Shown piece after piece: positions 1 through 40,593 of a DNA stretch of 40,593 nucleotides. Within the stretch, counting starts at the first letter, position 1. Every line of letters starts with the position of its first letter. A model generated the notes under the pieces. It saw only the letters and a list, made by a program, of their open reading frames with translations. It made no database searches and had not been told where the DNA came from. The DNA comes from Candidatus Kapaibacterium sp. (GTDB taxonomy: Bacteria; Bacteroidota; Ignavibacteria; Kapaibacteriales; UBA4661), in NCBI GenBank assembly GCA_025455065.1, contig JALONG010000042.1:1-40593 (forward strand), written 5' to 3'. The position numbers and the translations under genes are program-made.

Positions 1-1
1 A

Positions 2-88
2 GTAGAGGGCATCAGCAATGACATTATACGCTCTCTTGTTAGTCCTGATTGGGTTATGGAGATTGTTAATGCACAATTATTAACTTAA
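2..88 (+). CDS. C-terminal tail of an unidentified protein, cut by the window edge
   Basis: One frame is open from the first bases to a TAA at 86-88 and gives 28 residues ending NAQLLT. A clear intrinsic terminator follows at 137-164, which fits the end of a transcription unit. The piece is too short to assign a family, and a chance open frame of this length cannot be excluded. Confidence 0.4.
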   Translation, partial: VEGISNDIIRSLVSPDWVMEIVNAQLLT

Positions 89-136
89 ATTGGTATAAAT
101 CGCATCACATACACCAAAAGAATTGTATCAACCCAC

Positions 137-164
137 AAAGGCGAACATTTGTTCGCCTTTTTTT
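137..164 (+). terminator. Rho-independent terminator
   Basis: Perfect 10-bp stem AAAGGCGAAC / GTTCGCCTTT with a 4-nt ATTT loop, followed by further T residues. It ends the unit that enters from the left. It also argues against starting the next gene at 149, which would lie inside the hairpin. Confidence 0.9.
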
Positions 165-220
165 GTATTTTTCATCCAATTTCAACGCCGCCACACCGCA
201 GAACTTTCCCCCTACAACAG

Positions 221-1816
221 ATGAAACCTATCCTAACACCTGCACAAATGCGCCTTGCAGACGATTATGCCATGCAAACGCTCGGTATTCCCGCACCGAT
301 TCTCATGGAAAATGCCGCCCGTGCTGCGTTTGACATTTCACGCTGTTTGCTGAAAAAATTTATGGCGCACCATCGCCGAAAACGTCCGCAAATACTGGTG
401 TTGTGCGGTTCGGGCAATAATGGCGGAGACGGATTTGTGCTGGCAAGGCATTGGTCGCATGAAGCCGATGTACACGTGATTTGGTGCGGTGCGGAAGAAA
501 AAATGAGCGAGGAAACACGCGGCAATTTGACACTCCTGAAAACCCACACCATTCCCACAACGCACTGCAACACCGCAGAAATCCTTAATTCTGAAGCCAT
601 TCAGCACCTTTTCCGCGAAGCAGATTGCATCGTGGATGCACTCATCGGCAATGGTGGAAACGAGCATTTACGCGGCATTGTGCCGGAAATTCTTCGCACT
701 GTCCGCAAAACCCACCATTCCGGGCGCTTGGCGATTGCGATTGACATTCCAAGCGGATTGAACGCCGAGACGGGGAAAGCTCATACGGACTGCTTCCGCG
801 CCGATGCAACCGTCAGCATGGCAACGCTCAAAACGGGCTTGCTGCTGAACGATGCACCGGATTTCACGGGCGAGTGTTTCACGGTGCCAATCGGCATTCC
901 GTTAGCATTTTTAGAAAAGCAAGCAACAGTGCGGGTTATAGAGCGGAGCGATATTCCGACGTTTTTTTTACCACGCCCCAGACGTTCCACAAAATATGAT
1001 TTCGGCGCAGTGGCAGTGATTGGCGGCACGGCAGCAATGCCCGGCGCTCCAGCACTTGCCGCTAATGCGTGTATTGGTGCGGGTGCGGGGCTTGTACGCT
1101 TGTATGCCCCGTGTATTCACCCGTCGCTCAAACCTGAAGTGATGGCACAAACGCTTCCTTCCGACGAAAGCGGCATCATTACTCGCTCCGCGCTGCCATT
1201 TTTAGAAGAAGCAATCGAAAAACATTCTGTTATTATCATTGGTCCCGGCTTGGGGAACAGCCCTTACACTCTTGATTTCATACGCGAAATGATCCGTCAT
1301 ATTCCGCCAGAAAAGCCCGTTGTTATTGATGCCGACGGGCTTCGTGCTGTGCGTACCGTAGATGACACGGGAAAAGATTCCTTCGTGCCGTTGCACACAA
1401 ACACCGTACTTACGCCGCACAGAGGAGAGTTTGCGCATCTCACGGGATGTGATTACGGCACCATCCCCGAAACCGCACAAACCCTCGCTCCTGAATGGGC
1501 GGCAAAAATCGGCTGCACTATTCTTCTCAAAAATGTTCCGACAATCATCACCGACGGACGGCAATCGTTCTGGAACACAAGCGGCAATGCGGGTATGGCG
1601 ACGGCGGGAAGCGGTGACGTGCTTGCGGGGATGATTGGAGCATTTCTCGCCCAACGGTTGGCGCACGGGTGGGAGTTTTTGGAAACCGTTGCACTTGCGG
1701 CGTATTGTCATGGCGCAGCCGGAGATGCCGCAGCCGCCTTGTCAGGGCAGCAAAGCGTAACGGCAAGCAGCATTATTGCTTGCTTTGGAGAGGTTTTGGC
1801 GCAAAAAGAGATGTAA
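221..1816 (+). CDS. nnr: Bifunctional NAD(P)H-hydrate epimerase / ADP-dependent NAD(P)H-hydrate dehydratase
   Basis: Repairs hydrated NADH and NADPH: the N-terminal YjeF_N domain interconverts the R and S epimers of NAD(P)HX, and the C-terminal ribokinase-fold domain dehydrates the S form using ADP. The epimerase shows GSGNNGGDGF at residues 63-72. The dehydratase shows IIGPGLG and, near residues 455-470, NAGMATAGSGDVLAGM with the catalytic Asp of GSGD. The 531-aa length is normal for the fused enzyme. I chose ATG 221 because the homologous region begins there (KPILTPAQM) and the upstream extension would run through the terminator at 137-164. There is no Shine-Dalgarno. It appears to be transcribed alone. 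Function is secure by motif. Confidence 0.95.
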   Translation: MKPILTPAQMRLADDYAMQTLGIPAPILMENAARAAFDISRCLLKKFMAHHRRKRPQILVLCGSGNNGGDGFVLARHWSHEADVHVIWCGAEEKMSEETRGNLTLLKTHTIPTTHCNTAEILNSEAIQHLFREADCIVDALIGNGGNEHLRGIVPEILRTVRKTHHSGRLAIAIDIPSGLNAETGKAHTDCFRADATVSMATLKTGLLLNDAPDFTGECFTVPIGIPLAFLEKQATVRVIERSDIPTFFLPRPRRSTKYDFGAVAVIGGTAAMPGAPALAANACIGAGAGLVRLYAPCIHPSLKPEVMAQTLPSDESGIITRSALPFLEEAIEKHSVIIIGPGLGNSPYTLDFIREMIRHIPPEKPVVIDADGLRAVRTVDDTGKDSFVPLHTNTVLTPHRGEFAHLTGCDYGTIPETAQTLAPEWAAKIGCTILLKNVPTIITDGRQSFWNTSGNAGMATAGSGDVLAGMIGAFLAQRLAHGWEFLETVALAAYCHGAAGDAAAALSGQQSVTASSIIACFGEVLAQKEM

Positions 1817-2384
1817 TCTTGCCCGTTTTCGTGTAGAGGATGTTCATTTTATGGACACCGAGAGTTTTTGTAGGCGGCTTTTTCGTGATAGAGAACACAG
1901 ACGAAGCACAGATTGACGAGATTGAACAAATTGACGAGATTGCGCAGATTGCTGTCCCAAACGTTCCGTACCTAACGCATTGTTGAAAACTTAGAGATAC
2001 TGAGCCAGAGAGGACATCCAGGTTCACTTCCAAGTTCGCTAAGGAATGATAGTTTGTTTGAGACTCTTGTACGCTCTCTGTGAACTCTGTGGAAGAAAAA
2101 CCGCTAGGAACTAACAATTGATGACGAAAACTCTAATGTTGAATTAAGAATCGTGCAGCTATGCTAACGCGGTAACAAGAATGAACTCTGCGACAACAAG
2201 AATGTATAAGTCGCGGTATTATTTCCACCCTTTTTCTTGATGCAAGCGGCGGAATGGTTTTGATAAAAGCGCGTGGATGCGTATTTTACGAGCGCATTGG
2301 CATAATGCTGCCCGAGTTTGTCTGCACGGTAGCCTTAAAACCAAGATTTGAAGCCGTTTTGTATTCATTTTATTTTTTGGTCAA
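1817..2384. other. Intergenic region with a small degenerate repeat
   Basis: I see no convincing gene here. At 1909-1952 the motif GATTGACGAGATTG is repeated in direct orientation and ends in GATTGCGCAGATTG. It resembles the arms of the bipartite repeat found at 4117-4336 and 31652-31798. The rest is A/T-rich with no terminator or RNA structure I can support. Open frames on the minus strand are low-complexity shadows. Confidence 0.5.
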
Positions 2385-4097
2385 ATGCGATATTCTTTCT
2401 TCAGGGGTTGTCAATACCTTCTTATTTGTCTGGCAGTGTCGTTTATGCTACTCTGCTTGCCTTCCACCGTCGTTTTTTCGCAATTTTCCACTCAGACAAC
2501 AACCGTCGTTGAGCGGCAAAATCTCTCGTTTCGGGAAATTCTCACCATGATTACGCTTGCGCAAGGTGATTTAGTTTTGCGGAATTGCACGATTCGTAGT
2601 GATTCCCTTCTGGCAGACCCCGTGCGGGAAGCGGAATGGCGGGAAAACCTTTTGAAAGCCAGCAACAGAGACGGGCGAATTTTTGTGGATTCTAAATTGC
2701 AGTTGGATTCTTGCAAGATTGCCCCGATGAAAATTACGGGTTTTCACTTTGAGAAGGGTATCTCGTTTAACGGCTGCGTGATTGATGAATACTTGGGTTT
2801 TCAGAAGTGCGTGATTACAAGTTTGGGCATTTCCAAAACGACAATTACAACGAAAGTGGAAGTAGAAGGATTGGTAAATTTCGAGTTAGACCGTTGCACA
2901 GTTGGCGGATGCGTCTTTGCCTCGAATGATATTAACAGCGTCAATTACGAGCGAACGCACTTTACGGGGCAAAATTTCTCGCAAGTATTTGCACCATTTT
3001 CACAACCTTTGAACCAATTTTCTCTGACCAAATGCACGGTGGATAGTGCGGCGACATTTCAGGTTGGCGGCTATATTCGTTCTTGCATTTTGAGCGAAGA
3101 TACAACCTACGGAGCGCTGAATATCAGCCCTGTGGTGCTGAATTTAATGACGATCGAGCGTTGTGCTTTTAACGGTGCAATTTTGTACGATGCCTTCAAT
3201 ACGCCGGAACGCGCTACAACGCTGCGTTGGGAGCAGTTTTCGGGGTACAAAATTACCGTCCGCGACACGGTTACGGGCAAGAATGTTGAGGAGCTGGACG
3301 ATTACGAAATGCTACTCAAAACGTACAGCTTTTTCTACAACATTTACGGCAAAAATTGGCAGGATGAATCGAAAAATGATTGTTACGTGGAGATGAAAAC
3401 CGTTCAAACGCGCTGGCTTGGGATTAGTTACAAGCGCAATCCCACGTTCACGAATTGGATGGTTTGGCAACTGAACATTTTCCTCGAAACCTTCTGCAAA
3501 TACGGTACAGAGCCGGTGATGGCGATTCAGTATTCGCTCTGGATTTTATTCTTTTTTGCGGCGCTGTATTTTATTTTCCCCAGCCAACCCGAAGCCGTGA
3601 ACGGAGTGCGCTTCACACATACGTTCTACGACCTTGCGACGCACAAAGAAGAGCGTATTCGCCAAGTGTTGCGCATCGGCAAAGAAATGGATGCTTTGCG
3701 CAACTCTCATAACAAAGCGCCTGTCTTGGTGCGGCTTATTGGCACTCCGTTTTATTACGGGCATATTGTGACCTACCAGTTGCGTTTGTGGAACATTCGC
3801 CAAAGTGAATTTGTCCAAATCCTGCAAAAACGCTGGGAAGAAGCCGACGAGCGGAAGCATAACAAAATCGGTATTATTCTGAGTGCAAGTGGCTATTTTG
3901 GCGCATTGTTGCTGGTTGCGGCGGCTATTCGCGGTATCAATGCGGCTGCGCTGAGTTTGAATGCGTTTGTTACGTTGGGCTATGGAGAGATTCAAGCACG
4001 AGGTTTGGCAAGGTATTTAGCGGTTTTGGAAGGTGCGCTGGGGTGGTTCTTGCTCTCCATTTTCAGCGTCAGTTTGATTAGTCAAATTTTGCAGTAA
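2385..4097 (+). CDS. Exported beta-helix protein with a C-terminal potassium channel-like pore
   Basis: 570 residues. The N-terminus is a signal peptide or anchor (hydrophobic about 10-32). Residues ~60-290 carry repeated short strands with a recurring Cys-x-Ile/Val pattern (NCTI, SCKI, GCVI, KCVI, RCTV, KCTV, SCIL, RCAF), suggesting a right-handed beta-helix related to pentapeptide-repeat proteins. A first membrane helix lies near 383-405 (SLWILFFFAALYFIF). After a charged ~90-residue segment come a second helix (~492-510), a pore-like segment with TLGYGE at 530-535, and a last helix at 553-568. TLGYG matches the K+ selectivity filter TVGYG, so a potassium channel-like pore is likely. The fold of the N-terminal part is inference. 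It stands alone between two non-coding stretches and has no Shine-Dalgarno. Confidence 0.8.
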   Translation: MRYSFFRGCQYLLICLAVSFMLLCLPSTVVFSQFSTQTTTVVERQNLSFREILTMITLAQGDLVLRNCTIRSDSLLADPVREAEWRENLLKASNRDGRIFVDSKLQLDSCKIAPMKITGFHFEKGISFNGCVIDEYLGFQKCVITSLGISKTTITTKVEVEGLVNFELDRCTVGGCVFASNDINSVNYERTHFTGQNFSQVFAPFSQPLNQFSLTKCTVDSAATFQVGGYIRSCILSEDTTYGALNISPVVLNLMTIERCAFNGAILYDAFNTPERATTLRWEQFSGYKITVRDTVTGKNVEELDDYEMLLKTYSFFYNIYGKNWQDESKNDCYVEMKTVQTRWLGISYKRNPTFTNWMVWQLNIFLETFCKYGTEPVMAIQYSLWILFFFAALYFIFPSQPEAVNGVRFTHTFYDLATHKEERIRQVLRIGKEMDALRNSHNKAPVLVRLIGTPFYYGHIVTYQLRLWNIRQSEFVQILQKRWEEADERKHNKIGIILSASGYFGALLLVAAAIRGINAAALSLNAFVTLGYGEIQARGLARYLAVLEGALGWFLLSIFSVSLISQILQ

Positions 4098-4116
4098 TTG
4101 TTTACCCATTTAGCCC

Positions 4117-4336
4117 TTCGACGCAGATTATCATGATTCAACTGATTGCGCAGATTTTAAGCAGTTTTCGGATTCCTATCTATACTAGATATGGTTCATA
4201 ATTACCTGTTGCAGCCACCGTAGAGACAAGGCATGCCTTGTCTCTACACGAAAGAATTAGGCAATTTTCATCCTTTATCAGTATATATGAACAATCATGA
4301 AAATCTGTTGAATCATGAAAATCTGTGTCAAAAATT
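4117..4336. repeat. Bipartite inverted repeat, copy A (ACGCAGATT-TCATGATT family)
   Basis: The left arm (from 4120) reads GACGCAGATTATCATGATTC and continues into GATTGCGCAGATTTT. The right arm (to 4336) has two units of AATCATGAAAATCTG followed by TGTCAAAAATT, the approximate inverse of the left arm. The same arrangement recurs at 31652-31798, including the flanks CTTCG before it and ACCTAA after it. A perfect palindrome sits between the arms. It resembles a small non-autonomous intergenic element. No coding capacity is visible. Confidence 0.7.
4220..4247. repeat. Perfect 28-bp palindrome
   Basis: The two 14-bp halves, GTAGAGACAAGGCA and TGCCTTGTCTCTAC, are exact reverse complements with no spacer. 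It lies inside the bipartite repeat, upstream of smpB. There is no T-tract, so it is a weak terminator candidate. It looks like one of the dispersed short palindromes found between genes in this window. Confidence 0.85.
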
Positions 4337-4372
4337 TACGACCTAAGCAGCTATAATTGTTTTTCATTTCGC

Positions 4373-4891
4373 ATGGCAAAAAACACATCACAGCAACACC
4401 GCGAACAACCCACGCCACCGGATTACAAAAATCGTCCCATAAAAAACGTGGCGCAAAACCGCAAAGCACGGCATGATTACTTCATTACCGACACAATAGA
4501 AGCAGGAATTATGCTGCAAGGAACGGAAGTAAAATCGCTCCGTGCGGGAAAATGTAATTTGCAAGACAGCTACGCAATGTTCGAGGGCAAAAAAGACGCA
4601 AACCCCGAACTCTTCGCGCTTGGCATCCACATCAGTCATTACGAACAAGGCAATATCAACAATCACCAACCCGTCCGTCCGCGTAAACTCTTGCTGAAAC
4701 GCAATCAACTACAAAAGCTCTATTCACGAGTGCAGGAAAAAGGTGCGACGCTTGTACCGCTTGCTATCTACTTTTCCGGTCCCTACGCAAAAGTCGAACT
4801 TGGCATTGCCAAAGGCAAAGCGAAATATGACAAACGCGAATCTATCAAACAGCGCGATGTGGAGCGGTCTATGAGGCGCGGAGACGATTAA
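4373..4891 (+). CDS. smpB: SsrA-binding protein SmpB
   Basis: Binds tmRNA and delivers it to stalled ribosomes for trans-translation. The 172-residue protein has the family core: NRKARHDYFI at the start of the domain, GIMLQGTEVKSLRAGK (the tmRNA-binding strand region), HISHYEQGN, RPRKLLLKR and the basic C-terminal tail KYDKRESIKQRDVERSMRR that reaches the decoding centre. A lysine/glutamine-rich ~20-residue N-terminal extension makes it slightly longer than usual. I took ATG 4373 rather than the upstream in-frame start because the earlier residues are unlike the family. The tmRNA gene itself is not in the window. Confidence 0.96.
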   Translation: MAKNTSQQHREQPTPPDYKNRPIKNVAQNRKARHDYFITDTIEAGIMLQGTEVKSLRAGKCNLQDSYAMFEGKKDANPELFALGIHISHYEQGNINNHQPVRPRKLLLKRNQLQKLYSRVQEKGATLVPLAIYFSGPYAKVELGIAKGKAKYDKRESIKQRDVERSMRRGDD

Positions 4892-4968
4892 AGGCAACGA
4901 CTAAAGTAATATGCAGAATACTCCGCAGTGATTACCAACAAAATTTTATCAGGCTTGTAGCAGATACC

Positions 4969-5424
4969 ATGAATATTAATTGGCACGACATCGTTTTAAC
5001 CTACGGTTTGTGGGGATTAGGCGGAGCCTCGTTTGTCTCGGCAACGCTTATTCCGCTCAGTTCGGAAGCAATTATGCTCGCAGGCATTGCAGCCGGATTG
5101 CCGATTGCGCCTGCTTTTGTGGTGTGCGCTGTGGCAAACTGTTTTGCCTGTGTGTGCAACTACGGCTTAGGCGTTGCCTTGCGTCCGGCAATGCTCTCGC
5201 GTCTGGAAACGAGCAAAAGCGGTCAAAGAGCGCTGCGGTGGATGGAGCGTTGGGGCGTGTGGAGTTTGTTCGCTTCGTGGCTGCCGTTTGTGGGCGACCC
5301 TTTGACGGTTGTCGCAGGAACGGTGAGAGTTCGTGTGGTGTGGTTTATCGGGATTGTCTTTGCGATGCGCATTTTGCGGTATGGTGCAGTGCTGTATGGT
5401 GCGTGGATAGCGCATATTGTCTAA
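4969..5424 (+). CDS. YqaA-like (VTT/DedA-related) small inner-membrane protein
   Basis: 151 residues with about four hydrophobic segments. It shows ATLIPLSSEAIMLAG near the N-terminus and WLPFVGDPLTVVAGTVRV in the second half, both characteristic of the YqaA branch of the VTT (SNARE-associated, DedA-like) superfamily. The amphipathic re-entrant segments of that superfamily carry these Pro/Gly motifs. DedA relatives are linked to membrane homeostasis and lipid carrier flipping; the substrate of YqaA proteins is not established. It starts 77 bp after smpB and may be co-transcribed with it. Family confident, function open. Confidence 0.85.
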   Translation: MNINWHDIVLTYGLWGLGGASFVSATLIPLSSEAIMLAGIAAGLPIAPAFVVCAVANCFACVCNYGLGVALRPAMLSRLETSKSGQRALRWMERWGVWSLFASWLPFVGDPLTVVAGTVRVRVVWFIGIVFAMRILRYGAVLYGAWIAHIV

Positions 5425-5494
5425 TGCCGCCGAAGGCTTATATTTTCTCAGGTGTTGATAGTTTTCCCACCCTTTTTCCCAATTCCCAAACACA

Positions 5495-6418
5495 ATGGCA
5501 CAACCAGCATGGTACAAGCGTTATGAGGAATACCGTGATGAGGCGCTCAGGTACACAAAGGCGATTGGGAATGTACAACAAGGCACTCTCCAAGACAAGG
5601 AAATATGCGCCTTTGCAGAACGTTCATCGGTGCGACTGATTTTTGAGAGCAATACTATCGAAAAAGCCGGAACAAAAACTGAAGGCGAAACACAAGCAAT
5701 TATTCGGCGGTATGCAACACGATTTCCTGATGATGCAGATTTTACGGGCATTGCAGAGTATTTTCGTACACAACTATCGCAGCCGCCAAGCATTGGCTTC
5801 CAAGGGCGCATTCGCACGGAACAAGAAGTATTGCAACACAAAGCCGCGTTGAATTTTGTATCTACTATTGCTGCGCGTCGGAAAACACCATTTTTGAATG
5901 AAGAACAGATATTTGCTCTGCATCGCCTCATCGGAACAGGCTTGATGCCCGATAATGCCGAAGTGGAAGCCGGAATGTATCGCATTCATAATGTAGAAAT
6001 TGTAGGTTCCGATGTCTTATTTCCTTCGGCAGCACTCGTTCCGTCAGCAATGCAGCGTTTTTTTGCCGATGCAAACAACCGTGTCAGCGAAGTGTTATCA
6101 GGCTTAGAGACGGACATCGTGATGGTTGCTGCGGAAATATCATTTCGTTTTGTTCGTATTCATCCCTTTCCTGATTTTAACGGCAGAATGTCGCGTTTGC
6201 TGCTTGCAATGACACTTCGTGCCTTTGGTGTACCTTTCAACCTAGCATTACGAGGAAGCGTAGCAAAATATCGCAATCGCTATTTCTATTCGCTAAAACG
6301 CGCCAATCACGGCGACCTCAAACCTTACGCCACACTCATAGCCATGTGCCTTGTCGAATCCTTCCGCGAGATTGACGAAAACTTGCGCCTCGCAGGGCAA
6401 AAAACATTATTGGACTAA
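5495..6418 (+). CDS. Fic domain protein (probable AMP-transferase)
   Basis: 307 residues. The Fic motif is at 223-231, HPFPDFNGR, followed by MSRLLL. The catalytic His and the Asn-Gly-Arg of the anion-binding loop are present, but the usual Gly of D-G-N-G-R is replaced by Phe. Upstream, SNTIEKA at 52-58 resembles the inhibitory-helix motif (S/T)xxxE(G/N) of class II Fic proteins, with Lys in place of Gly/Asn. By family knowledge such proteins usually transfer AMP to a Ser/Thr/Tyr of a target and autoinhibit through the Glu. The target is unknown. The gene is followed 42 bp later by an esterase on the same strand, across a short A/C-rich repeat. No antitoxin partner is adjacent. Confidence 0.9.
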   Translation: MAQPAWYKRYEEYRDEALRYTKAIGNVQQGTLQDKEICAFAERSSVRLIFESNTIEKAGTKTEGETQAIIRRYATRFPDDADFTGIAEYFRTQLSQPPSIGFQGRIRTEQEVLQHKAALNFVSTIAARRKTPFLNEEQIFALHRLIGTGLMPDNAEVEAGMYRIHNVEIVGSDVLFPSAALVPSAMQRFFADANNRVSEVLSGLETDIVMVAAEISFRFVRIHPFPDFNGRMSRLLLAMTLRAFGVPFNLALRGSVAKYRNRYFYSLKRANHGDLKPYATLIAMCLVESFREIDENLRLAGQKTLLD

Positions 6419-6456
6419 AAACGAAAAACCAACAACGAAAAACCAAAAAACCAACA
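6411..6456 (+). repeat. Short A/C-rich direct repeat (AACGAAAAACCAAC)
   Basis: Overlapping units GAAAAACCAACAAC and GAAAAACCAAAAAACCAACA fill the gap between the Fic gene and the esterase gene. A closely related 14-bp tandem repeat lies at 24636-24712, also between two genes of one transcription unit. Confidence 0.65.
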
Positions 6457-6460
6457 CCTG

Positions 6461-7357
6461 ATGAAACCAAGCCTCCAAAGCCGTTTGATGGTTCTCGCCA
6501 TGCGCATTAGCAGAGTTAAATATTTCTGTCGCTCACTTGCGAAATTAAAAGAGCGCCCGATTGCAATAAAACCTGCAAAGCCGCCTCAGAGCATTGTTCG
6601 GCGGTATAATGTTTCCATGAAGCGCAATAACGCACCGAATGGAATGAACGTTTGGACACTTTCGCCGAAAACTGCCGCAATGCCGAGGAAGGCTGTATTA
6701 TTCTTGCATGGCGGGGCATATGTCGCACAGTTTCTTGGGGCGCATTGGCTCTTCATTTCCAAGATTATCACCGCCACCGACCGCGCCGTCATTGCTCCTG
6801 ATTATCCGCTTGCGCCGAAGGCTACAGTGAAAGACGTTTTTGCTCAAATGTTGCCGTTGTATCGTGAAATGATAGAAGAGTATGGCGCGGAGAATGTAGC
6901 GGTGATGGGCGATTCAGCCGGAGGTGGCATGGCGCTTGCTTTGGCACAAATGGCACGCGAGGAAGGTTTGCCGCAGCCGGAGCGTTTGATTCTGCTCTCG
7001 CCGTGGCTAGATGTGAGCATGAGCAATCCCGAACTTCCCATGCTCGACAAACGCGACCCAATTTTGGATATTCAAGGGCTGAAAGCCGCAGGGGAAATGT
7101 ACGCGGGAGACCTTTCTACGCGGGATTGGCGTGTAAGCCCAATGTTTGGTGATTGTCGCAATCTTGCACCAATGAGCCTGTTTATCGGTTCACGGGATAT
7201 GTTTGTGGCGGATTGCCGCGAATTTCATGCAAAACTTCGTACTGCAAATATTCCACTTGACTACCACGAAGCCGCAGAAATGCTGCATGATTGGATGATT
7301 ATGCCTACGCCGGAAGCGGGGGAAGTTGTGGCGAAAATAGCGCGAGCGTTGGCGTAA
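6461..7357 (+). CDS. Alpha/beta hydrolase, HSL (esterase/lipase) family
   Basis: 298 residues of the hormone-sensitive-lipase group. The oxyanion-hole motif HGGAY is at 83-87 and the nucleophile elbow GDSAGG at 150-155 with Ser152. The acid is probably the Asp of GSRDMFVAD and the general base the His of MLHDW near residue 275. The N-terminal cap region (1-50) is basic and lacks a signal peptide, so it is probably cytoplasmic. The reaction is hydrolysis of short- or medium-chain carboxyl esters; the natural substrate cannot be read. It probably shares a transcript with the Fic gene. Confidence 0.92.
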   Translation: MKPSLQSRLMVLAMRISRVKYFCRSLAKLKERPIAIKPAKPPQSIVRRYNVSMKRNNAPNGMNVWTLSPKTAAMPRKAVLFLHGGAYVAQFLGAHWLFISKIITATDRAVIAPDYPLAPKATVKDVFAQMLPLYREMIEEYGAENVAVMGDSAGGGMALALAQMAREEGLPQPERLILLSPWLDVSMSNPELPMLDKRDPILDIQGLKAAGEMYAGDLSTRDWRVSPMFGDCRNLAPMSLFIGSRDMFVADCREFHAKLRTANIPLDYHEAAEMLHDWMIMPTPEAGEVVAKIARALA

Positions 7358-7401
7358 CATTTTCATTTTCCTGAACTTCAATCATCATCTTCAAAGCGAC
7401 A

Positions 7402-7758
7402 ATGCAGCCTATCACATTTCAAACAATTCGCTGGGAAGAGATTACACCAACAAAACACCCGGGAACAAGCGGTGAAGCGCTGTGGCACACGCTCCAATTT
7501 GATGGCTTGCGTGTACGCTTTGTCGAATACTCGGCGGGGTACCTCGCCGATCACTGGTGCCGGAAAGGGCATATTGTTCACTGTTTGACGGGTATTTTGG
7601 TCAGTGAAATGGAGGACGGATCGGAATACGTGCTTGAGGCGGGAATGACGTACATTGTGTCCGATGAAATGAGTTCGCATCGTTCACGCTGCACGGAAAA
7701 GGTACAGTTACTGATTATTGACGGGGATTTTTTACAACGGGGAATACTCCAACAGTGA
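7402..7758 (+). CDS. DHCW-motif cupin-fold protein
   Basis: 118 residues of a single cupin domain. The signature DHWCRKGHIVH is at 50-60, with the following Gly-rich turn (LTGILVSEMEDG) and the strand EYVLEAGMTYIV. The family is named for this motif. Members are small metal-binding cupins with no established reaction. It ends the housekeeping stretch that precedes the accessory island and starts 44 bp after the esterase. No partner gene suggests a role. Confidence 0.85.
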   Translation: MQPITFQTIRWEEITPTKHPGTSGEALWHTLQFDGLRVRFVEYSAGYLADHWCRKGHIVHCLTGILVSEMEDGSEYVLEAGMTYIVSDEMSSHRSRCTEKVQLLIIDGDFLQRGILQQ

Positions 7759-7918
7759 GCATTTTTTGAGCGGATTACTTCTCTGCGATGCCTAGCTTCT
7801 TTTTTTACCAATTATCACGAAGTTTTTGTGGGAAAAAACATCGTGAAAGGCGCATTTTTGCTGAATCTTTTGTATATTCGCTTGCTTTATTCTTGCCTAT
7901 TACATTCCGAAAAATTCT

Positions 7919-8035
7919 TCAATTAACCATTTTGTTTCACGGTGTAACAAACCTTACTCTATGAGCCAACCAACCTCCCCTCACCGCACCCGCACAAATC
8001 TCGAAGTAGTCGGCAACTCGCACAAATACTTCAGT
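7919..8035 (+). repeat. Diverged duplicate of the acnA 5' end and leader
   Basis: From ATG 7961 the first 20 nt are identical to the start of acnA at 11478, and the translation MSQPTSPHR..GNSHKYF parallels acnA MSQPTSPYR..GKSHKYF (15 of 26 residues identical). The ~40 bp before each ATG also share CAATT, CATTTT, TTCAC and AAACCTT in order. The copy stops resembling acnA after the Phe codon near 8033. It marks the left edge of the module inserted upstream of acnA. Confidence 0.85.
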
Positions 8036-8560
8036 TCAGTGATTGTTCTTGCTATTGCCCTTTTTTCTATGGGCATGATGAGTAACGATACTTGCAACGA
8101 TACTCAAGCAACTTCAACGATGCCTTCTCTCCGCGCCGATAATACGGCGGAAGTTCCCTATCCTGAAGGGTATCGCCAGTGGGTACGGGTAAAAACCGCT
8201 ATTATCGGTCCGCAAAGCAAAGCATTTAAGCGGTTTGGCGGCATTCATCATATTTACGCTAATGCCAAAGCAATGGAGGGCTACAAAACAGGGCAATTTG
8301 CCGATGGTGCAATTCTCGTTTTTGATTTGCTTGAAACACTTGAACAGCAAGGAGTTACCGAAGAGGGTCCACGCAGGTTTGTGGATGTGATGGTAAAGGA
8401 TGCAAAACGTTTTGCTGACACAGGTGGCTGGGGGTTTGAAGAATTTAACGGCAATAGCACAACGGAGCGCAATATCAAAAACCTCGCTTCGACCGAATGT
8501 TTCCAATGCCATAAAAAGCAGGAACAAGCGGGGTTTGTCTTTACTAAATATCAACATTGA
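7961..8560 (+). CDS. Cytochrome P460-like haem protein with an acnA-derived N-terminus
   Basis: 199 residues. The c-type haem motif CFQCH is at 180-184 near the C-terminus. YPEGYRQWVRVKT, the FGGIHHIYAN stretch, GQFADGAILVFDLLE and GGWGFEEF are typical of the cytochrome P460 family, whose known members oxidise hydroxylamine or handle NO. Residues 1-24 are homologous to the first 24 residues of the neighbouring aconitase, and a hydrophobic export segment (25-40) follows. The gene therefore looks like a P460 reading frame fused to the acnA start. Whether the extended signal still directs export, or translation starts inside (for example the Met codons near residue 38), cannot be decided from sequence. 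The next gene starts 16 bp downstream. Confidence 0.85.
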   Translation: MSQPTSPHRTRTNLEVVGNSHKYFSSVIVLAIALFSMGMMSNDTCNDTQATSTMPSLRADNTAEVPYPEGYRQWVRVKTAIIGPQSKAFKRFGGIHHIYANAKAMEGYKTGQFADGAILVFDLLETLEQQGVTEEGPRRFVDVMVKDAKRFADTGGWGFEEFNGNSTTERNIKNLASTECFQCHKKQEQAGFVFTKYQH

Positions 8561-8576
8561 TTTGACTGAGAATATC

Positions 8577-9632
8577 ATGAAAAAGAAACATCCCACACAC
8601 AGCGTCGTTGATTTATTCTGCGGTATTGGCGGATTAACACACGGTTTCTGTCAAGAAGGATTTCATGTTGCCGCAGGTATTGATATTGACGAAAGCTGTC
8701 GTTACGGATATGAAGAGAATAATCAAGCACGGTTTATTGCGAAAAGTGTTGAGGATGTTTCGGGCGAAGAATTGTTGGGACTGTATCCGAAAGGTAGCGT
8801 CCGCATCCTCGTTGGTTGTGCGCCGTGCCAGCCTTTTTCCATGTACACCCAGAACCGCACAAGCGACAAAAAGTGGAAACTCTTACAATCGTTTGCACGA
8901 CTTGTCGAAGAAACCGCGCCTACGATTGTTTCTATGGAAAATGTGCCAATGCTGGTTCAGCATAAAAAATATCCGATATTTCAAGAGTTTGTTGCCGCCT
9001 TGAACGCCAGTCATTACCACGTTTCGTATCAACTCGTCTATTGTCCTGATTACGGCATTCCGCAGCAACGGACACGCTTGGTGTTGTTGGCTTCAAAACT
9101 TGCTCCGCTTCATCTTTTGCCGCCAACGCACACGCCGGAAGAGTATGCAACTGTGCGTACAACGATTGCGCATTTGCCGTCAATCCAAGACGGAGAGCGT
9201 CACACGGGCGATACGCTTCATTGGACAAGTTCGCTTTCTGCGCTTAACAAACAGCGTATTCGCGCTTCCAAGCCGGGTGGAACGTGGAAGGATTGGGATG
9301 AGAATTTGATAGTGGATTGCCACAAAAAAGACACAGGAAAAAACTACGGCAGCGTCTATGGGCGCATGGAATGGGACAAACCCGCACCAACCATGACTAC
9401 ACAGTTTTATGGCTACGGCAACGGACGCTTTGGTCATCCTGAACAAGACCGCGCTATTTCACCCCGTGAAGCGGCATTATTCCAGACGTTTCCCGAACAT
9501 TACCAATTTATGCCGCCAAATGGACAAATGCCTTTGCGTGTTTTGGGGCAGCATATTGGGAATGCTGTTCCGGTGCGGTTGGGGCGTGTGATAGCGCGGA
9601 GTATTAACGAGCATTTACAAGAATATTTGTGA
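8577..9632 (+). CDS. DNA (cytosine-5-)-methyltransferase
   Basis: 351 residues with the C5-methyltransferase motifs in order: AdoMet-binding VVDLFCGIGGL at 10-20, the catalytic loop GCAPCQPFS at 80-88 with Cys84, SMENV at 119-123, IPQQRTRLVLLAS at 161-173, the target-recognition region, then YGRMEWDKPAPTMTT and the C-terminal motif LGQHIGNAVP at 323-332. It methylates C5 of cytosine in a DNA sequence I cannot predict. ATG 8577 is chosen because the family begins there. The longer open frame runs back into the P460 gene. It starts 16 bp after the P460 stop and ends just before the DUF262 gene, suggesting one operon whose likely role is self-protection for a restriction or abortive-infection activity. 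Confidence 0.95.
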   Translation: MKKKHPTHSVVDLFCGIGGLTHGFCQEGFHVAAGIDIDESCRYGYEENNQARFIAKSVEDVSGEELLGLYPKGSVRILVGCAPCQPFSMYTQNRTSDKKWKLLQSFARLVEETAPTIVSMENVPMLVQHKKYPIFQEFVAALNASHYHVSYQLVYCPDYGIPQQRTRLVLLASKLAPLHLLPPTHTPEEYATVRTTIAHLPSIQDGERHTGDTLHWTSSLSALNKQRIRASKPGGTWKDWDENLIVDCHKKDTGKNYGSVYGRMEWDKPAPTMTTQFYGYGNGRFGHPEQDRAISPREAALFQTFPEHYQFMPPNGQMPLRVLGQHIGNAVPVRLGRVIARSINEHLQEYL

Positions 9633-9643
9633 GGAGAATGGAA

Positions 9644-10744
9644 ATGGCTATCAATCAAAACGGACATAATATTATTCCCCCGGAGCAAGTTGAAAAAGCC
9701 GAAGAACAGCTTAGAACCTTGCAGAGGCAGTATGATTATGATACGAAAGATTATCCCTTGCGGTATATTATGCAACTTTTTGAGGAAGATGAGCTTTTTG
9801 TTCCTGAATATCAACGTGAGCTAAAATGGAGCGAAAAGTTTCGAGTTTCATTTATTGAATCTTTATTGTTAGGCATTCCAATAGCTCCCTTATTAATTGC
9901 TCAACTTGACGATGGGCGACTAGAAATTATAGACGGAACGCAACGTACACGAACATTGCTGGAGTTTTTTAAGAATCGTCTCTGCTTGTCTGAACTAGAA
10001 AAACTGACGGAATTTGCAGGTTTCTATTTCAAGGATTTCTCTTTGTCACGCCAAAGAAAATTTGCCGAGGAGACATTACGAGTGCAAGTGATTTATGATG
10101 AAACAGACGAAAGTATTCGGTCGGACATTTTTAATCGCGTTAATACGCAATCTTTACCTCTGACCTCAAATGAAAGGCGCAGAGGGGCTTTCCCTGGACC
10201 GTTTACAGATTTTGTTGTTCTTTCAGCTAGTGATGAACGATTTACAGCACTATGCCCTGTTTCAGAAAAGCGCGGTAAAGACGAGCATCAAGAATTATGC
10301 TTGAGATTTTTCGCATATTCTGAAAACTATACGGATTTTGAGCATGACGTTGCACCATTTTTAGATGAATATGTGCAGCAAGAGAATCAACAGTTTGACG
10401 AGCAAAATCAAGCAAAAAAATCGCAGAATTTTGAAAAAATGATTGTATTTGTTAATCAATATTTTCCTCATGGTTTTGCAAAGTCTGCCAAATCAAAGGC
10501 AACACCAAGAGTGAGATTTGAAGCTATTTCCGTTGGTTCTCATTTGGCACTTCAAGAAAATTCGGAAACTATTCCGCAATACATGGACTGGCTGGAATCC
10601 GATGAGTTTATTGAGTTCACAACTTCAGATGCAAGCAATAATCAAGGAAAATTAAAACGCCGTGTTGAATTTGTCAGAGATTGTTTACTAAACCGCATTA
10701 CAAAAGATGACCTCAATTACACACGCATTTCGCAACGACTTTAA
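9644..10744 (+). CDS. DUF262 (GmrSD N-terminal-like / ParB-fold) protein without a visible HNH domain
   Basis: 366 residues. VPEYQRELKW at 53-62, IIDGTQRTRTLLEFF at 95-109 and FNRVNTQSLPLT at 163-174 are the three hallmark blocks of DUF262. These carry the (D/E)GxQRxxT nucleotide-binding/hydrolysis signature seen in GmrS-type restriction proteins. The C-terminal ~170 residues show no DUF1524 HNH motif, unlike full type IV GmrSD enzymes. ATG 9644 has GAGGAG 7 nt upstream. ATG 9638 and GTG 9629 are possible alternatives, the latter overlapping the methyltransferase stop. It lies between a C5 methyltransferase and a HEPN nuclease, so it probably supplies an NTP-dependent sensing or switching role. 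Confidence 0.88.
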   Translation: MAINQNGHNIIPPEQVEKAEEQLRTLQRQYDYDTKDYPLRYIMQLFEEDELFVPEYQRELKWSEKFRVSFIESLLLGIPIAPLLIAQLDDGRLEIIDGTQRTRTLLEFFKNRLCLSELEKLTEFAGFYFKDFSLSRQRKFAEETLRVQVIYDETDESIRSDIFNRVNTQSLPLTSNERRRGAFPGPFTDFVVLSASDERFTALCPVSEKRGKDEHQELCLRFFAYSENYTDFEHDVAPFLDEYVQQENQQFDEQNQAKKSQNFEKMIVFVNQYFPHGFAKSAKSKATPRVRFEAISVGSHLALQENSETIPQYMDWLESDEFIEFTTSDASNNQGKLKRRVEFVRDCLLNRITKDDLNYTRISQRL

Positions 10745-11438
10745 TCAACGAGTTCACGAAGTAAACGTGTACTTTGAGTTCCTGTCTCACTTGAAAATCA
10801 AGGCTGTCCTTGAGTATGAAACCTCGCTTGGGCAGCAACGAACCAATGTTCAAGGTGAACTTGTGCCTATACTGAAAGCAAATGGATTTCTCCTGCTCTA
10901 CAACCTCGTAGAATCCTCATGCCGCGAGGCTTTTCGTGCGATTTATGATACGGTCAATAGCGAGCAGATGCACTTTGAAAATGCCGCAGAAACCATACAA
11001 AAACTCTGGATTAAGCAGATTATTGGCGGTAAAACAAAGCCCGAAAACACATTGCTGACGGCAAGCGCAATGATTGATTTCATTCTCACACAGCAAATTA
11101 TTGAGTTCGATGAAAAATATGTCAAAAGGCAGCTTTTACAAGGCTTCCGAGGCAACATTGATGCCAAAGGAATACGAGGTCTTGCTGCGGAATATGGTTT
11201 TAGCTCTACATTGCCAACGGGCAGAGAGCAACTTGGTGATAATTTGTTGGAAATCAAAGACCGCCGACAGGATTTAGCGCACGGGCTCAAGACTTTTTCT
11301 GAATGTGGGCGCAAATTCACTGAGGATGAAATGATGACATACAAGACGAATATTGTCGAGTATTTGGACGCAATCCTCACTAACATCGAAACATTCCTCA
11401 ACCAAAAACACTACAAGAAAACTACTCTAACTCCCTAA
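10707..11438 (+). CDS. HEPN-domain nuclease of the MAE_28990/MAE_18760 type
   Basis: 243 residues, largely helical. The HEPN active-site signature R-x4-H is at 187-192 (RQDLAH) inside IKDRRQDLAHG. An N-terminal block has FLLLYNLVESSCREAF at 61-76, typical of this HEPN branch. HEPN domains are usually metal-independent RNases, and in defence settings they act as growth-arresting effectors. The start overlaps the end of the DUF262 gene by 38 nt, pointing to translational coupling. It is the last gene before acnA (39 bp gap). That it is the effector of a C5-methyltransferase/DUF262/HEPN system is inference from motif and order. Confidence 0.85.
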   Translation: MTSITHAFRNDFNQRVHEVNVYFEFLSHLKIKAVLEYETSLGQQRTNVQGELVPILKANGFLLLYNLVESSCREAFRAIYDTVNSEQMHFENAAETIQKLWIKQIIGGKTKPENTLLTASAMIDFILTQQIIEFDEKYVKRQLLQGFRGNIDAKGIRGLAAEYGFSSTLPTGREQLGDNLLEIKDRRQDLAHGLKTFSECGRKFTEDEMMTYKTNIVEYLDAILTNIETFLNQKHYKKTTLTP

Positions 11439-11477
11439 CTCAATTCATTTTTTCACCTCTAAACCTTGTTTGGATTT

Positions 11478-14189
11478 ATGAGCCAACCAACCTCCCCCTA
11501 CCGCATTGACGCTTCGCTCCAAGCCGGCGGCAAGTCGCATAAATACTTCGATTTGAAGGCATTGGACGCGAAAAATGGCGGCAAAGTTGCGAAACTGCCG
11601 TTTTCGATTCGCATTCTGCTCGAAAACGCTATTCGTAATTTTGACGACCTTGCGACCAACAACTCCCACATCGAAACCATTCTCAACTGGCAGCCAAAAC
11701 CGCCCGAAGAGGAAATTCCGTATATGCCCGCACGGGTGCTGATGCAAGATTTTACGGGCGTTCCAGCTGTTGTGGATATTGCCTCGATTCGCGCTGAATA
11801 CGCCCGCAAAGGCGGTAATCCCGACGACGTGAACCCGCTTATTCCCGTGGATTTGGTCATTGACCACTCCGTGATGGTAGATTACTACGGCACACCCGAC
11901 GCGCTCAACCAAAACGTGGAAGTCGAGTACGAGCGCAATATGGAGCGGTATCAGTTCCTGAAATGGGCGCAAAAAGGCTTCCGTAATTTCTCCGTTGTGC
12001 CGCCGGGCATGGGCATTTGCCACCAGGTAAACCTCGAATACCTCGCACACGGCGTAATTGCTCGTGATGGCTATGCTTTCCCCGACACGCTCGTCGGTAC
12101 GGACTCGCATACGCCGATGGTGAACGGTATCGGCGTGATTGGCTGGGGCGTTGGGGGCATTGAGGCAGAAGCCGCCTTGCTTGGTCAGCCGTCGTTTTTC
12201 CTCATTCCCGAAGTGATTGGTCTGCGCCTCACGGGCAAGCCGCCGCTTGGCACCACCGCTACCGACCTTGTTCTCACCATTACGCGCCTTCTCCGCGATT
12301 ACGGAGTGGTGAATAAGTTTGTGGAAGTGTTTGGTCCCGGATTAGACAACCTCTCCGTAACTGACCGCGCAACGATTAGCAATATGTCGCCGGAATTTGG
12401 CTGCACCGTAACCTACTTCCCGATTGACACGCGGACGCTGGAATACCTTACCAAATCCGGTCGCTCGGCTGACCAAGTAGATTTGGTTGAAAAATATGCA
12501 AAAGCAAATTTGCTCTGGCGCGAAAACGAAGACCAAATCGTTTATACGCACGTGCTGGAACTCGACATGAGTACCGTAGAGCCGACGGTTGCCGGTCCGA
12601 AGCGCCCGCAGGACAAAGTTCTCATGCGCAATTTGAAAAGCACTGTTGCTTCCACGATGGACAAAACCTTCTCACGCAAATACGTTGAGCCGAAAGACCG
12701 CAAAGTCGGTGAATTGAACGGACACGTGCGCTCACTTCAAGTAGAAGGCGAAAATTTCACGCTTGAGGACGGCTCGGTCGTGATTGCCGCTATCACAAGC
12801 TGCACCAACACGTCCAACCCCGACGTAATGATTGGTGCGGGTTTGGTGGCACAAAAGGCAGTTGCGCTGGGATTAGAAGTGAAACCTTGGGTGAAAACAA
12901 GTCTCGCGCCCGGCTCGAAGGTGGTTACGGAATATCTGAAACGCGCCAATGTGCTTGGCGACCTCGAAAAACTGCGCTTCCACGTAACGGGCTACGGCTG
13001 CACCACGTGTATCGGCAATTCCGGTCCGCTCAACGCGCCGATTGCTGCGACGATTGACAAAGGTGATTTGGCGGTAGCGTCGGCTCTTTCGGGCAATCGG
13101 AATTTCGAGGCGCGTGTTCACAACCAAGTCAAAATGAACTTCCTCATGTCGCCGATGCTGGTAGTGGCATTCGCGCTTGCAGGGCGCATAGATATTGACA
13201 TGGAGACCGAACCGCTTGGCACGGGCAAAGACGGTAAGCCCGTTTTCCTCAAAGATATTTGGCCATCAAACGACGAAATTCATGCAGCCGTGAGCGCAGC
13301 GCTCAAAACCGAAGACTTCAAAACGCAGTACGGAAGCGCGTTTGCAGGCGGCAAAGAGTGGCAAGACCTCGTTGCGCCGACGGGCAAAGTGTTCGATTGG
13401 CAAGAAAGTTCGACTTACATCAAAGAATCGCCCTTTTTCAAAGACCTGCCTGAAAAACCGACCGACCCGAAAGACATCACTGGCGCACGGGTGCTGCTCG
13501 CGCTGGGCGACATGATTACCACCGACCACATCTCGCCCGCAGGCGGCTTCAAAGAAGGCACACCGGCTGGGAAGTATTTGGTTGGGCGCGGCGTGAAAAA
13601 GGAAGATTTCAATTCCTACGGCGCACGGCGCGGACACGATGAGGTGATGATTCGCGGCACATTTGCTAACGTCCGCATCAAAAATGCACTGGCGGACAAA
13701 GAAGGCGGCTTCACGACGTATTTGCCGGAGAACGAAGCAACGACGGTCTATGAAGCATCGGTGAAGTACAAAGCGGCAAAAATCCCCGTGATAATTTTAG
13801 CAGGCAAAGAGTACGGAAGCGGCTCCTCACGCGATTGGGCGGCAAAAGGTACGTTTTTGCTGGGTGTGCGGGCGGTTATTGCCGAAAGCTACGAGCGTAT
13901 CCACCGCTCGAATTTGGTGGGCATGGGCGTTCTGCCGATGCAGTACAAACCCGGGCAAACGGCGGCTTCGCTGGGGCTAACGGGACGCGAGACGTTTGAT
14001 ATTCAGGGCATCTCGAAAGGCTTAGTGCCACTCGAAGAACTGACCATCAAAGCCACGCGCGAAGACGGCACGAGTTTCACCTTCACGGTAGATTCCCGCA
14101 TTGACAACAAAATCGAAGTGGAATACTACAAGCATGGTGGGATTTTGCAGTATGTGTTGCGTCAGTTTTTGGCAAGGAAGAATGGGTAA
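11478..14189 (+). CDS. acnA: Aconitate hydratase A
   Basis: 903 residues of the AcnA/IRP1 type. Interconverts citrate and isocitrate in the TCA cycle using a [4Fe-4S] cluster. The cluster ligands are visible: Cys442 in SCTNTSNPDV, and Cys508 and Cys511 in GYGCTTCIGNSG. The swivel domain shows GDMITTDHISPAG and KEYGSGSSRDWAAKG. Length and motifs are intact, so the gene should be functional. ATG 11478 matches the family start. Partial copies of its 5' end (7919-8035) and 3' end (17989-18089) flank the two accessory modules on either side. The present upstream spacer is only 39 bp after the HEPN gene. The ancestral promoter may now lie upstream of 7919, leaving acnA dependent on read-through or a weak local promoter. 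Confidence 0.97.
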   Translation: MSQPTSPYRIDASLQAGGKSHKYFDLKALDAKNGGKVAKLPFSIRILLENAIRNFDDLATNNSHIETILNWQPKPPEEEIPYMPARVLMQDFTGVPAVVDIASIRAEYARKGGNPDDVNPLIPVDLVIDHSVMVDYYGTPDALNQNVEVEYERNMERYQFLKWAQKGFRNFSVVPPGMGICHQVNLEYLAHGVIARDGYAFPDTLVGTDSHTPMVNGIGVIGWGVGGIEAEAALLGQPSFFLIPEVIGLRLTGKPPLGTTATDLVLTITRLLRDYGVVNKFVEVFGPGLDNLSVTDRATISNMSPEFGCTVTYFPIDTRTLEYLTKSGRSADQVDLVEKYAKANLLWRENEDQIVYTHVLELDMSTVEPTVAGPKRPQDKVLMRNLKSTVASTMDKTFSRKYVEPKDRKVGELNGHVRSLQVEGENFTLEDGSVVIAAITSCTNTSNPDVMIGAGLVAQKAVALGLEVKPWVKTSLAPGSKVVTEYLKRANVLGDLEKLRFHVTGYGCTTCIGNSGPLNAPIAATIDKGDLAVASALSGNRNFEARVHNQVKMNFLMSPMLVVAFALAGRIDIDMETEPLGTGKDGKPVFLKDIWPSNDEIHAAVSAALKTEDFKTQYGSAFAGGKEWQDLVAPTGKVFDWQESSTYIKESPFFKDLPEKPTDPKDITGARVLLALGDMITTDHISPAGGFKEGTPAGKYLVGRGVKKEDFNSYGARRGHDEVMIRGTFANVRIKNALADKEGGFTTYLPENEATTVYEASVKYKAAKIPVIILAGKEYGSGSSRDWAAKGTFLLGVRAVIAESYERIHRSNLVGMGVLPMQYKPGQTAASLGLTGRETFDIQGISKGLVPLEELTIKATREDGTSFTFTVDSRIDNKIEVEYYKHGGILQYVLRQFLARKNG

Positions 14190-14204
14190 ATGATTTGCTT
14201 GCGG

Positions 14205-14234
14205 CTCTCCACCTTGCCTTGGCGGGGTGGAGAG
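14205..14234 (+). terminator. Probable terminator of acnA
   Basis: A 9-bp perfect stem CTCTCCACC / GGTGGAGAG with a 12-nt loop lies 15 bp after the acnA stop and is followed by TTTCATTAATTTT. The T-tract is interrupted, so termination may be partial. It differs from the hairpin that follows the acnA-end copies at 18093 and 18957. Confidence 0.7.
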
Positions 14235-14287
14235 TTTCATTAATTTTCATTAATTCTAAATCTTACTTGATTTGTATTGTAGCTATT

Positions 14288-14740
14288 ATGAAAAATCATC
14301 TTGTAAACCTCCTTCTGGAAGCATATAAACTGTCGGAGTTGGAAAGAAAACTTGCTGCGATGGGCATAGATGCGTCTCACGCATTTGGATCTTTTGATAT
14401 AGCGGAAATTGTATTTGATATTATTGGATTTCCAGAAGATAATACATTGGAGTATTCGTGGAAGCCAATAGCTGGTATTGATGATGGAGAAAAAGAATAC
14501 AGAATTGTAAATGGTCAAAAAGTTGAACTCCGTGATGAAGATGAAAATCTATTTGCTAGAGACTGGTTAAATGACAAGCTGTTTGAAGTTTTTACAGATG
14601 AAAACAATCGCAAAATCACCATAAACGAAGATGGTTATTTCTTAAATGATATTGATTTAGAAAAGGTCAAAGCAAATCTGAGTGAGTTTGTTGATTGGCT
14701 CTATAATGAGTTGGAAGAATGGAAAAATGAAAAAAAATAA
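14288..14740 (+). CDS. Hypothetical acidic protein
   Basis: 150 residues, strongly acidic in the second half (ELRDEDENLFARDW, DLEKVKANLSEFVDWLYNELEEW). I do not recognise a family. There is no signal peptide or membrane segment. Predicted secondary structure by eye is a helical N-terminus (1-35), a mixed middle with an FDIAEIVFDIIGFPEDN segment, and a C-terminal helix. Codon and base use are visibly more A/T-rich than acnA. Together with the next two genes (46 and 12 bp gaps) it looks like a foreign block. Acidic proteins of this size in defence and toxin loci are often antitoxins, inhibitors or immunity proteins, but nothing here proves that. ATG 14288 is preferred over the longer frame that would run through the acnA terminator. 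Confidence 0.7.
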   Translation: MKNHLVNLLLEAYKLSELERKLAAMGIDASHAFGSFDIAEIVFDIIGFPEDNTLEYSWKPIAGIDDGEKEYRIVNGQKVELRDEDENLFARDWLNDKLFEVFTDENNRKITINEDGYFLNDIDLEKVKANLSEFVDWLYNELEEWKNEKK

Positions 14741-14786
14741 TGACAAGAGGCTGGGCTAAATTTTCAAACATATTTTCTTGAATCAA

Positions 14787-15068
14787 ATGGCATATCATAC
14801 AGTCAATAACACATATATCATCAGTTATGATCTGTCGCAAGGAGGTGATTATGATGCTATATTTAATGCCATCAAATCATACAAAACTTGGGCGCATATT
14901 ACACAATCTACCTGGGCTATCGCAACGGATAAGAGTATAACAGATGTACGCGATCATCTGAAAAGTTTGATGTCTGCTGGTAGTAGGATTTTTGTTGTAA
15001 AATCCGCTTCATTAGCTGCCTGGGATAATGTAATATGTTCAAATGAATGGCTGAAAAAAAATCTATAA
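14787..15068 (+). CDS. Cas2-like protein (ferredoxin-like fold, 'SinR family' type)
   Basis: 93 residues with the Cas2/VapD-like pattern: beta strand TYIISYDL with the conserved Asp, helix DYDAIFNAIKSYKTW, strand HITQSTWAIAT, helix ITDVRDHLKSLM, and strand RIFVVKS. The SYDL and Q-S-T-W blocks correspond to the Cas2 strand ending in Asp and its Q-S-V-F region. No cas1, other cas gene or CRISPR array is present, so a role in spacer acquisition is unlikely. It is followed 12 bp later by a two-helix membrane protein. A nucleic-acid-binding or RNase role is possible from the fold but not shown. ATG 14787 is chosen over the in-frame TTG at 14778. Confidence 0.75.
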   Translation: MAYHTVNNTYIISYDLSQGGDYDAIFNAIKSYKTWAHITQSTWAIATDKSITDVRDHLKSLMSAGSRIFVVKSASLAAWDNVICSNEWLKKNL

Positions 15069-15080
15069 TGCTAGAATTAT

Positions 15081-15497
15081 ATGACAGAGTTAATTAACAC
15101 ACCCATAGAAGCTGAAATTCAAGATGGTCATTCAGTTGAACGCCATATATCGGCTCAAGAAAATTCTTCTGGTGAAATTCATCCTCAAATAAAAAGAGCT
15201 AGGGTAGATTCTCTCATTATTTATGATGTTACTGAAGGAGAGCTTGAAACTATCGAAAGAGGGTCACCAAGTTCTTTATATCTAAATATATCAATAGCTT
15301 TGTTATCTATTGCTATTTCTTTTTTGATTACCCTCTTAACGTTTGACTTCAAGGATAAAATTTACTTATTCATTGTTTTTGTTCTTGTAACTATTGTTGG
15401 AATTTGCTTAGGAGTAATTCTCTTTATTGTTTGGTGGCGTACAAAAAATGACGTAGACATAGTTTTGAAGAAAATAAAAGAAAGAGCAAATCAATAA
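15081..15497 (+). CDS. Two-helix membrane protein paired with the Cas2-like gene
   Basis: 138 residues. The N-terminal ~60 residues are soluble and contain RVDSLIIYDVTEGELETIERGSPSS leading into the membrane (residues 41-65). Two membrane helices lie at about 66-87 and 94-118, separated by a short charged loop (DFKDK), and are followed by a basic tail (WWRTKNDVDIVLKKIKER). The layout resembles the two-helix predicted effectors (such as SLATT-type) found in defence loci, but I see no specific motif that assigns it. Close spacing to the Cas2-like gene and shared A/T-rich composition suggest a two-gene unit, with the soluble Cas2-like protein as sensor and this as membrane effector. That model is inference. 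Confidence 0.75.
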   Translation: MTELINTPIEAEIQDGHSVERHISAQENSSGEIHPQIKRARVDSLIIYDVTEGELETIERGSPSSLYLNISIALLSIAISFLITLLTFDFKDKIYLFIVFVLVTIVGICLGVILFIVWWRTKNDVDIVLKKIKERANQ

Positions 15498-15531
15498 AAA
15501 TAAAATAACTCTGCACCAGAAAATCAGCACC

Positions 15532-15762
15532 ATGCAAACACTCCACATCCGCATCAGCGACCGCGACGCAAAGGCGTACAATCTCAGCACCGAGAAGGAA
15601 ATATCCTTTCCTGAATTGGTAGAGAGCATTAGCCGCGTCTATGCCAAGCAAGCACTTCTCGAATGTAACGCCATTGCAGAAAAGAACGGGCTTTCAGCGA
15701 TGAGCCTTGACGACATCAATGCGGAAATTCGGGCTGTTCGCCATGCAAAAAATCATTCTTGA
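15532..15762 (+). CDS. Antitoxin partner of the PIN toxin
   Basis: 76 residues. It begins MQTLHIRISDRDAKAYNLS, an extended N-terminus like those of small ribbon- or AbrB-like antitoxins, and continues as a helix-rich tail ending in LDDINAEIRAVRHAKNHS that would wrap the toxin. The stop overlaps the PIN gene start by 20 nt, the usual antitoxin-first coupled arrangement. Assignment rests on the partner and size. Base composition returns to that of the host, unlike the A/T-rich block just upstream. Confidence 0.8.
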   Translation: MQTLHIRISDRDAKAYNLSTEKEISFPELVESISRVYAKQALLECNAIAEKNGLSAMSLDDINAEIRAVRHAKNHS

Positions 15763-16159
15763 CACCAACGTTATTGTTTCGGCACTTATTTCACATTCTG
15801 CTCCAACGCAGATTGTCTATGAATGTGTGTTGGAGCAAGCCCTCATGCTGTGCCTGTCGGATGCAATTCTGGAAGAATACGTCGAGGTATTGGCACGGGG
15901 AAAATTTAGCAAAGTGCAAGGATTCAGGCATAATGCTGACGTGGTACTGTCGAAAATACGCGATTTGGCACAGTTCTACAAACCACAGATTGCCGTTGAA
16001 CTTCTCAGTGATGCGGATGACAACAAATTTTTAGAATTAGCATTGGCAAGTTCAGCTGATTTCCTCATTACAGGCAATACGCAAGACTTCACGATAACAG
16101 AATTTGAATACACCAGAATTGTTACGCCGCGAGAGTATTGGGATTTGTACCGTCCATAA
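15743..16159 (+). CDS. PIN-domain toxin (COG1569-type)
   Basis: 138 residues from ATG 15743. The PIN acidic residues are in place: Asp7 in ILDTNVIVSAL, Glu44/45 in AILEEYVEVL, Asp90-Asp93 in LSDADDNKFLELA, and Asp115 in ITGNTQDF. PIN toxins are Mg-dependent RNases, commonly cutting tRNA, rRNA or mRNA. The start lies inside the antitoxin frame and supports coupled translation. All catalytic positions are present, so it may be active. It sits between the Cas2-like pair and the HindIII-type genes. Confidence 0.9.
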   Translation: MQKIILDTNVIVSALISHSAPTQIVYECVLEQALMLCLSDAILEEYVEVLARGKFSKVQGFRHNADVVLSKIRDLAQFYKPQIAVELLSDADDNKFLELALASSADFLITGNTQDFTITEFEYTRIVTPREYWDLYRP

Positions 16160-16163
16160 ACAG

Positions 16164-16213
16164 TAATTGATTGGAAGCCCTACTACTGGTTGTGGTGCGG
16201 CTTATATTTTTCA
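16164..16213 (+). repeat. Hairpin leader repeat, copy 1 (upstream of the restriction gene)
   Basis: TAATTGATTGGAAGCCCTAC, an inner loop, then GTGGTGCGGCTTATATTTTT. It is the same unit as at 18093, 18295 and 18957, with outer stem AAGCC/GGCTT. It ends about 22 nt before the ATG of the HindIII-family gene, so it could act as a terminator for the PIN pair or as a leader structure for the restriction gene. Confidence 0.75.
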
Positions 16214-16234
16214 GCTATTTTCTCACATTTACCG

Positions 16235-17149
16235 ATGGGCAAAATTATTTCCGAACAAAGCATAGAACGTCGTGCATATTGGGTGAAAGAAATCCAAAAA
16301 CTCAGTGGTAATTTTGCTGATGATTATGAGCGATTAGAGCAGGAATTGGAGCAAGAAATTACAGCGCAAGGCGTTCCCGCTCTCATAGACCACTTGCGGC
16401 TTTGCGGCAATATTCCTGAAAACTACGGACATGATACAAGCGAAGAAAAACTGTACTCAAAATATACGGATGCGTTGCTGTCGTTATCATTCAAAATGCT
16501 GGGGCTGAAAAGTTTGGTATTGAAGGAACGTGCTGATGCTGCCGATGTAGAAGCCTTTGCAGAAGATTACAGTTTTGTTGCCGATGCAAAAGCATTCCGT
16601 TTGAGCAGAACCGCTAAAAATCAAAAAGACTTCAAAGTTCAAGCTATTGACGGCTGGAAACGAGGTAAACCGTTTGCTATGGTGGTCTGTCCAATCTATC
16701 AGCTTCCCAACACGTCAAGCCAGATTTACCAGCAAGCAACAACGCGAAATGTCTGCATCTTTACGTACTCGCATCTGGCATTGTTGCTGACCTATTCGCA
16801 ACACGCTGGAAGCGCGAAAGCTCAACGGCTTTTGCAGCAAATTTTCCAAACGATTCCCGCAATGAATCCTTCAAAAAATGCCGTTGATTACTGGCTGGCA
16901 ATCAACAAGGCAATACTTTCTTTCTCAAAAAAACTTCCGTCTTTGTGGAAAGCCGAGAAAGAAGCAACAACGGAATCTGTTGCTATCGGGAAGGAAGAGG
17001 CATTGATATTTTTAGCTCAAGAACGTGAAAAAATCATGCGTTTGAGCCACCAAGAAGCACTCAAAGAATTGCTCAAGGTTCATAAAATTGACAGTAGAAT
17101 GAGAACTATTTCGTCTGTTACCGACAACGGCTTATTTTCTATACAGTAA
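16235..17149 (+). CDS. HindIII-family type II restriction endonuclease
   Basis: 304 residues; HindIII itself has 300. The region at 114-135 contains VADAKAFRLSRTAKNQKDFK, which matches what I recall of HindIII almost residue for residue. Further matches are SQIYQQ..NVCIFTYSHLALLL, and EEKLYSK near residue 70. The PD-(D/E)xK-type active site is visible as D104, D117-A-K119, with Glu98 as a further candidate metal ligand. By family knowledge it should cut A^AGCTT. ATG 16235 was chosen because upstream residues overlap the hairpin leader. The methyltransferase follows 8 bp later, the same R-then-M order as in Haemophilus. No truncation is seen. The absence of AAGCTT from this window supports the assignment. 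Confidence 0.93.
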   Translation: MGKIISEQSIERRAYWVKEIQKLSGNFADDYERLEQELEQEITAQGVPALIDHLRLCGNIPENYGHDTSEEKLYSKYTDALLSLSFKMLGLKSLVLKERADAADVEAFAEDYSFVADAKAFRLSRTAKNQKDFKVQAIDGWKRGKPFAMVVCPIYQLPNTSSQIYQQATTRNVCIFTYSHLALLLTYSQHAGSAKAQRLLQQIFQTIPAMNPSKNAVDYWLAINKAILSFSKKLPSLWKAEKEATTESVAIGKEEALIFLAQEREKIMRLSHQEALKELLKVHKIDSRMRTISSVTDNGLFSIQ

Positions 17150-17157
17150 AGCAAACA

Positions 17158-17985
17158 ATGGGTACAAATCAGCACATCAATCAAATCATTGAAGGTAATT
17201 GCATCGAAATAATGCAGCAATTCGACGATGACAGTATTGACTTAACGGTAACATCGCCGCCATACGATGATTTACGAAATTACAAGGGCTACGTGTTCCC
17301 ATTTGAGGAAATTGCACAGGCATTGTATCGTGTTACCAAGCCGGGCGGTGTTGTCGTCTGGGTTGTTGCTGATGCTACGATTGAGGCAACGGAGACAGGA
17401 ACGAGTTTCAAGCAGGCTTTGTACTTCAAAGAAATCGGTTTCAATCTGCATGACACAATGATTTTCCGCAAAAAAAACCCGATTCCGCAGATTTATCGCA
17501 AACGTTATAACAATGAGTTTGAATATATGTTTGTGTTCAGCAAAGGAGTGGTGAAAACGCATAATTCAATCATGGTAGATTGTCTGCACGCTGGATTAGA
17601 GCTGAATGGCACAACGTATAAGAATTATTCCAAGAATGAACAAACACGCGAAAAGTTGGCAAAACCCGTTAAAAACAAAAAAATCAAGGGCAATATTTGG
17701 GAATACGTCGTTGGCAAAAAGCAAGAAGACCAAGAGGCAAAGGGGCATCCAGCACCTTTCCCCTGTGAACTTGTCCGCGACCACATTATTTCGTGGACAA
17801 ATCCGGGTGATATTGTGCTTGACCCAATGAGTGGAAGCGGAACAACACCGCGAGTCGCATATGAATTGGAGCGAAATTATATTGGAATTGACATAAGCCA
17901 TGAGTACTGCGAGTTAGCGAGGCAGAGAGTCAAGAGCATTGAAAAGCAGCCGACCTTGCAATTTATAGAGCCTGAGTTGTTATGA
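17158..17985 (+). CDS. Cognate DNA adenine methyltransferase of the HindIII-like system
   Basis: 275 residues of the beta-class amino-methyltransferases. The catalytic motif TSPPYDDLR is at 32-40 and the AdoMet motif LDPMSGSGTT at 221-230, followed by ERNYIGIDIS at 238-247. The order catalytic motif, specificity region, AdoMet motif defines the class. As the partner of a HindIII-type nuclease it is expected to make N6-methyladenine in AAGCTT and protect the host. The recognition sequence is inferred from the partner, not read. The segment GTSFKQALYFKEIGFNLHDT is typical of methyltransferases that accompany such enzymes. Four bases after its stop the sequence becomes a copy of the acnA 3' end. 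Confidence 0.92.
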   Translation: MGTNQHINQIIEGNCIEIMQQFDDDSIDLTVTSPPYDDLRNYKGYVFPFEEIAQALYRVTKPGGVVVWVVADATIEATETGTSFKQALYFKEIGFNLHDTMIFRKKNPIPQIYRKRYNNEFEYMFVFSKGVVKTHNSIMVDCLHAGLELNGTTYKNYSKNEQTREKLAKPVKNKKIKGNIWEYVVGKKQEDQEAKGHPAPFPCELVRDHIISWTNPGDIVLDPMSGSGTTPRVAYELERNYIGIDISHEYCELARQRVKSIEKQPTLQFIEPELL

Positions 17986-17988
17986 AAT

Positions 17989-18089
17989 GTAGATTCCCGC
18001 ATTGACAGCAATTGCGAAGTGGAATACTACAAGCATAGTGGGATTTTGCAGTATGCGCTCACGTCAGTTTTTGGCGCGGAAGAATGCTT
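17989..18089 (+). pseudogene. Duplicate of the acnA 3' end
   Basis: About 100 bp align with acnA from 14088 to its end: GTAGATTCCCGCATTGACA is identical, and TGGAATACTACAAGCAT, GTGGGATTTTGCAGTATG and GGAAGAATG are shared. Identity is roughly 85-90% by eye, with at least one single-base indel. It begins four bases after the methyltransferase stop and continues into the hairpin leader (copy 2). This marks the right edge of the module inserted after acnA. Confidence 0.92.
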
Positions 18090-18092
18090 AGG

Positions 18093-18163
18093 TTTTAATT
18101 GACTGTAAACCGCGCTACTGATTGTAGTACGACTTTATTCTACAAAATTATTTTTCAAAAACC
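18093..18163 (+). repeat. Hairpin leader repeat, copy 2
   Basis: TTTTAATTGACTGTAAACCG and the following bases are a degenerate form of the unit best preserved at 18957. The stem is weakened by substitutions. The downstream part TTATTCTACAAAATTATTTT up to the next ATG is identical to copy 4, so leader and following gene start were duplicated together. Confidence 0.75.
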
Positions 18164-18274
18164 ATGACCATCCCTGAGCCCCAGACCATCCCTGACGCGC
18201 ACGGCAACCCCGCCTTTCATGCAGCTTCCCGCCGAAGAGTGGGCTGCGTTTGTGCGTGGGGGTACAGCGTATGA
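18164..18274 (+). pseudogene. Antitoxin gene remnant, copy 1
   Basis: The start encodes MTIPEPQTIPDAHGNPAF. The block IPDAHGNPAF resembles the strand at the start of RelB/Phd-type antitoxins (D-x-x-G-x-P-x-F). An extra C after GCCTTT throws the frame, and it stops at 18274. In the shifted frame the DNA reads MQLPAEEWAAFVRGG, the expected continuation. The gene therefore looks inactivated. Copies 2 and 3 are at 19027 and 19819. Confidence 0.7.
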
Positions 18275-18294
18275 GTACGGTGTTGTGTTATGTG

Positions 18295-18340
18295 TAATCA
18301 CTTGAAAGCCTCACTGCTGCTTGTGCAACGGCTTTGATTT
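18295..18340 (+). repeat. Hairpin leader repeat, copy 3
   Basis: TAATCACTTGAAAGCCTCAC, CTGCTTGTG and CGGCTTTGATTT follow the same order as in copy 4. It ends about 22 nt before the ATG of the frameshifted gene at 18362. Confidence 0.65.
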
Positions 18341-18361
18341 CCAAATTTTTATCACACTATT

Positions 18362-18680
18362 ATGCCTCTCACCGACTTTTTCATTTACTTGGATAGCGCA
18401 CTCGAAGAGCGGGTGCGGGTTCGCTTGACCACTAGAGAAGGGTAAACTGGCGGATTTGGTCTATCAATACGAAAGTTTGATTGGTGGTGAATGGCATCCC
18501 ATTGTTCGGTATGATGTGGCACACGGATTTTTTCACCGAGACGTTTTATTTCCGAATGGAACTCAAGAAAAGACACCTCTTGACTTTCCAACGCTTGAAA
18601 TGGCGGCGATATTTGCTGAACAAGATTTGAAAGACAAATGGGAATTTTACAAAGAACGCTATCTGAGTAAACTTACATAA
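18362..18680 (+). pseudogene. DUF7718-like protein gene, split by a one-base frameshift
   Basis: From ATG 18362 the frame encodes MPLTDFFIYLDSALEERVRV and stops at 18443-18445 after TTREG. Reading GAAGGTAAA instead of GAAGGGTAAA at 18438-18445 would join it to KLADLVYQYESLIGG and on to the end at 18680, giving about 105 residues. The second part (GGEWHPIVRYD, HGFFHRDVLFPNG, AEQDLKDKWEFYKERYL) matches what I recall of the DUF7718 family. A G-run slip is the simplest cause, either real or an assembly error. It is followed 9 bp later by a DUF5647-like gene. Confidence 0.7.
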
Positions 18681-18689
18681 GGAAACACC

Positions 18690-18929
18690 ATGCACACCTC
18701 CAAAACCAACGCTGAAGCGGTTCGCCACGATATTGGCTTAACCTTCGATTTCATCCGCGCTTGCATCCACAACCCCGCGCTCTTGGAGCAAGTAGAGCAG
18801 TTCGCCGACGGCACAGAACTGGTCTTCGTCGAAAAAGACCAACCCTTCCCAACGCCCAAAGAAGGAGCGAAGCAGCAGTTTATCAAGGTTTCGCACTCAT
18901 TTGAGGTGATAGAAATGGAAACTACATAG
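18690..18929 (+). CDS. DUF5647-like small protein
   Basis: 79 residues: an N-terminal helix with the pattern DIGLTFDFIRACIHNPALLEQV (residues 13-34), then DGTELVFVEKDQPFP. This helix plus 'x-V-F-x-x-x-D-x-P' pattern is that of DUF5647-type proteins as I recall them. No catalytic motif is visible. It lies 9 bp after the DUF7718-like frame. The two probably formed a small gene pair of unknown, possibly toxin-antitoxin, role. Confidence 0.6.
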   Translation: MHTSKTNAEAVRHDIGLTFDFIRACIHNPALLEQVEQFADGTELVFVEKDQPFPTPKEGAKQQFIKVSHSFEVIEMETT

Positions 18930-18941
18930 CTGTTGGCTTGG

Positions 18942-19026
18942 GAAGAATGGGTACGTTTTAATTGACTGGAAGCCGCACTGCTGCTTGCGGTGCGGCTTTA
19001 TTCTACAAAATTATTTTTCAAAAACC
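18942..19026 (+). repeat. Hairpin leader repeat, copy 4 (best preserved), with the acnA tail
   Basis: It starts with GGAAGAATGGGTA, the last bases of acnA. A perfect 9-bp stem follows, AAGCCGCAC (18970-18978) / GTGCGGCTT (18990-18998), then TATTCT. The bases up to ATG 19027 are the same leader as in copy 2. The structure could terminate transcription. The acnA-like beginning suggests this was once the natural downstream flank of acnA. Confidence 0.8.
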
Positions 19027-19080
19027 ATGACCATTCCCGAACCCCAGAGCATCCCTGACGCGCACGGCAACCCCGCCTTT
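19027..19080 (+). pseudogene. Antitoxin gene remnant, copy 2 (first 18 codons only)
   Basis: Encodes MTIPEPQSIPDAHGNPAF and then breaks off into unrelated A/T-rich sequence leading to the HigB-like gene. It is nearly identical to copies 1 and 3 over this stretch. Confidence 0.75.
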
Positions 19081-19127
19081 TTGCAACTATTACTTGCATT
19101 TTGTTATCTAATTCGATAACTTTTCAG

Positions 19128-19476
19128 ATGATACGAGAACTCATTTTCTACGAACATTATTTCTTTAATTTTTACGACGCGCAGCCGAAAAAAGTCCAAG
19201 AGAAAATTGACTATGTGCTTGATTTGATTTGATTTGATTGCGAATGTGGAAAGAGTTCCAGAGAAATTTCTGAAGCATCTGGAAGACACCGACGGGCTGT
19301 ATGAAATTCGTGTCAAAGTCGGCTCTGATATTTTTAGATTTTTTTGCTTTTTTGATGCTGGAAAACTTGTCGTGGTGTTACAAGGCTTCCAAAAGAAGTC
19401 CCCAAAAACACCAACGAACCAACTCGTGAAAGCAGAACGATTAAAACGTCAATATTTTGAGGAGAAAAATCAATGA
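19128..19476 (+). pseudogene. HigB/RelE-type toxin, frameshifted in a TTGAT tandem repeat
   Basis: The first 34 codons (MIRELIFYEHYFFNFYDAQP..VLDLI) end at TGA 19230-19232. A second frame starts there and encodes ANVERVPEKFLKHLED, then YEIRVKVGSDIFRFFCFFD, VLQGFQKKSPKTP and AERLKRQYFEE, the core of phage Gp49-like HigB toxins. The break falls in four tandem copies of TTGAT (19220-19239). With two copies the frame would read straight through as VLDLIANVERVP. The 3' end overlaps the antitoxin start (ATGA), the toxin-first order of higBA. As written no full toxin can be made. Slippage could restore it. Confidence 0.85.
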
Positions 19477-19763
19477 GTAAGACCACCACACTTGAACAGC
19501 ACTTCGCCAAACGGTACGGTGAAATCGGCACAGCACAGCGCGATGAGTTTGAAAAAAACTCCAAAGCCTTTGCCATTGGTGAACTGATTAAAGAAGCAAG
19601 GAAACAAGCCAATATGACGCAGAGCGAGCTTGCTGAAAAAGCAGGCACAAAGAAAACCTACATCTCGCGTATCGAAAATGGGCAAAGCGATATTCAACTC
19701 ACAACGCTCTTTCGTATCATCGAAACAGGCTTGGGAAAACAGCTGACGCTGAGTATCAAATAG
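19473..19763 (+). CDS. higA: HigA-type antitoxin, XRE-family HTH
   Basis: 96 residues. The helix-turn-helix domain occupies about 36-92: IGELIKEARKQANMTQSELA, then AGTKKTYISRIENGQ and LTTLFRIIETGLG. Such proteins bind the HigB toxin and repress their own operon. The start overlaps the toxin stop by ATGA. GAGGAG is present about 10 nt upstream of the ATG. The gene is intact while its toxin partner is frameshifted, the expected order of decay since the antitoxin is harmless alone. Confidence 0.9.
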   Translation: MSKTTTLEQHFAKRYGEIGTAQRDEFEKNSKAFAIGELIKEARKQANMTQSELAEKAGTKKTYISRIENGQSDIQLTTLFRIIETGLGKQLTLSIK

Positions 19764-19818
19764 GTGAAACTGAAGTCAAACAAGATATCTTGATTCCACA
19801 GCATTTCATCGCTGAATT

Positions 19819-20053
19819 ATGACCATCCCTGAACCCCAGACCATCCCTGACGCGCACGGCAACCCCGCCTTTCATGCAGCTTCCCGCGCCAAAGAGTGGG
19901 CGGCGTTTGTGCGTGGGGGTACAGCGTATAAGTACGCTCTTGCGTTTCGAGAGCGGATTAACCGATGCCTTCCGCGAAGTACGGCGTATGCAGAGTGGGA
20001 AAGAGTTTGGTACAGCGCTCCGCGAATTTTTGCAGGAATTTGACGAAGCATGA
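19819..20053 (+). pseudogene. Antitoxin gene remnant, copy 3 (longest)
   Basis: Begins MTIPEPQTIPDAHGNPAF, then HAASRAKEWAAFVRGGTAY. A shift after TACGCTCTTGCGTTTC moves the natural continuation (LTDAFREVRRM, then TALREFLQEFDEA) to another frame, which ends with TGA 20051-20053. That stop overlaps an ATG as ATGA, the usual antitoxin-toxin coupling. The remnant shows the original gene was about 80 residues. Confidence 0.7.
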
Positions 20054-20130
20054 GCATTCGCATCATTGCTACGGACAATTTTAAGCGAGAAGCAAATAAG
20101 CAAGAATACACGGGGCGTACAGACGCTTAA
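20050..20130 (+). pseudogene. Truncated RelE-type toxin start
   Basis: Encodes MSIRIIATDNFKREANK, which resembles the N-terminus of RelE-family toxins (x-F-K-R-E-A-K). It then diverges to a stop at 20128-20130. It overlaps the antitoxin remnant by ATGA. The rest of the toxin gene is missing. Short length makes the family call tentative. Confidence 0.5.
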
Positions 20131-20171
20131 AGAATGTTCCTCCACCCCCTTTTCTACACACTTATTTTTCT

Positions 20172-20735
20172 ATGACAACCAAGACCAAACCCGCATTACT
20201 CCTGATTGACATTCAACAAGGATTTTACGATACAGACTATTGGGGACCGCGCAATAATCCCGATGCAGAAGCAAATGCAGCACGAATGCTTAATGTTTGG
20301 AGAAGCCATCATTTACCTGTGTTCCACATTCAGCACTGCTCCACTACTCCTGAATCACCGCTTGCCGAAGGAAAAATTGGCAATGAGTTTCAAGAAATTG
20401 TCAAACCCCAAAACCATGAGCCTGTTCTCAAAAAAAATGTCAATAGCGCTTTTATTGGAACGGATTTACAAGCACAACTCGACAAGGAAAACATCAAAAC
20501 GCTGGTCATTGTCGGCTTGACAACCGACCACTGCGTTTCGACGACAACGCGCATGGCAGGGAATCTTGGGTACGAAGTTTTTCTCCTTTCCGACGCTACT
20601 GCGACGTTTGATAAAGTGGGTTTTGACGGACAACGTTACGCGGCTGCTCTTATCCACGAAACGGCATTAGCCAGCCTCCATGATGAGTTTGCGACGGTTC
20701 TCAGCACGGAAGAGTTTCTGAAACACTTTCCGTAA
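20172..20735 (+). CDS. Isochorismatase-family cysteine hydrolase
   Basis: 187 residues. The catalytic triad is readable: Asp13 in LLLIDIQQGF, Lys88 in LKKNVNSAF, and Cys121 in GLTTDHCVSTT. The preceding cis-peptide region VGLTT is present. Family members hydrolyse amides or vinyl ethers (nicotinamide, carbamoyl sarcosine, isochorismate). The substrate here is not evident, and there is no menaquinone or siderophore context. ATG 20172 follows TTCTACACACTTATTTTTCT, which resembles the tail of the hairpin leader but without the hairpin. The island seems to end just before this gene. Confidence 0.92.
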   Translation: MTTKTKPALLLIDIQQGFYDTDYWGPRNNPDAEANAARMLNVWRSHHLPVFHIQHCSTTPESPLAEGKIGNEFQEIVKPQNHEPVLKKNVNSAFIGTDLQAQLDKENIKTLVIVGLTTDHCVSTTTRMAGNLGYEVFLLSDATATFDKVGFDGQRYAAALIHETALASLHDEFATVLSTEEFLKHFP

Positions 20736-20804
20736 CTATTAAAATCGGCGTGGCAAAATTCCAACCTCAATAAGTTCCTTTTTTCGCACCATTTTTTTAC
20801 TACC

Positions 20805-21254
20805 ATGACCAAATTCCTCCTTCCCGCATTGTTTGTGATTTTCACGGTTTCTGCACAGGCACAAACACACGATTCCACCGCTATCAAAGCCGTTATCCAA
20901 GACTTTTTCGAGGTCTTTTCCGAATTTGATGCGAAATACATGGAGCGTACCGTAACGCAAGGTTTTGAACTCTACGATGTCGGTTTGGTCTGGAATGCCG
21001 ATAGCGTTAGGGCGTACATCACCAAAAACACGAAGCCCTTTAAGCGAGAAAACAAGCTGGATTTTCTCAAGTTCAACGTGCGCGGAACTGGAAATGGCGC
21101 TGTTGCTTGGGTGAGCTATTGGAACACGGGAATTTTTCACCGCCCTGACGGAAAAAAACAGGATATTCGCTGGTTGGAAAGTGCTATTGTGGAAAAAGTG
21201 AATGGCGCTTGGAAAATTGCACAACTCCATTCCACCAGAGTTTTTGACAAGTAA
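20805..21254 (+). CDS. Exported NTF2-like (DUF4440/SnoaL-type) protein
   Basis: 149 residues with a signal peptide (MTKFLLPALFVIFTVSAQAQ, cleavage near AQA-Q). The mature part begins with a helix (DSTAIKAVIQDFFEVFSEFD) and has the cone-fold pattern of NTF2-like proteins, ending in AIVEKVNGAWKIAQLHSTRV. These proteins are often small binding or auxiliary domains. No catalytic residues stand out. It is probably periplasmic. The gene lies 38 bp before ogt, and the two may be co-transcribed. Confidence 0.8.
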   Translation: MTKFLLPALFVIFTVSAQAQTHDSTAIKAVIQDFFEVFSEFDAKYMERTVTQGFELYDVGLVWNADSVRAYITKNTKPFKRENKLDFLKFNVRGTGNGAVAWVSYWNTGIFHRPDGKKQDIRWLESAIVEKVNGAWKIAQLHSTRVFDK

Positions 21255-21292
21255 AAGTTTTTGACAAGTAAATTCATCAAACCCAAGCACCA

Positions 21293-21838
21293 ATGCACAG
21301 TATCGAAACGCAACACTTCCCCACACCGTTTGGCGAACTACTTCTCGGCACATTTCAAGGCAAACTTTGTCTTTGCGACTGGCGATACAGAGCCATGCGC
21401 AGCGCCATTGATAAGCGCATCCAAAAAGGCTTGAACGCTGAATACCGTGAGCAGGATAACGAAATGTTGGCGGAAACTCGCAAACAACTTGGCGAGTATT
21501 GGTCAGGCGCACGGCTTGATTTTACGCTGCCGCTTGCATTTGTGGGAACGGAGTTTCAGCAACGTGTTTGGCGGGAATTGCAAAACGTCGGTTACGGCGA
21601 AACTTCGACGTATTTAGCACTTTCGGAAAAACTCGGCAACAAAGACGCAATCAGGGCTGTCGCCTCGGCGAATGGCGCAAATGCTATTTCGATTATCGTC
21701 CCCTGCCACCGTATTATCGGCTCTGACGGCTCGCTCGTGGGCTATGCAGGAGGGCTTCCGGCAAAAAAGAAACTCCTCACACTGGAAAACCCGCATTTTG
21801 CCAGACAGTTTGCCGAACAAGCGGCGTTAGAATTTTAA
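21293..21838 (+). CDS. ogt: Methylated-DNA--[protein]-cysteine S-methyltransferase
   Basis: 181 residues. The active-site block IIVPCHRIIGSDGSLVGYAGG places the acceptor cysteine at 138 in PCHR. The DNA-binding helix with RAVASANGANAISI precedes it. It transfers methyl from O6-methylguanine to itself, a suicidal repair step. The N-terminal domain (1-80) is the usual ribonuclease-H-like fold of Ogt/Ada-C proteins, with LCDWRYR. Length is in the normal range. It is convergent with rfbA, with hairpins between them. Confidence 0.95.
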   Translation: MHSIETQHFPTPFGELLLGTFQGKLCLCDWRYRAMRSAIDKRIQKGLNAEYREQDNEMLAETRKQLGEYWSGARLDFTLPLAFVGTEFQQRVWRELQNVGYGETSTYLALSEKLGNKDAIRAVASANGANAISIIVPCHRIIGSDGSLVGYAGGLPAKKKLLTLENPHFARQFAEQAALEF

Positions 21839-21904
21839 GGAAAAGCGCAGATTTTTGGGTAAAGCACTCATGTACAAGGGTTTAACGCACCTTTGAAGAA
21901 AAAT

Positions 21905-21939
21905 ACCCTGAATGCCTGATGAGCACTTGGCTTCAGGGT
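21905..21939. terminator. Bidirectional terminator between ogt and rfbA
   Basis: Stem ACCCTGAA / TTCAGGGT with a 19-nt loop. On the plus strand it is followed by TTTG. On the minus strand by ATTTTT. It lies between convergent genes and could serve both. Confidence 0.7.
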
Positions 21940-21964
21940 TTTGCCGCGCAAAGGGCAATTTCAT

Positions 21965-22007
21965 AAAAAATGCCCTCCAGCCAAGATTCCATCGGCAGTA
22001 GAGGGCA
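21965..22007 (-). terminator. Terminator of rfbA
   Basis: Read on the minus strand, stem TGCCCTC / GAGGGCA with a 23-nt loop is followed by a run of six T, 27 nt after the rfbA stop. The large loop weakens it, but the T-tract is good. Confidence 0.7.
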
Positions 22008-22033
22008 GTCAAAGTGTTTTTAGCGAAAAAAAA

Positions 22034-22921
22034 TTAGTGCTGACCGCGAAATTCCTCATAAATTCTGAGGCAATACTCTTTGTAAGGGCTTTTCGGGAGG
22101 CGTTCAATCACGCTCATCCACTCCTCAGGCGCAAGAAAACGCTGTTGCAAAGCGATTTCCTCCAAACACGCAATTTTGTAGCCTTGTCGCTCTTCAATCG
22201 TGTGAATAAACATACTCGCCTCCAAAAGGCTCTTCGGTGTTCCCGTGTCCAACCACGCCAAGCCGCGCCCCATGACTTCAACCTGCAAACGATTTTGGCG
22301 TAAATACGTGTTGTTTACGTCGGTGATTTCCAGTTCTCCCCGTGCGCTCGGCTCAAGATTTGCGGCAATCTCGCACACGTCCGATGAATACACGTACAAG
22401 CCCGGCACAGCGTAATTCGACTTTGGTTTTTTCGGTTTTTCTTCGATACTCAAAACACGTTTGTCCGCGCCAAATTCTACCACGCCGTAGCGTTCAGGGT
22501 CATTAACAGGATAGCCGAAAATAGTGCCGCCCGTATTGGTTTCAAGCGCTTGACGAAGGAAATTGAGTTTGCCGTAAAAAAGATTATCGCCTAAAATGAG
22601 GCATACTTGGTCATTCCCGATAAACTCCCGCCCGTAGATAAATGCCTGTGCAATGCCCTTCGGCTCAGGCTGCACGATGTATTGGATGTTGATGCCCCAC
22701 TGCGCACCGTTGCCCAAAAGCCGCTCAAAATTCGGCGTGTCAATCGGTGTGGAAATAATCAACACGTCCCGAATCCCAGCCAGCATCAGCGTTGCAAGCG
22801 GGTAATAAATCATCGGTTTGTCGTAAATCGGCTGAAGTTGTTTACTGAAGAGCGATGTGAGCGGGTAAAGGCGTGTGCCACTGCCGCCTGCAAGGATGAT
22901 GCCTTTGTTGCGAGTGTTCAT
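22034..22921 (-). CDS. rfbA: Glucose-1-phosphate thymidylyltransferase
   Basis: 295 residues, the usual length. Makes dTDP-glucose from dTTP and glucose-1-phosphate, the first step of dTDP-rhamnose and related sugar synthesis for surface polysaccharide. The nucleotidyltransferase loop AGGSGTRLYPLT is at 11-22, followed by KQLQPIYDKPMIYYPL. Also visible are GDNLFYG, VVEFGADKRVLSIEEKP and LAWLDTGTPKSLLEAS. I chose ATG 22921 because the motif starts 10 residues later, and the 40-residue upstream extension is unlike the family and runs into repeat sequence. No other rfb genes are adjacent. Confidence 0.96.
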   Translation of the reverse strand: MNTRNKGIILAGGSGTRLYPLTSLFSKQLQPIYDKPMIYYPLATLMLAGIRDVLIISTPIDTPNFERLLGNGAQWGINIQYIVQPEPKGIAQAFIYGREFIGNDQVCLILGDNLFYGKLNFLRQALETNTGGTIFGYPVNDPERYGVVEFGADKRVLSIEEKPKKPKSNYAVPGLYVYSSDVCEIAANLEPSARGELEITDVNNTYLRQNRLQVEVMGRGLAWLDTGTPKSLLEASMFIHTIEERQGYKIACLEEIALQQRFLAPEEWMSVIERLPKSPYKEYCLRIYEEFRGQH

Positions 22922-22993
22922 GCGGTTTGGAAAGGAAAAAGCTGTCGGACTTGTGAGAAATGGTAAGAGGTCAGGTCTTTCGAGGATGATTGT

Positions 22994-23109
22994 CCACGAA
23001 TCGCACGAATCGCACGAATACTCACGAATCAAGGCAATCATAACGTTTTTTTATTCAGCACAACATCAGATTTTCAAGCAAGATTCGTGTCAATTCGTGT
23101 GATTCGTGG
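22994..23109. repeat. Inverted CACGAAT repeat between rfbA and the Spy-like gene
   Basis: CCACGAATCGCACGAAT (22994-23010), followed by further CACGAAT units, is mirrored at 23093-23109 by ATTCGTGTGATTCGTGG with one mismatch over 17 bp. The ~80 bp between them show no gene. Short CACGAAT units also repeat directly within each arm. Confidence 0.8.
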
Positions 23110-23233
23110 ATGAATTTTGTGGTCCTGACCAGATACGAAAATTTTATTCGAGCGCAAAAATACAATGCTTTGGAGAGACGGAAAAGTATAATTGTTCACG
23201 AGACTGAGAAACTTTCCCGTTATACCAAAACAA

Positions 23234-23272
23234 AAGCCCTTCTGTTGGGCAACTATGCCAACAAAAGGGCTT
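23234..23272 (-). terminator. Terminator of the sigma/anti-sigma/Spy-like operon
   Basis: On the minus strand, AAGCCCTTTTGTTGG and CCAACAGAAGGGCTT form a 15-bp stem with one mismatch, followed by TTGTTTT. It lies 26 nt after the stop of the Spy-like gene. Confidence 0.88.
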
Positions 23273-23298
23273 CAAATGAGGATTTTGGGCGGGTGCTT

Positions 23299-23811
23299 CT
23301 ACTTTTTCACCGAATCGCGTTTTGCGTTCATTTTCGAGAGAACTTCGGTTAATTGTTTTTGAAATTTGGACTCAAAAACAAGAAAATCCGCGTATTGTTT
23401 GTCATTCAGCACTTCGCGGCAAGAGCGCAAAAACTCGTTGTTTGCGTCTTGAAGGTGCTTGTGTTTGTCGAGCATCACTTGGGAAAGTTGCTTGATTTTA
23501 TCGCTATTGCCGGAACTTTTGGCTTTTTCGAGTTCGTTAGTCGCGTCTTCAAGCGCTTTGCGGGCTTCTTCGACTTTTTTCTGTTCGGCGTTGTAGCGGA
23601 CGAAGAATTTTTCCGCCGTCGCATCGTCCAAATTCAGCGCTTCGATAAGTTTCAATTTTTTGAGCTGTTCGATTTGCTTTTTCGCCTTGCCGCCGTCTTG
23701 TTTGGGTGGTGTGGGCGCGGCGTTTGCCGAAAAAATACTGAAAGCCGTCATGCCGAAAAGACAAACCAGCGCTGAGAACGCTGAACGGCAACAAAGTCGG
23801 GCAAAAGTCAT
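23299..23811 (-). CDS. Exported Spy/CpxP-like helical protein
   Basis: 170 residues with a signal peptide (hydrophobic ~8-28, cleavage near SANA-AP). The mature protein is almost entirely charged helix, with KKQIEQLKKLKLIEALNLDD, EKFFVRYNAEQKKVEEARKALEDA and FLRSCREVLNDKQYADFLVFE. The L-x-L-x-x-x-x-A-x-x-F and L-x-x-x-Q-Y-x-x-F blocks resemble the LTxxQ motifs of periplasmic Spy/CpxP chaperone-type proteins. It is the last gene of an ECF sigma/anti-sigma operon, 72 bp after the anti-sigma gene, so it is probably part of the response that the sigma factor controls. No metal-binding motif is evident. Confidence 0.8.
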   Translation of the reverse strand: MTFARLCCRSAFSALVCLFGMTAFSIFSANAAPTPPKQDGGKAKKQIEQLKKLKLIEALNLDDATAEKFFVRYNAEQKKVEEARKALEDATNELEKAKSSGNSDKIKQLSQVMLDKHKHLQDANNEFLRSCREVLNDKQYADFLVFESKFQKQLTEVLSKMNAKRDSVKK

Positions 23812-23883
23812 ACGGTCTCCGAGAAATGAAAAGGGAATTGGGCAGTCGTTACAAATTCGTGAGTTTCGGGAATTGTTGGTGAT

Positions 23884-24594
23884 TTACATTTCCGTTATGG
23901 CAGCAGCAATCGTCGCAGCATCTTCATCGCTAATATTGTCCAAAATAGCGGAATTATCAAAATAATCTTGAAACGCCGAGCGGTTCGCCGCAATAGCGCG
24001 TAAGGTTTCCTTGTCGAGCATTCGGCGGGCGACCATTGCTGCGGTTTTGTCGTCGTCGGCAGCATTCGGCGCAGCGACAAGATTATCGCCAAAAGCGTTA
24101 TTTTCCAATGCTGAAGCATCAATTTCGAGATTTGCCAAGCGTTCAATATCTGCCGGTGTCAAAATTGCACTTTCGTTGTTGCGACCGGACGAAAACGTCA
24201 TCCAATCTGCTTGAAATGCTTGCGGAATGGAAATGACCGCTAAAATCACGCACATTGCCAGCGCGGGAACAAAAAATTTCATCAACCGAAACCAATGCGC
24301 ACGGCGCTCCAAATCATGCTGTATCCGCTCTTGCACGTGGACACTAAGATTTTTCAAACGCTGCGATTGTGCGCGGTCTAATGCTTCAAATTCTGCACTC
24401 ACGCCGTCAAAACTTTCTTGAATAAGGCGGAGTTCGTTGGCAAGGTCGGGATACGACGGCAAAGCGGCTTCAAACCGTGCTTTCTCGTCTGCCGATGCCA
24501 ATGTGCCGAAAGCATAATCGGGCAAGAGTGCCTCGACTTCTGCGCGAGCAAGCACCGGAGCGCTTTCGGGGGATGGTACAAATTCGGTATTCAT
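23884..24594 (-). CDS. Anti-sigma factor, single-pass membrane protein
   Basis: 236 residues. The N-terminal cytoplasmic part (1-100) has LLPDYAFGTLASADEKARFEAAL and a helical stretch, like RskA/zinc-less anti-sigma domains: no H-x3-C-x2-C zinc motif is present. One transmembrane helix lies at about 104-124 (LMKFFVPALAMCVILAVISI). The ~110-residue periplasmic part is acidic and has no recognised domain. It lies directly downstream of an ECF sigma gene on the same strand, across a tandem repeat. It likely holds the sigma factor at the membrane until an envelope signal triggers release. Confidence 0.85.
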   Translation of the reverse strand: MNTEFVPSPESAPVLARAEVEALLPDYAFGTLASADEKARFEAALPSYPDLANELRLIQESFDGVSAEFEALDRAQSQRLKNLSVHVQERIQHDLERRAHWFRLMKFFVPALAMCVILAVISIPQAFQADWMTFSSGRNNESAILTPADIERLANLEIDASALENNAFGDNLVAAPNAADDDKTAAMVARRMLDKETLRAIAANRSAFQDYFDNSAILDNISDEDAATIAAAITEM

Positions 24595-24635
24595 GGTGAT
24601 AGTCCAAAAATTTCGCTAAATATATTCTTCAAACC

Positions 24636-24712
24636 CAACAACCAAACACTAAAAACCAACAACTAAAAACCAACAACTAAAAACCAACAACTAAAATCCA
24701 GCAACTAAAAAC
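24636..24712. repeat. 14-bp tandem repeat between the sigma and anti-sigma genes
   Basis: AACTAAAAACCAAC is repeated about five times with small changes (ACACTAAAAACCAAC, three good units, then AACTAAAATCCAGC and AACTAAAAAC). It fills most of the 117-bp gap between the two genes and touches the sigma stop codon. A related unit lies at 6411-6456. Confidence 0.85.
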
Positions 24713-25284
24713 TACTTCTTCTCTGCTTTCAGCAATTCAGCAAGTTTTTTCGCCGCTTGGAAGTAATTTGCTTTTAAGCCGCCGACGCTTGTGCCGGAAA
24801 TTTTCGAGATTTCTTCGTACGAAAGTTCGTCGAAATAGCGCATAATGAAGGTTTGGCGCTGCTTTTCGGGTAACTGCTCCAACATAGATTCAAAGCGGGC
24901 TTTGAAATCATTATTTTCCGTTGCTTGTGCAGGTGTAATGCCGTGGTCGGGTTCAATTTCTTCAACAACGTCCAAGCCGACAAACTGGCGCACTTTCTCT
25001 TTGCGCTTCATGCCGGAACAAACGTTCATCGTGATACGGTAGAGCCACGTCGTAACCGAACTGTCGCCGCGAAAACTCTTGATATTTTTGAGTGCCTTGA
25101 TAAACACGTCCTGCGTTGCATCGTAGGCATCATCGGAGGACTTGAGATAGCGAAGAGCGGTCGCGTAAACGAATTTTTGGTATTTCCGCACGAACTCATT
25201 TGCCGCAGCGCTATTGCTATCGGTTGCTTCGCGCAATGCTGTCAAAAGTGCTTCTTCAGGCTTCACAGATATGGCGTAACTCAT
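24712..25284 (-). CDS. ECF-type RNA polymerase sigma factor
   Basis: 190 residues. Region 2 runs over ~30-95: FVRKYQKFVYATALRYL, DAYDATQDVFIKALKNIKSF and SSVTTWLYRITMNVC. Region 4 is at ~135-185: LPEKQRQTFIMRYFDELSYEEISKISGTS and GGLKANYFQAAKKL. The spacing and the DATQDVF motif are typical of ECF sigma factors. It directs RNA polymerase to stress-response promoters, here probably including its own operon with the anti-sigma and Spy-like genes. The stop abuts the tandem repeat. Upstream is a strong terminator that isolates it from the PAP2 gene. Confidence 0.94.
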   Translation of the reverse strand: MSYAISVKPEEALLTALREATDSNSAAANEFVRKYQKFVYATALRYLKSSDDAYDATQDVFIKALKNIKSFRGDSSVTTWLYRITMNVCSGMKRKEKVRQFVGLDVVEEIEPDHGITPAQATENNDFKARFESMLEQLPEKQRQTFIMRYFDELSYEEISKISGTSVGGLKANYFQAAKKLAELLKAEKK

Positions 25285-25437
25285 GGGTAATTCAGCGAAC
25301 TGTGTTAAACATGGGTAATTTACATCAATTTCGATGAATCTGCGTGAGAAAAAGTTTAATCGGTGCGGGTTTTTTGTAGGGAAATGTTGATACTTTCCTA
25401 GCGGTACGTTTTTGCGAGGTCGCTTTCCACAATGAAA

Positions 25438-25476
25438 AAGCCCTCAACGCAAGAATACACCTTGCGTTGAGGGCTT
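25438..25476 (-). terminator. Strong terminator of the PAP2-related gene
   Basis: A perfect 16-bp stem AAGCCCTCAACGCAAG / CTTGCGTTGAGGGCTT with a 7-nt loop. Read on the minus strand it ends in GGGCTTTTTCATT. It lies about 100 nt after the PAP2-related stop and before the sigma gene. Confidence 0.92.
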
Positions 25477-25576
25477 TGAACACTGTTTGAATACATTGTT
25501 ACCGCAGCAATACTGCCGCGTCATTCCGTGACATCCGCGCTTTTCGTGTCAAAAAAAACTTCCCATAACCACCGCT

Positions 25577-26215
25577 TTAACGCAGCAAATACCGCAACTG
25601 CACGGCAGTGAGGCACAATCCAATAAGCGAACCCACGATAACCTGCGCCGTCGTGTGTTTTCGCAACACCACGCGGGAAGCGCCGACAATCGGCACAAGA
25701 ATAAGCCAAGGAAGCGCTGCCGCACCAAACAAAAATGCCCACGATGCAACTGCTCCGCCGACACCGGTCGCATGAATACTTACTTTCCACCAATGCGTGA
25801 TAATTTGCACAAGCAACGTATTGGTGATAAAACAGAACATCAACCACGTCGCCAACGGCGGTGCATCCAACCAATAAACCAGCGCAAACCCCGCACAGTT
25901 ACTTGCCAAACCGACAATAAACGGTTTTGTGCGCTCTTCCCGCAAATCAAGGTCGAGCGAGCCGACTGCGCCGGAAGCCTTCAAATACACAACATACGCG
26001 GAAATAATCGCCGTTGTGGTCAGAAGGCAAATGCCCCAAATAAGCCATTTGCGGTCTGCCGGAAGCGTCGTGTCGCGCAGCATGATTGCCGAGAAGGTGA
26101 ACACAGGCAGTACCACAGGGCTGAATACCGCCGAGACCAGTTGGGAAGCGTAATACACGGCTTTTTTCATAACACCCGCGTCAGAACTTGGATTGAGTAG
26201 CGTACTTGCCATCAT
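25577..26215 (-). CDS. PAP2-superfamily-related membrane protein
   Basis: 212 residues with six or so hydrophobic helices. Conserved blocks resemble the PAP2 phosphatase core: HWWKVSIHATGVGG near 140-153 (in place of P-S-G-H) and SRVVLRKHTTAQVIVG near 179-194 (SR-x5-H, with Gln in the usual Asp position). The catalytic His is therefore present, but the third acidic residue is not. Members act on lipid phosphates such as undecaprenyl pyrophosphate or phosphatidic acid. Activity here is uncertain. ATG 26170 is an alternative start that omits a 15-residue hydrophilic leader. It is transcribed alone, with its own terminator. Confidence 0.8.
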   Translation of the reverse strand: MMASTLLNPSSDAGVMKKAVYYASQLVSAVFSPVVLPVFTFSAIMLRDTTLPADRKWLIWGICLLTTTAIISAYVVYLKASGAVGSLDLDLREERTKPFIVGLASNCAGFALVYWLDAPPLATWLMFCFITNTLLVQIITHWWKVSIHATGVGGAVASWAFLFGAAALPWLILVPIVGASRVVLRKHTTAQVIVGSLIGLCLTAVQLRYLLR

Positions 26216-26395
26216 AAAGGGACAAGAATGTGAAGAAAACGGTTATTTCGGCAAGTACAGTATAATGATTTTGGCGGACATAGCATTGGTTTGTGCGTGT
26301 TACCATTTCGTAAATGCTTTCCGCCGCCTGCTCTACCGCCACCACGAAAGATATGGTGAAGCGGTAGGACGAGAAGTACACAACTCAAAAATGGC

Positions 26396-29300
26396 TTACA
26401 CGCTTCCCACAGCCTGAAGACTCTCCACTTGATTCCCCATGTAGCTCTCCATCGGTGGGCAAGCACACACCAAATTGCGGTCGCCGTAGGTGCTGTTGAT
26501 GCGTCCCACAGTGGGCCAAAACTTGCGTTCACGTACCCATGCAAGCGGGTATGCGGCTTCTTGGCGGGTGTAATTATGCGCCCAATTATCCGCCGAAGTA
26601 ACGTGCGCCGTGTGCGGAGCGTTTTTGAGAACGTTGTCGGTTTTGTCCGCTTTGCCTTCTTCGATTGCTGCTATTTCACGGCGAATACTGAGCATTGCCT
26701 CGCAAAAGCGGTCAAGCTCTTCCAACGATTCGCTTTCCGTCGGCTCGACCATGATTGTTCCCGGAACGGGGAAAGAAAGCGTCGGTGCATGAAAACCGTA
26801 GTCCATAAGCCGCTTTGCAACGTCTTCCGCTTCTACGCCGGCGGTACGCTTGAAATCGCGCAAATCGAAAATGAGTTCGTGTGCGGCGCGTCCGTTTTCG
26901 CCGGAATACAGCACCGGATAATGCTTTTCCAAGCGGGCTTTGATGTAATTCGCGTTCAAAATTGCCACTTCCGTTGCCCGCGTTAAGCCTGCACCGCCCA
27001 TCATGCGAATATAGGCATACGAAATGAGCAAAATAGACGCGCTACCCCAAGGAGCAGCCGAAACAGCAGGAATGGCGCTATCGCTGCCGATATTCACCAC
27101 TGCATGACCGGGCAAAAACGGTGCTAAATGCGACGCAACGCAAATCGGTCCCATGCCCGGACCACCGCCACCGTGCGGGATGCAGAAGGTTTTGTGTAAG
27201 TTCAAATGGCACACGTCCGCACCAATCATTGCGGGGCTGGTCAGACCGACTTGCGCGTTCATATTTGCGCCGTCCATATAGACCTGTCCGCCGTAACTAT
27301 GCACAAGGTCGCATATTTCCTTGATGGTAGATTCAAACACGCCGTGCGTGGAAGGATACGTTACCATGAGCGCTGCAAGATTGTCTTTGTGCTGCTCGGC
27401 TTTAGCGCGAAGGTCGTCCATATTGATATTTCCTCGTTCATCCACACCGACAACCACAACGTTCATTCCCGCCATGACTGCCGAAGCAGGATTTGTGCCG
27501 TGTGCAGAGGATGGAATAAGGGCGATGTCGCGGTGTGCCTGTCCGCGTGAGCGGTGGTAGGCGCGTATCGTAAGCAAACCGGCGTACTCGCCTTGCGCTC
27601 CGGCATTCGGTTGAAGCGACACATCGGCAAAGCCCGTAATTTCACACAATGCGTTTTCAAGTTCTTTGAAAATGCGCTGGTAGCCTTGCGTTTGGTCGAG
27701 TGGTGCGAAAGGATGCAATGCACCAAATTCCGCCCATGTTACGGGAATCATCTCGGTTGTGGCGTTCAATTTCATCGTGCAAGAACCCAGCGCAATCATC
27801 GAATGAGCCAGCGACAAATCTTTGTTTTCGAGGTGCTTCACATAGCGCAACATCTCGTGTTCGGAGTGGTAGCGGTTAAACACAGGATGCGTCAGATAGC
27901 CGGATTCACGCTTCAGCGCCGGCGGAAAGTGCGTCAAATCCGCTTGTTGCGCGAGGTCATCAAACCCGATGCGTGATAAATCGCGTCCGGTGGCTTTTGC
28001 AAAGCAGACAAGGATAATTTGAATATCGTTGAAGGTCGTGGTTTCATCCAGCGAAATGCCTACAAACGGCTTTGGAGCGTCATCCGGCGAATAGCGGAAG
28101 TTCATGCCGTGCGTGAGAGCAAATTTGCGGATATTGTCTTTCGTGCTGGCGTATTCAAACGAAACGGTCAGCGTGTCGAACCAATAATCGTTTGCCAGCG
28201 AAAAACCTAACTTCACGAGGCTTTTTGCTAAAAGTGTTGTGAGAGCATGAATCCTTGAGGCGATAGATTTAATGCCGCTTGCACCGTGATAGACCGCATA
28301 CATCGCCGCCATATTTGCTAGTAGCGCCTGTGCCGTGCAGATATTGCTCGTGGCTTTGTCGCGTTTGATATGCTGTTCGCGGGTTTGAAGCGCCATGCGG
28401 TAAGCAACGCCGCCTTGAGCATCAATCGAAACGCCGATAATGCGCCCGGGCAAAAGCCGCTTGTATTCTTCTTTCGTAGCAAAAAATGCCGCGTGAGGAC
28501 CGCCGTAACCCATGGGAACACCAAAGCGTTGCGCAGAGCCGACTGCTATGTCTGCACCAAATTCACCCGGCGGCGTAAGCAAAGCAAGGCTCATCAAATC
28601 TGCTGCCACACACACCATTGCGTGATGCTCATGTGCTGCGTCACAAAAAGCGCGGTAATCATAGACCTCCCCGTTGACGGTCGGATATTGCAGCACAGCA
28701 CCGAAAATGCGCGGGTTTTTCTCCCAATTCAGCGTCGTGTGGTCGCCAATCAAAACCTCGATTTCAAGCGGCTCACAGCGCGTTTTGAGAACATCAATCG
28801 TCTGCGGCAAACATTCTTCCGACACAAAAAGGACGTTGGCGTTATTCTGAACAGATTCTTTCGTCCGCGCCGCGTACATAAGGTGCATAGCCTCTGCCGC
28901 TGCCGTTGCTTCGTCCAACAGTGATGCGTTGGCAATTTCGAGTTTGGTGAGGTCAATAATCATCGTTTGGAAGTTCAAAAGCGATTCCAAGCGCCCTTGC
29001 GCGATTTCGGCTTGGTAGGGAGTGTATTGCGTGTACCAACCCGGATTTTCCAGCACATTGCGCAAAATCACAGGCGGCGTGATACAATTCGCATAGCCCA
29101 TGCCGATATACGATTTGAAAATTTTATTTTCCTGCGCGAGGCTCTTCAAATCTGCCAAAAACTCGTGTTCCGTTTGCGCCGGAGCGAGGCGGAGCGGCTG
29201 TTTGAGGCGGATGCTTTCAGGAACAGTTTCCCGAATCAATGTTTCGAGCGAATCCACACCGATAGCGGCGCACATAGCGGCTTGTTCTTCGGCGTTGGGT

Positions 29301-29428
29301 CCGATGTGGCGGTTGGCAAAAACGTCGAAGTTGCTCAAGACGGGATTGTGACTGTGTTTACCATTGGTGGAAGAAAGCGGGTTTACAAGCGGAGCAGGAG
29401 TCTGGGAAGGGCGGAGTGTAGAGTTCAT
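26396..29428 (-). CDS. gcvP: Glycine dehydrogenase (decarboxylating), P protein of the glycine cleavage system
   Basis: 1010 residues as a single polypeptide (both halves fused, unlike the split gcvPA/gcvPB form). The first half starts [16 protein letters not shown] and has [17 protein letters not shown] and [19 protein letters not shown]. The second half has [14 protein letters not shown] and the pyridoxal-phosphate lysine in [18 protein letters not shown]. It decarboxylates glycine and passes aminomethyl to the lipoyl H protein. The N-terminus has a ~45-residue Pro/Ser/Asn-rich extension. ATG 29428 is preferred over the upstream frame start. gcvT and gcvH are not in this window, so the complex is assembled from separate loci. 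Confidence 0.97.
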
Positions 29429-29774
29429 CGGGGTTTTGGAGGTTTTGTACAACAAATGTTTTCAATCATTGTGCATTGTCATCACTACAAAAATAGGACT
29501 TTTTGCGTAATCAACCGCATTAACACGCAAAGGAGGTGAAAAAGTTCGGTAAGCATTGAGAATTTAGACTGAAAACGGTCAAAACTACACTGATAAGTGA
29601 ACGCCGCACTCAGCCTGTGCCGCAAGTATTTGTCATAGCTTTCGTGGCACAGACACTCTTCTCTGTGCTTCTTGTAGAACCGTACAAAACCTTACTATGC
29701 CAAATATCCAGCCTGTTGAATCAAAATAAATCCGTGCAGTTCCGCGTAATCCGCGTAATCCGCGTAATCCGTGT
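29429..29774. other. Intergenic region with a hairpin and a CCGCGTAAT tandem repeat
   Basis: No gene seen. A hairpin GCACAGA / TCTGTGC lies at 29647-29668 and belongs to the GTGGCACAGA palindrome family also seen at 32530-32611. Three direct copies of CCGCGTAAT occupy 29742-29768, adjacent to the end of the YkgJ-like gene. AAAGGAGGTG at 29529-29538 looks like a ribosome-binding site, but only a 7-codon frame follows. Confidence 0.65.
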
Positions 29775-30041
29775 CTAAAAGTCGTCATGCGGCGCAGTAA
29801 GGTTTTCCCATGTTGCCAAAATTTTCATCGCCTCCTTATCACTGCTTCCGCACATTTCTTCCGACGGCATGAGGTTTTGGCAAACAAGCGGGCGCTCAGG
29901 TTTACCGAAAAGTTTGCAGCGATTATCGTCTGTAAGTTGGACGCAGCGCACTCCGGCGGGTTTTCCGCTCGGCATACCGGGTATAGGCGATGTAATAGAA
30001 GGCGCTATACAACAAGCGCCGCAGCCGATTCGGCAGGTCAT
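29775..30041 (-). CDS. YkgJ-family cysteine-cluster protein
   Basis: 88 residues with cysteines in the family pattern: CRIGCGACC at 3-11, RCVQL near 32, [18 protein letters not shown] at about 40-57, and a late Cys at ~64. Such clusters bind zinc or an iron-sulphur centre. No reaction is established. The P-I-P-G-M-P segment after the first cluster (18-23) is also typical. The gene is divergent from ilvA, with about 200 bp between the starts. Confidence 0.88.
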
Positions 30042-30238
30042 AAGTGTTGGTTAATGTGGATGTGGAAATGTACATCTTTGTCTGATTCACGTGATTCTTA
30101 CAAACTTTCTGCGGTTTTTTCTCTTTTGCAAGAACTTTCTTGCGTATTTTCGCGGTTGTGTGTTCGTGTTTGCTTTGCCTTTGCATTGTAAACAATTCCC
30201 CGTTTGTTCTTGTTTCACCTCTATTTGAGCATGGTATT

Positions 30239-31606
30239 ATGGCAAGTTCGACAAAAAAAACAACTCTTTCTGCAAAAACTACGACAAAAAGCAAAGTAAA
30301 ATCTTTGCTTGTGAAAGATAATGAAAAAAAATCTACAAAAAACTCTGTAAAAAATTCTGTAAAAAATGACACGGAAGACTTGCCCATTACCGTGAGTTTC
30401 AAAGACATTGAAACCGCACGGGAAGCCATTCGGCGCTATGTGCATGAGACTCCGTGCGAAATGTCGGAGCGGCTTTCGATGATGACGGGCTGCAAGCTGC
30501 ATTTGAAGCTGGAAAATCTCCAAATGACGGCTTCCTACAAAGAGCGCGGCTCGTTGAACAAAATTTTGCGCTTGACCGATAAAGAGCGTAAAGCTGGCGT
30601 AATTGCTGCGTCGGCGGGGAATCATGCGCAAGGTGTTGCCTACGCGGCAGAGCGCAACGGCATCCGCGCAACGATTGTCATGCCCGAAACTACGCCGCTT
30701 GCGAAGGTGCGCGGTACGCAAGAATTTAACGCGGAAGTGATTCTACATGGAAGCGGCTATGATGATGCCTTCGGGCGGGCAATGGAACTCCAAAAAGAGC
30801 ATGGATACTCGTTTATTCACGCTTTCGACGACCCGCTTATTATCGCCGGACAAGGCACGGTGGGCTTGGAACTCTTGGAGCAAAACCCATATTTGGACAC
30901 CGTTGTTGTGCCGGTCGGCGGGGGCGGTTTAATTGCCGGTATTGCAATCGCCATGAAGGAAATCAACCCGAAAATTCGCTTGATTGGCGTAGAAGCCGAA
31001 CAAGTACCCAGCATGAAAACAAGCGTTGCAAACGGGCGCATCACCGAAGTTGAGCGGGCAAGCACGATTGCGGACGGCATTGCGGTTGCGAAAGTCGGGC
31101 GGCATACTTTCCCGATTGTGCAAAAGTATGTGGACGATATAGTTACGGTGAACGAGGAAGAAATCGCCAACGCAATTATGGTCTTGCTGGAACGCGAAAA
31201 AACGCTGGTCGAAGGCTCGGGAGCTGCGGGGTTTGCGGCGGTGTACAACAACAAAATTTCAGGCATTGAAGGCAAGCGTGTTGCGGTGGTCGTTACGGGC
31301 GGTAACATTGACATTACGATTTTGTCGAAGATTTTGGAGCGCGGTTTGGCAAAAGACGGGCGTTTGGCGAATTTGAAGGTCATCGTGCCGGACAAACCCG
31401 GAAGCATTGCAGAAATTGCTGCGATTGTCGCAAAACACCGTGCAAATGTTCTGAACATCGCTCACGACCGTGTGTTCACGGCAGCAAGTTTGCGCGAAAC
31501 CGAAGTCGAGTTTTTGCTCGAAACAAAAGGACACGCCCACGTGAAGGAAATTGTCAAAGAAATTGCTGCGAAAAAATTTCATGTTACGTTGGAAAAGCCC
31601 GCGTAA
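30239..31606 (+). CDS. ilvA: Threonine ammonia-lyase (threonine dehydratase)
   Basis: 455 residues. Converts threonine to 2-oxobutanoate, the entry to isoleucine synthesis. The PLP lysine is K101 in TASYKERGSLNK. The phosphate-binding loop is PVGGGGLIAGIA, and SAGNHAQGVA and GSGAAGFAAVY are conserved. A single C-terminal ACT domain (~375-455; LKVIVPDKPGSIAEIAAIVA) marks the shorter form. Residues 1-45 form an unusual Lys/Ser/Thr/Asn-rich extension with repeated NSVKN. The family domain begins near VSFKDIETAREAI. I kept ATG 30239 because no other ATG precedes the domain closely. The upstream hydrophobic frame extension is unlike any relative. Confidence 0.94.
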   Translation: MASSTKKTTLSAKTTTKSKVKSLLVKDNEKKSTKNSVKNSVKNDTEDLPITVSFKDIETAREAIRRYVHETPCEMSERLSMMTGCKLHLKLENLQMTASYKERGSLNKILRLTDKERKAGVIAASAGNHAQGVAYAAERNGIRATIVMPETTPLAKVRGTQEFNAEVILHGSGYDDAFGRAMELQKEHGYSFIHAFDDPLIIAGQGTVGLELLEQNPYLDTVVVPVGGGGLIAGIAIAMKEINPKIRLIGVEAEQVPSMKTSVANGRITEVERASTIADGIAVAKVGRHTFPIVQKYVDDIVTVNEEEIANAIMVLLEREKTLVEGSGAAGFAAVYNNKISGIEGKRVAVVVTGGNIDITILSKILERGLAKDGRLANLKVIVPDKPGSIAEIAAIVAKHRANVLNIAHDRVFTAASLRETEVEFLLETKGHAHVKEIVKEIAAKKFHVTLEKPA

Positions 31607-31651
31607 AGACTGTGTTTTACAATCATATTTTCATCATGGTAACTGTTCAGG

Positions 31652-31798
31652 GCTTCGACGCAGATTGTCATGATTGAACAGATTGCGCAGATTTTGAGAT
31701 GTTTCCACACTTGTTTCCAATTGTTGGCTGTCCAAAAAAAATCCTGATAATCCATTCAATCATGATAATCTGCGTCAAAAATTTTTGACCTAAACAGG
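31652..31798. repeat. Bipartite inverted repeat, copy B
   Basis: Left arm CTTCGACGCAGATTGTCATG continuing into GATTGAACAGATTGCGCAGATTTTG; right arm AATCATGATAATCTGCGTCA followed by AAAATTTTTGACCTAAACAG. It is the same layout as 4117-4336 with a shorter centre and no palindrome insert. It sits between ilvA and the FAH-family gene. Confidence 0.75.
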
Positions 31799-31819
31799 TA
31801 CTCACCATCTCACCAAACT

Positions 31820-32506
31820 ATGCTACACACCAATTTTGTTTTTACCGACGGCACAACTCTTGAAGCCGGAACGATTTACGGTATCGGAAAAAATTACGCC
31901 GCACACGCCCGTGAGATGGGCGGTGAAGTTCCTGCTTCTCCGATGATTTTTCTCAAGCCGCCAGCCGCCTTGCTTGCAGACGGCGGAACGGTTATCTGTC
32001 CTGATTTTTCTCACAATCTGCACCATGAAGTAGAAATGGTCGTGGTCATCGGGGAAGATTGTACCGATGTGCCTGCAAACAAGGCACAAAGCGTGATTGC
32101 GGGATACGGTTTGGGGTTGGATATGACGCTCCGCGATATTCAAAACGCCGCCAAGCAACAAGGTTCGCCATGGGCTGTGGCGAAGGGTTTTCGCACCTCT
32201 GCACCGATTTCGCGTATTCTTCCCTCGTCGCTCTTTACGCATATTCCCGATTTTGAATTGGAACTTTCGGTAAACGGTGCGGTGCGGCAAAAAAGCAATA
32301 CGACATTCATGGAACGCAGCGTGGAAACACTCGTTGAGTATTTGTCTTCAGTGTTTACCTTGCGCAAAGGCGATTGTATTTTCACCGGAACGCCAGAAGG
32401 CGTTGGGCAGGTTGTTGCGGGAGACAGGCTTGAAGCCATGATGAAACCGACCGAAGGTATTCTTGCGGCGGCGCAGACGCTTGCGCTTTCGGTGAAGGTG
32501 GCGTGA
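31820..32506 (+). CDS. Fumarylacetoacetate hydrolase (FAH)-family protein
   Basis: 228 residues of the single-domain FAH fold. YGIGKNYAAHAREMG at ~20-34 starts the domain. The metal site is HHEVEMVVVIGEDC (two Glu) with Asp in GYGLGLDMTLRDIQ. SPWAVAKGFRTSAPI and IFTGTPEGVGQV complete the pattern. Members cleave C-C bonds of acylpyruvates or decarboxylate oxaloacetate. The exact substrate is not readable, but the length fits acylpyruvase (FAHD1/YcgM-like) enzymes. It is preceded by a repeat and followed by a palindrome, so it is probably monocistronic. Confidence 0.9.
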   Translation: MLHTNFVFTDGTTLEAGTIYGIGKNYAAHAREMGGEVPASPMIFLKPPAALLADGGTVICPDFSHNLHHEVEMVVVIGEDCTDVPANKAQSVIAGYGLGLDMTLRDIQNAAKQQGSPWAVAKGFRTSAPISRILPSSLFTHIPDFELELSVNGAVRQKSNTTFMERSVETLVEYLSSVFTLRKGDCIFTGTPEGVGQVVAGDRLEAMMKPTEGILAAAQTLALSVKVA

Positions 32507-32529
32507 TAGTCGAACCATGAAAAATTCTT

Positions 32530-32611
32530 TAGTGGCACGGACATTCTTGTCTGTGCGAGTATTGGCGAGGTTTTGCGGCTACACGTACAGGCAAAAATGC
32601 CTGTGCCACTA
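32530..32611. repeat. Compound palindrome (TAGTGGCAC ... GTGCCACTA)
   Basis: Outer arms TAGTGGCAC (32530-32538) and GTGCCACTA (32603-32611) enclose two smaller hairpins, GACA..TGTC near 32540-32551 and ACAGGCA..TGCCTGT near 32587-32604. It lies between convergent genes and belongs with the hairpin at 29647. There is no clear T-tract. Confidence 0.75.
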
Positions 32612-32637
32612 ATGTTTGATGATGTTTCATTCTCTCA

Positions 32638-33567
32638 TCACTTTGTTGATAGAATTTCTTGTAGTGAAAAAGCCTCCAACAACGCTTGTAAACTGGGGTT
32701 CTCCATGGTGATGCCTAAAAATTCCGCACAGCGTCCATACACCTCTTCCCGCAAAATGCCCTGTTCGCGCATTGCCTTCAACGACAAGGAATCATGCGAC
32801 TTGGAGAGTTTTTTGCCGGAATCTTCTTTGAGCAGCGCATGATGCAAAAATTGTACATTCGCAAAACGATTCGGAAGTGTTTGTGATGATTTTCCTGAAA
32901 GCGCCTCTGTGCCTAGTGTTTGTGCGATTGCTACTTGCACAGCCGTGGAAGGGAGCAAATCTTCACCCCGCACAATAAACGTGATATCCTGCTCAATATC
33001 ATCCACCAGCGACGCAATATGATACGCCGGAATGCCGTCCCTGCGGCATAAAACCACATCTCCCTGCCCCAATGCCGCATCTATGCTCACTTCTCCAAGC
33101 TGCACATCGTGAAATGCAATGGTTGTTTCTCTCGGCAATATCATTCGCCAAGCAAGATTTGGTGCGGTTAGTGGGAGATTTTTTGCACGGCAGTTCCCCG
33201 GATACACGCCGTCAGGCGCTTGCGTAGCCAAGAGAGAGCGGGAACATTCACAAGCGTATATCACCCCTTGCTGCACAAGGCGCTCTAATGCTTGGTTGTA
33301 GGCAGGCAAACGATGACGCTGCGACCAATGGCGCAAGCAATCTTCCGTCGAACGAGGACCGGAATCGTAATCCAGCCCCAGCCAATCAAGTGTCGTGAAA
33401 ATATCGTCGTAAAAGGCAGGTTTAGCGCGGTCAGCGTCGAGGTCGTCAATGCGCAGATGCAAGTGCCCGTGCTGCTTGCGGACAATAAGCCACGTCAAAA
33501 CAAAGGAGAAAACATTTCCCAAATGCAAAAAGCCGCTTGGAGTGGGGGCAAGTCGTGAACGCAGCAT
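32638..33567 (-). CDS. gluQ: Glutamyl-Q tRNA(Asp) synthetase
   Basis: 309 residues, a truncated glutamyl-tRNA synthetase that attaches glutamate to the queuosine base of tRNA(Asp). It starts RSRLAPTPSGFLHLGN (the HIGH-like motif is HLGN). RIDDLDADRAK replaces the GluRS sequence. The zinc site is CECSRS..YPGNC, and the KMSKS-like loop is KLSKS in SGKKLSKSHDS near 255-265. The anticodon-binding domain of GluRS is absent, which separates it from gltX. ATG 33567 fits the family start. It follows the ATPase gene by 21 bp on the same strand, probably co-transcribed. Confidence 0.93.
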   Translation of the reverse strand: MLRSRLAPTPSGFLHLGNVFSFVLTWLIVRKQHGHLHLRIDDLDADRAKPAFYDDIFTTLDWLGLDYDSGPRSTEDCLRHWSQRHRLPAYNQALERLVQQGVIYACECSRSLLATQAPDGVYPGNCRAKNLPLTAPNLAWRMILPRETTIAFHDVQLGEVSIDAALGQGDVVLCRRDGIPAYHIASLVDDIEQDITFIVRGEDLLPSTAVQVAIAQTLGTEALSGKSSQTLPNRFANVQFLHHALLKEDSGKKLSKSHDSLSLKAMREQGILREEVYGRCAEFLGITMENPSLQALLEAFSLQEILSTK

Positions 33568-33588
33568 GAAGGGGAACAAATGCGAATG

Positions 33589-34350
33589 TTATTCAATTTC
33601 CACTTCAACAGCCTCATCGCCGTAGATACGGGCAAACCACGCACGGTCAATCTCGCCCGGACCGCCTTCAAACATGAGTTCACCGCCTTTGAGTGCGACC
33701 ACACGTGAGGCGTACTGTCGCACAAGGCTGAGAAAATGAAGGTTGCAAATAACAGTCGTACCGTATTCTTTGTTGATGTATTCCAAATACTGCATGACAG
33801 AATGCGACGTAGCGGGGTCAAGGCTGGCGACGGGTTCATCGGCAAGCAGCACTTTGGGGCGCTGCATGAGTGTCCGTGCAATGGCGACGCGCTGTTGCTG
33901 TCCGCCGCTCAGGGCATCGGCGCGGACGTGGGATTTATCGGCAAGCCCGACGATGCTGAGTTTTTCCATTGCTTCGTCGCGCACGTGGGAGGGGAATTTT
34001 CCGAAGATAGATTGCAAGACCGGAAGGCTTCCCAAGCGCCCTGCAATCACGTTATCCAGCACGGAGCGGCGTTTGATGAGGTTGAAATGTTGGAAGACCA
34101 TACCGATTTGCTGACGGTATGCCCGTAAGTCATTGCCTTTGATGTGGGTAATATCGCGGTTTTCAAAATTGATGATGCCGCTTGTCGGCTCGTGTAGGCG
34201 GCTCAAACAGCGCAACAACGTTGATTTCCCTGAGCCGCTTAGTCCAATCACTACTAAAAATTCTCCTTCTTCCACCGACAAACTGACACCTTTAAGCGCA
34301 TATGTGCCATTGGGATAGACTTTTTCGAGATGCGTAACATCAAAAAGCAT
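33589..34350 (-). CDS. PhnC-like ABC transporter ATP-binding protein without a permease
   Basis: 253 residues from ATG 34350. Walker A is GLSGSGKS at 36-43, the Q-loop is in GMVFQHFNLI, the signature is LSGGQQQR and Walker B is KVLLADEPVASLD. The motifs around RRSVLDNVIAGRLG and NKEYGTTVICNLHFLSLVRQYASR are those of phosphonate/phosphite importer ATPases (PhnC). No periplasmic binding protein or membrane subunit lies nearby; the next gene is gluQ. The permease must be encoded elsewhere, or the ATPase serves another complex. The specific substrate is therefore not supported by context. Confidence 0.9.
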   Translation of the reverse strand: MLFDVTHLEKVYPNGTYALKGVSLSVEEGEFLVVIGLSGSGKSTLLRCLSRLHEPTSGIINFENRDITHIKGNDLRAYRQQIGMVFQHFNLIKRRSVLDNVIAGRLGSLPVLQSIFGKFPSHVRDEAMEKLSIVGLADKSHVRADALSGGQQQRVAIARTLMQRPKVLLADEPVASLDPATSHSVMQYLEYINKEYGTTVICNLHFLSLVRQYASRVVALKGGELMFEGGPGEIDRAWFARIYGDEAVEVEIE

Positions 34351-34458
34351 ACACAAAACCTTTCCTGAACGGTGCTTCTGCCTTGAGGACACAAGCAGGA
34401 AGAATAGTGGTGGTGAACAAAAAAGCGTGATGATTCGGCAGTATTGGCGCGTGGTGCG

Positions 34459-34490
34459 GTTGTAGTCCGCCTCGGAAAGCGGACTACAAC
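34459..34490. repeat. 12-bp inverted repeat GTTGTAGTCCGC
   Basis: GTTGTAGTCCGC (34459-34470) and GCGGACTACAAC (34479-34490) are perfect arms with an 8-nt loop. It lies just beyond the stop of the TerB-like gene. No T-tract follows on the minus strand, so it looks like a dispersed palindrome rather than a terminator. Confidence 0.85.
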
Positions 34491-34499
34491 GGGCTTTTA

Positions 34500-35021
34500 C
34501 TAACTTTGTAAGAACGAACCCCAGATTTTATCGCCGTCGCTGGAGGTGATGACTTTCTGAAGTTTTGGGAAACTCAAACCTAATACTTCTGCAACGACGA
34601 CCAAGTTTTCGATTTCGTCTTCGGAAATATTGGAGCCTGTGCCGGTATCGGAAAAATCGCCGGACGCGGCAGCAACCGACCAACCCATGACAAAGACCAG
34701 TGTCTTGAACTCGTTGGTGACATCGGGCGGAAGTTTGTCCAACACCGTAACGGCTTCACGCAAGCCTTCGTAAGCCTTTGTGGGATTGTTTTTTGCGCGG
34801 TGCAAAATGTCAATAAACGAAGCGTTCATGTTCGAGAAAATTGCTCGTGCAAAATTGTCGCGCAGTTTTGGTGCAGTGTCCAGCATTGCTTGGAATGCCT
34901 CTGTTTCTTGTTCATCGAACACACTGTCTGCCCCTGCGACTTGGTAAAACACCCAAAAAGGAACCATGTAAATGGTTGAGAGTTCCTCAATAGAAAAGGG
35001 AGTCAATTGTTGGTCATTCAT
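34500..35021 (-). CDS. TerB-like helical protein, tandem paralogue 2
   Basis: 173 residues, all-helical by pattern, without signal peptide or membrane segment. It shares with the upstream gene the blocks VPFWVFYQVAGADSVFDEQE, VMGWSVAAASGDF, GTGSNISEDEIENL and LPKLQKVITSSDGDKIW-like endings. The pattern A-D-x-V-x-D-x-x-E followed by a distant acidic helix recalls the TerB fold of tellurite-resistance-associated proteins, with acidic residues that could bind metal. That family call is tentative. No other ter genes are adjacent. Confidence 0.75.
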   Translation of the reverse strand: MNDQQLTPFSIEELSTIYMVPFWVFYQVAGADSVFDEQETEAFQAMLDTAPKLRDNFARAIFSNMNASFIDILHRAKNNPTKAYEGLREAVTVLDKLPPDVTNEFKTLVFVMGWSVAAASGDFSDTGTGSNISEDEIENLVVVAEVLGLSFPKLQKVITSSDGDKIWGSFLQS

Positions 35022-35119
35022 GGCGTATTGCTCCTTGAAAGGAAAAAACTTGAAAGGTAAAATAGTTGAAAAGCAAGATAGTTACTTGAGTATCTCCGAG
35101 TGAGTATCTCCGAGCACTT

Positions 35120-35629
35120 TTACTGCAAGAAAATACTCCAAATTTTGGACGCATCAGTTGAAGTAATAACTTTGCGTAATTTTGCCATACTCAGGCTGAG
35201 TGCATCGGCAATATGCGTTAAGTTTTCGATTTCCTCATCGGAGATATTTGAGCCTTCCCCTGTTTCGGTGAAATCCCCCGACGCGGCAGCAACAGACCAG
35301 CCCATCGAAAATACTACCAACTTAAATTCTTCGCTTTCAGCAGGAGACGATTTTTGTGAAACGATGTCCATTGCTTTTTCGATTCCGGGAATCGGCTGCT
35401 CGCTTTTGGATTTGAGGACAACTTCGTCAAAGCGGTCGTGCAAGGAGGTGAGGATTTCGCGGGAAAATTGGTCTTTCAGTTGATGCGCTTCTTTGAGCAT
35501 CCCCTTAAACGAGCTAATTTCACGCTGGTCAATCACGCTATCCGCCCCTGCAACGGCGTAAAATACCCACAATGGAACGAGATTCAGCGTGAAAATCTCT
35601 TCAGCGCTGTATTTTTCTAAAGGCGACAT
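35120..35629 (-). CDS. TerB-like helical protein, tandem paralogue 1
   Basis: 169 residues. Blocks VPLWVFYAVAGADSVIDQRE, SMGWSVAAASGDF, GEGSNISDEEIENL and AKLRKVITSTDASKIWSIFLQ align with the following gene over the full length, so the two arose by tandem duplication; the middle (residues ~45-100) is the most diverged. ATG 35629 is preferred over the longer frame. About 100 bp separate the pair, including a short direct repeat GAGTATCTCCGAG at 35089-35113. Role unknown; both appear soluble and cytoplasmic. Confidence 0.78.
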   Translation of the reverse strand: MSPLEKYSAEEIFTLNLVPLWVFYAVAGADSVIDQREISSFKGMLKEAHQLKDQFSREILTSLHDRFDEVVLKSKSEQPIPGIEKAMDIVSQKSSPAESEEFKLVVFSMGWSVAAASGDFTETGEGSNISDEEIENLTHIADALSLSMAKLRKVITSTDASKIWSIFLQ

Positions 35630-35713
35630 GATGTATTCCTCCCGGAATCTGAAAATAAAATAGTAAAGTTCTGGTTTTCGTGCATCAAGACAAACAGGCA
35701 AAGATACAAATTT

Positions 35714-36055
35714 CTACGCCGTTTCAAAGGCGAGTTTTTTTCCGCCGATAAGATGCAGGTGAATATGAAACACCGTCTGCCCACCGTCTTTCCCCACGTT
35801 CATCACTAAACGGTAGCCGTCTTCGGCAATGCCCTTTTCGGCAGCAATTTTTTTTGCCGTAAGAATCATCTTACCAAGCAAGGCTGCATCTGCTTCGGAG
35901 GCATCATTCACTGTGGGGATAAATTTTTTCGGAATAATGAGAATGTGAACGGGTGCAACGGGGTTAATATCTTTAATAGCAATAACTTCATCGTCTTCAT
36001 ATTCAATCGTCGCGGGAATTTCGCGGCGAATAATTTTCATAAATATCGAATCCAT
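35714..36055 (-). CDS. HIT-family nucleotide hydrolase/transferase
   Basis: 113 residues. The histidine triad VFHIHLHLIGG lies near the C-terminus, and INPVAPVHILIIPKKFI and GKDGGQTVFHIH match the HINT branch. These enzymes hydrolyse purine nucleoside phosphoramidates or other AMP conjugates. The usual N-terminal zinc cysteines (CIFCKI) are replaced: MDSIFMKIIRREIPA has Ser and Met. The start at 36055 matches the family. It lies 84 bp upstream of the first TerB-like gene on the same strand. Confidence 0.95.
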   Translation of the reverse strand: MDSIFMKIIRREIPATIEYEDDEVIAIKDINPVAPVHILIIPKKFIPTVNDASEADAALLGKMILTAKKIAAEKGIAEDGYRLVMNVGKDGGQTVFHIHLHLIGGKKLAFETA

Positions 36056-36157
36056 AGTCAGCGTAAAATTGAACAATGATAAAAATAATAGACACTTGAG
36101 TTCAAGGATTTATGCAATCTGTATCATTTTTCTTAAAGCCTCGCAGTGCCGATATTA

Positions 36158-36667
36158 TCAGGCTTTAGCGGTTTTCATCGCCGTATTTTCCAGAAAATCC
36201 AGAAAATTATCACACGCTCTGTACAGCATTTGATAGACGTTCTCGAAGCCATCCTGACCGCCATAGTACGGGTCGGGAACGTCCTCGTCCGCGTCGTTGG
36301 CATCGGGGTCAAACGAGCGCATCATCAAGACTTTGGGGATAGTTTCTAAGCCTGCTTGGAGCGCTTTTTTCTGCAAAGCCAAGATAATATCAAGGTTTGC
36401 GCTATCCATTGAAATAATATAGTGAAAGCGAGAGAAATCTTCGATAAGCAATTTCCGTGAACGGTGCGTGAGTTCAATGCCGTGCGCACGGGCTGTTTCC
36501 ATCATGCGCGGGTCGGCAGGTTCGCCGGCGTGAAAACCGGATGTCCCTGCGGAATCCCATGAAATCTTGCTTTCTAAGGCACGTTCTTTGACTAAATGTT
36601 CAAAAATCCCCTCTGCCATTGGTGAGCGACAAATATTCCCTAAACAAACGAAAAGTATATTGACCAT
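36158..36667 (-). CDS. Low-molecular-weight protein tyrosine phosphatase
   Basis: 169 residues. The phosphate-binding loop CLGNICRSP is at 8-16 with the nucleophile Cys8 and Arg14. The general-acid Asp is in DVPDPYYGG at ~130-138. WDSAGTSGFHAGEPADPRM is also typical. It removes phosphate from phosphotyrosine, or arginine/other phosphates in some bacteria. Capsule-linked members sit with a BY-kinase, but none is present here, so a housekeeping role is as likely. The gene is minus strand and leads towards the HIT gene (102 bp gap). Confidence 0.95.
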   Translation of the reverse strand: MVNILFVCLGNICRSPMAEGIFEHLVKERALESKISWDSAGTSGFHAGEPADPRMMETARAHGIELTHRSRKLLIEDFSRFHYIISMDSANLDIILALQKKALQAGLETIPKVLMMRSFDPDANDADEDVPDPYYGGQDGFENVYQMLYRACDNFLDFLENTAMKTAKA

Positions 36668-37109
36668 AAAAATCCTCAGCCCTGATGCGTGTTTGGAGGT
36701 GGTGGTTGGTGTGAATGGTGTCGGTACGATGTAATTATACGTTGAATTTTTTATTCAATGTACTCACGTAAGAAACAATCACAGTGTCATGCCACAAGAT
36801 ACGATAGTTCGCGGATTTTTGAAACAGTTTTGACATTTTTTTGTGAATCAAGGGCGGATAGAGCAGGCGAAGCGTATTTAATACAGGTGTTTTGCCCAAG
36901 CATTGACATTTTTTAACATTCCCCAAGCCAAAATGTCGTAGAAATATCATAGACTAAACGCGAAAATGTTGTAATTTAGCGGTTTATCGCGCACAATTTT
37001 GACATTCATCCCCATTCCCTTCACGCCTATTGAAAAATTTCTCCTCTTTTGCTCAAAAAATCTTCGTATCTTGCAAGTCTCTTTTTGTCAAATTTTTAGG
37101 AGAAACCAC
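36668..37109. other. Intergenic region between divergent genes, with repeated TTGACATT
   Basis: No convincing gene. TTGACATT occurs three times, at about 36832, 36903 and 36999. The first has a -35-like context but no clear -10 partner. A small inverted repeat TTGAAT / ATTCAA lies near 36742-36758. The region must contain the promoters of the phosphatase gene and of uppS, but I cannot place them reliably. A 71-aa minus-strand frame at 36735-36950 shows no family features. Confidence 0.45.
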
Positions 37110-37943
37110 GTGAGTTGGTTAGCATCGCAAACAGCCGATGATAAATTGCTTCAGCATCAGTTGTGTGCTTCGGGCAAACTGCCGCAGCACGTTGCAATTA
37201 TCATGGACGGCAATGGTCGTTGGGCGGAAGAGCGCTCTATGACACGCACACAAGGACACCGTGAAGGCATCAATTCGGTGCGGGATATTGTCGAAGCCTC
37301 GTCGTTGCTTGGGGTGAAGTATTTGACGCTGTATGCGTTTTCGATGGAAAATTGGCGCAGACCCCGCATGGAAGTTACCGTGCTGATGGACTTGCTACTC
37401 CACTATCTTCGTTCTGAATTAGACGAACTTCACCGCAATAACGTGCGGTTGCAAGCTATCGGGAAGGTGAATGCACTGCCGAAAAATGTCCAAAAGCAGC
37501 TTTTTGAGTGTATTGAGACCATGAAAAATAACACCGGGCTTACGCTCACGCTGGCGCTCAGTTACAGTTCTCGTTGGGATATGGTCAGAGCCGTGCAGAT
37601 GGCTTCCTTAGATGTGCGACGCGGAAAACTCTCGCCCGAAGACATCACCGAAGAGCGCTTTGCAAGCTATCTGCAAACTCACACCATGCCCGACCCCGAT
37701 TTGCTCATCCGCACAAGCGGCGAGATGCGCATTAGCAACTTTCTCCTTTGGGAATTAGCATATTCTGAAATTTATGTTACCGATAAATTTTGGCCCGATT
37801 TCCGCCGCAATGAACTCTACGAAGCGCTTGGCGATTACATGAAGCGTGAACGTCGGTTCGGAAAAACTTCCCAGCAAATTATTGAAGAAGAATCCGCTGA
37901 AACAGGCTCTCTGAAGCGGATTTTGAACGTTTTGCGCTCGTAG
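37110..37943 (+). CDS. uppS: Undecaprenyl diphosphate synthase (isoprenyl transferase)
   Basis: 277 residues from a GTG start. Condenses isopentenyl diphosphate units onto farnesyl diphosphate to make the C55 lipid carrier for peptidoglycan. The catalytic block [16 protein letters not shown] has Asp33. [18 protein letters not shown] and the C-terminal [24 protein letters not shown] complete the signature. GTG 37110 is chosen because AGGAG lies 7 nt upstream and the earlier in-frame residues are unlike the family. bamA follows in the same direction, an order common in Bacteroidota/Chlorobiota. Confidence 0.96.
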
Positions 37944-38035
37944 GTTGTAGAATTTCTGTACAATGTTCCTCGTTGATGTGTCTGGTTAGTATCACAACCG
38001 CGACATCTGTTTTTTATCAAACACTATTGCCCATT

Positions 38036-40573
38036 ATGTTTTCTTTCGTCTTTTCGCGTTTTTACGTCCGTTTTTCTGCGCTATTGCTGATTTCGACGCT
38101 GCTCTTGGCAGCCAATACTCACCAAGCGTTTTCTCAAGCGGCTCCGCGCCAGCAGCGTCCTGTTCCGATTAAAATTCTTGGGCTGCGCGTGGAATCTCCT
38201 ACGCCTGTGGATACCTCAGCGGTACTGTTTTATTCGGGCTTGCAGGTAGGTGATTTTTTGGATGCTCGCGGCGGGCGTATTCAAGACGCTATCAAAAATC
38301 TTTGGAAGCGCCGTGAATACGCCAATGTGGACGTGGTTGTGGATAGAGTAACAATGGACGGCACGGGTGTCTATTTGACGATTAAAGTGCAGGAAGCAAC
38401 CCACATTCGGGCAATCCTTATCAAAGGAAACTCTGCCGTCAGCAACAAAGACATTTTGAAAGCATTCGACAAAAAAGACGGTGATGCTTTTACGCCTTAT
38501 GACCTCGAACTTGGACGCAAAGCCGTAAAGCAGCTTTACGATAAAGAAAGTAAGCCCTTTGCAAAGGTGGAAGTGCGCAAAGAACCGACCGATACGGTAG
38601 GATATTTCACTATCGTTCTCGACATCAAAGAGAGCGTTACGTTCTACGTCAATTCCGTAACATTCCCCGGCGCAAAGGCGTTTTCGGATGCCGAAATTGC
38701 GAATGCTCTTGAAGACACGAAAACCAAGCAATGGTGGGAGATTTGGAAAAATAATAAGTTCGAGCAGAAAAAGTACGAAAAAGACCGCAACGAGCGCCTC
38801 GTAACCTTCTACCGCAAAAACGGTTACATTGACGCACAGGTGCTTGGAGACTCGCTGACATTCAACGATTCACTGGAAACGGTTGATGTACGCATCAAAG
38901 TTGATGAAGGACAGAAAGTCTATCTACGCAACGTGACTTTCGAGGGAAATCTTGTGTTTCCAACGCTCTATCTCGAATACCGCTTGCAAATGCAAAAAGG
39001 CGACCTGTATAATGCTGATAAATTCGACAAAAATCTGCAAGGAAACGAAGAACAGACAGACGTTGCGTCGCTCTACATGAACAACGGCTATTTGACAGCC
39101 CGTGTAGAAAAAGAAGAAAAGCGTGTCGCGCCTGATTCGGTGGACATTATTGTGAAAGTGTATGAACGCAATCAATTTACCATTCGCCGTGTGGAAATTG
39201 AGGGTAATACCAAAACGAAAGACAAAGTTATTCGCCGTGAACTTTTTGTACGTCCGGGCGATTTTTTCAATCGTGCTGCCATCATCCGTTCTGTGCGCTT
39301 TTTGGGGCAGTTGAACTTTTTCAATCCTGAAAAACTGCGCCCCGATGTCAAACTCGCCGATAACTCGCAGGTAGATGTTACGTTCAAGGTCGAAGAACGC
39401 TCCAACGACACATTTAATGCGTCGTTTGGTTATGCTGGGGCGTTTGGTTTTACGGGTTCTGTCGGTATTACGCTCAATAACTTTTCCGTCGCAGAGCCGC
39501 TTCAAGGCGGCGGCGGGCAGATTTTTAACCTCAACTATGAGCGCGGGGGCGGAATTGGCGGGGCAGGCGGGGTTGGTGCAGGAAATTTCAATAACAGCTT
39601 TTTGGGCGGTGCGCTCAGTACCTTTACCCTTGGTTTGACCGAACCTTGGCTTTTTGACGAGCCGACAACGCTTGGTTTCAACATCTTCGACACACAAAAC
39701 TTTTTCTTCAGCAACCAACGTACAGGTGCTTCGGTGAATATCGGTCGTCGTTTGCGCTGGCCCGACGATTATTTCCGTGCAGATTGGGTGTTTCAAGGTT
39801 TGAATAATCAAATTTTGGCAAATGGCGCTTTGGCAATAAATCCACAACAGCAATTTTTCTTCGCACAAGGCTTGGAATTTAGCTTGAGCCAAACGATTTC
39901 CCGTATCAGTATTGACAACGGTTTGTTCCCTACCGAAGGTTCGCGGTTTGTGCTTGCAAGCAAGATTTCCGGCGGTGCTCTGGGCATCGGTCAAATGGAC
40001 TATTTCAAAAACCAACTCACTTTGGAAAGTTACACGCCACTATTGCAAATTGCTGAACAAAACCGCCTTACACTCCGCTTAAATGCGGACATCGGCTATG
40101 TAACAGGCTTGAATCCCGCCACGGAACTTATTCCGCCCTTGGAACTTTATTACATGGGCGGCACTGTGCTTGGCGGCTTCGCAATTACGCCGCTTCGCGG
40201 CTATCCTGACCGCCTTATCGGTCCTCGTTTGCCCATTGAAGGTAATCCGCAAGGCGGAAACCCGCAAGGCGGACGGGCAATGATGCTTTTGAACGCGGAA
40301 TTGCGCTTTGCCGTTACACTCAATCCTGTACCGATTTACGCAATGGCATTTGTGGAAGCGGGTAATGTGTGGGACAGAATCAACCAAGTGAATCCATTCG
40401 ATTTGAAGCGCTCCGCAGGCGTTGGTGTGCGGTTTCTGATTAACCCAATTGGTCTTTTGGGCTTTGATTATGCCTACGGTTTCGACCGCATTTTGGGCTT
40501 GGACGGCACTCCCGTCGGCGACCAAAACGGTACGTCACCCGGCTGGCGTTTTCACTTCCAATTTGGGCGGTAG
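38036..40573 (+). CDS. bamA: Outer membrane protein assembly factor BamA
   Basis: 845 residues. A signal peptide (hydrophobic ~12-30, cleavage near AFSQ-AAP) is followed by five POTRA-like repeats over about 40-400 (for example VQEATHIRAILIKGNSAV, ESVTFYVNSVTFPG, DEGQKVYLRNVTFEGN, NQFTIRRVEIEGNTK). The Omp85 beta-barrel follows to the end, with GGTVLGGFAITPLRGYPDR (the lid-lock motif region) and a C-terminal strand ending in HFQFGR. It inserts beta-barrel proteins into the outer membrane and shows the organism is Gram-negative. A small duplicated GNPQGG lies at ~737-748. ATG 38036 is preferred because the earlier residues precede the signal peptide. Confidence 0.96.
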   Translation: MFSFVFSRFYVRFSALLLISTLLLAANTHQAFSQAAPRQQRPVPIKILGLRVESPTPVDTSAVLFYSGLQVGDFLDARGGRIQDAIKNLWKRREYANVDVVVDRVTMDGTGVYLTIKVQEATHIRAILIKGNSAVSNKDILKAFDKKDGDAFTPYDLELGRKAVKQLYDKESKPFAKVEVRKEPTDTVGYFTIVLDIKESVTFYVNSVTFPGAKAFSDAEIANALEDTKTKQWWEIWKNNKFEQKKYEKDRNERLVTFYRKNGYIDAQVLGDSLTFNDSLETVDVRIKVDEGQKVYLRNVTFEGNLVFPTLYLEYRLQMQKGDLYNADKFDKNLQGNEEQTDVASLYMNNGYLTARVEKEEKRVAPDSVDIIVKVYERNQFTIRRVEIEGNTKTKDKVIRRELFVRPGDFFNRAAIIRSVRFLGQLNFFNPEKLRPDVKLADNSQVDVTFKVEERSNDTFNASFGYAGAFGFTGSVGITLNNFSVAEPLQGGGGQIFNLNYERGGGIGGAGGVGAGNFNNSFLGGALSTFTLGLTEPWLFDEPTTLGFNIFDTQNFFFSNQRTGASVNIGRRLRWPDDYFRADWVFQGLNNQILANGALAINPQQQFFFAQGLEFSLSQTISRISIDNGLFPTEGSRFVLASKISGGALGIGQMDYFKNQLTLESYTPLLQIAEQNRLTLRLNADIGYVTGLNPATELIPPLELYYMGGTVLGGFAITPLRGYPDRLIGPRLPIEGNPQGGNPQGGRAMMLLNAELRFAVTLNPVPIYAMAFVEAGNVWDRINQVNPFDLKRSAGVGVRFLINPIGLLGFDYAYGFDRILGLDGTPVGDQNGTSPGWRFHFQFGR

Positions 40574-40593
40574 TGTGTAAACTTTGATAATGA

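Follow-up and report, generated by a model that had tools for sequence, protein, structure and literature searches.

A HindIII-family restriction–modification (R-M) pair lies in a 40,593-base stretch of DNA, the window analysed here, in which the sequence AAGCTT does not occur. Did a long-resident enzyme remove its own target from this genome, as a preliminary description of the window had proposed, or does the absence reflect something broader? Site avoidance is often taken as evidence of a resident enzyme; in this case that is misleading, as the other palindromes and the sister species indicate. We considered the window's genome (G000) together with the seven other members of its genus (G001 to G007), the two remaining members of a family of 10 genomes (G008 and G009), and the order.

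The restriction–modification unit

The features of the locus are listed below in window coordinates.

11466..14189, + strand: acnA (aconitase), whose final ~100 bp make up the repeated sequence of the insertion site
14190..16162, + strand: extra cargo from acnA to the R-M unit (small ORFs, an antitoxin-like ORF and a PIN-domain gene), absent from G001
15532-15762: antitoxin-like ORF, so called by its position upstream of the PIN_3 gene only, with no Pfam match
15707..16159, + strand: PIN-domain (PIN_3) toxin-like gene, by Pfam
16163..16217, + strand: copy of a hairpin (terminator-like) element, the 5' edge of the R-M unit, common to G001
16235..17149, + strand: HindIII-family type II endonuclease, 304 aa from a likely ATG start, by Pfam, PDB match and alignment
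17158..17985, + strand: beta-class amino-methyltransferase, 275 aa, motif IV TSPPYDDLR, motif I DPMSGSGT
17989..18086, + strand: second copy of the acnA 3' end (88.8% identity to 14088-14184), bounding the R-M unit on its 3' side
18078..18290, + strand: hairpin element and start of the downstream gene, with partial copies at 18941-19080 and 19819-19946
18456..18680, + strand: DUF7718 gene, between repeat copies
19234..19763, + strand: Gp49 (DUF891) gene and HTH gene, a toxin–antitoxin-like pair, between repeat copies

The endonuclease matches the Pfam family RE_HindIII with an E-value of 4.7e-112 (374.3 bits, against a curated cut-off of 25.3), its PDB sequence matches are HindIII structures only (2e52 and 3a4k, E 1.2e-36), and its catalytic VADAK and FRLSRTAKNQKDFK block align to HindIII 2e52. 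The VADAK...NQKDFK block and the PD-(D/E)XK residues that mark the family are present, with D117-A-K119 of the active site intact; across 82 aligned endonuclease sequences, D117 and K119 are at least 97% invariant, as is every position but one of the VADAKAFRLSRTAKNQKDFK block. Separated from it by a gap of 8 bp (17150-17157) is a methyltransferase that matches Pfam N6_N4_Mtase (E 7.5e-47) and belongs to the beta class, since motif IV (TSPPY) precedes motif I (DPMSGSGT). Both genes had been recognised correctly in the preliminary description, down to the conserved block and D/DxK residues of the one and the class and spacing of the other; what does not hold is the 5' end of the endonuclease, which had been placed at 16164, within the repeated hairpin element (16163-16217). 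A TTG start at 16190 was rejected because it falls inside the same element, and it is also contradicted by 63 of the 80 named homologues, which align only from residue 16 or later. The likely start is instead the ATG at 16235, given that the resulting 304 residues equal the length of R.PsaI and that those 63 homologues align only from there or further on.

We found 294 relatives of the endonuclease and kept the best 80 named loci of these. The homologue in P. anguilliseptica MatS1 (L053) is 67% identical to the window enzyme, and PanI of that strain is ~98% identical to R.PsaI, an enzyme of 304 residues that cuts AAGCTT (PMC12294265). AAGCTT specificity is therefore likely, and the window endonuclease very probably cuts this sequence when it is unmethylated, as judged by homology. 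Among plasmids, tblastn with the endonuclease matched 18 records, the 10 listed being from Escherichia or Klebsiella at 56–58% identity, and megablast of window positions 14000-19500 gave no match.

The predicted methylated base and the choice of partner

The window methyltransferase combines the motif order IV...I with an SPPY catalytic motif, as expected in sequence of a beta-class N4-cytosine methyltransferase. Most bacterial N4-cytosine enzymes have SPPY as their motif, and an SPPY-to-APPA mutant of one of them lost its 4mC activity (PMC8885841); beta-class enzymes may have DPPY or SPPY (PMC2890505). Motif IV being SPPY, N4-methylcytosine is predicted at AAGCTT, and we regard this as a rather probable product of the enzyme. 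A textbook site would then carry a different base modification. The DIPY-type N6-adenine methyltransferase of characterised HindIII-isospecific systems does not accompany the endonuclease in the window, where motif IV reads TSPPYDDLR, and the SPPY and DIPY types share ~24% identity over their full length. Matches of the window methyltransferase to at least 5,000 plasmid and 856 phage records, all below 60% identity, have little bearing on specificity.

N6-methyladenine at AAGCTT, which the preliminary description expected, is thus doubtful, and we consider it unlikely, although several points speak for it. The PDB relatives of the methyltransferase include both kinds, namely two N4-cytosine enzymes, of which PvuII is one, as well as CcrM, MboIIA and RsrI, which we take to be m6A enzymes. 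The HindIII-isospecific methyltransferases described in those portions of the literature available to us are N6-adenine enzymes, m6A at AAGCTT has been recorded in Haemophilus parasuis (PMC6211672), and M.TpsD3I of Thioflexothrix, a beta m6A enzyme acting at AAGCTT, may be of the SPPY type (PMC5578853). Against these stand the association of SPPY with N4-cytosine enzymes, the loss of 4mC activity in the APPA mutant (PMC8885841) and the low full-length identity to the DIPY type. The available portions of the literature on AAGCTT and N4-methylcytosine (m4C) yielded no report of m4C at AAGCTT; for Beggiatoa, a modification of AAGCTT is on record, with its type left undetermined in that source (PMC5920184).

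Within 2.5 kb of the endonuclease, the best 80 loci of the 294 have a partner of the SPPY type in 52 cases and of the DIPY type in 27, with none found in one (L071). The methyltransferase at the MatS1 locus is of the DIPY type, and a motif primer of the PsaI authors has DIPY in its name (PMC12294265). On the endonuclease tree of 81 rows (the window, G001 and 79 named loci) the partner types cluster, requiring 3 changes compared with 22.8 in shuffles. The exceptions are four DIPY rows on the SPPY side (L048, L049, L053 and L060) and three SPPY rows on the DIPY side (L070, L074 and L086); well-supported branches force only one change. HindIII endonucleases may have exchanged N6-adenine for N4-cytosine partners, or the reverse, with AAGCTT retained as target, a suggestion that we weigh below as part of a wider reading.

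AAGCTT and other palindromes in the window and its genome

The absence of AAGCTT from the window, reported in the preliminary description, was verified: there is none in 40,593 bases, compared with 16.2 (sd 4.1) in 100 dinucleotide shuffles. Under a maximal-order Markov model the expectation drops to 5.2, AAGCT and AGCTT being scarce in their own right. The genome-wide count that had been suggested as a check came to 82 AAGCTT in 5,614,454 bases (131 contigs), an observed-to-expected ratio (O/E) of about 0.04, so that the frequency elsewhere in the genome is not normal. The reversed control word, TTCGAA, is rarer still, with 26 occurrences; scaling up a first-order model of a 400-kb sample gives genome-wide expectations of ~2,160 AAGCTT and ~2,870 TTCGAA. 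At the genome's own density, 0.59 AAGCTT would be expected in the window and the probability of zero is 0.55. The window is therefore ordinary for its genome, and it is the genome itself that is out of the ordinary.

The 400-kb sample consisted of 20 stretches from AAGCTT-holding contigs, lying between listed sites; its own AAGCTT count (1) is for that reason biased low, and whole-genome counts were used for the AAGCTT and TTCGAA figures instead. In this sample all 64 hexamer palindromes together stand at O/E 0.30 (2,159 of 7,164 expected), 42 of them below 0.2 and 56 at 0.60 or less, while non-palindromic hexamers are at 1.01 of expectation. The tetramers GGCC and GATC are at 0.017 and 0.089. 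Palindromes as such are not excluded from the genome, since eight of the 64 are at 0.73–2.19, with AGCGCT 2.2-fold over expectation.

Depleted non-palindromes were sought under a second-order model, hexamers with GGCC, GATC, CTAG or TTAA (88 of 2,016 pairs) having been dropped beforehand. Fourteen of the 1,928 eligible strand-collapsed hexamer pairs fall below an O/E of 0.12, as do 22 of 48 eligible palindromes under the same model. Nine of the 14 differ from a palindrome at one symmetric position, a form found in only 14.3% of all non-palindromic pairs, and the other five contain CCWGG. Seven of these nine fit RCATGY, GRCGYC, GTYRAC, GDGCHC or GTMKAC, which, like CCWGG, we take to be sites of known enzymes; the remaining two fit RTCGAY and CAYRTG, for which we know of no enzyme. 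Type II enzymes would be expected to leave such a pattern, the comparison being post hoc in that both the cut-off of 0.12 and the way in which the depleted words were sorted were chosen after the list was seen. Among the avoided words, an endonuclease was assigned to AAGCTT only.

Residual AAGCTT sites might lie in palindrome-rich, and thus foreign, DNA. The 20 of 82 sites tested had a median of 0.75 avoided words per kb, compared with 0.50, a difference that was not significant (p 0.15). The R-M cassette itself is as palindrome-poor as its host, with 2 avoided words compared with 18.1 expected; bearing this signature, it is no fresh import from an ordinary genome.

Avoidance in the genus, the family and the order

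From G000 to G007, the genomes of the genus contain 82, 35, 64, 13, 226, 1,726, 107 and 39 AAGCTT. The HindIII gene is present in G000 and G001 only, at densities of 14.6 and 7.6 AAGCTT per Mb, and the five non-carriers G002, G003, G004, G006 and G007 have 12.5, 2.5, 39.6, 20.2 and 11.5 per Mb. Five of the six congeners without the gene thus still avoid AAGCTT, the sixth, G005, having 539 per Mb. Across the order the gene occurs in 8 of 123 genomes; outside the family, the median is 145 per Mb in six carriers and 231 in 107 non-carriers, which is not a significant difference (p 0.28). Avoidance specific to this site and associated with the gene, as a resident system would produce, was not found. 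In G001 the HindIII copy has an in-frame TAA, the methyltransferase frame is open with an AAGCTT inside it, and the contig holds two further methyltransferase matches 3' of the unit's own.

The wider depletion is likewise shared. Total palindrome O/E is 0.30–0.37 in seven genus members and 0.75 in G005, with samples of 27–100 kb for each of the other family genomes; small samples gave 0.38 for G008 and 0.56 for G009. Ten order genomes outside the family, sampled at 14–40 kb, range from 0.38 to 0.98, and for the 79 named loci, drawn from many phyla, the median is 0.64 and the lowest value 0.33. Individual words also differ between clades: AGCGCT has an O/E of 0.09 in G001 and of 0.00 in its sister G003 but is 1.5- to 2.2-fold over expectation in the other six genus members, CCGG depletion is common to the same pair, and among the ten family genomes sampled the two words are avoided only there.

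The exception, G005, provides a natural control. Profile matches to the methyltransferase families PF01555, PF00145 and PF02086, which include fragments, cover three families only and are not gene counts, number 10/3/6 in G000, 15/6/7 in G001, 10/5/3 in G002, 2/3/5 in G003, 8/2/2 in G004, 0/0/0 in G005, 4/3/6 in G006, 4/1/1 in G007, 11/2/3 in G008 and 10/2/4 in G009. Alone among the 10 family genomes, G005 has no match to any of the three, each of the other nine having at least one to each; its assembly is 99% complete in 250 contigs. The reversal in G005 is partial: 12 of the 64 words remain under 0.2, and the tetramers GGCC and GATC stand at 0.12 and 0.25. An rpoB tree of nine of the 10 family genomes (no rpoB was found in G009) groups G005 on a long branch with G000, G002, G004, G006 and G007 (support 97/98), and rpoB does not reject its placement as the earliest genus branch, outside all avoiders (AU p 0.078). 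Palindromes are avoided in the outgroup G008 as well, which makes ancestral avoidance in the family, relaxed later in G005, the simplest history; for the same reason, this parsimony argument is independent of where G005 is placed. The contrast comes from a single lineage on a long branch and is suggestive, short of proof. G003 has just 10 three-family matches yet the fewest AAGCTT sites, showing that strong avoidance can be maintained alongside few methyltransferases, in agreement with the traces of lost systems described by Rusinov et al. (PMC4687349). In G000, 19 matches compare with 42 avoided hexamers; with so few matches for so many avoided words, most of the responsible systems are presumed lost.

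A proposed insertion site at the acnA 3' end

The acnA tail (14088-14189) recurs at 17989-18086, directly 3' of the methyltransferase. The G001 copy of the R-M unit, 89.6% identical to window 16163-18086, comes directly after acnA and is followed by more acnA-tail copies; G003 has one tail copy 3' of an acetyltransferase-like gene (sequence read by eye) and G004 has two extra copies. In G005 (L181) there is no second tail in the 3,274 bp past acnA, where long opposite-strand frames appear core-like (YchF-like GTPase and transaldolase, read by eye), and its acnA 3' end may be an empty site. Extra tails thus occur in four of the five genomes readable past acnA, and the R-M unit is not present at the acnA 3' flanks of G003, G004 and G005. 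The G006 contig ends at acnA, the acnA match of G002 reaches only residue 422 at a contig end, and G007 to G009 yielded no close acnA.

The gene acnA appears to have been exchanged between species of the genus. DNA identity between G000 and G001 is 90.6% in acnA compared with 81.3% in rpoB, that between G002 and G003 is 96.5% compared with 80.9%, and the acnA tree (whose loci include the window, L152, L154 and L157) conflicts with the rpoB tree. The R-M unit differs between G000 and G001 by 10.4%, matching acnA (9.4%) and well below rpoB (18.7%), so that it probably moved between species together with acnA. Cargo would seem to enter at the acnA 3' end, duplicating the target, and then to travel with acnA. 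The preliminary description had contrasted a long association with a recent insertion: the palindrome-poor cassette is in keeping with that contrast, and the probable movement of the unit between species is not.

An integron array is a less likely reading, the repeats being copies of the acnA 3' end; integron integrases exceed the curated cut-off at G000:C101 (L104) and G003:C48 (L103), with none in the window. Directly 5' of acnA lies a second defence-like set (window 8400-11438) comprising a C5-cytosine methyltransferase, a GmrSD_N-type protein (PADLOC NsnA) and a HEPN-domain gene. A small free-standing ORF at 14778-15068 is Cas2-like by eye and matches no NCBIfam or PADLOC family.

Discussion

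Our preferred explanation, to which we assign a probability of about 0.72, is that the R-M pair is orthodox type II cargo at an acnA hot spot and that AAGCTT was lost through lineage-wide self-restriction by many enzymes over time. The endonuclease would cut unmethylated AAGCTT, and the adjacent SPPY methyltransferase would protect the site, probably by N4-methylating its cytosine. The pair would be one cargo at an insertion hot spot, the acnA 3' end, and self-restriction pressure from many type II enzymes over a long time would have led to the loss of their sites, AAGCTT among them. The homology, the genome- and genus-wide depletion and its breadth, the presence of that depletion where the HindIII gene is missing, the partial reversal in G005 and the repeats were established directly. 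What we infer is that the enzymes are active, which base is methylated, that self-restriction caused the loss and how integration takes place. Several findings count against the explanation: the few methyltransferase matches of G003 and G000 beside strong avoidance, the single lineage and incomplete reversal of G005, residual AAGCTT sites with no significant bias to palindrome-rich DNA, and the assignment of an endonuclease to AAGCTT only. The genome-wide avoidance probably has restriction as its cause; the genome appears to be an archive of many earlier restriction enzymes, of which HindIII may be one.

A long association with an active AAGCTT enzyme, as originally suggested, would make the resident HindIII system itself the cause of the loss. 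The avoidance is indeed real, strong and genome-wide, and the cassette bears the palindrome-poor signature of its host; a specific link to the resident enzyme, however, does not survive comparison. Five of six congeners lack the gene and avoid AAGCTT alike, dozens of other palindromes are avoided equally, and the R-M unit seems to have moved with acnA between species, so we regard this explanation as very unlikely. A resident HindIII system is neither required for the loss of AAGCTT nor demonstrated as its cause. Somewhat easier to defend, though still improbable, is that the genus-wide avoidance of AAGCTT was left behind by a HindIII-like system of the ancestor that most species no longer have. 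The two carriers, G000 and G001, fall in the two rpoB groups and have the unit next to one and the same gene, and lost systems have been documented to leave traces (PMC4687349); yet divergence between the carriers is similar for acnA and the R-M unit and far lower than for rpoB, which points to later exchange, and the readable acnA 3' flanks of G003, G004 and G005 are without the unit.

The breadth of the depletion, with 56 of 64 palindromes at 0.60 or less, could also suggest that a mechanism other than restriction, such as mutation bias, hairpin instability or repair, removes palindromes generally. This we hold to be the least probable of the alternatives considered for the loss. Eight palindromes escape depletion, AGCGCT being over-represented, and the avoidance of AGCGCT and CCGG switches from clade to clade; among the depleted non-palindromes the pattern is one of degenerate palindromes and CCWGG, and the exceptional G005 is the sole family genome that lacks the three methyltransferase families.

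Returning to self-restriction by many enzymes, a wider reading can be built on it. The genus would carry a broad negative imprint of type II specificities, left by R-M turnover through shared sites such as the acnA 3' end; G005 would have lost its major methyltransferases, with its acnA site empty, and drifted toward normal palindrome frequencies; and HindIII endonucleases would have switched partners as outlined above. Taken jointly, these three parts have in our estimation slightly less than an even chance of being correct. If the wider pattern is true, one genus offers both a purge and its partial reversal after methyltransferase loss, the rates of restriction-driven site loss and recovery become measurable, and the genus constitutes a natural loss-of-function experiment for restriction-driven genome evolution. 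The genus-wide imprint with one partly reverted member is a more interesting object than the missing sites of the window.

The locus resembles known systems in several respects. Insertion of R-M genes with long target duplication has reportedly been seen in Helicobacter pylori, the genes lying between target duplications, here of ~100 bp; the present case differs in that the target is the acnA 3' end and that the copies delimit cargo units in four of five readable genomes. With the AAGCTT-specific type II systems PsaI, HindIII, PanI and EcoVIII the window shares a homologous endonuclease with conserved PD-(D/E)XK residues, its 304 aa being the length of R.PsaI, and with PsaI and HindIII a head-to-tail order of R then M; its SPPY methyltransferase of 275 aa belongs to another subgroup than the DIPY enzyme beside the MatS1 endonuclease. 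Gelfand and Koonin are said to have described the avoidance of restriction sites in genomes in 1997. Avoidance of type II sites by orthodox systems, persisting as traces after their loss, was documented by Rusinov et al. in 2015 (PMC4687349), and what we observe is of the same kind. It differs in breadth, with 42 of 64 hexamer palindromes avoided at once and seven of the eight sampled genus members affected, and in the addition of one methyltransferase-poor relative that has partly reverted.
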